Of a stretch of 64,000 bases of DNA, positions 1 through 64,000 are shown one piece after another. The stretch's first letter is position 1. Every line of letters starts with the position of its first letter. The notes beneath the pieces are model-generated. The model ran no database searches, had not been told where the DNA came from, and saw nothing but the letters and a program-made list of their open reading frames with translations. Position numbers and translations under genes: made by a program. This DNA is from Citrus sinensis. Taxonomy: Eukaryota; Streptophyta; Magnoliopsida; Sapindales; Rutaceae. Location of the stretch: the NCBI RefSeq assembly GCF_022201045.2, contig NC_068562.1, forward strand, positions 6,058,001-6,122,000, written 5' to 3'.

Positions 1-480
1 ATATAATACTGACAAGAACCCTATAAATGCTACATTCAGTTTTTTTTTTTTTTTTGCCTATAAACACATGGCTTTAACAAGTGATAATTACTAAAAATAA
101 AACAAAAATGAGTGTATATTCATCATATATATCAAATTATATTGAGTACTTTTATAAGATATTCAAAAGTACGCTACTAAATGGGATCTCGTCCTGATTT
201 ATTTAATTATTCTATTCTATTTTACAAGTAAATAAATGCTGATATTGCATCGCTCATGGGTATGAGAACTTTTTCGAACGGGGAAAGAAAGAAAGTAGTT
301 AAAATCAAAATTGCATGTTCTATTCATAATTTTTTTTTGTTATTTATTATTCCCCGTCCTCGATTGGTAGAAGTATCAGTTTAGAAAATAAAATTTACGT
401 GAAATAAAATAAAACAGAGTTTAAATGAAAAAAAAAAACTGAGCAAATAATACGGGGGATTAAACAGATAAAAGGCCGAG
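1..480. other. Intergenic DNA upstream of SGS3
   Basis: This is AT-rich spacer with a poly(T) run at about 41-55 and short A and T runs. I see no coding frame with protein-like composition. The right part, with the GC-richer stretch near 470-540, probably contains the promoter and transcription start of SGS3, but no single promoter element is convincing. Confidence 0.5.
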
Positions 481-1920
481 GGCGAAATCGAAGGGGCCCA
501 GTCTGCATATTTCTTCAGCGTCTGCGTCTCACTCACTTAGAGCGTGCTCTCACCTCCAGTCTTCAGTCTTCCGCCGATACACACTGTTTCCTTTTGCTCT
601 CTCCACTCAGGTCGGTGCTTGTTTCCCGTGAGGGTCGTTCCAAATCATCGTTTCTTTTGCTGTGTGTTTCTCCTTTTCTTCTCTATATTAGTTTCAAAGT
701 CTAATGCGGTGCGTTTTTCGTTTGGCTTTGGACTTTTTTTAACAGGTGAAGAGATCTTAGCTCGGTAATCGAAGGTAACATCGAACCATTTCTCGGTTAA
801 AATTTGTACGGTATTTTTTTCTTTACAATAGAAGGTCAGATCTGTCATTTCCATCTTCATCGGCGGTTTTTCTCTGCCTATTTTACGCTTATTAAAGAAC
901 ATTTTCTGTGTTTCTCCATTTTTTTTTTTTTGATGTTTGTGAATAAAATGTGTTCTAGCTTAAGCTATTAAGTTTGCTTCTGGATTTGATTGAGGTAATT
1001 TTTTCTTAGTACTATGGAGATGAAAGAGAAGAACGGCTTATTTTTCTGGAATATAAAACTAATGAGAAATTTCTTTTTTATCTTTTGTTTCTATCTGGTG
1101 GTCCATCAGATAAGAGAAAACACGATTTCCTCCATCTGTGCTATATGTGTATGGATTTTTTATTATTTTGTTGCATTTTAAGTGGAAACAATGCTTAAAT
1201 TTATTTGATGGTGATTTTGTTGAATTTATTGTGCGCAAGGTTTTTTTTAATAGAAATATCTGTTTTCAACTTGTGTAATCATGAAGCTGGGGAGTGTTTT
1301 TCTGGTCTTTTGTATATGTTTTGGAGAAGTGCTTCCTCTTAAAGCTTTTTAAATGGCTGGTCTCTTTTGGTAGACTGCGTATCTCCTTATGTTGTCTAGT
1401 TGGGGGAGAGTCTTTCTGTTCTCTTGTATATGTTTTGGAGAAGTGCTTCCTCTGAAAGCTTTTTAAATTGCTGATCTCTTTTGGTAGACTCTGTATCTCC
1501 TTATATTGGTTTTTTATCTTAACTAATTTTTTTGCCTGAGCAAAGGAATGATAAAAAAATTTCATATTATTGCTTGGATATTGCTTTGGTTTGATGCTTT
1601 GTTTATAAAGCTTTTGCGTTTTTACTCCCTTTCTTTCTTCAAATTGGTGATAATAAAGGAGGAAATGGAAGATTCCACAACAATATCTTCAGACAGAATG
1701 ATCAGCTGAAATTCTCACAGCTGATAGTGAAATTTCTTTGTTGTTAAATTTTCCTTCTTTTGCTTGCTTTTATTTCTCTTATCTATATATTTTTCTGTGA
1801 TGTTTTTGTTGGATTTTTAGGTTACTGTCTTTCTTGTTTATGTTTTGTCACTGTTAAATATTAAGATTTGACTCACAAGTTTTATGAAACAATTATCTTA
1901 TAGAGGATTTTTGCACTAAG
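481..1920 (+). other. SGS3: SGS3 5' untranslated region with probable leader intron
   Basis: A pyrimidine-rich leader at about 480-770 is followed by T-rich intron-like sequence that ends in an acceptor-like CTAAG directly before the ATG at 1921. A donor-like GGTAACA lies near 774-780. The inferred intron is about 1.1 kb and contains the tandem duplication at 1286-1515. The exact leader exon boundaries are not proven from sequence alone. Confidence 0.5.
1286..1515. repeat. Two-copy tandem repeat, 114-bp unit
   Basis: Two adjacent copies with a 114-bp period, about 1286-1401 and 1402-1515, share long exact stretches such as TATATGTTTTGGAGAAGTGC and differ at roughly one position in ten. They lie in the inferred SGS3 leader intron. 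Each copy has a translatable frame on the minus strand, but this is a by-product of the duplication and not a gene. Confidence 0.9.
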
Positions 1921-3426
1921 ATGAGTGCAAGAAGAGGTGGAAAGTCTCCAATTGCTGCTGGCAGCAGCAACACTTCTGTGAAGGGGAAAAATGTGACTGA
2001 AGTCTCCAATTCCCAGGTTGATCATTTGAGCGGATCTGTAGCAGATATCAGCCTGGATTCGGCACAGGATGATGGTGGATGGGAGGTTTATGTGAGGAAG
2101 TCAAAAAACAAAGCTGGCAGTGGGACTACCAAATCCTTTGGTTCTCAGAATTCTAATTATAAGGCATGGGGACATCTGGATAGCACTCAGAAACCAGGAA
2201 TGCGGGGTAATGGTAGCTCAGGGAGGGCTCCTGCCAAAACCTGGACAACTGTAAATGCAGATTCTAAGATACCAGCTGGCAGAGTGAATGCAAGACCCCA
2301 ATTGACCAACTGGGTTCCTGAGACAAACAACATGGCCACACAAACAGGGATTCGCCCTCCTCTGGAGCATGGTTGGAATTGGCAATCTAGAGCTGGTTCT
2401 ACTATATTCAAACATTCAGAAGATGGCCATGATAAAGAGAGTGGTAATCTTGACGAGGTCCACAAAGACAATGTTGAAGATGATTATGACGATGAGAAAG
2501 ATGATGATTCTAATGTTTCAGATGATTCGGATGATGAGTTACTGAGTGATGAGTTTGATTCTGATACCAGTCAGAAGAGTCATGACACACGTAAGAAAAG
2601 CCGATGGTTCAAGAAATTCTTTGAAAGTTTGGAAAGCCTGACAGTTGAGGAGATCAATGAACCAGCAAGGCAGTGGCACTGTCCTGCTTGCCAAGGTGGT
2701 CCTGGAGCCATTGACTGGTACCGCGGCCTACAGCCTTTAATGACCCATGCCAAAACTAAAGGATCAAAGAGGGTGAAGCTCCACCGTGAACTTGCTGAGC
2801 TGTTGGATGAAGAGTTACGAAGGCGGGGAACTTCGGTTATTCCAGCTGGTGAAGTTTTTGGCAAGTGGAAAGGTCTGAAGGATACAGAAAAAGATCATGA
2901 AATTGTTTGGCCTCCAATGGTTATTATCATGAACACAAGGCTTGACAAGGATGAGAATGATAAGGTATAGTCATGTTATCTTGCTTCTGTGCATAGTTGA
3001 AACTAGAGTGCAATTAAATTTAAGTTGCTGCTTGTTTTGTTATCATTTGAGAAATAATTTTCTGCATATTTCCATATAACACTTTCTTTTTATATCAAAT
3101 GATTTTTAGTGGACTGGAATGGGAAATCAAGAACTTCTTGAGTACTTCAGCTCATATGCTGCTGTGAGGGCTCGACACTCTTATGGCCCACAGGGGCACC
3201 GTGGGATGAGTGTTTTGATCTTTGAGAGCTCTGCAGGGGGTTATCTAGAGGCTGAGCGTCTACATAAGCATTTTGCCGAGCAAGGAACAGATAGAGATTC
3301 GTGGAATAACAGTAACCGCAGAGTTTTATTCCATGCTGGTGGAAAGCGCCAACTTTATGGTTTCATGGCACTGAAAGAAGACTTGGATGTCTTCAACCAG
3401 CATTGCCACGGTTCTTCCTTTTCCCC

Positions 3427-3469
<43 letters not shown>

Positions 3470-4754
3470 TGTGCACAGACATGCTTAGAGATAGGATTTT
3501 GATTGGAGGCTGGCATGCTTGAATTGAATCTTCTAAGGATCCATGATTGTTTAGAATGCATGAATTATTGCTTTCCAGTTTCCCACAGATTTTTACTTTG
3601 CGTAATATGATATCTTGTTTTGTTTGATATGATGTATAACTGATTAGGTAAAACAAAGCAGAAATTTGAGATGAGATCATACCACGAGATGGTTGTGAAT
3701 CAGATCAGGCAAATGAGCGAGGATAATCAACAGCTCATATATTTGAAGAATAGGGTTGTGAAAGAACAAAGGCACTCAAAAGCTCTTGAAGCAACTTTTA
3801 GTATTGTGAGTGAGAAGCTGCGTGAAACCATGGAGGAAAACCGCATTGTGAAACAGAGGACCAAAATGCAACATGAGCAGAACAAAGAAGAGGTATGAAA
3901 TCCAAGTGGCATACAGTAGTTATAATCCAAGTCGAGATGAAAGTTGGCAGTGTGCTAAGAACATTTTTCTTGGCTGGTTGATGATGTGGTATTAAGAAGT
4001 GCTTGATTATGCTATTTATTTTAAATTGATGAAATAAACTTTCTTGATCAATTTGAGTGAGGTTTATTTGTTTTTCAGGTATGAAATTTGATTTAGAATG
4101 TTTCTATTTTTATTTTTTATTTTTCCTTATTTTGTTTCAACTCACTGTTTGAATTTTTCACTAGATGGATTTTCAAGAGCAACTCTTCAAGGACCAGATT
4201 AGAATAATTCATGAAGCAAGGGATGAAAAGGAAGAGAATTTTGAGAAGCTGCAACAACAGGAACGAGAGAAGGTGAAGCAATCAATTGCTAATCCTAAAA
4301 ACACTGAGGACTACAAGCTCAGGTATATTATCAAGAGATTTGGTATCTGAAACAAAATTGCATTTTTTTGTTTTTTCCAATTGGTAAATATTTTTTAAAA
4401 AAGAAAAAGTTCTGTCGAATTGCCACTTTATATTTGAGGTTCATGCTTAGGTTCCCCGTGTCTCACTTGATCAATTTGGGTATTGATGTTCTCATTATTT
4501 TCTTACACATTTCATTATATGATTGCAGGGCAGAGGAAATTGCCAAGTTCATAACGGTTCAAGACAAAGAAATGGAAGAGTTTGTGGCAGCAAGGGACCG
4601 GCTGATAAAATTTCACGGTGAGAAGATGGATGCAATGAGGCGGAGGCATTGGGAGGAAGAGGTTGAACTTGAGAAAGGATTTGATGCTGAGTTGACTCAA
4701 TTGATGGAGAAGTACTCTACTCATATAACAGAGGTTGCCGCTGACAGTGTTTGA
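1921..4754 (+). CDS. SGS3: SUPPRESSOR OF GENE SILENCING 3 (SGS3), five coding exons
   Basis: SGS3 binds and protects cleaved RNA and works with RDR6 to make double-stranded RNA for trans-acting siRNAs and antiviral silencing, in cytoplasmic bodies. Coding exons are 1921-2964, 3110-3410, 3648-3892, 4165-4322 and 4529-4754, giving 657 residues (the Arabidopsis protein has about 625). In order the protein shows a low-complexity N-terminus, an acidic Asp/Glu/Ser stretch (about 186-217), a zf-XS finger (QWHCPACQ, cysteines 254 and 257, then histidine in LMTHAK), an XS RNA-binding domain (about 325-440, with IVWPPMVIIMNTR and GPQGHRGMSVLIFE) and a long C-terminal coiled coil. All junctions are GT-AG and phases agree. 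The first ATG of the long first exon is the only sensible start. The next gene is convergent, with its stop at 5979. A second damaged copy of exon 4 lies at 16919-17053. Confidence 0.95.
3427..3469. repeat. Compound microsatellite (CT)n(CA)n
   Basis: A CT run of about 11 units is followed by a CA run of about 9 units in SGS3 intron 2. It begins only 16 bp downstream of the donor site at 3411-3412. It is likely to vary in length between individuals. Confidence 0.95.
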
Positions 4755-5978
4755 TGCTGAGATGCAAGGAATGTTAGAAAAATAGCATACTAACTTGATG
4801 AGCAGCATAGAATTTGATCATACAATCCTGAGAATATTTAAGACTTCTTTTGATATATTCTCCGTTAAGACTTTTCTTTTGATATATTCTCCGAATTACA
4901 AACTCAAGAGAGGTATAAACATTTGAATATAGCAATATGAAAAATGGACCGCCAATTTATATTGGTGGCTTAAAGATCTTATATGGATTAGCATTTAGTA
5001 TTGTGGCGTGTTTCTCTCCATATTTAAGTCTTAAGCATAAATTGGTTTAATCAATTGCAAAGGAGTTTCACGGTGAAGCTTTGAAAAGGGGAGCCCTCCT
5101 AGTAACATATTTGCATAAGACATTATTAACAAAAGATTATGCATTCGATATTTCGATGATGGAGTGGGCGACAGATCATAAAATCCTTTTAATTACAAGG
5201 AATTTTTTCTTTTCCTTCAAACCAAAATCACCTTGGCTTTATAGACGTTTGCAATTGCCGTAAGTTTGTGTAAATGGGCAAGCTTGGTGCTTTTTCAATT
5301 GCAAAGTTACTGAGACTCGAAAGTACTGTGTGATGATTAATAAGGAAATTGACTTTTAAATGTGAAAGGAAGCACGCTTTCAGAGAGAATCAATTCAAGG
5401 ATATTGAGGTGCAACACTAAATGGGGTATGAGGCAACATCTAGGATATTCAGTTCTTTATTATTAGAACATAGAAAATACATTCTTATGAAAACGCGACG
5501 GGGCTTCATGTACAACCCTTTCCTTTAAAATATGAGCACAAGCATGAAACGTAGAACCTAGCAAACACTTTGAAAACAATTCCATAGCTCAAATTAAAAT
5601 TGGGAAAAAAGAGTATACATGCCAAGCTGTCAGCTGAGCTATTCTATCAGCAGCCACCGCATCTGTTGATGCTACCAAGCTGCTACAGAATCCTTGAAGG
5701 TGCTCCAACAACATTCTATTATGCTGCCGATTCATACATTTCTTTCCACAAGGCAAAAAAGGGATAGACAATAATTCTAATAGCAACACAAGGAAAAGAC
5801 CTAAAATCAAATCCCTCAGGAACAACATTATAATGTGATTATCTAAAACGAAATATGGAAAGAATAATTTTTATCCTAAACAAATTTTACACAAAATCTG
5901 TTGAAATATAATTAACTGAAACCTTGCTCAGTTAGTTTTCTTATCAAATCCTTCCCTTGAAGTTGCACCTTTCTATTT
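4755..5978. other. Convergent 3' flanks of SGS3 and CLPTM1
   Basis: No gene is seen here. The left part is the SGS3 3' UTR and has a short imperfect tandem repeat at about 4839-4893 (CTTTTGATATATTCTCCG occurs twice). The right part, read on the minus strand, is the CLPTM1 3' UTR, with a possible AATAAA polyadenylation signal at about 5456-5461. Short open frames here have no protein-like features. Confidence 0.6.
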
Positions 5979-8900
5979 TCAATTGGTTTTCTTATCCTCC
6001 TTACTGATAAGTGCATCTGTCTCTGTACCATCAGAAACCTTATCATCCTCACCAGCAAAACCAAATTCATTTACACGTGTCTTGTCCACTTTATAAATCC
6101 ATCTCTGGTATAGATATATCAAGAATACAAGATCTGCATGAATAGACAAATAATCATAATCACCAAAAAGACCACTTATACGACTAAATGAGAGCAAAGA
6201 TCATTCTACATTCCAATGGCAATTTCGTAGTTTAGATTATTCAGAAGTGTTTATGACAATGAATGGCATTTACCAGCCACACTGGATGAGGGTATTCTTA
6301 TTACTCAACTTGTATTTTCAAACAGAACAAGCCTTCTGGACCAAGCAATATTCAAATTTTATTCTCATGTCATCTATATCAACAGATGACAAAAATAAAA
6401 ATACTAGGTCCGAGTATCCCTACTTCCAAATAAGGACTATGCTAATACCAAAACTAATGTGGACTAGCTAATCAGATTGTCAAATTTCCAAGGAGAAGAG
6501 TCAGAAGACTCGGTACATGTACCCATCACACTACTTAAATAGTCATCCGAAGTGAAGTTCTCAAAGAGGTGGCAGGGTCCAAACATGGACCAAAAGTTCT
6601 GATTTTCCCTCGAATGACCACTTTCACTACTGAAGCACACACAACTACAGTTGGAAATACCCCACCAAAGAAAAGGACATGACAACATAAACTTGTGAAC
6701 AGAGCACTGCATGACCACAATAACTCACAATAACTCATTCTAGAGGGTATAAAATACCCTCACCAGCAGAAACCGATCACTATATTACCAGCCCTTCGTT
6801 AACACCCATGTATATTTCAAGGTAAAGACGAAGGGGTAAAAAAGGGAACTGTCATTCTCACCATCACGAAACACGGAAAGCCGATGCAGTGTTGGCATTT
6901 TAATGACAAAGGCAAAAAGATCATCAATTATGGTGTTCAGGAACTTGTATGTCATTTGCCTCCAGGGTAGATGCGCCACAGACTTAAGCTTATAGTTAAT
7001 AAACAGTTGCGGGCACATCATAGTGAAACCTGAAAAAAAATGTTTAAAAGTTGAGCTCAATTTACAAGAAAAAGGGTTAAATGGAAATTAGCAACAGAAA
7101 AGATCACAGCAAATTTAAGTCTAGCGAAGAATGACAGGATAAGATCAGAAAGTAGCTTACCAAACATGTAAACACAGCTAGTGAGAGAAGAAAGAATCCA
7201 AGAGTACCAACTCTTATGGCGCTCATACATGAGCGAGTATATAGAGGAGCATATAGCAAGGAAGAAAAGAACACCAGACAAATATTTCATGGCAATATCA
7301 TCGTATTCCTTAGTCTTATTCCCTGCATATGACTCACGATCCCGGAACCTCAACATAGGTATCGTTCCACTTCTGTCAATCTGGAGACAAAGAAAATCAT
7401 TAGTATGTAGAATCTTATTAATTTATAAGATAAGATACTACATAATCTACTAGCTTCATAATTTGCACAAATGGCAACAGCCCAAGTTGCAGTATCAGCA
7501 AATACCTAACATGAAAGATTTCAAGCATGAGAAGATGCATGATGTGCCATGTATGTAAATCTGATCATGTGCGATATAGTTATGCAGATTACAGGTAATG
7601 TTCATGCTAACAAACTCTATTGTTGCACGTCTAAATCAACAGCAAGGATGCCGTACCAGAAAGTGTCAATAGTGGACTATCTCAAATACGATGAGATGGT
7701 ACACACCCACCTAGAAATTGCATGCATAAATCTGATACATAATGTAAGCAGAAGGCACAAAAGAAGTACGAGCAATCTCAAACATTACATAGAAATGCAG
7801 GCATGCACACAGGCAGATTATACAAATGCAAATTTAATGTAAATTACATGACCATAAATCATAGCCTAATCTCCGACTTACACAAGAATTTTGTAGATGG
7901 TCTTATATTTTAAAGACAAATAGTACCTCTATGTGCATAGCTTTTCCTATCTTCCAAAATTCAATACAGCAACCAACTCCAGAACTTGCAAGTATCATCC
8001 AGGAAGTATCATTGTCAAGTAGATAGAGGAAGACAATGAGCTGACATATAAAGTTTACAACAACTGACTTTGCCGACAGTCCTTCCATAGACTTATTCTT
8101 ATTCCAAAATTGGATATCTACAACAAAAAATAATTAAACTTATAAGCTGCTTCTATACAGGATGCTTGAAAGAATACTTGAAGATCACCAGTGAGTTAAA
8201 AGAAATCCTTCTTGTAGAAAAAAGTTAAATTTACCATTTTTGAATGCCAAGAAGTCGAATACAGAATGAAGCAATGAAACAACCATCGTGATCACCAACA
8301 GATATGGATTTCCTTCTAGGAACACCCTCTGAAAAAATTATCGAAAATATTTGTAAACCATCAAGAGCTATATTGAACAAAATAGCAGTCAAACATAACT
8401 GTATCACCATTTTGAAATTTATTTTCTTTCTCTTTCATGCTGTAAAAGTTGATATTCAGAGTATAATCATATTCTGCTACAGATTAAGAGCAATTCAATC
8501 AAATCAATTAAAAAACAAAAAATTTACATCCTCTGACACATAAAAGACCGCCAATTAAAGAATGATTAGTATACCACTGGGTCAAAACCTAGAATGAATA
8601 GCTTTTTGGACTCTAGTAATATACAGGCCTAGTAAAAGAATAATTAATACCATGGAGAACATACTTTTAAAACAATTAAAGCCAAGCAGATGAGCAAACT
8701 AGTCCCAAAAGGAAAAAGATGTGTCTGTCAGGTTCGGATTATAGTCAAAATTTGTTTCCTATAAAAGTTATAGTACAGAAGATAAGCTTTTACCTTCAGT
8801 TCATCAGCCTCACCCTCAAGCATGCTTCCATAACTACGATGAATTTGGAACGACTGATCAATCTGCAGGAACAGTTGCCACTTTGTCATGCTTATAGGAC

Positions 8901-11900
8901 CCACCTCCAGATTCAGTGGCAATTCTGTGACCGTCTCATTGATTGGAATCAGCTTATCTCTAAGTAACCAAAACTCATTGAAAAAAATAGTTGGGAAGTA
9001 ATTCCCTGTGGTAGGCTCAACATTCAAGTCTGCATTTTTAAGTCAAGTAACTCAAAAAGTAAAATTGTGACATGAAATATTTGCCGACAAATGTGAAGAC
9101 AGAATCCCCACATGTATGTGAAGATGTCTCAACATACATATTATCCTATGGAAGTTGAACCGACAATATAACTATAGATAATTTTGGCGTCCAACTCACT
9201 TCAGTTCAGATCATAAGCATAGGTTTAGTTATAATTAAAAATTTCCTCAAGAAGAAAGAAAAGTACTTTGAACATTCTTTGTTAGCATTCTGCAGAGCAG
9301 ATGAATGAAAAAATGAATTGCAACTATTTAAGCAATTTGAGAGAAAGACATCATAATGAGCAACAATTTGTGGGGGCATCCCACCCACAGTTGAATTCAT
9401 TAGTTTGGAGGCCTACAGCTTGAGAGACCAGGGCTGCGCACAGGTAACTTATATCACTTTATGCATTCAAGGAGAGGAAGAAGGAAAGGTGGGAGGAAAG
9501 GAAAACTATCTGTTAATTGTTAGAGGTGAAAAGGATGCAATCATGAAATGCACTTTTCTCATAAACTTCAAGGAGACAGAAAAACCGAACACAGATATAC
9601 ATAACCCACAGAATAGAGATTTGAGACATTATAGGATACAAGGAGCTATATTTGGAGGTGCAGCATTGGACGGGTACCTGCAAAAAACCATCAGAATTAG
9701 CATATATGTCAACAAAGTGGCACGTACAATGGGGAAAAAAAAATTGGATGAATTAAATAAATTTCCACATTCATGCAGGACATCTTGAAACATGTAGGAC
9801 AGGCATTCAAGACTTACAATACTGTAACTAAGAGTGCATAACATCATTAATTTAATCTTCAGAGTGTTTTATTTTCACTGGACATAGATGCTCATCTATT
9901 GCATCAAAAAAGATATATCCAGTTCAAGAGATATTGTTAAATTCATTTAAACCCATAAACAACATTTCAGTTTGTTGAATTACATATATATAAACACATA
10001 TACAACTTTTAATTAAACACATGTTGCATTATCCACTGACCATTTACAGTGCAATTAAAAGCAAAAGATCTATGATTTATACACAATATTAATAACAGTG
10101 AAGCAGTTGTAAACGTATTATTTTAGCAGTAGAACAAGAGATTCACTACAGGGATGGAAAAAATTAAAAATAAATGGCCAATAGAGCAATAATGTCATTC
10201 TAAATGAAGAAAATTTAACCCATGACAAGCTGTCAAATAAGGTAAAATATACCAAATAACAAGCTAATACCCATACATCTATACTTCATTTATTTTAAGA
10301 TCTCCAGACGTGTAAATTAATCTCATAGGAACTACTAGCTCCGACTTTAACTGCCAATGACCAACAGTAAACTACAGAAAGAATGCTCACCCAAAGGCAA
10401 TTCACATCAAACACATGTATGCAAAAACACAAATCAAATCATCAATATTTTTTTACCCAGAAGGCAGCTTAGATAGCAAGTGTCAGGATATAATAGGTGA
10501 AACTTGCAAGATAGACTTCAAGGGCCAATTGCTATATTTATTTATGTCACATCATGGAAACTAGGAGCTTCCTTTAAAGATTTTCCACTTATTAAATAAA
10601 ACCTTACAGAAACTTGACCTTCAGAGCATGCATACCGTGTAAAATCATCCACCAAGTTAATAGTAATATTTGGTTTCCAAAATGAAATCCATTCCACAGG
10701 GCCATCATCTTCAGAATCACCTTGAGGGTCATCAACAGCCTGAAGCCACATGAATTATATTAAGATCATTGCACATGGGACAAGGATGTATAAAAGAAAA
10801 TCACAGCAGTCAACTCAGCATAACTTATACAGGCAGAAATTGAGTGACACAAAAAAGGAGACATGATTTAACAAAATATATCCAATTTGTAGAGTAAAAA
10901 GAGCAATGCACCCCCAACCATATTAGAAATCAATGCCCAAACTGACCCTAGAAATATATTATTCCCCCTCCCAACCCTCTCCCTCTTCACAAATTAAATA
11001 AAAAAAATCTTTGCTGTTCAATGAAACCAATGTTTTTTGTTTTCCCAAAGAAAAAAATTGTTCTATAATCAAAGAAATGAGTGAAGAAAAGACTATGTTA
11101 AGAGATCCAGGCAGCCAAATGTAAATTACACCAAACATTTAACGGAATATGGCAGCCAGGAACCAAATGTTTAACAGTTTTTGCCAGCCTTACACAATAA
11201 ACAAGATACAAAGATATCTATGCCAATGATGTCTAATAATTTGCAAGGAAGTCTCCTAAAATTTGACTGGTCTTCTAAAACATGACTAACTTCAGAAGCT
11301 GGAAGTCACACATAGAATAAAGGAGATAAAAGGCCTGATAGTCAGATACAGTATTGTCATTCAGTTGGCTGTTGGCCTGATGATGAAAAGAAGCTGATTG
11401 TTGTAATTATCAAATATCAGGAGTACCTAGATCGAAAGAGTACGAATGCCATCCTAAAGTAAATTATACTGGTATGGTCAAATACAAACCTGAACCAATG
11501 GCTGAGCCTCTTCAGAGTCCTTGGGATTCCTGAGCAGACTCCTCCTTTTGTCAGCTTTTGACTTGGGATAATATACCACAATAGCTGAAATCAATAAGAA
11601 AAGAAAAGACAGAGATCTTCAATCACATAATTTACAATGTCATGTGAAAATACAACAAATCAGAAACAGATAATCTATTAACATTGAAGGCAAGATATTA
11701 CAGTGTGTCTTCCCAAACACTGCAAGAGGTTGATACTCAGGATCATTAGGGTCCGGAGGGTAACCAGAGCGCGCAAAGAACACATGTACGTACAGACTCC
11801 CGTTATTCTTCAAAGCCTAAGAGGGGAATCACAATCTTAATAACAACAAACTGAGTGCAAAAATAATGATGAATGAATGACATAATTAGATTGCTCAGAT

Positions 11901-12555
11901 ATGGAAACATGCAAATATCATAATATATATTATGCACTTAGAAAACAAAAGGGTAAATATAGCACAACCAACACGTAGTACCTCAGTTGGATAGTACTTC
12001 AAAGAAAGAGTCCGGGTACTTTCTCTGCTCCAAACAGCATAAGGCATATTAGTCTCATGCCAAATAAGTGCGCCTTCATTACCAAAGTCATTGAACTTTT
12101 CATGTTCAGAAACATATAACCACATGTCCTGTTAAAGAAAGAAGCTATTAGAACCACTCTGCGCGACATCTATCTTACACGATACATCCAACTTAACACC
12201 TCGCAAAATCTAGGAATATTCAGACATGAAACCTTAACCTCTAAGTCGTAAAGTTGGTGAAATAACTCCCGATCCGAGCTAAAATCAAACATTCGAATAT
12301 AAAATAAATATTTTAAACTTATAAGAAAAATGAATTTACCAAGTACTCTCCCCTTTGGAAGAGATTGGACATGAGCTGAGCAGACTCGGGGCCAGCAGGT
12401 CGTTTGGGAGCGAAAAATTTGGAAGCGAAGTACCAAAAGACAGCGATTCTAATGACTCCGGTTATTGTTTGTCCGAGACCTCCGGCTTGTTGCTGCCTCT
12501 GTTGTTGGCCTCCTCCTCCGCCTCCGGCGGCTTGTGCTGGTGGTGGCGGCGCCAT
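5979..12555 (-). CDS. CLPTM1: CLPTM1-family transmembrane protein, twelve coding exons
   Basis: The family (cleft lip and palate transmembrane protein 1) comprises ER multi-pass proteins; animal CLPTM1 holds receptors in the ER, and the plant role is unclear. Exons in transcript order: 12340-12555, 11982-12128, 11702-11816, 11490-11584, 10636-10739, 9640-9677, 8794-9029, 8235-8328, 7927-8117, 7161-7380, 6862-7029, 5979-6133. They join in frame to 592 residues, close to the Arabidopsis homologue. The N-terminus is Pro/Gly/Gln-rich (MAPPPPAQAAGGGGGG), followed by a large luminal-type domain (DMWLYVSEHEKFNDFG, YPPDPNDPEYQPL, NYFPTIFFNEFWLL). Hydrophobic helices follow from about residue 320, around PYLLVITMVVSLL, VVVNFICQLIVFLYLL, YLSGVLFFLAICSSIY and WILSSLTSCVYMFG. 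The C-terminus is charged and cytosolic-like (KEDKKTN). The 38-nt sixth exon is essential to the frame. The gene is divergent from the PPR gene, with about 1 kb between starts. Confidence 0.93.
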
Positions 12556-13541
12556 CTTCTTCTTCTTCTTCTCTCTCAGTTCACTGGTGTCGTAAAACTG
12601 AGATGCAAACAAAGTTTAAAAAAGAAAAGAGGACGCGATCCGAACAATTATATTTATTTGTGATTTGTTTGTTTATTTTATTTTATTTTAGTGTTGTACT
12701 GCCATTATAATTGGAGAAAGCGAAAAAGAAGAAGCGTTTGTGGTTGTGGCAATGACGGTTTAGGTTGCGTTTTGAGATTCTGCCGTCCGCGCCAGCACCT
12801 TGCCACCTCTCACTTTGTGTCGAATTACAATTTATTTCCAACTTTAATCAGAATAGTACGCACACGGCATTACCCCTCAACCAATTGGTGCCACCGGCCC
12901 ATTATTGGCCTAGAAGCCCAATGACTGCGATTTGTGTTGAATCTGTCTACAGGCCCAGTGGCCACTGCTCTTTTCTCAAGAGTAAAACGCGCACATATGA
13001 TTTTCATTTTTAATTATTTAATATATATAGAACATTAGGACCAATCTGTGCTAAAAAATCTACTTCTATAATTATTAGAGATATTTTTATTTTATATAAA
13101 AGAAATTATTTTCATTAAAGTTTGAACTTACGATTTCAAGATTGAAGGCATGAATTTTTGCTATTGAGTCAATGGCTTAGAATTAATTGGATTAAGAATT
13201 TATTTATGATTATTTTTTAGAGATTCAAAAAAAATTTTTAAAAATTAAAAATTAATTTTAATGTTTTATAAATTTTTATATTTGTTATTAACTGTAATTT
13301 ATAAATAACTGATTATTTATAAAATACAGTTAATTAAAATTAATTTTGAAAATTCCTGTCAATTTTAAAAAGAGAGATATTCGGGCCCAGCTTTTTAAGC
13401 TGACACTCTTTTGGCGCTTTTTATTTTCTTAAATCGTTTACTCTCTCTGCAACTGCAATAGTTTTATTATTGATTGAAATTTTCAATATCTTTTGATAAT
13501 TCATTTGCTTAATATGAAATGCCGAACAAGTGTTTGCAGAA
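12556..13541. promoter_or_regulatory. Shared upstream region of the divergent CLPTM1 and PPR genes
   Basis: About 985 bp separate the CLPTM1 start codon (minus) from the PPR start (plus). The CLPTM1 side is GC-richer (about 12700-12990) and the PPR side is very AT-rich (about 13010-13380). No single promoter motif is strong enough to name. It must hold both promoters and both 5' UTRs. Confidence 0.5.
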
Positions 13542-13549
13542 ATGGCTGA
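13514..13549 (+). promoter_or_regulatory. Short upstream ORF overlapping the PPR start codon
   Basis: An ATG at 13514 opens an 11-codon frame that ends with TGA at 13547-13549, just past the main ATG at 13542 and in another frame. A second out-of-frame ATG at 13519 opens a frame ending at about 13578, also overlapping. If the leader is transcribed from upstream, both could reduce initiation at the main ATG. This is inference from sequence only. Confidence 0.4.
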
Positions 13550-16169
13550 ACCAAATGCCAAATCATGGATCACTATAATTAACGGCTTTTGCAGAGATGG
13601 TTTGCACAAGGAAGCCCTTTCCCTTTTCGCTCATGAGCTACAATCTTCGCCTTCTGTTAGACATAATCACCAGCTTTTTTCAGCTGTTCTCAAATCTTGC
13701 ACTTCTCTCGCTGACATTTTACTGGGCAAGGCTCTTCACGGCTATGTCACTAAGCTTGGCCATATTTCTTGCCAGGCTGTGTCCAAAGCGCTGCTTAACT
13801 TATATGCCAAATGCGGAGTCATTGATGATTGCTATAAGCTGTTCGGTCAAGTGGACAACACTGATCCTGTCACATGGAACATTTTATTATCTGGGTTTGC
13901 GTGTTCTCATGTTGACGATGCTCGTGTTATGAATTTGTTCTACAACATGCATGTCCGCGATCAGCCCAAGCCTAATTCTGTGACTGTTGCTATAGTTCTT
14001 TCCGTGTGTGCACGGTTAGGAGGTATATTTGCAGGGAAGAGTCTGCATGCATATGTGATCAAATTTGGATTGGAAAGACATACTTTGGTTGGAAATTCTC
14101 TTACATCTATGTATGCAAAACGTGGGTTGGTACATGAAGCATACTCTGTGTTTGATAGCATTGAGGACAAAGACGTTGTTTCTTGGAATGCAGTCATTTC
14201 TGGGTTTTCTGAAAATAAGTTACTTGGTGATGCGTTTAGATTGTTTAGTTGGATGCTGACAGGACCAATAAAACCAAATTATGCTACAATTCTCAATATT
14301 CTGCCCATTTGTGCTTCCTTGGATGCGGATGTGGGCTACTTCTTTGGAAGAGAGATTCATTGTTATGTGTTGCGTAGGGCTGAATTGATAGCAGATGTTT
14401 CGGTCTGCAATGCTTTGGTGAGTTTCTACTTGAGATTTGGAAGGACGGAAGAAGCTGAACTATTATTTCGTAGGATGAAATCGAGAGATTTGGTTTCTTG
14501 GAATGCCATTATTGCTGGATATGCATTGAATGATGAGTGGTTAAAAGCACTGAATCTTTTTTGCGAGTTAATCACCAAAGAGATGATATGGCCAGATTCT
14601 GTTACGCTCGTCAGCCTTCTTCCAGCCTGTGCTTGCTTAAAAAACTTGAAGGTTGGGAAAGAAATCCATGGCTATTTTCTCCGTCATCCTTACCTAGAGG
14701 AGGATGCTGCTGTGGGGAATGCCCTAGTTAGTTTCTATGCAAAATGCAGTGACATGGAAGCAGCTTATCGGACATTTTTGATGATTTGTAGGAGAGACTT
14801 GATATCATGGAATTCTATGCTTGATGCCTTTTCAGAAAGTGGATATAATTCTCAGTTTTTGAACCTTTTAAATTGTATGCTGATGGAAGGAATAAGACCT
14901 GACTCCATTACTATCTTAACCATTATTCACTTTTGTACTACTGTGTTGAGAGAAGGTATGGTTAAGGAAACTCATGGCTATTTGATTAAGACTGATTTAC
15001 TACTAGGTGATACTGAGCATAATATTGGAAATGCAATACTTGATGCATATGCAAAATGTAGGAACATTAAGTATGCATTCAATGTTTTCCAGAGTTTACT
15101 GGAGAAGAGAATTTTGGTGACATTCAATCCAGTGATCTCAGGTTATGCAAACCGTGGATCAGCTGATGAAGCATTTATGACATTTAGCAGAATATATGCA
15201 AGGGATCTCACTCCTTGGAATCTAATGATTCGAGTTTATGCTGAAAATGATTTTCCTAATCAGGCTCTCAGTCTATTCCTTAAGTTACAAGCTCAAGGAA
15301 TGAAGCCCGATGCAGTGACTATTATGAGTCTCCTTCCAGTATGTTCTCAAATGGCCTCAGTCCACTTGCTGAGGCAGTGTCATGGATATGTCATAAGAGC
15401 TTGTTTTGATGGTGTCCGCTTGAATGGAGCTCTGCTACATTTATATGCAAAATGTGGCAGCATATTCAGTGCTTCTAAGATTTTCCAGGGTCATCCTCAA
15501 AAAGATGTGGTTATGTTAACTGCTATGATCGGTGGATATGCCATGCATGGCATGGGAAAGGCAGCACTAAAGGTTTTTTCGGATATGCTTGAATTGGGTG
15601 TAAATCCAGACCATGTGGTCATTACTGCTGTGTTATCTGCTTGCAGTCATGCTGGCCTTGTTGATGAAGGACTTGAGATATTTCGTTCAATAGAGAAGGT
15701 TCAGGGGATCAAACCAACCCCAGAACAGTATGCTTCTCTGGTGGATCTTCTTGCTCGAGGAGGACAGATTAGTGATGCATATTCTTTAGTAAATAGGATG
15801 CCTGTTGAAGCAGATTGCAATGTATGGGGAACACTACTAGGTGCCTGCCGGATCCATCATGAGGTGGAATTGGGTCGTGTTGTGGCAAATCGCCTATTTG
15901 AAATGGAAGCAGACAACATTGGAAACTATGTGGTTATGTCAAACCTATATGCAGCAGATGCCAGATGGGATGGGGTTGTGGAGATCAGGAAACTGATGAA
16001 GACAAGAGATTTGAAAAAGCCAGCAGCATGCAGCTGGATTGAAGTGGAGAGGAAGAACAATGCCTTCATGGCCGGAGACTACTCCCATCCTCGACGAGAC
16101 ATGATTTACTGGGTATTGAGTATATTGGATGAGCAAATAAAAGATCAAGTCACTATTTCTGAGATTTGA
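13542..16169 (+). CDS. SLG1: E-class pentatricopeptide repeat protein, SLG1-like (At5g08490 type)
   Basis: PLS-class PPR proteins bind organelle RNA one base per repeat; the Arabidopsis protein this most resembles (SLOW GROWTH1) is needed for editing of mitochondrial nad3 RNA. This is one uninterrupted exon of 875 residues, as usual for the family. Tandem PPR units fill most of it, with typical signatures such as LLNLYAKCGVIDDCYKLF, KDVVSWNAVISGF, RDLVSWNAIIAGYA, IHGYFLRHPYL and GLVDEGLEIFRSI. The end has E/E+ type motifs (VWGTLLGACRIHHEVELG, YVVMSNLYAADARWDGV, KKPAACSWIEVE) and no DYW deaminase. I chose the first in-frame ATG. Upstream, the same frame still reads PPR-like (NAEQVFAEM) back to a TGA at 13515-13517, so the ancestral start may have been further 5'. 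No clear transit peptide is visible at this start. Confidence 0.93.
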   Translation: MAEPNAKSWITIINGFCRDGLHKEALSLFAHELQSSPSVRHNHQLFSAVLKSCTSLADILLGKALHGYVTKLGHISCQAVSKALLNLYAKCGVIDDCYKLFGQVDNTDPVTWNILLSGFACSHVDDARVMNLFYNMHVRDQPKPNSVTVAIVLSVCARLGGIFAGKSLHAYVIKFGLERHTLVGNSLTSMYAKRGLVHEAYSVFDSIEDKDVVSWNAVISGFSENKLLGDAFRLFSWMLTGPIKPNYATILNILPICASLDADVGYFFGREIHCYVLRRAELIADVSVCNALVSFYLRFGRTEEAELLFRRMKSRDLVSWNAIIAGYALNDEWLKALNLFCELITKEMIWPDSVTLVSLLPACACLKNLKVGKEIHGYFLRHPYLEEDAAVGNALVSFYAKCSDMEAAYRTFLMICRRDLISWNSMLDAFSESGYNSQFLNLLNCMLMEGIRPDSITILTIIHFCTTVLREGMVKETHGYLIKTDLLLGDTEHNIGNAILDAYAKCRNIKYAFNVFQSLLEKRILVTFNPVISGYANRGSADEAFMTFSRIYARDLTPWNLMIRVYAENDFPNQALSLFLKLQAQGMKPDAVTIMSLLPVCSQMASVHLLRQCHGYVIRACFDGVRLNGALLHLYAKCGSIFSASKIFQGHPQKDVVMLTAMIGGYAMHGMGKAALKVFSDMLELGVNPDHVVITAVLSACSHAGLVDEGLEIFRSIEKVQGIKPTPEQYASLVDLLARGGQISDAYSLVNRMPVEADCNVWGTLLGACRIHHEVELGRVVANRLFEMEADNIGNYVVMSNLYAADARWDGVVEIRKLMKTRDLKKPAACSWIEVERKNNAFMAGDYSHPRRDMIYWVLSILDEQIKDQVTISEI

Positions 16170-16918
16170 ACTGGATTACTTATATATGATAGGTATGCCA
16201 TTCTACTTGAATGAATGTAATGTGCACATTGACATTTAGAGTAGTAGGGAAAGTAGTGACTTGAAAATGTCAGTTTCAGAAATAGTTATCGTCTTATGCC
16301 CTTTATTTCTTTTTCTTTTTTTTTTTGAAAGGTATGCCCTTTATTTCATTTTCTGGATGAATGTCCAAATCTTCATGGGTGAAATGATTTTGTCAAGTCA
16401 TTCCGTGGAAGTTCTTTGGCTTTAAACCGCTGGTGGCATGCCTTAGATAGGAATTCAGGTGACCTCAATTTGATATTTTATTTCAGTTTTATTTATATAT
16501 GTATTTTCTCATTTTTTGTTGACATCGACTGTCATGTCAGTTAGTGTCATTCTATGGGAATGTTAGTACTTGGGGAGATAGTAATGTGGAGCATAAATGC
16601 TGGGAATCACTGTTGATAATCTGCAGCTTAGCTATTTCAAAAACAGGGTTTCCGATTAACACAGTCATTCAAAATGCAAAAGGAACCAAAAAAGCAAGAG
16701 GCACGGCTTCCAGGATGCATATGATTTGTTTTCCAAGTTGAAATTGATTCCACATAATCCTTACAGCATAAAATCCACAGTTACTAGCTTACTAGCTCAT
16801 GCTGCCAGTTTCATGCCCTTTACTCTTTCCTCCACTCAGTTAATAGGAAAACCGAGGATGTAAATTTTATGTTATTTTCTCTTAACTGCTTTTAACCTCT
16901 TGTTTCAATTTTGACTAG
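16170..16918. other. PPR 3' flank and spacer
   Basis: AT-rich sequence holding the PPR 3' UTR. The open frame at 16544-16741 has no recognisable domain. CCCTTTATTTC is repeated at about 16299 and 16338. I see no gene in it. Confidence 0.5.
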
Positions 16919-17053
16919 ATGGAAAACCAAAGGCAAAATTATTCACGAAGAAAGGGATGGCAAAGGAAAAGGCTTTTGAATTACAGCTACGGGAGCGAGA
17001 GAAGGTCAATCAGTCCACAGCAAATCCTTTGCACACTGAGGATTACTAAAGCA
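16919..17053 (+). pseudogene. Relict of SGS3 exon 4 with frame disruption
   Basis: The segment aligns with SGS3 exon 4 (4165-4322), including the flanking splice sites: ACTAG then ATGGA at the left, and AG then GTATAT at the right. One frame reads IIHEERDGKGK (SGS3: IIHEARDEKEE) and then meets TGA. Another frame then reads REREKVNQSTANPLHTEDY (SGS3: QEREKVKQSIANPKNTEDY) and ends with TAA. It is 135 nt against 158 nt, so it is shortened and frameshifted. No other SGS3 exon is recognisable beside it. It is best explained as the survivor of an old local duplication of SGS3 or a close relative. Confidence 0.85.
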
Positions 17054-17740
17054 GGTATATAAAATAGAATCCAGTGGCCTTCTAAAATTGCTATGATGCA
17101 TTTCAACGAGCTAAGTGACAGACTCAAGTCTGTTGTAATCTTTTCAAGCCTAAACCTCACTTCAGAACCTCATCATTTTGAAATGTAATGTCGTTCTTGT
17201 TAAGTTAGGAGTTGTGTTTGTTCGTGAAAGACCCATAAGACAGAATGCATCTATCCTTGTGAAAAACTAATTATTCAATGTTTCATTCAGTTTGCTTTTT
17301 GACTATCTCCACTACAATAGTTCTAATTGTTCTTTTGAACATTCAAATTTCACCTTTTCTAATAGTCCTTTTGTTCACATTTTCTGCCAAAAAAATTATT
17401 CTACTAATAATATGTAATCCGTGCAAGACTGCTGGAGAACCTAAGAATGCAAATTCTGCATTGCGTTGAATCAAGCATGCCTTGATCTAAAGTTTGCTGG
17501 ATAAGCCAAATTTTGCGTCAGATCACTATAGCTTTAATCTGTGGTTGTTTTAAACAATCTAATGGTGAGAATAAGCAATATATCTGGTTAACTCATGGGC
17601 AGATAAACAATAATTTGTTACAATCAAAGACTGAAAAAGCAGATGAGTCTTCCTCACTAAATCCTCCTATATATACTCTATATGTGCTTGTTTACAGGGG
17701 GGAAAACAAAGTTTTAACAGGAGGAGGTACCGTATCAAAA
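17054..17740. other. Spacer and 3' flank of the VQ gene
   Basis: AT-rich sequence without a convincing gene. The right part is the 3' UTR of the minus-strand VQ gene. Short frames at 17278-17469 and 17513-17773 are low-complexity hydrophobic or lack any domain. Confidence 0.5.
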
Positions 17741-18259
17741 TCATGGTCTCTCACTTGTCCTGGGAGATGTTAGAGGGAACAAAGTGAGTAGTTCTGGTTC
17801 AGTATATCCTGGTCTAGACCGTGGTGATGGATGCAAATAAAATCGCCTCTCTTTGATGGCTTTCTCCTCTTCTTGGCTATTGAATGCAGATATTGCTGAT
17901 TCTACTTTGTTTTCGTCTTCCATTATGGACAGCTTTGCGAAGATTGTAGACGGAGTTCCAACAGGACTTGCGGGAAAACTGGGAGTTCCTGATTTAGATG
18001 GAGATGAACCAGGTTTGAAGATGATAGGCGGTTTGACTATCTCAAGCTTTGGCCTGGTATACTGTCTTCTTTCATGGAGTTTAGAAGTCTGCCTCTTTAT
18101 GCCTGCTACCTTTGCGGCTGCTCTATCTTGCGAAGCTGTGTTACTCTCTGAGGGGCCTGTTAAACGTTGCACTACCTCTCTAAAAGTGTTTGTGTCTGTC
18201 TGCACAAAAGTTGTTAATGGTTTGCAACCGGCTGCACCTTGGCTTGCCGGATTTTCCAT
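17741..18259 (-). CDS. VQ-motif protein, MAP-kinase-substrate type
   Basis: VQ proteins are small nuclear plant regulators that bind WRKY factors through the VQ motif; some (the MVQ group) are phosphorylated by MPK3/MPK6. This is a single exon of 172 residues. The core motif FREVVQRLTG is at residues 26-35, matching the FxxxVQxLTG consensus. After it comes a basic stretch (IKRQTSKLHERRQ), then Ser-Pro and Thr-Pro sites (SSPSKSGTP, PASPVGTPS, HPSPRSRPG) and a conserved C-terminal LFPLTSPRTS. These proline-directed sites fit the VQ4/VQ11/VQ31-like subgroup, but I cannot assign the exact member. A splice acceptor (GCAG) at about 18312-18315 on this strand and a donor at about 19521 suggest a long intron in the 5' UTR. 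Confidence 0.9.
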   Translation of the reverse strand: MENPASQGAAGCKPLTTFVQTDTNTFREVVQRLTGPSESNTASQDRAAAKVAGIKRQTSKLHERRQYTRPKLEIVKPPIIFKPGSSPSKSGTPSFPASPVGTPSTIFAKLSIMEDENKVESAISAFNSQEEEKAIKERRFYLHPSPRSRPGYTEPELLTLFPLTSPRTSERP

Positions 18260-18311
18260 GGATGTTTATCTCATTTGACAGGCTTGGTTTCCCAATCAGA
18301 TAGGCCCTAAC

Positions 18312-19521
18312 CTGCAAAAAGTTTTCAATTTTATAATGGTAAGTAGTTCATTTTATAGCATCATTTTCACATCAAAGTTGCGATATATTTTTTGATGTGC
18401 TACTTATGGACATGTATGGTAGTGGCTTGCCTTACCTAACTCTATTCCATTACAGTAGAAACAGGTGCGATTATATTACTTTCTAGAAACATAAAAATTG
18501 AAATAATAATAATAATAATAATAATCTGCAATAGGGATGCACAAAAAAGGAAGTATAACAGATGAGTTCTTATGTGTGTGTTGAAGAGTTTTCAAATTCT
18601 AATAGGCTAAAGTAAATAGAAACGGAAGATCTAAATTCGTGGTCTTTAAAGGCTCCCAGTGTGTTCAGGTCCCCATATCTTATGACTGGCAAATTGCGCA
18701 AGTTTCAAGCAAGTGTGGCCTTCTTGAAATGTAAACAAGAACAAGGTAGAGAAATTACACACGCACACATGCACCAAAAAAAGAAAAAAGATAAGATGCA
18801 TCTCAGAGACATTGTATAAAAAAACCCTCATGAGAATGACGTTGTTTACAGAATTCTAGTGATGGGTAGGCATTGTTTGACACGACCTGTCAAAAAGCTA
18901 CTCTGGTGGAATTTTTTTTTTTTTTCCCAAGGTGCGTCAAACTTTTCACTCACTATTGGGATTTGGGAATGCTTTATCTCTCTGAATTAAAAGTGAAGAT
19001 TCATAAATAAATAAACAAATAATAACGAAAGATGATCTTTGCGTATATCTTTAATATTTGACAAGCACATGTTTTCTATTGGAAGCAGATCATGCAAAGA
19101 TGCGCATTCTTCTAACTCTCGCTCATCTAGGTCGATATATTACCTCTACATGCCCTTACTATCTGGAAAAAAATAATAATAAATAAAATAAAATATTGAT
19201 GTTTTGGCCTGCAAAGTTTCCTCATAACTAATTGATGTTCAGAAAACAATCACAGGATTCGCACAAGATATTACAAGATTTAATCATAAGAAAACATACG
19301 GCAGGCATGCGATGAACAAAACATTAGAACTGCAACTATGGTGAAGCTAAGAAACTTCTCCCCAATGATCATAAATTAATTCCTAAATCAATCAGCAGCT
19401 CAGATTGATTATTGTTGTCGATTCAATTATGAATTCCGTTGCATTTAATCCAATTCTATTAAGAGACACATTTAAAAAGCATAGGGAAAAAAAAAGAAAA
19501 AGATGAAGCTCGGAGACATAC
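18312..19521 (-). other. Possible 5' UTR intron of the VQ gene
   Basis: On the minus strand, a donor-like CTTAG/GTATGT lies at about 19521 and an acceptor-like TTTTTGCAG/GTT at about 18312. The sequence between is AT-rich, has no gene, and contains an (AAT)n run at about 18510-18533. The pairing is inferred and untested. Confidence 0.35.
18510..18533. repeat. (AAT)n microsatellite
   Basis: About seven AAT units in a row, within the presumed leader intron of the VQ gene. Confidence 0.9.
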
Positions 19522-19886
19522 CTAAGAGGCCCTCTGATATTAACCGAGAATGCCAAAACGTGAAACTTTGCTACATTTAGTTGAAATTTAGGAGCAAAAT
19601 AATTATGGGAAAAAATAGAAGAAGAAGAAAGAGAAAATAAATAAAAGTGGGAAGTTATATCAACTAACTAAAAAGAAGGTTATGGCCGAGGCTGAACTGC
19701 CAACTACGACAAACAAAAAACGTAACCTCACAAAATGTAATTTCAGCCGTTGGTTTTGCCACGTCATTTGGTTTGTTGTCAAGCGCCAGAACAGGGCTGT
19801 GATTTCAGTTACTCTTGTTGGATTTTGCGCCTTCCTTTCTAATTCAACTCCCATAATTGATTCTGCCTTGCCTCATTAACATGTTC

Positions 19887-19918
<32 letters not shown>

Positions 19919-20640
19919 ATATAATAATAATAATTTCATTTCCATAGACAGCTAAGCAGGTTACCAGCTTTAACAAGCTTCTAAATGGGGAGGGTTGACT
20001 GATTTATGACTCGATATTATTGTATTAATTGTCATAAGAATAAATTGTGAACAATAATGATAGTGCTCAAATTGCCAATCATACAAGATGAACCAGACAG
20101 CTACTTTTTCATATGAACCTAACAAAAAAATTGACAGGAAACGCATGATTTTAACAAATGGATGACCAACTTTCTAAAAAGAAAGAAAAGGAAAAGAACA
20201 ATAAAAACTAAAAGCAAACGGATGATCAGGACCACAACTTAATGAACTGGTCAACACAACTCCAAGAACAGCTGGTAGCACTTATCCAGACATTAGGTTG
20301 GATAGAGATGGGGCATTACTAATACAAATTCTTTTTCTTGGTGATATTTTTAAGACTCATGTGGTATATAAATGATTTTTTTTTTATTTTGGAGTAAGTT
20401 TTTTATTTTTTTTCTTTTTTCATCTCATACGTATTAAGGTCGTTGCATAAATGGTGAAAATTCATCTTATTCACTTGATGAATGTTTAAAACTGAATTCC
20501 TTAACTTTAACATATATAGAAAAAGTAATTAAATCTCAACCTTCTTATACCATTCAAAAAGAACTTATCGGTTGAATTAAATTAACATCAACAATTTCAA
20601 ATGAAAATTTCTTCACCAGATCATGGCCAACGAGGAATCC
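19522..20640. other. Spacer upstream of the VQ gene
   Basis: This spacer holds the probable VQ promoter and AT-rich sequence. A homopolymer pair of about 21 C then 11 A sits at 19888-19919. The 65-codon frame at 19682-19879 has no recognisable domain and I do not call it. Confidence 0.5.
19888..19919. repeat. Homopolymer pair C(21)A(11)
   Basis: An uninterrupted run of about 21 C is followed directly by about 11 A. The length should be treated with caution because such runs are error-prone in sequencing and assembly. Confidence 0.85.
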
Positions 20641-20659
20641 AAAAAGATTAATTTGATAT

Positions 20660-20955
20660 AAGCTTGTGAGGGTAGCGGTTCTAGTCCCCACAAAAGTATT
20701 GTGGGGGTTAAATGTTCTTTATATTAAAAAAATTTTCTCCCTTCCGAAATGCAAGTAGAGTATGGACATTCCTCTCTTGTGAGGGGTTATTTGTCTGGGC
20801 ATGTACTTCATAGAATTCATTGTAATAATGTAAGTCTCAATCATGTATATCTGATTGTAAATATTAGTGTAATATCTCTGTTATAATAAGCAGTTGTTGT
20901 AAATATCTGTGTAATGCAGTAATCTGATGATTAATCAGTATTCAAAAAAAAAAAA
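20660..20955 (+). mobile_element. SINE-like dispersed repeat, copy A
   Basis: The left part has GTGAGGGTAGCGGTTCTAGTCC, resembling a pol III box B. The body then matches the copy at 34053-34335 over more than 200 bp (TTATTTGTCTG, CATGTACT, GTAATAATGTAAG, ATTAGTGTAATAT). It ends at about 20944 with a 12-A tail. The tRNA-like head is shorter than in the other copy, so it looks 5'-truncated. No target-site duplication was recognised. Confidence 0.55.
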
Positions 20956-21073
20956 TCTAACATTAAATAGCTGTTATTGCGGTACGTTTAATCAACACAG
21001 CCGAATTACCAAAATTGTTCGCAAGACAGTTTAGGCTGGTCCCTCTTAATAAATTGCCGTGGAAATAAAATTT

Positions 21074-22290
21074 GAATTGCTGTCCATACATGTAAATTCC
21101 ACGTTTGAATGTTGACTTGACCTCTATGTCATTCATTACTTTCCTTTTATGTGCCGTCTCGTTCAAGTTTTTCACTCCTAAAATCAATTTGATGCATATT
21201 CAGGTGGTGGAGGTAATAACTGATGATGTATATGGTACTATCTCTAACTTAGCGGGTATATATATAGTCTTCATCTCATGCATGTGGTCTCAATATATAT
21301 ATAGTTTTTTGGGTCATGCAAACACGTTATTAAACTATATTATTTAATAAAGTCAATATTGACATGTTATTTATAATGAATTGAACGATGACTGTATTAA
21401 ATTATATGTTTAAAACTGTCTTTATATAAAAAAATAATGAGAGTATCCACACATAAAAATATATTACCATCTAAATTTCACTACTTCGCTCTCTATATGA
21501 TAGTTGATAAGATCACATGTGTTTTTAGAGCTAGCACACGTTAAGTTAACTCTCATGCGTTCATTTATATGCACAATATCTGGTAATTAGGATTTGCTCT
21601 CCTGATGTACACTAGCTTCTTAATTATTTCCTATGTATCTAGGTTCACTTAGAGTTATTACTGTGATATGTGAACAAACATATTGTGAATTGCTGCTGTC
21701 TATATACGTAAATTCCGCATTTGAATGTTGACTTAACCTCTAATTCATTAATTACTTTCCTTTATGTGCCGTCTCGTTCAAGTTTTTCACTGATAAAATT
21801 AATTTGATTCATACTCGCGTGGTGCAGATAATAACTGATGATATATGTGGTATTATCTCCAAATTGGTGCACGTATATGTAGTTATTTTTTCATACGGAT
21901 ACCTTTATTTATTTTTTTTTTGTAGATATATTATTAAAGCATATAGTTTAATAGAGTCAGTAGATATATGCTATTAAATCATATGATTTTATAGTAAATT
22001 AAATGCTGACTGTATTAAATCATATGATTCATAGTGTGTTTATATAAAAATAAAATAAAGAGAATTTGTATATATTACCATTTAAATTTAACTACTACTC
22101 ACTGTGTATGATGAGATCACGTGTGCTTTTAGAGCTGGCACACGTTAAGTTAAACTCTCTTGTGTACATTTACATGCAGAATATCTGGTAACTAGGATTT
22201 GCTCTCCTGATACATATGAGCTTCTTTATTAATTCTTATGTGTCTAGGTTCATTTAGTGTTATTATTGTGATATGTGAACAAACAAACCG
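21074..22290. repeat. Two-copy tandem duplication, ~610-bp unit
   Basis: Copy 1 (about 21074-21683) and copy 2 (about 21684-22290) share many blocks in the same order: TTTGAATGTTGACTT, TTATGTGCCGTCTCGTTCAA, AATAACTGATGAT, GACTGTATTAAAT, GCACACGTTAAGTTAA, ATATCTGGTAA, GGATTTGCTCTCCTGAT and GTGATATGTGAACAAACA. The offset drifts from about 616 to 605 bp through small indels. The divergence suggests an old duplication. It lies 335 bp upstream of the gene at 22625. Confidence 0.9.
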
Positions 22291-22624
22291 CAGGCCAAGC
22301 GCCAACCACTTCATTGTTATTACTTATTTGCCGACTGGATATTCTTGGGGGGTTACCTATCATTTTCAATATTCAAAATCAAGATGAATATGCGTGATGT
22401 AATGTAAACGCTCCGAATAATCCGGCGATACATGGCTGTGAATAGCACCCCAACTCTCTCATTAATATATACTTGACTTGTATTCATATACATGCATAAC
22501 AAATTTCCGCTATTTGCAGACACAAATTTCAAATTTGCGTCTACTTTTTAATTGCAGCATATCAGACAATATCATCAAACTCAAAACCCTTTGCCTTTGG
22601 ACTTGAAACAGGCAAAAGAAAGGT

Positions 22625-23056
22625 ATGGTCTCAGAGGATTTCAGCTTTCCAAAGATGACCTACCAGCTGCCAAACATGGCAGTTACGCCATGGTTGTGGC
22701 GCATCTCGTCTACTGTTTATCCAGCTGATTATTACGAGGGAGAAGCGGCAGCAGATGATCAGCTTTCGGAATGCGAGGAGAAGATGGACATGTTGTGGGA
22801 AGACTTCAATGAAGAACTGCAAAGGGTCTGTTCCTTGAAGGACAAGAAAACGAAAGAGGCTGCTGCAGTGGCGCCAGTTAAATTGTCGAATGACCCATCG
22901 GCGGCTCGCGTTAAGATGGTGGAGCTTTATTGTATGCAAGCGACAGAAAGTGGGATGATACGAGATAAGAGATCCAGCAAAGCTGCGCTGTTAGTGATGA
23001 AGTTTTTGAAGAAACTCTTCTCCATTACCACCACTCATCAGATCAAGAACAATTAA
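22625..23056 (+). CDS. Small plant protein of unknown function
   Basis: One open frame of 143 residues. I do not recognise the family with certainty. It has an acidic centre with EEKMDMLWEDFNEELQRV (about residues 55-72), a basic/Ala-rich linker (KDKKTKEAAAVAPVKLS) and a basic amphipathic C-terminus with KAALLVMKFLKKLFSI. The composition is coding-like and the central block is reminiscent of short uncharacterised angiosperm proteins. An alternative ATG 30 bp downstream (MTYQLP) is possible. There is no signal peptide. Its upstream region carries the 610-bp tandem duplication. The 3' flank to 23400 is AT-rich with no further exon visible. Confidence 0.6.
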   Translation: MVSEDFSFPKMTYQLPNMAVTPWLWRISSTVYPADYYEGEAAADDQLSECEEKMDMLWEDFNEELQRVCSLKDKKTKEAAAVAPVKLSNDPSAARVKMVELYCMQATESGMIRDKRSSKAALLVMKFLKKLFSITTTHQIKNN

Positions 23057-24624
23057 CGATATATGATCAAGGAAAGGGTTTTAATTAGTACTGTATTAGA
23101 AAAGAAGAAAATTAGTCAGAGGTGCAAAAATCAGTGGTTTATCAAAGTTTTGCCTAAAATATCTTAGTGTCCTGTGGAAATTAATTAATACATGTGTTAT
23201 TATTATTGTGTGTACTCTTTTATTGTCACATACAATTAATGTTTATAGTGGACATGGGTCTAACTTTGTTTTTATTTTTCTTCATTCACATGGTTGACAT
23301 AGGTCAACTTTTTTCATTTTCCCCCAGGATTCAAATTATAATTTACAAGCATTAGAATCAAGGTTAATTTACAAAAGTTCAAATTCATGAGCATGGCTAG
23401 AAACTCTGCACCCGAGTCTTTCAAGAATGTATTTTATAGAACTAAGTATTGCTTAAAAATCTGCAATCAGCAAAGACGAAATTCTAGAATACATGTAAAA
23501 TATCATTTCAGTCATTACAACAATCAAATTAAACTACAAAAAAATATTATATTTATTTTAAAAAATCATCATTCAAAATAGTGGTTATATTAAATTTAAA
23601 TACGTATGTCATACATGCAGTAGCTGATTGTATTACATTTGATATATTCTAAAATTTCTCCTTACTACCTACATGTCTCTATCATCAAGGAAAACTGCAT
23701 TTTCAGAGTCCATTAATCAGACCAATAATAATTTCAATTTGTAATTGTTAATTAATTTTTCATAATGTTGATCTTGATAATTGATAAGGGCAGTTAACCC
23801 CCATAATCAAGTCGCTAAGTGAAAATCAAGTGGTTGGCCGGTTTTTTCCACAACAATTAATGATAATACTGACATCGATTGTACAATTAGAAATCCCTAA
23901 TGTTAAATATAATTTGATTAATGCGAAAGACTAAAGGAACACACATATAATGCAAAAACCAACATGAAAAACCACCAACTCTAAAACATCTGAATAGCTT
24001 ATAAAATATAGTGCAAATAAATTGATAAAAACTATAATTTTATTTTGTCATTTCCGATGGATAATACAGACCGTCTGTAAGTCGAAGATAGTCAAACTCT
24101 AGAACTGGCAGTATTAACTAAATATACTTTGATCAAATAAAATGCTAGCACTACAATCTAAAATATATACATTGTTATATCAAAAGTTATGAACTAAAAT
24201 GTGATTGTATTATATTATGAGCCAATTTAATATATTGCAGTTTTTAAAATAAAAAATTATTAGCAGTACTGTAGAAATAAAGAAATTAATTAAGAAAATA
24301 AAAAAGTGATCATGTTATATCATAACCTGTTTTTTTTTTTTTTCACAAAAAAGCCCATCCTAAAATTATATACTCCGAAGTCATACTTGTATTCAATGTC
24401 GTTTATAATTTTTCATTCGGATGACTTGTCTTTTACATTTTTATCCCCCAGATGACATGTCGGGAATCGACTCAGATTATGATGTATTTATGTGCAAAGG
24501 ATTTCTGAACGCGGACCTGCATGAAATTTACCCTTTAATTTTAATAAGCGGAATTTTTTTTTTTTTTTTGCATCTTCATGGAAAAAGAGTGTGACGGGAG
24601 AGGAGGAGAGGAGAAAGAAACAAA
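23057..24624. other. AT-rich intergenic spacer
   Basis: No gene, RNA or clear mobile element is visible. It has T and A runs (24331-24345 and 24555-24570). The last 100 bp must hold the promoter and 5' UTR of the thioesterase gene. Confidence 0.55.
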
Positions 24625-24840
24625 ATGGAGTTGGAGTCAGTGAAGAGATATTTGGAGAAAGGAGGAGGAGGAGATGACGACAAGAACAAATCGACGATGG
24701 AGGAGATGCCTACGAAATTCTTTGAACGCTTTATCATGCAAGGCCTTCGCGTTGACCTCAGCGAACCTGGCCGCGTCATTTGCTCTATGAAAGTCCCTCC
24801 CCGTTTACTGGTAAGTGGTAACCCTCACATACACATCCAC

Positions 24841-24878
<38 letters not shown>

Positions 24879-26409
24879 TCACACCGACCCACATCTTTCT
24901 TTTCGCTTGTATATAAGTGTTTGATTATGGTGGTTTTGATGGGGATTATTGTTTTAGAACGCTGGTAATTTCATGCACGGTGGGGCCACTGCCACGCTGG
25001 TGGACTTGGTGGGGTCAGCCGCAATCTTCACCGTTGGAGCTCCGTCGGTTGGTGTTTCTGTGGAGATCAATGTTTCGTATTTGGATGCTGCTTTTGGTGG
25101 GGTAAAGTTTTTGGATTTCTGTGATTGAAAAGCGCAGAGAAATGATATTTGAATATCTGGGGATGTTTGAATCATTAATTCCTTTAGCTACAGGAATAGT
25201 GTAGTGGCTCAGTTTTTTTAATATTGTGATGCTTGATAGCTATTTTCTCAGTTATAATCTCCTTCTAGAGTCAAATCAGATGAGTTCTTCTGGTCTTCTG
25301 TTTTTAACCCATAATTTTAAGGGATGGCCTTGTCTAGTGACTACTGACTAGTGATATCGTGCCAAAAAGCTTGCTTACTCAAAGTCTATGATAATGTCCT
25401 GGTGGTTGCCCACACGTCAAAGCTCGTGTAGTAACAAGCATGTAGAGCATTTGAAGCCCTGATACAGCTGCATTCTGTTTACTTTCTGATCATTTAGGTA
25501 GTGTTACCCCTTGATAAGCCAAGATCAGGGTACTTCAGAAGATGAAGATGATAGTGGATTGAGGAAGAGGGTGAAATTACCGACGAAGAGGGTGAAATTG
25601 AATAATTGATAACTTTGTTTATCTGGCTTAAGCAACATGTTGGCAATTCATCCCAAATGCGAGAATTCCTCGAAAGGGACTTGGTATATGCCATGAAATT
25701 GGAATTTGTGCTTTCTTGGCTCCTCAATCTGCAAATAGTGAGGTCAATTTTCAAGCCCAGAGAGCAGGTGTATTTAAAATTCTTCTTTCAGAGGAAACAT
25801 GCCATATATGCTTGTCTAAGCATTTATGTTTTCTTGTCCATTATTATTCATGGACTTTGGGAACTTCCGATCCTAGAACAGAAGGGGAAAATGAACAAAA
25901 CTAACAATATATGTAAATATAAAGACTTAAGAAGACTATATTATACCTGTCAAAAAAACGAAAGTTTAAGTGAGCTTCCTTTGTTTTAACTTGCCCAATC
26001 AGTATGTCTGTCATTTTGTTTAGCATATGTGCATCATGTTATCTTTCATGACTTCTTAAAAAACCTCCATCAGAATCGATAGTAGTGCAATTGCTTAGAA
26101 TGATTTAAGGAGTATGCTATAATATTCATAGTCTTTGTTGATGAGAGATGTGATTGTGCTTCTCTCACATATGGTTTGTCTTGCTAAATACTTTGCAACT
26201 TTTTGAAGAAACTCATGCACTGATATGTGCTGGCTAATTTTGCCTCTTTGTTATTTTTCATTCAGGAGGAGATTGAGATAGAGGCCAAGGTATTACGTGT
26301 TGGAAAGGCTGTTGCTGTTGTCAGTGTTGAGCTCAGGAAGAAAGATACTGGGAAAATTGTTGCCCAGGGGCGTCATACTAAGTACCTTGCTATCTCTAGT
26401 AAAATGTGA
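24625..26409 (+). CDS. Hotdog-fold acyl-CoA thioesterase (ACOT13/PaaI-like), three exons
   Basis: The family hydrolyses acyl-CoA thioesters. Exons 24625-24810, 24958-25101 and 26266-26409 are all phase 0 and join to 157 residues, the usual size for plant and animal ACOT13-like proteins. The hotdog helix signature NAGNFMHGGATATLVDLVG starts exon 2 (from residue 63), including the HGG turn with the substrate-contacting Asn. Exon 2 continues VGVSVEINVSYLDAA, and exon 3 gives EEIEIEAKVLRVGKAVAVV and a C-terminal GRHTKYL. The start is the first ATG of the transcript-like leader. Intron 1 has a CT microsatellite; intron 2 is about 1.16 kb. There is no clear targeting peptide. Exact substrate cannot be told from sequence. 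Confidence 0.93.
24845..24873. repeat. (CT)n microsatellite
   Basis: About 14 CT units in thioesterase intron 1, starting about 35 bp after the donor. Confidence 0.9.
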
Positions 26410-27604
26410 ATCTTCTGTAATTTTTTCCTTTATCTGAATATTTGGGACGGCCTTCCCTTTCTAATTCCTTATTTGAATAAGTAGTGTATTTATCATCAGA
26501 TAAGTAGAAATGTTATTATAGTGTGGTACACTTATTCTTCATTCATGCTTTTAATAACCGAGATTCAATTGAACATCTTGTAAGATTGGCGGATACGGAA
26601 GCTTTTAGATTTTGGCTACTTCTTGTTGCTTTTCCATATTAGTTGCTCGACAAAATGAGGTAATGGTTAGATGAGTGTGCCACGCGACCCATCTTACACA
26701 TATATGTCCACTTTATAAAACCATCTATATAAAAGAGAAATTTGTAGATACATTTACTGATTTTATTGGACTGGCATAAGGAGGATGCCGTGTACCTGTT
26801 CTGTGTGAGACTTTTCTGTACAATGTAACAATTCTGTAAAATGGTTGCTTTTCACTTGTTGCTCTTTAGATATGGAGATGCACCAACGACTACACAAGTT
26901 TTGATTTATTTTCGTATACTATGATGGTTTCTTTGATTGAATGGAGTTTGCAATGGCTTGTGAATGATTGCTATCTACGGGTAGAAATAATGTCTCTTTT
27001 TCTTGAATTCTGTTTCAAATAGTTTCTTAGTATGCACTTATCAGAGCAATATAGCAATTTCCCCTACCATTTGGTATTTAAATTAACTAAAACAGATCAA
27101 ACTTGTTTTGTTAATAATACTTTCCAAAACACTTGGGATCTTAATTGCCATTACTTTTTTTTTTTCCTGTCTTTTGTTATACTTTTCAAAATACCTGCAA
27201 AACAGCTAGATGCTTCTCTACAAAGCACCATCACTCAAAACTCAAAAGCAAATCTGTTTAAGGGATCTTCCTACGTTAGTTTATCTACTTTCCAGATGAA
27301 AGCAATACTATTGCACATGCATTACTCCATCTTTTATGACTGGCTTCAAGAGAGTTGCTGTGATACACATGGTAGGATCTTGAATAGATCAAACAAGAGA
27401 ATATGATTACTAAATTAAAGGTTGGTAGAAATTCACCAGAAAGTTCATATGCCATTACTATAAGGCGAAAAATCCAAACATTAAGCAATTCAAAATTTGA
27501 TTAGGCCTCCAGTACAGGTAGGATTAGCAAGTTGTTTTCTTTTTCCTTTTTCTTTCTGTCTCCTCTAACTTGTTACTTTTAGATGAAGGTCAATCAAGTT
27601 CTTA
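26410..27604. other. Convergent spacer between thioesterase and CDPK
   Basis: The 3' UTRs of the two convergent genes lie here. The rest is AT-rich with no coding signal. The frame at 27032-27406 reads as low-complexity sequence without a domain. Confidence 0.55.
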
Positions 27605-31636
<4,032 letters not shown>

Positions 31637-34052
31637 TTTTCTTGTTTTGGATTCTTGCTTTTGTGCTTGTCTGTGATCTCCTTCTTCTCAAGTGAATACG
31701 AAATAATGACCTTTGACTGTTGACTGACTCTGAAACACTACCAGCCTCTTCTTATTGCTAGATTCTCGCCTTCTCGCTCACTTCTTACATTAAAACGACT
31801 CTTTTCTTTTCAGTTATGGCTGAATAATGGGCTTGATTCAGATTATAGATAATAACATTTGGGTCCCTGAATTTTTATGTTTTCTCTATTACTATCATAG
31901 TTTTTAGATTTATATCATATAAGTTCTCAATGACAATTGCTTTCGAAATGAAAAATCTCACCGGTTAAACATCGATCCATTCCTTCGTACTTTGTGTTTG
32001 CAGTTGCTGAATGTAAATAATATTAAGAGGAGAAAGTCTGTATTTTGCTGAAGAAGTTTCTCATTTATATGTAAACTATTATAAATTAATTATATTAAAA
32101 CATTAAAAAAATATAAATTTTATTATGTTAAAGAAAATATTTTTTGTTATTAATGTCATCCTCACTTTATTAAAATAAGAATATGTCATAAAACAACTAT
32201 TATATACTGAGAGTTTGTTACAGTGCATGATTACGCACATGTGAATTAATCTCACATTGGAGGATTGTGAGCTCCACAACTTAGCTCTCTTCAATAGGAG
32301 TTTGACTTGGCGTACAATTGTGCATCAAGTCACAATTATATTATATAATGATTCTTATTTTATTAAAGTAATGGATAATTAAAAGATAAGAAAAATGTAT
32401 ATTTTAATATAGTGTATCATATCACATGGGTATGGTTATTGTGCAACTGTGGTACCGTGCGACAATTGCATCCAGCCGTTGGATGCACTTAAATGAGTGA
32501 GGTTCACTGACATCCAACGGCTGGATGCAACTGTCACACGGTACCACAGTTGCACCACAAGTTTTCCTTATATCACATATTATATTGAATTTTTTTTTCA
32601 TCTTTTAAAAGGATTCCTTATTTTATTTTAAAAGAAGAATTTCTTATTAAAATATTACTATATATACAATTGCGTTTCAATAAGAGATCTCATCCTTTAG
32701 TTTAAATTTAATTAAATGACTGCGAAAAAATAATAGTGTATCCTTCTCATATAAGTTTTTCGAACATAATTAACAGTTATTTTTGGTCAATTATGTGGAG
32801 TTAGGTCTTTGTGATATATATGAATAATTTATGTTATTATTTGAGAAAACGTGAAAAAGAAAAAAGTCGCTATTTTCGTTTAGAGATTAAAAAAGAGTGT
32901 ATGTATTTCTCTTCCCTCTGGAATCACTTTCAGATTTTCTATTTCAAATCAAAAATCACTTTTTTTTTCTTTTTTTTTTAAACATTTTTTGCGCCGCCCG
33001 CCCCTAACCCAGTTCTTTCACTCTCTCCAATCAGCGATTACAGCTTGCTTTGTCTGAGTCTGACATTTTTCTATGGTCTGTATTTTGTACTGCTTGGATT
33101 TTTGCAATTATTCAATGTTTTCTTGTTTTCTTTTTTTATTATATTGCCCATTTTGGGAAAAAGGTTTTGTTATTTTTTAAGTTACAAAAAGTGGTTGTCA
33201 AATTTCTCATACTGAAAAATTAATATATATTATTTATTTTTTATTATTTTATAATATTTTTAAAAATTAATTATTACGTATTTATTGACTGTCAATGTAA
33301 TTAAATTAAAAATTAATTCAACGATTCTTTAATCAAGATAAGAATTGGATCGATTATGTTGAAAATTAGTTTTTTAACTATCAATGTATTCATAATTGTT
33401 GTTGTATGATTATGAAACTTGCATTAGTATAAACTGAAAACCAATAAAAATTAATTATTAAGTGTTTAATAGAATCAAGAACAGAAACTGAACCTAAGCG
33501 AGATCTAGAGAGTTGAAAGAATATTTAAGGAAATGAAAATTGAGAAAAGTTAAGTGCATACAAAAGGCTAATTATATATCATGCGAGTAGTGCTATATAT
33601 CTAAAACTTTTATTTAAAAAATTATTATAAATAATGTAACATTTATGAATTAATTGGTAAGATAATTCAATTAGTTTCCAATCACGTGCGTGACTCAGCA
33701 GCACCAAGATGTAAGTATTAAATGCAATGCACAGTTATATATAATAAAATATTGGGTCAGTGACTCAGCGTCTGCGGTAGGCTTGTTTGTTGGTTGGTAG
33801 GGACCGGGAACTGGACGGAGTGACAAAATCTTGTGTTTGTATTATTTTGGTTTATTATCGTTTACCATTCACGAGAAATTCTGAGCACGTGATTATGCAT
33901 TTGTTTTTCTTTTATAGAAGTTTAACGACCTTTACATAAAATTAAAATTTCAATTGAAATGATATAATAAGTGGACACTGTTTATATTACACATATCGTC
34001 ACATTTTGTGGCCTGAAACTTCTGTTCAAGTACCACTGAACAGAACCACTGT
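31637..34052. other. AT-rich spacer upstream of the CDPK gene
   Basis: This spacer contains the CDPK promoter (left), the foldback at 32441-32555 and otherwise AT-rich sequence. A pyrimidine-rich stretch at about 32945-33060 resembles an untranslated leader (TCTTTCACTCTCTCC), but no coding frame follows. I see no gene. Confidence 0.5.
32441..32555. repeat. Foldback: 45-bp inverted repeat with 25-bp loop
   Basis: The left arm 32441-32485 and right arm 32511-32555 are inverted copies with about 2 mismatches in 45 (GTGCAACTGTGGTACCGTGC against GCACGGTACCACAGTTGCAC, with one base changed). The whole would form a nearly perfect hairpin. It may be a very short MITE or a small-RNA hairpin. I saw no clear target duplication. 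Confidence 0.85.
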
Positions 34053-34335
34053 ATGGGCCACTCGACCGAAGACAGAGTGGTTGAGCTGCTGCCCTCACGT
34101 GAGGGTAGTGGCTCAAGCCTCTACAAAAATATTATAAGAGTTAAAATATTCATAAATTCTTATTCCTTACGAAATACGAATAAAATAGAGACGTCTCTCA
34201 TTTGTGAGGATTATTTGTCTGAACATGTACTCTATAAAATTTAATATAATAATATAAGTTTCAATTATATATATTTAATTGTAATATCAGTGTAATGTCT
34301 ATTATAGTAAGAGTTATAAATACCATTGTATAGTT
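34053..34335 (+). mobile_element. SINE-like dispersed repeat, copy B
   Basis: The head resembles a degenerate tRNA: AGAGTGGTTGAGCTGCTG as box A and GTAGTGGCTCAAGCCTCT as box B, separated by CCCTCACGTGAGGG. The body matches copy A at 20660-20955. The tail is AT-rich and not pure A. It lies directly left of the hAT element. Confidence 0.55.
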
Positions 34336-34361
34336 CTTGAAAGAGGCAAGTGCAAACATCA

Positions 34362-34369
34362 CCTACAGA
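34362..34369. repeat. Left 8-bp target-site duplication of the hAT element
   Basis: CCTACAGA here is repeated exactly at 35340-35347, flanking the element. Confidence 0.93.
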
Positions 34370-35339
34370 TAGGGATGGCAAAAATCCCCATGGGGACGGG
34401 TACCCTCGAAGATTTTTCCCATTCGGGGAGGGTATGAGGATAATTTCATACCTAATTTCTTATTCGGGGAGGGGACGGGAAAATTTTTTTACCCAATTTC
34501 TTATTCGGGGAGGGGACGGGGATGAGGTGGAATCCCCATCCCCTAGCCATTTCTCCATTTTAATTTTTAATTTTATTTTAATTTTTTAAAATTACTAGTA
34601 AATAAATAATAAAATTATAAATATTGGTAAAAGTAAAAAATATCAAAATATTTATATTATTAAACTTTTAGGCATAATTAACTAATTAAAGTCCTAAATT
34701 CTTATTTAGGACATTAAAAGACCGAGTAGATTCTATTAGCCAAATATTTTTCTTTAATTTTAATATTCTTTAAATATTTTAAACTTAAATCTATTTTTTA
34801 TTTATTTTTAGATGTTATAATTGACCACAGCGAATCACAATTTTAATATCTAATCTAATCTAATCTAATCTAATGTTTGCTTTTGATTTGCTCCGATTTA
34901 ACTATTGTATTGTAAAGGGAATAATCCACATTTATAAAGTGTCTACGCCACTATTGAAAAAATTAATTTTAAATCTAAATTCGATTTTATTTGTAACAAT
35001 TTTGTATTAAACTATTAATTTGTTCATGATAGTTTGTAAAAAAAATTTGTATTCCTTGCATATTGTGTTACTTACTAATTTAATGTATGCAATTTTTGTA
35101 ATAGATATTAATGTAAGATATATTTTAAACTTTACTTTTATTTGAATTTTTTATTTTAATATAATTAACTCTAAATTAAAAAAAAATGTATTAGTTATTC
35201 GGGGATCCCCTGTTATTATTCGGGAAGGGGATGTGAATTCTCTCAAGTAATTCTGACGGGGACGGGGACATACGCAAAATATCGGGGATGGGTACGGGGA
35301 GATCGGTCCCCTCCCCTCCCCTCCCCATTGCCATCCCTA
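34370..35339. mobile_element. Non-autonomous hAT-type transposon, 970 bp
   Basis: The ends are perfect 12-bp terminal inverted repeats, TAGGGATGGCAA (34370-34381) and TTGCCATCCCTA (35328-35339), flanked by an exact 8-bp duplication, which is diagnostic of hAT insertion. G-rich subterminal repeats (ATTCGGGGAGGGGACGGG) recur near both ends, plausibly transposase binding sites. The interior is AT-rich, includes an (AATCT)n run at about 34850-34875, and has no transposase frame. The intact ends and target duplication suggest a fairly recent insertion. Confidence 0.93.
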
Positions 35340-35347
35340 CCTACAGA
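35340..35347. repeat. Right 8-bp target-site duplication of the hAT element
   Basis: CCTACAGA, identical to 34362-34369. Confidence 0.93.
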
Positions 35348-35990
35348 TGCAGAAGCCATTTGCATAAAAGGATTTCATGACAACAGCAAATTGACCTATT
35401 TATTAACAATACTATTTCGACATAATAACTTAATAAGCTTAGACACCAGATTATTGTTGATTAAAAGGAAACAAACATGAAAAATTAACTTGTCCATCAC
35501 TTTGAAAACCTTCACAAGGAGGAGAAAATTAAAAAAAAAAAAAAAACTGTTGACATCCCTTCCTATCCAAAGCAAATATAACTTTATACATCATATTAAA
35601 GAAAATATATATAAATAATTAGATCCATAAGGCACTGAGTTCGTGTGTCAAAACACATATTTCCTATAGGAAAAAACTACACAACTTGCAAAATGGTGCC
35701 CACTTTTTCTACAACCTAAACCAGTAATGCAAAAACATAACAATACGCTGCTCATATGTAGCTCTTCAGATCGGTGTAAGTTAATAATCAGACGCCGACA
35801 CATCATAAGGTTAGATATAGGTCCTGCTGGTCCGCTGATTTGGAACTGAAGGACCTCATGCATTGGCTCGTATGTCCTGTACAATAACTATTTCCTACTA
35901 ATCTATAATTAACCATGGTTGTCTAAAACAGGAAGCATATTGCTCAAATTCTATCCTATCATTTCTATCATAGACAAGGCAGGGCTCAAC
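35348..35990 (-). other. 3' flank of the DYAD-like gene
   Basis: This is the probable 3' UTR of the minus-strand DYAD-like gene (roughly 35640-35990), followed by AT-rich spacer with a 17-A run at about 35531-35547. No further gene is seen. Confidence 0.45.
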
Positions 35991-38900
35991 TCAACGTAGT
36001 CTATAGCTTTGAGAGCGCATGGCACTAACAGTTTTTGATATCTCCATAAGTTGTTGCTCCATCTTAGCTTTCCATTCAATCAACTCCTTAAACATTTCCT
36101 GTCAAAGTAGACACTCACAAGTGGGGTTATGTAGAGATGAAAAGATCACAATATGTATCTACAGATGCCTGGAAAATTATTCAACTTATCAAACCACATT
36201 ACCTGAAAAAGCAGTACCGAATTATCAGGGTCTGATTTTGAATTGGTGGTAAGAGAAGAATCAGGGGTCACATTAGCTTGATCTTCCTCTTGCCTCCTTG
36301 GTACTAGCTCCTGCACATCCCTGTTTATGCAATGAAAGTTCAAATCATACATTTGATCAATGAAATAACCATGATTTCTCACAAACTTGACTCAACTAGT
36401 TTAATCACCTCTTCATTTTAGCCATTTCTTCCTTCAGCAGCCCCAACTCTCTCGCACAAACAGAATCCTGAGAAGGGTTATTACCGGTCTTCAACTGAGG
36501 TGGTGGGACTGAATACAGATCTCGTACCGGTATCTCCCCACCAAGATTAACCAGATCACCATTCCCTAGCAATGGTACAAAATCTTCTGCCTGAATATCA
36601 TCCAGGTTGGTACTCTCCAACCAATCTTCCCATCTTTCAGGATATGAAGGGCTCAAGGCAGTGCAATTCTTTGATGACTGCATACTGCTAACTGAATTTG
36701 AAATTTCCAACAGCTGCTGTTCAATTTTAGCCTTCCATTTTATCAAATCGTTGTACATATCCTGTTGAAGAATATATGTCAGATATCACTTCACTGAGCT
36801 AAATTGCCGCACAGAGCAGGAAAACATCCCAGCCTCACAAATGACAAGTTTTACTGGAACAGCACAGCATCATTGACATCTGATCTTTCTATTTCTGTAT
36901 AAAAGTTTCAGAGCTCAAAGGCTTGAGGTGGAATATTGCCTTCTTACCTGCATGTCACTCAAAGAACCTGAGATCTCCATCAAGTGCTGGTCTGTTTTAG
37001 CTTTCCATTTAACTAATTCCTTGTGCATCTCCTGAAAAGGATAGCAAAGGGATTCTACACAGTGAACATGGATCTTATCATTAGCTTTTAGCAAAGTGTT
37101 GCTCAACAGATACCTCAATTGGATTATGCTGCTCTTGCTCCTGCTGCTTGGACATCATCTCGCGCATATCCCTGTCGATAAATCACAAAGAAAAGGGAGC
37201 AAAGAAGAACTTAGATCAATCAAAACAAATACACAAGAAGAGGAAATCCAAACACCATGTATCAAAAAGATAACTTTCAGACCGAAAAGTATGTTTATCA
37301 ATACCTCTTCATTTTCTCCATTTCTGCTTTAAGTAGCTTAAGTTCTTCAGAACAAACAGAATCCTGTGAGGGCCCCCCACCATGCTTCCACCAAGATGGA
37401 GGAATATAATTAGGATCTGGCACACCAGCCTCCCGCTTAATCTTGACAAGATCAGCACTTTCCAGCCAATACTCCATCACTCCATCAGTGTTGTAGCACC
37501 GTCTAAACCTCTCAGTGCCACCTGGTGCCACCCTACCATCAATGTGCTTCAGTAGGTGGTCCAAAAGGCCAGTGTCACCAATGCGTTTTCGAGCAGCTGT
37601 TCTCAGGGCGGGTCGAGAGATTGGATTCTCAAATACAGCTCCTTCATCCTTCATGATGTCCAGCATATTTTGCTCTGCCAGCTTATACCTTCAACGCATG
37701 CACTTTATTCTTAAAACAACACTATCGACATTTGTTAATGAGACCACTAGATAGAACAAGTCAAACAATGTACCCATACCTATCCGCAGACCATCTTTCT
37801 TTGGATTTCTCCAGCTTATTCTTCTTACACTTATCAAGACCACTGCTTTGTCGCCTTACGTTTGCACATTTTGCACCTCTTTCTTCCCCATCTTGGCTGA
37901 GGATTAGGCTCTTTCTTTTACGAATTTCTGGTATGATAGGGGATTCGGCTGCGACAGCTTCTCCATCATCTTTTTTATCTTCAACATCCTTTACAACAAT
38001 GGATGACATTTGAGGGTCTTCATTTTTGTTCTCGAATTTAACTAGTCGACAAACACCCCACTGTGACATCCCAGAGCGCTTAAGCTCAGACCAACACAGT
38101 CCTTTCTTCGAGGTCTCATCCAGCCTCCCACAGCTTCTTAATGCTTCTGAAGAGCCTTAGAACAAAAACAGCATTCAGAGATATCAGAAATATATGGCAG
38201 TAACATTGTAAAATTAATTTTATTAGCAGATTGCGGACCACTTAGTTCCTAGAAAAGATAGTATAACAACTAAACTGTCTGCCACAAATTTGTACAAGAA
38301 CTTAAAAATTGATTTACAAAAATCTCCTTATTTTGAAGTGCAAGATGACAAGTTATGGTATGAGCAAGGATTTTCATGGTCATGACTTTAATTGATAGTC
38401 AGTTACACTATTATTGTCGCCTCAAAATGTTGAGACAAGGAAAACAACCAGATGAAGAAAATCTTGTGTGATGTTAGATATCTGAAAATTACTTTGTGAA
38501 AATCTGGTTAACTGAATTTTAACTCTATGAGCAATAATTCAAACAGTAAAGGTATTAGAGAAAAGGTATACACATACAACAGCCACAGAGCATTGATGTA
38601 AAAACAAATTAATCGACTTCTTAACTAGGCACAACAAGCCATGAAGTCATGACTCAGAGAGATTGAAAAGAATCATGCCACATGTGCCACAAAATCTGGA
38701 ACTGAAACTTATCCTGAGCCATTCAGTGAGGAACAAATAAATAATACAAATACACATTTGAGGCAGACAATGCAAAGGAAAAACAAATAATCAAATAAAA
38801 CTGGCTTATATAACATATTAATGCCATGTATTCCATACTTGGTGAACCACAAAAAAGCAAGCAAGGAAAAGCTGAAAACATAAATACTTGCATCATTAAC

Positions 38901-39709
38901 CTTAAGTGACAAAAAATTAGTAAGAAGCACCAAATCAGTTGAAACTGGTTGCTTTGACGAGAGAAAACAACAGAAAACACCAAATATAACCTCTTAGGAA
39001 CCTTGGAATTCAATTCTTCTTCCTAATCAACAAGGACTTTGACACTATATCTTTTGGAATATCATAAATGCTACAAAATGGAAAGAAGCCCGGTCGCATT
39101 CATGCCCGGTTGATGGTTATAGTCGCTGAAATTAAACTCATAAAAAATATTCAACTTCACAGAAACAAATTAAGTTTTGAGCATTTTTTGGCACTATTTA
39201 GACAAACATAATAGCCTTATTCGAAAAAACAGGAAACAAATTTAAACGTGTGCAGCATACTGTCTTAACAACTTTACACCAAGACAACAATGGTAAAAAC
39301 TGATTGTTTCTCGTATCAGTTTAACTTTTGAAGCAATAGAAGGATACAAAATTTTCTAACCATCCACACCAATACCGAACTGTAGCATGAAAAATATAAC
39401 AATCTACCACTAAAAAAATTTAAGCACGATCACCCCTGAAGTAATTCGGCAAAGAGATCATCAACAGAAATTCACAACCAGTCTCTGTCACTAGCAAACA
39501 AACCCCACATTATCCCTTCCATCATCATACCTAAGCACAAATCACAGATAGGAACCCCAAAACTGAAAATCCCAACAAACCCATGTCTGATCCAACAAGT
39601 GAAACGCAGCCGTTTCAACAATCACAACAGGTACAAGAGAAAATATAAAAGGGATTAGGGTTTAAAGGGTTTGTATACCTTGAGCGGAAATGGGTGGCAC
39701 CTTCAACAT
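35991..39709 (-). CDS. DYAD: DYAD/SWI1 (AMEIOTIC1)-like protein, eight coding exons
   Basis: DYAD/SWI1/AM1 proteins act in early meiosis (cohesion and meiotic entry); this one resembles the family relative AT5G23610. Exons in transcript order: 39679-39709, 37780-38155, 37305-37688, 37114-37171, 36948-37031, 36409-36761, 36203-36320, 35991-36098, giving 503 residues. The family block lies at about residues 146-240: TGLLDHLLKHIDGRVAPGG, ERFRRCYNTDGVMEYWLES, then PDPNYIPPSWWKHG. The C-terminal half has three 28-residue coiled-coil repeats (284-311, 312-339, 469-496; core WKAKxxQxLxEIS) and two copies of PSQDSVC followed by ELxLLKxEMxKMKRD. Each 28-residue repeat starts exactly at an exon start in phase 0. 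The first coding exon is 31 nt and is followed by a 1.5 kb intron. A leader intron near 39728-39843 is likely. A basic stretch near residue 80 may be nuclear-targeting. Confidence 0.9.
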
Positions 39710-42214
39710 TTAAAACATTATAAAAACCTAACAACACCATACATGATCAGTAAATCACTGACATTAGTGAACCCCAAAAAAAAGTGAAAAATAAAAATTA
39801 CAACAAAATCGGAAGAGAGAGAGTAAGTGAATAATAATACCTAACGGGATTTTTTGAAAGAAAGAAATAACTGAAGAAAATAATAGCCGGAGTGGCCGAC
39901 ACTGTAGCACAGGTCCTCTTCTATTCCTCTGCTAAAATATATAAATATATGTTCTCTTTTATACTACCAGTACTGCATCTATCAGTACTTAAAATAAATA
40001 GACTTTTTTTTTATTTTGTATTTTTTTTAATTTACGTCTGCATCTAAAACCCTAACCGCGAATATCTCTAAACCCCTTTTTTTCTTAAAAACACAATTTC
40101 CTGATTTCAGATCGTATAATTAATTGGTTCTCATAATTAAAATAAATAAAAAAACGTATAATCGTACGTGTACATGCTCCCGTAGATATTGTATTGGATG
40201 TGCGCCACGTGGAAAATTTGTCGGATATTGATTAGCGCTGCCGCGTGCCACCTTTCTAGCCCATAAACATGTACGAACTATTTAGTACATTTCTATTTGT
40301 TAAAATTAAGTGGGGGCATTTTAAAATTAAAAAAAAAAAGGGATATGGAACATTTTCTAGAAGTTGACAAATAAATAAATAAATAAATGGATTATGATTT
40401 ATAAAATACGTTTTTGAAGATGCATGTCGCTCTCTGCGAGAGTTGAAATAAAGAGAATAAACCAAACTTTTTGGTGGTCAAGTGACTTGAAGGCATGCGC
40501 GTTAGTGGTGTTAAATTGGAACGACGTCGTGACGTGGATGTTTCAACAATTCTTTAAATACGAAAACAAACTCTAAGCTTTGGTTTTGCGACTTATATAC
40601 ACCTTGCTCCTAAGATGTATATTATTGCTCAATGTACCAATAAATAAATTACTAATTAGTCACAAAAGAGAAAAAAAAAATGAGGTTGTGTTGGGCACAT
40701 TCTTATATATATTTGTGATTCAAAATGCCAAAAACTCACTAGGGTAATATATTTGTCAATATTTGTGGCTCCAGCCAAACAACATTAATGTTGGTACATT
40801 AGAGTAAAATATAGGTGGTCACGGGCTCACGGCAAAATATTTCCATCCACATCTGAGTTGGATGATGATAGACGTTGCTATATGAGGAGACCCACTCCGT
40901 CGTTAAGTCTATTCAAACTGACTTAAAACATCTCGTGCCGTTTATTGCGCATGCCTGCAATTTGACGCAATTAATTTAACATGACTTTCGGGTGTTTAAT
41001 TTTCAACTAGTTCGAAGCATTTTCAATATTACGTTACTAGGAATCATGACTAGATTACACATTCATGCTATGATATATGGAGAAGCCAAGAGGATTAATT
41101 TAGTTTTTGTCTTCTTTACAAAGGTGAAGATTTCGTAAGTGACGCATGCAGTTCGTGGATTAATTCCTCACTGCCTACGTTGAGAAACTATATGCGGCGA
41201 AGAATTAATGAAGATCTTGCTGCATGTGGCTTGTCGAAACAAGCTTGCTAGATGCCTACAGAAAGATAAATAAATCGCACGTTTATGGCTATAAGCACTG
41301 TATTTGTGTTTGTGAGGATTAGAGAAGGACAGATGCTATCTAGCTAGCTAGATGATGATGAGCCAAAGGCGTGCTTGAGTTTTTATTACACAACACAAGG
41401 TACTCATCCATGTTAAGTCTTATCAAAGTCGGCACCGCCACGTGTTGTTGGTCGGCAGGAACTGCCTCATTTGTAAGGAAATGTAACCCCAGTGAACAGC
41501 AGCTCTCTCCTAATTTGGTTTGGATCATCGGCCTAAACTTGCATCTGGTCATTGGCGTCATACTTGTTTAGCTCTTTCCAACAGTGATCCCATGTGTAGC
41601 CATTTTTATTCCCACACGAAAACACCACTGTGCTACAATTTAATGCTTCTCTCTACCCGTTCTAAGAAGCTTCATTGTTGTAATAATAATAATAATAAAC
41701 GCATATCTGATCTTTATAGTTTGAGTTAATTATCCAATTAGTCTCTTTATATTTGAAAATTGCAAAGGATTAGTCGAAATCTATTTAATTATCATCTAAT
41801 TAATTTTGTATGTCACATTTGTTTTAACTTTAAATTGTATAAGATAAAAATACTATTTGAACCATGAAAAGTCAGGTTCTAGCACCTACGAAAGTAACGA
41901 CATAAAAACTTTTGATATGTTTTAAAAACACATGGAATACAGGGTAATTGTTTCAGACTATAAGAATCACACGGCGCATTATACTCAAAATAATATAAAG
42001 ATCACGTTATCAACATGTGTCACTGTGTGCATACTGTTTTTCTTTTAATTTGATGAACAAAAAAGGGATAAATCATTAGCCTCTCTCTCTATATATATAC
42101 ATAAATGATACCCATTTGGCATAACTAACTCCTCGACCAGTCTCTCAAATGAATCTTTCTCTAGTGTTTATGTGAAGTTAAGTTCTTTCTCTGCACATCA
42201 ATAATAACAAGAAA
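39710..42214. other. Intergenic region between DYAD-like and SAUR
   Basis: The left end holds the DYAD-like 5' UTR and promoter (minus). The rest is AT-rich. Short frames at 41340-41571 (both strands) have no domain. I see no gene. Confidence 0.5.
42080..42110 (+). promoter_or_regulatory. Probable SAUR core promoter
   Basis: CTCTCTCTCTATATATATAC at about 42081-42100 combines a pyrimidine patch with a TATA box, about 115-130 bp before the SAUR ATG. This spacing fits a short leader. Confidence 0.5.
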
Positions 42215-42454
42215 ATGCCGAAGAAGCAGCGAAAGGATGAGGGAGTGAGAAGAGCTCCAAAGGGGCACTTTGTGGTTTATGTGGGAGAAGAAATGAGGAG
42301 ATTTGTGATTCCATTATCATATTTGAAGGATCCTACGTTTCAGAAACTACTCGAGAAAGCAGCTGAGGAATATAGGTTCAGTAGAGAAAGGGGAATTGTG
42401 CTGCCTTGTGCTGAATCAACTTTTCGAAGGTTCTTAAATCTTATGGATTCTTGA
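42215..42454 (+). CDS. SAUR: SAUR-family auxin-responsive protein
   Basis: SAUR proteins are short auxin-induced regulators; many inhibit PP2C.D phosphatases and so activate plasma-membrane H+-ATPases in cell expansion. This is an intronless 79-residue protein, at the short end of the family. The SAUR core is complete: PKGHFVVYVGEEMRRFVIPL, SYLKDPTFQKLLEKAAEEY, then GIVLPCAESTFRRFLNLM. The N-terminus is short and basic (MPKKQRKDEGVRR). The start is the first ATG after a TATA box at about 42085-42100. It stands alone here, whereas SAURs often occur in clusters. Confidence 0.93.
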   Translation: MPKKQRKDEGVRRAPKGHFVVYVGEEMRRFVIPLSYLKDPTFQKLLEKAAEEYRFSRERGIVLPCAESTFRRFLNLMDS

Positions 42455-45043
42455 TTTTATTTAACCGTTAATGCATTTTTGAAAGAGAAATGATATCGAC
42501 AATACAAACTGTGAACGATGCGGTTCTATCGCCGTTTTGTTAGGGATGATATCTGTTTCTGTAATAATTTCACGATGAAGATTTCTAATAAGTATTATTT
42601 TGTTCCTTTACACTCTGTAACTGCCAATTTTTTGTTCGATTTGAACATTTTGAAGTTTATAAGTAAGTATATACGTTAAGTTATTTCAAGTTCACCATAT
42701 TCGTCTCATGTCATAACCTACTAAATTCCGAAAATCATGCTTAACAAATAATAACCAGATTCATAATGCAAATTAAAACTCTTGTCCAGGTTTCATATAT
42801 TTCGTCTTGTCTTGTCTTGTCGTAGGTAATGAAGAGCTAGGTAGCCTTGGTTAAACCTCATCTTTGTAGCTAATATAATTTTATATTTTGGTGAGGCCTT
42901 AGCTGTCTCAAGCAGCTGAGACTTGTGTCGAATCCTTTAGCCATATGTTGATATTGGTTTTGGAAAGTCGGTATCTGTAGATTAAAGTTATTCGTGTTGA
43001 TCCTGCGTGCCCCAAAATAATTCTATCAGTTCTCGCACATCCTCGAAGAGAATATATGCGTGGAGATTTTTCCCCACTCTTTTGTTGAGTCTCTTTATCG
43101 GTCTACGTTGCTTAAAACGTACTGTATATAATGCTAACCGTGTTTATGCATTTATAATATGAAATAAACAATTTGCGTAGGTTCTTATTATTTATTTTGA
43201 GTGTTAGTTAACCTCTTGATATTAAAAAAAAAATGATAAAACCTTTTGGAGGTTGGAATGATAAAAGATTTATTGACTTTGAACTTCGTTCTCATTAGTT
43301 ATCAGTAATGCATGTTATGAATATGCTTTTAAAACAATAAAATAAAATAATAGTCACGTAACAGAAAGGAGTGTTAGAGATCATTGCCTAATAGAATTGG
43401 CTTGTGGCTCGTTTTAATCTAACAAGAAGGACCAAATTATTAATTAAAAGAAAAATAAAAAATTCTAAGTAACCATTATGGGAAATGTCGTGTTGCAAGA
43501 AGGTTTAGATTCAAATTTGCCCATTCACACAAATCCTGGGGAAATTTAATCTTCACTCTTGCTATGTTTAAAATGAAAGGGAAAAAGAAGAAGAAAGAAA
43601 ACGTAACAGCACGAATCCATTTCTAAGGGAAAGAATATTAATCCCAGAAAACACATGAAATAAACTTCAAACTCATAAATTAGCTGAGAAAATAATAATC
43701 AAACATACACCAAACTAAAAATTAAATGATTCGTAACATTGATACCTCACAAGCGTTTTGAAATGACATGACTTCGACAATCTCCTTTATTAAATTCTAA
43801 ATAATTAATTATTTCTAACAATAATGGTTAACACCGTGAGAGTATATCACAGACATGCATACAAAAATGTTGAATCATGTTGATATTTGTCAATAAATGA
43901 AGGAATAGAATGATATTAAACTTGGGATAGTTAGACTCAACGAATTTCTTATTGTCTTTGCTCAAATTACAACCAGCCTGTCAATTTCTAAAATTTACAA
44001 GTATGTGGCTGTCATTTGAGCAAGAAGACGAAAGAAAGAAATTCGATCCCCAAAAAAAAAAAAAAGAGAGAAAAAAATCATTACCCAAGGGCATGGCCAT
44101 CTAGTGAGGCACAGTGTTTAGAACAGTTGATTGTCTCAAAGCCACAGGGAAGCAATTGAGCATGTACAATTTTTTATAGCAATTAGCTATCCCATCAGTC
44201 TTTCTTTTACCTGCTCTGCCCCCTTGAACTGACTGATGCTGGATAAATATGTTGGGTCCCCCACTCTGCAATTGACAACTTGTAGCGTTTTGCTTACCTA
44301 AAGCTACCCGAGCTATCTGCCTAAGCCTTCAATTCTTTTTTCTAGCTCGTTCGTGATATTTTATTTTATTTTATCACCTTAATCAGTTTATGCTTACTTT
44401 CCTCTTTCTTGATTGCGGGGTAGAGTGGGACAATAGCTACGAAGGCAAGGCAAAATTGGAGAAATAGTTTTGAATGGATCGATGCGCCGGGGCCAAGGCA
44501 GAGCTATGTATGATTGCCCTTGTATTTATTCGTACAATTACAAAAAGCAGCAGCAAATTAAGGCACGACTTTTCCGAAGTCTACACGCAGAGGTACAGTA
44601 GTATCTCTCACATTCTCTCTCTGGGTATATTTAAGATATAATATAATATATGTACGTTGCGTAAATGGTGTAGCTGTTGATGATCCTAGCAACAAAATCC
44701 TAGTTCTTGAAACTGTACTCTGTTCAGATACAAATACAACAAGAAAGAGCATGGCAGTGAAATCCCTCGTGCCTCGGAAAAGAGCAACAAACAAATCCCC
44801 AAACCCCCTCACTCTCTCTCTCTGTTTCAATCCCCAACTGACCATATGAAGGACCAAAGGCTGATTGAAAACGAAAGTTTTTTTAAAGGATAATAATCCA
44901 CTTTGTTTATTATTTACATTAAAAAAAAAAAATTTGGAAGGGTTTATTTTGCTGATTTATTGAGAGTGTGTTGGTATATATGAACAGTAGAAGAGGTTAC
45001 AGTTCCATAAAGAGCTGAACCAGACACCATCCCTTTAAACTTT
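42455..45043. other. Intergenic region between SAUR and LAX2-like
   Basis: AT-rich spacer with the SAUR 3' UTR at the left and the LAX2-like promoter at the right. It includes a run of (TTGTC)n at about 42804-42822 and CT-rich patches near 44600-44640 and 44810-44825. No gene is supported. Confidence 0.5.
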
Positions 45044-47926
45044 TTGTCAAACGGATTCTTGAAGTGGAATATGCAAAAACATGCAGTCATGGCTTCTTCT
45101 TCTCAACAAGTGCACAAAAGTCACAACCCATTAGAAGAAGTAATTAGCGGGGAACTAGGAAAAGATGAAGGGGGAGGAGATTGGCTTGGGTTAGATTTAG
45201 GGTTAGGGTTAAGGTTTGACAGTACTACCGGGTGCAAGAAACCAGCTCATGAACAATCGCACCCGGTTTCAAGCACTGCATTAGCTTCTTCTTCCTCATC
45301 TTCACCATTCCTTATCCACCACCAACAGCGTCATGATCAGCAGCAAATACAGTCGGGTTTAGGGATAGGGATACGGCTAGGGTTAGGGTTAGGGTTAGGG
45401 TTAGAGCCAAGGGCAAGTGTAGGGTTTGATCAAAAGGGTGTCAGGAGCATGAATGGGGAGCCGCCTAGTAATAATCACAACAAGTTATTGCAAGTTCTGG
45501 ATCAGGATCATGAAATACCATTACGTTCACGGCAGATGAAGTTAACTAATCATCTTCTTCACTGGCAAATGCCAGGGCTTATTACTGATTCAAATGATTA
45601 CAGAAGGCCCCACCCTGGCTTTTGGTTTACCCTCATCTCTTCTACCAACCGGTGAGCAAATAGCAAATCACACACTCCTTGGTTCCTTTCTGTTGCAATG
45701 TTGAAAATTAGAACACTTTATTGACGTTAGATTCTCTTTTTATTAATATCTGGTTGATTTATTTGATTTTTTCTTACCCACTTACCAGTGTCATTTACTT
45801 TATTTTCATAATTATTTTGGCATCTGTGACTCATCATTATCTTTAGTTTTTTTTTTTTTTTCAACCTTGCTATATCATTGAAGTTCATTTTCGTCTCTTC
45901 TTGCTGGAATCTGTGTTACACGAGCAGATTTGGAGAAGCACTGCCTCAAGTACCAAAGGCGTATATTAGAGTGAAGTAAGTGGTGCACGTTAGAACGCAT
46001 ACATGATTTTATCATTTCATATCAATCTTGTCATTTGTTCACATAAATTTCCAAAAGGCTAATGATGGTGTTCAGTGAAAATGCATGGAAAAAGCTGATG
46101 TTTACTTTTGTAATATTTTTAATTATTGTTTTGGTGACAAAAGAGACGAGCACATGACGATTTCCACGGTTAAAAAGTACCTGGTTACAAAGCTTGGTCT
46201 CTCCAACGAAGCTGAGGTAATTAAATTACTCTCTCTCAGTAATACTAATGATTAATGAAGCTTTGCCTTCGCATGAGAGTTATGATACTTGTTTTAGTGA
46301 GATGACAGGTTTTTAGTTTGTGGGTCAGTTAACCTGATCATAAAATGATCTGTCTTAAATCTCGCCCTACTGATGAAGCAAATGCAGTCTACTGACAGGT
46401 CTAGGCCATTTAATTTGATGTAATTTGAAATTCTAAGGGTTTGAGAGAGCACCCACAGGCCACAACTAGTGTAAAACGAGTCCAATTGTTAGCTGAGAGT
46501 GCTGTTGCTAGTGAAAATAATTTTGGACCAATTTGAAGTGAAGGCTTTATATGTCATACTGATATATGCACACACATATATAATGGCTGCGAAAGAATGT
46601 ATAATCATATATTTTCATCCTCTAGGGTTTTTTAGATTTCTTCTTTGTGCTGCAAAGATTAAAAAATTCTAATTGAAGCTACAGAGATTAATACATCTGC
46701 ATATATAATGATTCTTTCTTGGAAAATGAAAGCTCTAAATTCAGTTTCTTTAATCGATCTTATGGATTTCCATCACTATTTTTTTCTTTTTTTCTTTTCA
46801 TATTTTGTTTCCAATGATTGAATTTTATGATTTGTACATCCTTAGTGGTCATTGAAACCCAACAAATATACCAGAAGTTGTTGAGTGTTTGGGAAGTTAT
46901 TAGTCCTTGAAACTTGCATCAAATATCTTAAAACAAAATTTCCGGTGCTAACCCTAGCTCGAAATTAGCTTATCATAAGATATTCTATGTAATCTACCTT
47001 ATATCATGATAAGATATGGTACAAATAGGAACTAATTTTGAAGACATTAATCGTTTGCTCTCATTAAAAGAATATGGTGAACACAGTTAACTCTCGAGTG
47101 AGAAAACAATGGAGTGATCAGTTAATCAGCACAATGTTAATGTTCTTTGCTTGCAAGCACCTGCTAGTTTTACTTCTGTATCTGCCCATTTTAATTAGAA
47201 GAATATGAAAGCTCTTCTGCATTTTTAAATCTTTTAATGACCTTCTAGATCTTCTAGATGTGGGGGATCTGAAAAGGTCCAAATAGGAACTTACGCCAAA
47301 GTCCGTGCCCTAGAAGTCAATTTGCAATCAGCCTAATAATCAACAGTGACAACATTACATATAAAGAATCTTTTGATCCCCTTTTCTTTTACAGCTCCAA
47401 ACATGATGGCCTCCAAGGACACTGTTATCGTCACACTCTCGCAGGAATACAGTAAATATATCGGTTTGAGAATGTGAATAATGACAACTTGTTTTCTAAT
47501 AATAAGCCAGAGAGGGTGTTAATACAATAGTTAATGTATATCGAAAATGTGAATGGCCGAGTCAACATAATGCTTTTGGCTGTAAGTATTATTTATTCAG
47601 ATAAATAGAGTGCAAGTTTTCTTCCTAATGCTGTGTCAAGTCACCATTGAAACTGTAATAGAAATATATTTAACTTGCAATCTTTATATGAAATTGACCT
47701 TTTTCTGTGATGGTTTCTTCTTCTATGATATTGGCGACAGGTTGATATATCATGCATGGGGTTGAACTTGCAGCATACACTGACCTTGAGGCAAGTGCGA
47801 GACGTTGTTTGGCTGCCCAGATTGATACAGTCAGTCAATTCAACAACTGTGTTGTTCCAGAACTCTGAGGACATGTCTATGCCATTACACTACGAAAGAC
47901 GCTGCCTCTTCGACTTGAATAATTAA
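45044..47926 (+). CDS. LAX2: LAX PANICLE 2-like nuclear protein, four exons
   Basis: Rice LAX2 is a nuclear cofactor in axillary meristem formation; the dicot function is less clear. Exons 45044-45651, 45928-45975, 46144-46216 and 47741-47926 join to 304 residues. The N-terminal half is low-complexity, with DWLGLDLGLGLRF and a second RLGLGLGLGLEP; these LxLxL runs match EAR-type repression motifs. The conserved C-terminus starts at RPHPGFWFTLISSTNR and continues PQVPKAYIRVKDEHMTIS, KKYLVTKLGLSNEAEVDISC and TLTLRQVRDVVWLPR, reminiscent of a ubiquitin-like RAWUL fold. The 48-nt exon 2 and 73-nt exon 3 keep the frame. Met10 or Met16 could also be the start. Intron 3 is about 1.5 kb. Confidence 0.82.
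45189..45404. repeat. Telomere-like repeats inside coding sequence
   Basis: Two clusters of TTAGGG-like units (45189-45213 and 45378-45404) match the plant telomere/telo-box unit loosely (TTTAGGG, GGGTTA). Read in the gene frame they encode the Leu-Gly runs of the LAX2-like protein. Confidence 0.85.
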
Positions 47927-49274
47927 AGCTGTTTAATTTGTTTGGCATCCTAGTTAATGTATATTAACTCATTTCGAAGAATTAAGTTGCAGAACGCTAA
48001 TTATATTATGCTTGATTCTTCAAGCAAAGTTAATTGTATAGTCTGAACGTCATGTAATGTATAAATACTGTCACCTATGGTTCTGAAGGTGATGTAATCC
48101 TCAGCGACGTTTAATTCACTCTGAAATCTAAGAAAAATGCCTAGAGCTTATTTTTGCTCGGAATCAGTAAAACTAATCCAGAGTAAATGTTACAAAATCC
48201 ACGATGCTGGAGTTGAAAGTTTTCAAAACCTTCAAATGAATTCATTTTTCACTAACTAACAAGAGGGATGTGGTTGGTATCTCTGGTCTCACTGGGGCTT
48301 GATTGTTAGCCCGATTGTTGCCGCACTGGAGAAATTCAAAGTACTTTTCCCATTTGTTGTCCCGGAAACTTTCGGCTCTTTATGTATAATAAATACAAAA
48401 TTTCTTTTCCAAGCCTTTACCACAGACAAAATTATTCTTCCTGGGAATTCACTATCGTGACTGATAAGAGAGGGTCAAGTCCACTCAAAACCAAGAAAAT
48501 TGATGATCAGTCTCTTAAATTTATCACAGAAATAGTTCTGCATGAAAGGAAACCAAAGCAAAGTTAACAAAATTAAAATGAAACAGAACCAATCTTATAT
48601 TAGGCAAAATGTATTGAAGATCCGGACTGACACAAAAAGTTTGCACCATGCATTTATATTCCCATGGCAAATATGCAGAATTTATAGGATAAGCTAAAAT
48701 GTAAGACAAGGAGACCTTGAAGTTTCCAATCCAACTTTCAGTCTCCCAACTCTCAAGGAGTTATTATAGCTGCTACACTGATATTCCAGAAGAATTTATG
48801 ATGCACCTTAAATCCTTTTTCTTCTGCTGATCGCATCGAATCCCCTTGCTACCAGCAAAAATGTAAGGTTATATCTTCCAATTCTAACACACTAATCCTG
48901 TCCCCTGAAACTAACCACTCTTGAACCGTATATATTATATATAATACACACACACACACACACACATACATGCAAGCTTATGGTTGTCCCACAAAACCAG
49001 TAGCTATGGTTTCAGAAACAAACTCATCTGCGTTGAGTTTTAAGCCTCGATGCTTACTCATCCATCATTGTATAGTTCCAAGCATTTAGACTCTGATATC
49101 CAGCAAACAATCAATATATACATCCTATAGTGCATCAAATGCTGTCGGATCCTAAATTTGATCTTCATCGTAAATTTTAGAGTAGGTTGTATGATTTTAG
49201 CTTGTGACTCCAAAAACCAATTTCTTAGGAAAGGATGTTCTATTGACTCCTGGAAACTCATCAGCCTTGTCTTC

Positions 49275-49578
49275 AAACTTTCTTTGGAAATCATCTAACT
49301 CCTTATTGGCATAAGCTTCTATATACTCTCTTCCTCAACGACAGCAACTTGATGTGCTCACATTACTCTACAATATCTAATTTTTCTAATTTATTCAGTA
49401 TTCGAGCACTTCGTCATTTTCCCTGTAAACTTTCTTTGGAAATCATCTAACTCCTTATTGGCATAATTTTCTATATACTCTCTTCCTCAATGACAGTAAC
49501 TTGATGAGCTCTCACTACTCTACAATATCTAATTTTCCTAATTTTTTCAGTATTAGAGCACTTCGTCAGTTTCCCTGG
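49275..49578. repeat. Two-copy tandem repeat, 152-bp unit
   Basis: Copy 1 (49275-49426) and copy 2 (49427-49578) share long exact blocks, such as ACTTTCTTTGGAAATCATCT and CTATATACTCTCTTCCTCAA. They differ at about one position in fifteen. Confidence 0.9.
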
Positions 49579-50234
49579 AAAATACCCAGGACAATAATTT
49601 TTCGTATTCAAACCAACAGAGGCAGATGCTACCAACTGGTTTCCAAACTGATAGTTAAACCAGGAAAAGTGATGATGCAACAGTTACACACTAGAGAAAG
49701 AGAGAGCGAAGAAAAACGCAACGAAGCTATAAGTCTAGAAAAGATGCTTGAAAACTACTTTCTCCACTTCCTGAGGCAAATTCTTTCTTGTGCCATCCTT
49801 AAATGTACAATGGAAGATTTGGATTCTTTCTAGGCAACAAATTTAGCACTGGAAACACCCACGAAATGCAAAGAGGGCAAGAAAGAACAAGAGCACCAAT
49901 GCACAAAAATGTCTGAGCCATCTCATAAAATTCAATGTCCATAAGTCCAACCATATTCTTCAATAAATTCGTATCAAATTCTTATTTACTATGCTATCAA
50001 TTTGTTAATAGGTCTATGAAGATACACCAACCATGACGCTTTATGATTTTAACTTCCAAACTTGGAATTTGCAGGGATGTTGATGCGGGAAGGAACAAAA
50101 ATCAATTTAGGTATACAATTCGATCCAAATTATAAGCATAAAGATTGGACAACAAATTGTTTTCATTCTTTCCATTATGTTGCTCTTTCTCCTATTGTAA
50201 CACCACTTGATATTGTCTTAGCTGTATTGATAGC

Positions 50235-50455
50235 GCAATTGATTAATATACCATGGAGATAACAAGTGGCAGCTGAAAAGAACGGAAAGAAACACTGTTC
50301 TACACATAATTAATACTTTTAGCACATCTAATCTCAGTTGTATTAAATGTACAATCAACTAATACACCACAGAAAGAACAAGTGGCAGCCAAAAAAGCTT
50401 CGGAAAGAACACAGATTTATGCATAATTAATACTTTCCGCACATTCAAGGCAGAA
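50235..50455. repeat. Diverged two-copy tandem repeat, 116-bp unit
   Basis: AACAAGTGGCAGC and CATAATTAATACTTT recur at a 116-bp offset, with weaker similarity between them. Confidence 0.7.
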
Positions 50456-50905
50456 ATCACTGTTTGGCCCCCTCAATCTTACTCTCTTTTTGTTTTATAC
50501 CCCTCTCAAGTTTACTGTTTCCATATTATTGCCTTTCCAAGTCCCTGCAAAGATAATACCCATAATCTGGATCCAATACTATATAAAACTGAGAACTTGC
50601 ACGTGTTTCACACTAAACAGGGGAAGCATCATGATCAAGTTAGTGAGTCTTCATAAAATTAGCAGTTTGTTGATCAGCATTGTAAACAGAACATATCTAA
50701 CTATGATAGCTGCAGTCACACAGAATTCTAACTATTGCAATCAAACGCATAATAACTAAATTTTAAAACAAAAAGAAAAAAAATAGCCAATAAGAATTAA
50801 AAAAAAAAAAAAAGTAATTCGTAGAAAGTAAAAAAAAAAAAAAAGAGGATCAAAGTCAAACCTTAAAAGCCATAAAGAAGGGAACAAATCCCTCCTATTG
50901 ATAGC

Positions 50906-51123
50906 GCTGGTCTCTTCACAAGGCCAACTCACGAGTCAAATCATTTTTGCGTGAATGATCCAGATCCCCGTTAACAAAAATTAGAATTTTTTTTTCCTAT
51001 TTTTCAAACCAATAAACATGAATATTTGTAAATTAAAAAGAAAGTTGAGTAAGAGAGCAAATTCGGGATCATTGCACGCAAAAATGATGCAAATCGACGA
51101 GTTGGAATTGTGAAGCAACCAGC
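50906..51123. mobile_element. Foldback/MITE-like element with ~57-bp inverted ends
   Basis: Left arm 50906-50962 and right arm 51065-51123 are imperfect inverted copies: the left reads GCTGGT, CTTCACAA, CCAACTC and CATTTTTGCGTG in order, and the reverse complement of the right gives the same series. The centre is about 100 bp and A-rich. I did not find a clear target duplication. Confidence 0.75.
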
Positions 51124-51772
51124 ACCTTCCCCAGACGTGAGAGGCGATATTGGGACTTGCTTTGGCGGCTGAGAAACTCAGAAAATATATTTTAGATTTT
51201 CTAGGTTTTTAGCTTGTACAGTTGGAAAAAAAAATTCAAACATTTACGTAAATGTCATTTTGTGGGGCCCTTTTGAAATGTTTTTATAACCTACGTCTCT
51301 GTTCATATATGGCAAGTGGTAGCAGGATGGACTGACACGTCTCACTGCGAACTCTGCACGCGACACGAAACGGATAGCGACAGGAGGTGGTACTGGGTCC
51401 GGCTATTACCTGGTGAAAGCTTATGCATGAAATACACCCCGAGAGAGATCTAAGTACGCCACAATTATAAGCATCCGTTCCTCAAGTTAGCAGTGGCCTG
51501 TGCGGACAGGTCTTGGATCCAGCCCACCAGCTAAACGCCGGTAAAGGGCGGCAATACATTGACATCAACACATAGGTTGGACAACGTGTCGACAAAAGTT
51601 TTGTGATGAGACCCTCATTTAGCTTATTAATTCTTACGATTTTTGCCTTTACGATCGTCTTTTTTTTGTCCCTTTTCGCTTACACTGGTTTCATGTTTTA
51701 GCATACTCAAAGTTTATCATTTCTATATTATGCCCTCTAGAATTAAATTTTCTATGGATTCATTAAGGAAAA
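51124..51772. other. Spacer
   Basis: Between two inverted-repeat elements; I see no gene, RNA or repeat unit. Confidence 0.5.
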
Positions 51773-52697
51773 TGCTACTTACCCCGAGTTAAACTCCGGG
51801 TCAAACCCCAAAATTAATCCAAACGATGTTGTTTCATCCTTTTTTTATTTTTCAATCTCACTAAAATGACGTGTTTTGTCTTAGTTAAGGCAAAACAAAC
51901 GGCAGCCTCAAATTGCCTTCTTTTCCTCTTCGTCTCACAACCTTTAGCGTTGTATTCCTCTTCCTCTTCGTTTCACAGCCGCCACCACTGACAACCACCA
52001 CCGACAGCCTCTTCATTTCACAGCCACCACCACTGACAACCATCACGCCTGCCAACCACCATCACACATACCCAGTCATTCTCCTTCTATTCCTCTGTAA
52101 AATCAGTTACAGCCTCTGTGTTAGCAGCAGTTCCTGCACCGCACCAATATATGTTTGGAGCCATGTAATGAATTTTCTCACAATTCTTATCACAAACGAT
52201 GGGTCCTTCAGTTGCTCTGGTATGCTGCAAAAGCCTGCATATTTTTCTCCTTATAATTTGAGAAAGTGTGAAGTACCGTAAAACCATAGGCCACGCTACT
52301 TGGCAATCATCTTCAAGGAAAACGTCACAAATTCCCCCATTTATAATCCACTCTCCCAAACCAAAAAGAACACATTGACATGATAACAAATACATATATT
52401 CCACTTTCATATTTCGTCTTATTATAGTGGAAGTCTGAAATAATTCCCTTATACATTCTTCATCATCCTTGAACCAATCATTTACTGCAATATTTTTAAA
52501 CGAAGGGGAAGAAAACAGTGGTTTTACATAGAAAGGAGAATGGCTATGGTGAGCATAAGCGGAAGAGGAGAGTAAGCAATTTGGGGTTGACATTGCTGCC
52601 CAAAACGACGTTGTTTTGGGAAGAATGAAAAGAATAAAAAAAGGGATTGAAACGGTGTCGTTAGTTGGCTTCGGGGTTTGACCCAAGGTAAGTAGCA
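51773..52697 (-). mobile_element. Mutator-like non-autonomous element carrying host gene sequence (Pack-MULE candidate)
   Basis: The ends are long imperfect inverted repeats of about 85 bp. The left reads TGCTACTTACC, GGGTCAAACCCC, AACGATGTTGTTTCA, TCCTTTTTTTATT; the reverse complement of the right reads TGCTACTTACC, GGGTCAAACCCC, AACGACACCGTTTCA, TCCCTTTTTTTATT. Long terminal repeats fit Mutator-like elements. I could not find a clean 9-bp target duplication. Inside, the minus strand carries a proteasome beta-2 subunit fragment in an open frame of 203 codons (52087-52698) that begins in the right terminal repeat. The plus strand holds a 45-bp tandem repeat at about 51926-52056. Confidence 0.7.
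52097..52222 (-). pseudogene. Fragment of 20S proteasome beta-2 subunit (PBB/PSMB7) gene
   Basis: Translation on the minus strand gives [20 protein letters not shown] followed by [20 protein letters not shown]. This matches the conserved region just after the catalytic-site segment of plant proteasome beta type-7 (PBB1/PBB2). Only about 40 codons remain; the catalytic threonine and the rest of the fold are absent, so it cannot be an active subunit. The sequence TTTTGCAG just upstream of the match may be a captured intron acceptor. It is embedded in the inverted-repeat element at 51773-52697. Confidence 0.85.
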
Positions 52698-52730
52698 AAA
52701 CTCATTCACTAATAGTGTCATTATTTTTTG

Positions 52731-53324
52731 GATAAAAGCTCGTTTAGTGTCCCTATATTTTGAAGTTAGTGTTCATTTAGTTCTTATATTTTTAAAAATA
52801 TCTCAAATTATCCCTACCATTAAATTATTGACATTATTGCCATTATATTTTGTTCATTTTAACTTATTTTTACAATATTACCATATTAAAATAATTTTTT
52901 TAGATATTATTAAAAAGAAAAAAATAAATTACTAGTTTAACACTAAAAAATAAAATTAAAAAATATATATTAATTTTTGTGGAACACTCTCTTGAGTTAA
53001 ACTATTAATTTTTTCTAAAAAAAATTGATAATATAATTTTTTACAATATTAATTTTGTAGACAAACGTGAGCTTCCACAAAAATTAATATATACCTTTAT
53101 TTTATTTTATTTTAGAGTTTAATTTGATAATCTAATTTTTTATTAATATCCTAAAAAAAACATTATTGTAAGAGTATAATATTGTAAAATCAAGTTAAAA
53201 AGAATTAAAAATAATTGCATGAGTGTCAATATTTAACAATAGGGGTGTTTTGAGGCGTTTTTAAAAATATAGGGACTAAATAGGTACTAATCTCATAATA
53301 TAAGGACTAAACAAATTTTTAACC
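52731..53324. mobile_element. Inverted-repeat element with ~100-bp ends
   Basis: The left end reads CGTTTAGTGTCCCTATATTT, CATTTAGTTCTTATATTTTT, CTCAAATTATCCCTA and ATTGACA. The reverse complement of the right end reads the same series with changes (TGTTTAGTCCTTATATTATG, TATTTAGTCCCTATATTTTT, CTCAAAACACCCCTA). The core is about 390 bp, AT-rich and non-coding. It sits about 35 bp from the previous element. No certain target duplication. Confidence 0.75.
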
Positions 53325-56015
53325 TTAGTTTCTCCATGAGAAAAATATCAATAAAAGAATATATTTTGTGTATGTATGTGTGTGTATAATCGTAAGCAAA
53401 ATAGAATTTAGTTGACTCATCATCAACTCATTAATTTTATATTTTAATTAACATAATTAAATGCATAAATATAGTTAATTAATTTCAGGATATGAGAAGA
53501 ATCAGTCATCGTTAAATCAATTAAAAAAAAACGATGCAATTATGTAAATGCATGGTGTTATTAATGAAATTTATTATTAATTATCAATTATTAAATAATA
53601 ACTTAAATGTCACATCAGTTAAATTATATATCAATTATAAATTAAATATTACAGCTGAGTAAACATAACATCAATGATTTTGAAGTAAGTATACGATAAG
53701 AATTTTTCGAAGAGATAAACGTATAACCTCAATTTCTTTTAAAGTAGTTCATACTTTTTTTTTTTTTTTTTTTTTTTACCTAATACCATAAGTGTCCATT
53801 ATAATAATTTTATTGCTGCATTCACATGTTAATATTCATCTTTCTGCCTTCATGCACGCGGGCTGACACGTACCCCGTCCCCTAAGTTTTTAGTGCTGGG
53901 CCTCGTCTGTAGAGCTTGTGCAAAAAATGGTAAAATCAACACATAACTTATAGAACCGGCACCGTGAATTAGATGATTGGATTGCCTGGAAACCTAATTA
54001 TGTAGGATGAAGAAAAGGCAAATTGTTTTTATTAAAAAGAATAAATCATAGAAAATGGAAGAAATCGATGGATGGGATCATAAGGGATTACTATTTGGGT
54101 CAACTTTAGAAACCATGCATGCATTATTTGCAATGAGCACCAACTGGGCATATATGATTCATCACATTTACACTACGCTTACAAATGAAGCAACTGTGAA
54201 ATGAAAGTTATCATTTTCTTCATGGACAAGGCCAGTCGCACTACTCAACATATTTGCAGTCAAACACACTGACAATATGATTATTGTCATAATTAATTGG
54301 TATCAATGCGTCCTTCAAATTATGACCAACACTAGTAGTTGCTGTGGATATAGAACAAGCCTGCCAGAAATACAAATAATTTAGAAGTTTGAAAATCCAA
54401 AATCACTAGTTAGCTTTCACGAATTATCTACCTTTTTTTTTTTTTTCAAATCGACCGACTAAGAGAAGGAGAAGAGAAACTCAAGCTCCATAACCTAATC
54501 GAAGGACATTATATTCTTAGGTGTAAGATGACATGTCGACATTGATCATACTTTTTGTCCCTTCTTAATCACATTATAATCCATTGATGTTTATAGTCGA
54601 AAATTTATTACAAATTTATACTCCTAATAACTAAGTCTAAAACAAATTAATCAACTTTCAAATATCTAAGGAAAATCTGAACACCTAAACATTCAACAAT
54701 ATAAGTGACTAAAAAATTATTTACATAATTACATATAAATTAGGGTTTACTGAAATTCTAAACACACGTGTTCGTAGTAAGATCTAAATATTTATTGAGG
54801 TTAAATAAAAAATTTACTTTCACAAAGGAGAAATTTATCCCTGTTTCATACATTTTATTTTATTTTATTTTATTTTTTGACAAATCATCCATTTTATTTA
54901 TTAGAAGGGGAAAAGAGCTTTTGTGGCCGCTATTAACATTGAGCTACATGCATTTATTTTTTAGGGCACCCGTACACCATTGGGCATTTGGGCTACAACT
55001 AGTTAGCCCAATTGGCACATATGCGTGTATTACACAGGTCATAAGTCGGGTATTGTTCAAAAGCACAAATAGAATAATAGATGTTGATACGGCAGACAAG
55101 CACGGGTGGTGATTGGCGAAAACTACTGACACGTCCAACTACAAGCACGTTATAAAATTCAAGAAAAATATATGGGAAGTGATCACCTTACCTGATAGGG
55201 AGTTCGTCACCCACGCTCAACTAAGGAGAGTGTACAACACCTCTCACAGCTTTGTCCATTAAAAAAATATTTTTTTTTCCAGTCGGCCAAGGTTTATTAG
55301 GTCAACCTCAATAATTGTGAAATATTTTTAAACTTAAATATTAAACAACAAGTTTTTGATTCTATTTAAGCAAGTGTTTCGAGAATAGATATCCAAAAAA
55401 TAGCCTATCAAAAAAAATCCAAAAAATAGATTTTTGGAGGGGCTAAGTACTTGTGTTCTTCTGATTCCTGCATCACTGACAAGCGCGTGAAAAAAAAAGG
55501 AGTAAAAAATAAGAAGACATGAATGTGAGTGGGACCAAGTGCCAATTGTAATGGACCAGTGGGGACAGAAACATGACCTGCATTCAGCTTTTTGAGTCTA
55601 GTTCATTAGACTTCGGTTTTGGAGGATAGATTTAATTATATTTGCCTTCTGCTCGTTTCTTGTCTTTGCTGCTGCTTGCTGCTGTTGTTTTCGGCTTTTA
55701 AAAATTAAAACATTATTTCTTCCCTCTCTCACCTTACACCTCAACACCTTCGCCTTCACCTTCACTTCACTTCACTTCACTTCACTTGACAGCCTTCTTT
55801 TTTGTTTTCCCTTAAACAAACAAACTCCACACCACAGGCAAGAGGCAAGGCAACAAATCGATAACAATGCCTTCTTTCTTATATCTAACATTTCACCTTC
55901 TGGGTCTGAAGAATGCTTGATTTGCTGTCTTCAAAGATCTGTCTCGTCAACTACCATTCTGCTTTTTTTCACACTTCAAGCATTGTTCGTGATCAAGCCT
56001 GCTCAAATTCTTGCC
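53325..56015. other. AT-rich spacer and promoter of the kinase-like gene
   Basis: It contains poly(T) at about 53757-53778, (TTTTA)n at about 54854-54878 and (CTTCA)n at about 55760-55788. No gene is supported. The last 300-400 bp, CT-rich, are the probable promoter and leader of the gene starting at 56016. Confidence 0.5.
55760..55788. repeat. (CTTCA)n microsatellite in probable leader/promoter
   Basis: About five CTTCA units about 230-255 bp before the first ATG of the kinase-like gene. Confidence 0.9.
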
Positions 56016-59000
56016 ATGAAGTTGGGTAAGTGCATTTTTTTATGAAATGTTGAGGCATTCTTGTTTTTTTAAAGTTATTTATTAATCAGTTCATCTTGGA
56101 ATCTCTCTTAGATGGCATTGTTACTTTGTGTTTACTTATTATTTCTTACAATGATTGTTCTTCAATTCATTTGCTCAGAAGTTAGAACAGGAGCTTTAGT
56201 TTTTCTTTTGTCTAGATAACTCTATATAAGTAGCGTGCGTGATCTTTCTTTTTTTATTATATCTGTAAGCATTATGCTGGCATTTATTTGTATATAAGAG
56301 CTCAAGTTAATGGTAGTTGGAATTTTGGCAGGTAGTTTTAGCCTTTCAATGACTCACATGTACATTGCGTATGGTTATGCGATTAGATCCGGTGCTAACT
56401 ATCAAGACAACTCACAAAAATTGAATCTTTAAACGACAAAAATGAGCTGGGTCAAACTATTAAACTTTGCAGGTAGCATATACAGATTCATAAATGAACT
56501 TGATTGTTGCATAGGGAAATATATATGTCCCTTCTTTACTAATCTCCTTAATGGTGAATTATGTGCAAGAGAGATGCTAATAGGAGGAACCATACTTTTT
56601 CCTGTTATATGTACTGACCTTCATTTATGAAATTTCTAAAAGTTATCTGCAAGCTTGACCTTGGCATCAATTCCATTCTTGCTTTCAAACATGATGCAAA
56701 AGTTTAACAATCAACATGATATAGGTTCTCAACAACATGATTTGAATTCATCTCCAGGGAAAAATTTAAATGGAAGTCTCAGGAAATCAGGGTCTGGTGC
56801 GTCTTCTCTGACTTCTAATTGTATGCCTTAGATGTGATTTTTTTTTTCAATTTTTTGTTCATTCACAGTTATTTATCTTTTTTCTTCCATCTTATCGTGC
56901 AAGAATCTGTTCCTCTTTTTCTCATTGGTTCTCTTGTTGGTAAAGTGAATGCTAATTGTCTAGATGTGAGCTGTTTTCTGCTTAAGCGTACCTTTTTCTC
57001 ACCATTTTCTTAATGGAATTCATGCAGATTTTCTGCAAAATAATATTGATGCATCTCCAGCACGAAGTTTGGATGGAAGTTTCAGAAAATCTAACTCTGG
57101 TTTGTAATAATGGCTTCCTTTTGTTCTTGTTTTATCTAGTGGGGCAGGGGTCAATTTTTATTCCTTTACCTCACTTAAATTATGCACTAAATCTTAGTCT
57201 TTTTGCTTGATTGTTTTTATGCCTAATAAATTCATAATTTGTTTATGGCATGGCTGTTAGCCACTGTCCAGTACCTTCTTTAGCGAACTGAACATTGGGT
57301 TGGATTAGAGAAAATTATAAACATTATAATCCAGAGAATAAGTTTGGCTCTGCTTCAGGCATCTGACCTTGTGATAGTATTTACAGGTGAAAGTTCTTCA
57401 AAGGAGCAGCCTGAATTAGCCAAAGTATTTGAAAGGCATAAAAAGGAAAATAAAAATCAAGTTGAGAATGTTTTTGTGCCTTCAACAGAAAATACAACTA
57501 TTGAGAATTTCTGGGTTTTCAGTTTAACTGAAAAGAAAGAAAATAGCATAAGAGTAATTTTGTCCAAATTTGAAGTGCTACAGTGGGAAGGGTAAGGTTG
57601 AAAACTGCACAGATGGAATAGTAAAGAAAGATGGAATAGTTAAGAAATATATGTTGTGTAAATCTAGAAGAGTAAGTGAACCTTATGCCAAATCATTCTT
57701 ATTAGATGAGTTCTCAAATTAAGAGGAAGAAAAGGGGATGTTTTCTCATACTTAAGCAAAGGAAAAGCCAATGTGCAAGTGCACACCCTTATATGTGCTC
57801 ATGTGTGCATGCTAAGAGCTCAGCAATTGCTTTTCCTATCTAGAGACCCCCCCCCCAAAAAAAAAAGTTTTTTAAGAAGTAAGTTGGTAGTTAATTTCAT
57901 CCTGTAACTTTTTGTTGGCTTGCATTCATGATGTATTATGGCAGTACAGTCTGACAATCTGAACATGTCAATCATATTTTTGTAAGTACATTATTTCTTG
58001 ACCTATTTTATAAATCATAATCGCTGAAGTTTCCATATTTGCATTCATTCTTCTCCTATATAATGCATATATTTCTATTCAGTATATTTTTGTTACTACT
58101 AATGCTGCATTATGGTGACTACGGAATGCAGTTATATCTGCCCACAGTATATCTGGCATTTCAGCTTCAAGCCAGATTATTCCTACTTCCAGAAGAATGT
58201 ACAAGATGCTCAAGGATTTTAGAAGGAAACTTGTTGACCTAGAACTATTCACACAGAGTCTTGAGGATTGGGTTCTGGAAAAATCTCTTGCAGATCCAGC
58301 CTCTGGGAAGCAGTCTTTCAGGTCTCCGTTTCTGATGGATGAACTGTGCAGGCTTGATTTAGCATTGGAGGGGGTTTTATTTCAGCAACTATGTCGTATG
58401 CCGTGCTCATCTTATGCATCTTATGACCTGAAAGAAGATGAGTTTCTTGCAGTAGAAGACTTCCTACATGCTATAGTGAATGGCTTGTGGCGTACATTTT
58501 GGCGTAAAAGTGGACCATTGCCTTTCTTTCTATCCTGTCCCCGTCATCCTGGATCCAAGTTTTATTCTGTAGAGAAGGCAATATCAAGGGGAAGGATTGA
58601 TGAGCTCTGTGGTTTGTCTTTGATATCAACAACTGGGAATGATCTACATGTACACTGGGATCAGGTGATGGAATTTGCCTTATTTAGATCAGAAATATTA
58701 TCAGGAAATGATTTGAAGTTATCACCTAGCAGCATTTGTGAAGCCTTATTTTACGGTATTCATGTACTTATATCTAGGAGTTTGAGCAAGTATTGCACCA
58801 TTGGCAATGATTCTATCTTTGTTTTGGTTTTTGATTCAAAATTTGGTGGAGTCGTAAAACTTGGTGGTGACCTTGGAAAACTTGAATTCAATTCAGCTAA
58901 TCCATACCAATCTGTGGTAGAGTGGCTGAAATGTCATGCTGAAATAAATGTTTCCTCAGTAGACCAGATATGGAACAAGCTAGGGAATGCAAGTTGGGGA

Positions 59001-60281
59001 GACCTTGGAACTCTCCAGGTTATTCTGGCAACTTTCTATTCTATTGTCCAGTGGAATGGACCGCCAAGAAAATCAATAGCCTCATTGGCTTCAGATCACA
59101 GTCTCCGTCTTCAAAAGCGTAGGCTTGAGTACCGCTTAATTGACAATGGAAATGCACCGGTACCTTTCCAACAGGCTAGCCATGAGCAAGGCGAGATTGT
59201 TGAAGTTGAACAGAGTGATAATCCTTATTCCAGAAAGCAAGCATCCCGCTTAAAGCTCAAGCAGGGTGAAATATTGGTTTTGGAGGATCAAAGGCAGGGG
59301 CAAAAAAGTTTCCAAATACAGGAGTCTTTGGCACTAGGGAACCATTTCATCTACATTGCTGTTTCTGTAGATAATCCCACTGAGTTGTTGACTGTCTATG
59401 TGGGTGCTCATCCATCCAGACTAGAGCCATCTTGGGAAGATATGAGTCTATGGTACCAAGTACAGAGGCAAACAAAAGTGTTAAACACCTTGAGACAAGA
59501 GGGAGTTTCAAGCAAATATTTGCCAGAAATAATTGCATCTGGTCGAATTTTGCATTCTGGTTCTTGTAAAAAGCAGACCCCAGGTGGCTGTTGTGATCAT
59601 CCATTGTGTGGAACTCCAATATTAGTGACATCTCCAGTTGGAGAACCACTTTCTCTTGTTCTTGCTCATGATGGCCCTTTGTCTTCTGAGGAGGCAACAC
59701 GATGCTGCCGAGACTGTCTGCTTGCTCTACGAACTGCAGCATTGATGAATGTTCAACATGGTGATATTTGCCCTGAAAACATAATATGCATTGTCAACAT
59801 GCAAGGTGCAAGAAGCAAACTTTCATACATGCCAATATCATGGGGGCGTGCAGTTTTGGAAGACAGGGATAGCCCATCAATAAATTTGCAGTTCTCATCA
59901 TCTCATGCACTGCAGCATGGTAAGCTTTGTCCATCATCAGATGCCGAGAGCCTTGTCTACCTCTTATATTTTGTATGTGGAGGAACCATGGAGCAAGTGG
60001 ACTCCATTGAATCAGCTTTGCAATGGAGGGAGAGAAACTGGGCAAAGCGATCAATCCAGCAGCAACTGGGCGAGGTTTCAGCACTCTTAAAGGCGTTTGC
60101 CGATTATGTGGATAGCCTGTGTGGAACCCCATATCCAGTTGACTATGAAATTTGGTTGAAAAGACTACATAGAGCTGTCGATGGCTCAACAAATAGAGGT
60201 AAAATGATTGAAGAAGTAGCCATAACATTGAGACTAGAGGATGTCGCCGAATCCTCGGGAACCTCTGGAGGTGGTACCTAG
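56016..60281 (+). CDS. Large plant protein with degenerate (pseudo)kinase-like domain, five exons
   Basis: I do not know a named family. Exons 56016-56025, 56725-56796, 57028-57099, 57387-57591 and 58148-60281 join in phase to 830 residues. Exons 2 and 3 are both 72 nt, both phase 1, and encode similar 24-residue units (SPGKNLNGSLRKSGSG and SPARSLDGSFRKSNSG), so they look duplicated. The last exon holds most of the protein. Near residue 657, HGDICPENI resembles a kinase catalytic loop (HRDLKPEN), but the Arg and Lys are replaced. Where DFG is expected there is ISWGRAVLED, and SSDAESLVYLLYFVCGG resembles the helix F region of kinases. No glycine-rich loop is evident. I infer a pseudokinase fold. 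There is no signal peptide or membrane segment. The 10-nt first coding exon (MKL plus one base) is the least certain part. Confidence 0.83.
57847..57866. repeat. Homopolymer pair C(10)A(10)
   Basis: A run of 10 C directly followed by about 10 A, in intron 4 of the kinase-like gene. Confidence 0.85.
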
Positions 60282-61704
60282 ATTTTCATGCTGAATGATA
60301 GCTGATGGCTATTAAATCATATCTTCATTTTTGGGTTTGTTTTTGTAATAGTCTTTGGGTGAGAGTCAATATTAACAGGCATAGTTTACCTAAAATGGAA
60401 ACTGGGAAGTGGGAGCTCTAGAATCTAGAAACTAGAACTTATCTTCCTCAACAATGTGAAGCTTATGAAGTTGAGGAATGGTAGAGATTGAAGAAAATAT
60501 GTGGCCATTTTTGGATTGGATTCAATGTAAATGTAGTTTAATTAAGTACAAAAAAAAATATTGAGTTTCATCCCCTTCAAAAGTTTGCATCGTCGTTACA
60601 TCAAAGCTATTTCCATGTTTCTCATATAGGTACTAATGATTTGTACAAATATATATGAGATAATGTGCAATTATTCTCATATTATTTATTTCTTGTATTT
60701 TCTTATGAAATATGAAACACAAGAATATATGATAATAGTATAACATTTCCACATTAATTTGTATAAACAAAATTTATACAATGCTTTCTAAAGTAATTTT
60801 ACAATAAAGAAAAAAAAGAAATTTAGAAACAAGTTAAAAGATAACATGTAAATTTTAATATATTACAAAATAAAATACACTAGTGTTTGTGTGCATGTAT
60901 CTATCTTTTACCTTGTTCTTTAATTTGTTAAAATTATAAAATTACTCGTGGTTTCTTTCTGTCGCCTCTTTCATCCATGTAGTATTATAAGGTACAAGAA
61001 GTTGACCGAGGATCTATTTTTAGAGTTGGACTATTGGCATCCCTATAAAATTTTCATAAAATTTATCTACTGTTACAATTATATTTAAGGATAATAATCT
61101 AATATATCTTACATATATTCTCTCTCTCGAAAGTCCCTTATTTTCTCTCTCATCAAATTCACAAAGGTAAATTCTTTTTCCTTAAATTCTCTGTAATGAT
61201 TTTTATTTTACGCTCATCCTAAAAATTTCTTCACCATAATCTTAATGATATTCAATTTAATTCATTGATTTTCTATTGATAAGTTTATGAGCTATAGAAA
61301 TTGTTTGTGGAGACTGAGGTAATAAGACTGTAAAATAATTTTAAGAACAAGAAAATATAAAAAATTGAAAATTTCATAAATTAATTGTGATTATTTGGAA
61401 AGAAGAGTTTTTTTTTTTATTATTAGATTTAGTACGATTGAAAAGGCCCCGTGTCTAAGGAGGTGGAGTCGTAAAATGGGTTACCAAGTGGGCCTTAAAA
61501 AACACAACGACCGGCATTGTAAGTTGTAACTTGGCCCTTGATCTTCTTCTCGAGCAATCTTCTTCCTGAGCACACTTTACATCTTGCAACGTATAAATAC
61601 TTAAACCCAAATCCAAACACTCTGTTTATGTGTTATGAGAAAAATAATACATAACCAACGGAAGAAGAGAGGGGAGGTTTTGGATCAAAATACAAGTCAA
61701 AGTT
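60282..61704. other. Spacer between the kinase-like and CHFR-like genes
   Basis: The 3' UTR of the kinase-like gene runs to about 60600. The rest is AT-rich. A TATA-like TATAAATAC at about 61592-61600 lies about 105 bp before the next ATG. No gene is seen. Confidence 0.5.
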
Positions 61705-63203
61705 ATGGCTGAAGTTGGCGAATGCTCTGCGTCTAAACCCTCTCGTGAAATCTGGGCAAAGCTTGGTACTTCCATTACTTTAATGCTCAAATGCTCATTT
61801 TGTTTTCTTGAAACTAAGTGACAGATGAAAGATTCATTATTTCTCTCTCTCTCTCTCTCTTTTCTTTTTAACCAAACAATTTGGCTAATGGGTCCTCAAT
61901 GCATGCACTTCGAGATATTGTGCACTCAACTATTTATTTTATGTTCTTTTTCAAATTTATTCATGTAAGTGATTTTGTTCTAGAAAATGTACACAATTTC
62001 AGTTGCAAGGTGAACAGAATTAGAGCCTTTATCAGGTTTGTGACATTTAACATAAACCCAGAATGCAAATTGGGACTCATCATAGAAATTTTGAGGGAAA
62101 GAAAGCAGTTCAATTACTTCAGGAAATATTTGTATGATGATAATAAGCTCCCATGTGTAGGGCATTCAAGTAAGAGTTTTTACGTTTAGTGCAGCTGTTC
62201 AATTGGATATGAATTTTTTAGGCAGCTTATTGATTGCATACGATTCATGAAAGGTATTATTAGTGAATGGGTTGGCCATCCCTTATAGAGGTCTTTTGTG
62301 GATTCATCATGTTGACATTCAATTATAAAGGATTATGTTAAGACTCAGATTTTGAACTTCTTGTTCACTTTGTTATTTCCAGATGTTGATTCTTAGCCGC
62401 TACTAAATAAGTTATAACAACTAAAAACGTGCTGCCTGAGAATCAAAAACAGTTGATTTGGTGCTAATACATTGACTCATTTAATTTTATAATTTCTTCA
62501 TATTGATTGATTATCATTGCAGAACCATCAGACTCAAGGTTTGCCGATGTTGACATAAGCTCAAATGAGGTGGTTATATGCTCAGAGATCACTTCTTCTT
62601 CTTCTGACAAACATGAATGGTGCAAAATTACTAGGAATTCTGATCTACATTCAGCTAAGATGCAAAATAAAAGGTACTCGGTTTCTATTAGGGTTGCATA
62701 TATGTATCAACTTGGATGACATTTCAAAGAAAGTCAATCTTTTTCACCACTTCCAAAAGTATTATTATACTCCATCAACAATGAAGGAAAAGGTGGTACC
62801 AACCTTGTTTTACTCATACCATGTGAATAATGAAGAGCGGAATAACCCATAGTTTTGAGCTGTGTGAATTAATTTAACCACATTATGGTAGCAAAAATGC
62901 AATGAAGCAAAAGGTGGTAAACAGTTCCTGCTCTTTTTGCACTTGTTACACCAAGAAAAGGACAGATGTATGTTCGGTTTCCTCATGTTGTTAGAGTGTA
63001 TATCATATGGCAATTATTACTTGTTGGGCAAATGCTATTTTTTTTTCCTCATCAATAGAAGATTCACAATTTCCTCTCACTTATTGGGCATGCGTTTTCA
63101 TATAGTTCAAATGCTATACTTGTCGATGATACCATGGTCCAAAATGAAGAGGTCGTTGACATTAAGTGTGGAACTGAAATTATTCCTGGCCCTGATAGAG
63201 AAG
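61705..63203 (+). CDS. CHFR: 5' part of a CHFR-like FHA-domain (probable E3 ligase) gene, runs off the window
   Basis: CHFR-type proteins combine an N-terminal FHA phosphopeptide-binding domain with a RING ubiquitin ligase domain. Only the N-terminal part is here: exons 61705-61765, 62523-62673 and 63106-63203 join in frame to about 103 residues. They read MAEVGECSASKPSREIWAKL, then EPSDSRFADVDISSNEVVIC, an FHA-like core with SSSSDKHEWCKI (the S-x-x-H signature), NKSSNAILVDD and VDIKCGTEIIPGPDREG. The last exon ends in phase 1. I found no convincing next exon before 64000, so the RING part, if present, lies outside. FHA assignment is fairly sure; the CHFR name is inferred from the whole pattern. 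Confidence 0.7.
61843..61862. repeat. (CT)n microsatellite
   Basis: About ten CT units in intron 1 of the CHFR-like gene. Confidence 0.9.
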
Positions 63204-64000
63204 GTCAGCAATTATTTACTTTATGAATGTTACATACTGTGATGGCTGATTTTATGTACAACTTCATACAGGCTAATTTCTTATCATATTTTAAAAACTT
63301 TAATTGTGTTTTGTATCCTTTATTCCTTTTGGTAGTGTCAGATTGATTAGTACCAAACATTATAATAGTTTCTTGTTTATTTTTCTTTTTCTATTTCCTA
63401 TAAGAAATGCAAATTTGAAGCAGCCAAGATGAGGCTAACTTTAGGTTTAGATTTGTCAATAAATTTTTTGATTCAATTGCCTTGTTTTGTTTAAGGTAAA
63501 AGGGGAAAAGCATCCTTTGTCTTAAACCAGAATCCAAAGGTTACATGGCCCTTACAGAATTAGAAGACTTTCCTGTCTGGAAAATGCTACCCATTGTAAA
63601 CTAAATAAGATCTTGAAGGATGTTGAATAGGACCTTTTGTGTTCACTGTTAAACCTAATTTTCAACAGTATTGTTGTTGTTCCATTATCATGCAGCTACT
63701 ATGTGTAACTCCTGTCCCCTTGTTGCTTCAAGTACCAGTGTGGTGTATGAGTGTGGGTAATTAATTATTCTTTAGGGCTCCCCAAATCACCTTTATGGTG
63801 CTGCTGGATCTATTTATTTTGTAAATCAGAATGAATTGAGACCATGGTTTTGTAGATAGGTAGGTTTGTAAACTTGCTCAAGTGTTGAGAAATTGAGACT
63901 TCGAAGCTTTTTTGAATGGTATTTCGGTGTTGATTTCTGCTTTCCTGACAATTTTATTTATTCCTTTGATTTGTTTCCCTCCCCAATTATCTCTGCTCTT
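63204..64000 (+). other. Probable intron of the CHFR-like gene
   Basis: AT-rich, T-rich on the plus strand, with no exon that continues the FHA frame convincingly. A possible acceptor at about 63496 leads to a frame that soon stops. It is most simply intron. Confidence 0.4.

Follow-up and report, generated by a model that had tools for sequence, protein, structure and literature searches.

The 64,000-nucleotide window analysed here (Citrus sinensis contig NC_068562.1, positions 6,058,001 to 6,122,000) contains an inverted-repeat element in which part of a proteasome beta-2 gene lies within a long open frame. The question raised by this locus is whether a transposon has captured a gene fragment and turned it into an expressed chimeric protein, as the initial annotation had considered, or whether the frame came about in another way. 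In the reading preferred here, to which we assign a probability of roughly 0.88, a non-autonomous Mutator-like element mobilised in trans by a MULE transposase would have picked up genomic DNA from a proteasome beta-2 (PBB) gene, probably through a template switch in the course of repairing an internal gap. It would then have inserted at its present site, generating a 9-bp target duplication, and the frame would be a by-product rather than a selected protein. The ends, the family, the target duplication, the source gene, the captured intron, the junctions and the transposase domains near related ends were all observed directly.

Ends of the element and target duplication

A comparison of the ends of related copies places the element at 51767-52703 (937 bp), with each end 6 bp outside the earlier-noted positions 51773 and 52697. 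The left terminal inverted repeat (TIR) occupies 51767-51880 on the plus strand and starts with GGAAAATGCTACTTACCCC, and the right one occupies 52590-52703 on the minus strand, where it starts with GAGTTTTGCTACTTACC. Over the outer 26 nt the arms are 81 % complementary, and a further block of 15 nt reaches 93 %. The best local gapped alignment matches 64 of 79 positions (81 %; left 32-112 against right 20-103 of the element), and an alignment from the true ends matches 78 of 104 (75 %). The TIRs are about 110 bp long and imperfect. The inverted repeats of about 85 bp given in the initial annotation are therefore present, and the length of the local alignment is close to this value, but the true ends lie further out and the repeats are longer.

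In the fully aligned copies of the family, the ends read GGAAAATGCTA... and GAGTTYTGCTA..., with a 9-bp duplication directly outside them. The target duplication named earlier as a check was also found at this element, where ATTCATTAA (51758-51766) and ATTCACTAA (52704-52712) agree at eight of nine bases, i.e. with one mismatch. A second inverted-repeat element, which is MITE-like, starts 17 bp to the right of this duplication and spans 52730-53324, with arms at 52730-52900 and 53157-53324 within the slice aligned.

A family of elements sharing the ends

The genome searched comprises 299.7 Mb in 11 contigs, of which C1-C9 account for 299.0 Mb. The left-end query (51773-51880) and the right-end query (52580-52703) each gave at least 40 matches, this element included in both cases. 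Pairing of facing ends 0.6-1.5 kb apart among 51 merged stretches resulted in 27 copies including this one, so that the expectation of other copies with the same ends was borne out. In all eight copies whose two ends align from TIR position 1, this element among them, a 9-bp repeat occurs at a constant offset and with no more than one mismatch; six of these repeats are perfect, and the single mismatches occur in this element and in C2:22785645. If the offset is chosen freely, a 9-bp repeat is found in 25 of the 27 copies, a figure that includes low-complexity matches.

The cargo of the family was scanned in eight of the 26 other copies, namely the seven with the largest interiors unmatched by the family and one of two sisters with long inward frames. 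Nine frames from these copies and the frame of the present element were searched against Pfam. A sister of the RING-finger copy (96 % identical), at C7:7542899, is one of the 18 remaining copies. Gene fragments above the Pfam cut-offs were found in five of the eight scanned copies, which had been chosen for unusual interiors, with one fragment per copy: a protein kinase, a trehalose phosphatase, a glycosyltransferase (DXD), a RING finger and a purine permease. The kinase match covers residues 67-157 of a 208-codon frame in one other copy of the 27. A PPR match in one further scanned copy scored 24.3, slightly below its cut-off of 25, and the Pfam scan gave no match for two of the eight. Outside the paired copies, a 226-codon frame on the inner side of a lone detected end at C5:30030773 encodes part of an EMP70 membrane protein (E 4.7e-64).

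The family has captured genes repeatedly, and the copy carrying the proteasome piece is one ordinary member of it. The proposed identity as a Pack-MULE holds, given that the ends recur in other copies, that 9-bp duplications flank them and that proteasome beta-2 sequence has been captured; the element is a clear but ordinary representative of a known kind. Among the matches listed from titles and abstract beginnings in the open-licence literature, no account of this element or of a Pack-MULE family with these ends was found.

The family can also be linked to a transposase. A genome search with the transposase profile PF10551 gave 899 candidates, the best 150 of which were scored. When 41 ends resembling those of copy C7:8701051 were examined, six had such a domain 3.4-5.0 kb away on the inner side, whereas random placement of the ends gave a mean of 0.18 inner-side domains and a maximum of three in 1000 trials. 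The transposase-bearing candidates are C7:8696574, C8:20755142, C8:13947161, C3:18472550, C7:13073823 and C3:11801045. On the outer side, the domain was found at two of the 41 ends (C9:31900581 and C3:15503504). The top-scoring PF10551 domain of the genome, at C7:8696574, lies in a stop-free frame of 741 codons, 4.2 kb from the end C7:8701051, which is also among the at least 40 matches to the left end of the present element. For the matches to this element's own ends, an inner-side domain was found in two of 40 and one of 40, with one place common to both searches. The only places concerned are C7:8701051 and C3:15504578/15504546, and at the latter another end sits between the domain and the counted end. 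The link is thus to the wider TIR family and was drawn from one end, not both, of each transposase-bearing candidate.

Source of the captured DNA

The presence of a proteasome beta-2 fragment in the frame, as claimed in the initial annotation, is supported by a match to Pfam PF00227 (E 1.2e-05; score 25.5 bits, cut-off 22.4) and by the best matching PDB chain (E 4.2e-19). Weak PDB matches to a nuclease inhibitor over residues 49-117 (E 0.26-0.29) were taken as noise.

At the DNA level, the interior of the element matches contig C2 in two blocks. The piece at 52104-52222 (minus strand) is 95 % identical to C2:6389689-6389812 and represents the second coding exon of a proteasome beta-2 gene except for approximately its first 22 nt. 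The adjacent piece at 52223-52497 (minus strand) comes from the 3' portion of that gene's first coding intron and is 87 % identical, gaps included, to C2:6389913-6390203. Weaker matches were found at C3:25899809-25900332 (93 % and 81 %) and, for the exon only (83 %), at C4:26000214, which is a second PBB gene. By sequence comparison, the source is one gene, the PBB gene on C2, captured as genomic DNA. This gene looks intact in the 3.5 kb read (C2:6388187-6391703), where its exons are readable in frame; a later exon stretch reads DMVSSQLQLHRYHTGRESRVV... The related proteasome beta-2 copy on C3, which was read over C3:25898309-25901834, is collinear downstream but carries a stop in exon 2, and nothing in the part read matches the first exon; it has the appearance of a pseudogene.

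The order of events can be read from sites that are private to one of the three sequences. Of these, 36 are private to C3, ten to the element and eight to C2, while 337 sites are shared and two differ in all three. The element thus groups with C2 and not with the degraded C3 copy, which indicates a capture after the split between C2 and C3.

Since intron sequence is present in the element, the capture was from DNA and not by way of a retrocopy. A test for a captured intron edge against the PBB loci was accordingly positive, with part of the first coding intron captured. A retrocopy or partly spliced transcript was considered as the source, given that the captured DNA stops where exon 2 does at its 3' end, and was rejected, as the sequence beyond this point does not correspond to exon 3 and intron 1 is partly kept. 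The earlier suggestion that the rest of the frame might hold a second capture did not hold: PF00227 is the only Pfam match, and this remainder aligns to the intron of the same proteasome gene and to MULE backbone, so no second gene was captured. A second copy of the proteasome capture was not found in the genome search among the matches scored, and amplification of this element after the capture was not seen. For comparison, the available text of PMC8277862 describes about one third of Pack-MULEs as multicopy.

Junctions, capture route and age

The captured DNA is enclosed by family backbone, and the borders follow from where similarity to other copies stops. The left backbone common to other copies (51881-52079, plus strand) ends at 52079 in six, at 52078 in one and at 52083 in one of the eight best rows. 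The right backbone (52498-52589, minus strand) begins at 52498 in five and at 52492 in one of the nine best rows, and further in in the other three.

At the right junction, the backbone adjoins the intron piece with about two A residues in common. At the left junction, the backbone is followed by a filler of about 24 bp (52080-52103), which at the thresholds used matches neither the copies, save for the one row reaching 52083, nor the proteasome gene, and then by the last base of exon 2. The captured exon ends at the 3' boundary of the exon, where the gene reads AACTG followed across the boundary by GTACTT; this coincidence of the capture edge with the splice site of exon 2 is treated as an unexplained chance. 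Between the two captured pieces, at 52222/52223, about 100 bp are missing, comprising the end of the intron, the splice acceptor and approximately the first 22 bases of the second coding exon. Gap-filling models, as outlined in the available text of PMC8277862, allow for filler and short microhomology at junctions. The junctions seen here fit a capture by gap filling, which would be the likely route.

If the non-coding rate of 5.62e-9 quoted in the accessible part of PMC6466647 applies, the 18 differences at 393 sites would correspond to a rough age of about 4 million years.

Origin of the long open frame

The minus-strand frame at 52087-52701 is real and comprises 204 codons from stop to stop, one more than the 203 initially reported. 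Its first ATG is codon 37 (52593), which leaves 168 codons. It is the longest frame in the element, and its only match is to the proteasome, without a transposase gene. Divided along the borders of the parts, it consists of about 68 codons of TIR and backbone, 92 of intron, 40 of exon and five to six of filler. A frame of 204 codons was reached in four of 2000 dinucleotide-preserving shuffles of the element. This test overstates the surprise because about 40 codons descend from a real exon.

The composition of the family ends also has to be taken into account. Their inward strand is pyrimidine-rich: in 54 ends, pyrimidines make up on average 0.588 of the initial 150 nt, with a value above 0.5 in 52 of the 54 and 0.64 in the present element. 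Inward stop-free frames of at least 100 codons start from eight of the 54 ends of the 27 paired copies, this element included, compared with 0.7 % of mononucleotide shuffles and 1.7 % of 2160 dinucleotide-shuffled ends used as controls; outward-reading frames of this length occur at none of the 54. Two sister pairs (96 % and 98 % identical) are among the eight ends, so that at most six are independent.

Within the captured stretch, the frame was compared with the gene copies. An 11-bp deletion in the element joined two intron stretches that are open in C2. The C2 intron has its own 10-bp deletion, which the element does not have, and none of 853 sense-strand windows in the present C2 intron is open for 60 codons. 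The aligned frame of C2 contains two stops: a TAG at the edge of homology, which is the capture border, and a TGA at codon 30, where C3 encodes R, so that this stop is C2's alone. Of the seven stops in C3, six fall on codons that agree as sense codons in the element and C2, and none of these six was therefore lost by the element. The seventh, at codon 49 of the captured piece, falls where C2 lacks the bases and the element is open; the element may have lost a stop at this position. The frame is therefore less surprising than its length suggests, given a stop-poor, pyrimidine-rich TIR strand, an exon that is open by descent and an indel in the intron piece. Selection would probably not be needed to open it, although the lack of a 60-codon open window in the C2 intron, qualified by the deletion specific to C2, and the possible stop loss at codon 49 weigh the other way. 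The 204-codon frame looks fortuitous.

A more general reading of the same composition is that the inward strand of the family ends serves as a stop-poor launch pad that repeatedly makes TIR-initiated chimeric frames, of which the proteasome/intron frame would be one that may be translated. As stated in full, this is considered quite improbable.

The reading raised by the initial annotation goes further, namely that the element is a Pack-MULE expressing a selected chimeric protein of 168 residues from the ATG at 52593 with a promoter in the right TIR. The rarity of the frame in the shuffles, the possible loss of a stop at codon 49 and the two sister copies with RING fragments, whose frames of 160 and 158 codons read inward from the TIR, are in its favour, and TIR promoters are described as driving the expression of Pack-MULE interiors elsewhere in the portion of PMC3310237 available. 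However, almost half of the frame is former intron, and the stops of the gene copies, a capture border and a C2-private TGA on the one hand and six C3 stops that the element did not have to lose on the other, argue against selective opening. The element-private substitutions in the frame comprise nine replacement changes and one silent change, including C to W and D to N in the exon piece, and show no sign of purifying selection, although the numbers are small, two of the ten sit at the edge of homology and the element is a single copy. Moreover, protein-coding Pack-MULEs are called rare in the available text of PMC8277862.

The content of the fragment points the same way. Counted from the C2 translation, it begins at Thr18 of the mature subunit. 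The fragment has neither Thr1, which exon 1 encodes, nor Asp17, whose codon went missing at the junction. Both are residues that we take to belong to the active site of the proteasome beta-2 subunit, so that catalysis by the fragment appears most unlikely. A new protein function for the frame is likewise unsupported, and the sequence evidence gives no support to the expression of a chimeric protein. A selected protein is thus judged very unlikely.

Alternatively, the element might not encode a protein but produce small or antisense RNAs directed at the PBB gene from which its cargo came. An exon stretch of about 120 nt that is 95 % identical to its parent lies between transposon ends, and roles of this kind are mentioned for Pack-MULEs in the available text of PMC8277862. 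Against this, the cargo is short and no second copy was found among the matches scored, and such a role seems very improbable.

It is extremely unlikely that the segment is left over from a tandem, segmental or retro-duplication of the proteasome gene and is bordered by inverted repeats only by chance. In favour of this reading, the captured pieces keep the order seen in the gene, and a degraded collinear copy does exist on C3. Against it, the proteasome homology stops inside the element at 52104 and about 52497, which excludes a tandem-duplicate remnant, the flanking MULE backbone recurs in copies with other cargo, the intron sequence contradicts a processed retrocopy, and a 9-bp target duplication is present.

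Comparison with known elements

The preferred reading, a Pack-MULE with a fortuitous frame, places the element beside the Pack-MULEs of rice, tomato and Arabidopsis, with which it has in common long TIRs, 9-bp duplications, a size of about 1 kb and fragments of cellular genes. It differs from them in its cargo, a proteasome beta-2 gene, and in the rather diverged TIR arms (75-81 %). Animal Pack-TIRs formed by gap filling or FoSTeST, as presented in the available text of PMC8277862, resemble it in that no second copy of the capture was found here among the matches scored, and their models allow for a junction of low microhomology together with one of short filler, as seen here. These are animal elements, whereas the present one is from a plant. 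In citrus itself, the accessible part of PMC4334395 describes CitMule as a MULE family of about 6.9 kb with a transposase gene, short degenerate ends and 9-bp duplications. The 9-bp target duplications and the MULE transposase are shared with the family studied here, while, as described, the length, the resident transposase gene and the short degenerate ends set CitMule apart.

The locus adds a well-resolved Pack-MULE, with exact ends, a target duplication, a parent gene, a captured intron and junctions. It suggests that a TIR composition poor in stops, descent from an exon and a small number of indels can together yield a striking frame of 204 codons in such an element. This calls for caution in annotating such Pack-MULE frames as genes.

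Neighbouring genes

Elsewhere in the window, Pfam gave no match for the frames at 58119-60281 and 45011-45655. Among the neighbouring host genes, Pfam matches identified a pentatricopeptide-repeat protein with an E motif at 13518-16169, a VQ-motif protein at 17741-18265, a protein kinase at 31052-31687 and an XS zinc-finger protein at 1888-2970, the last of which is presumably SGS3-like.
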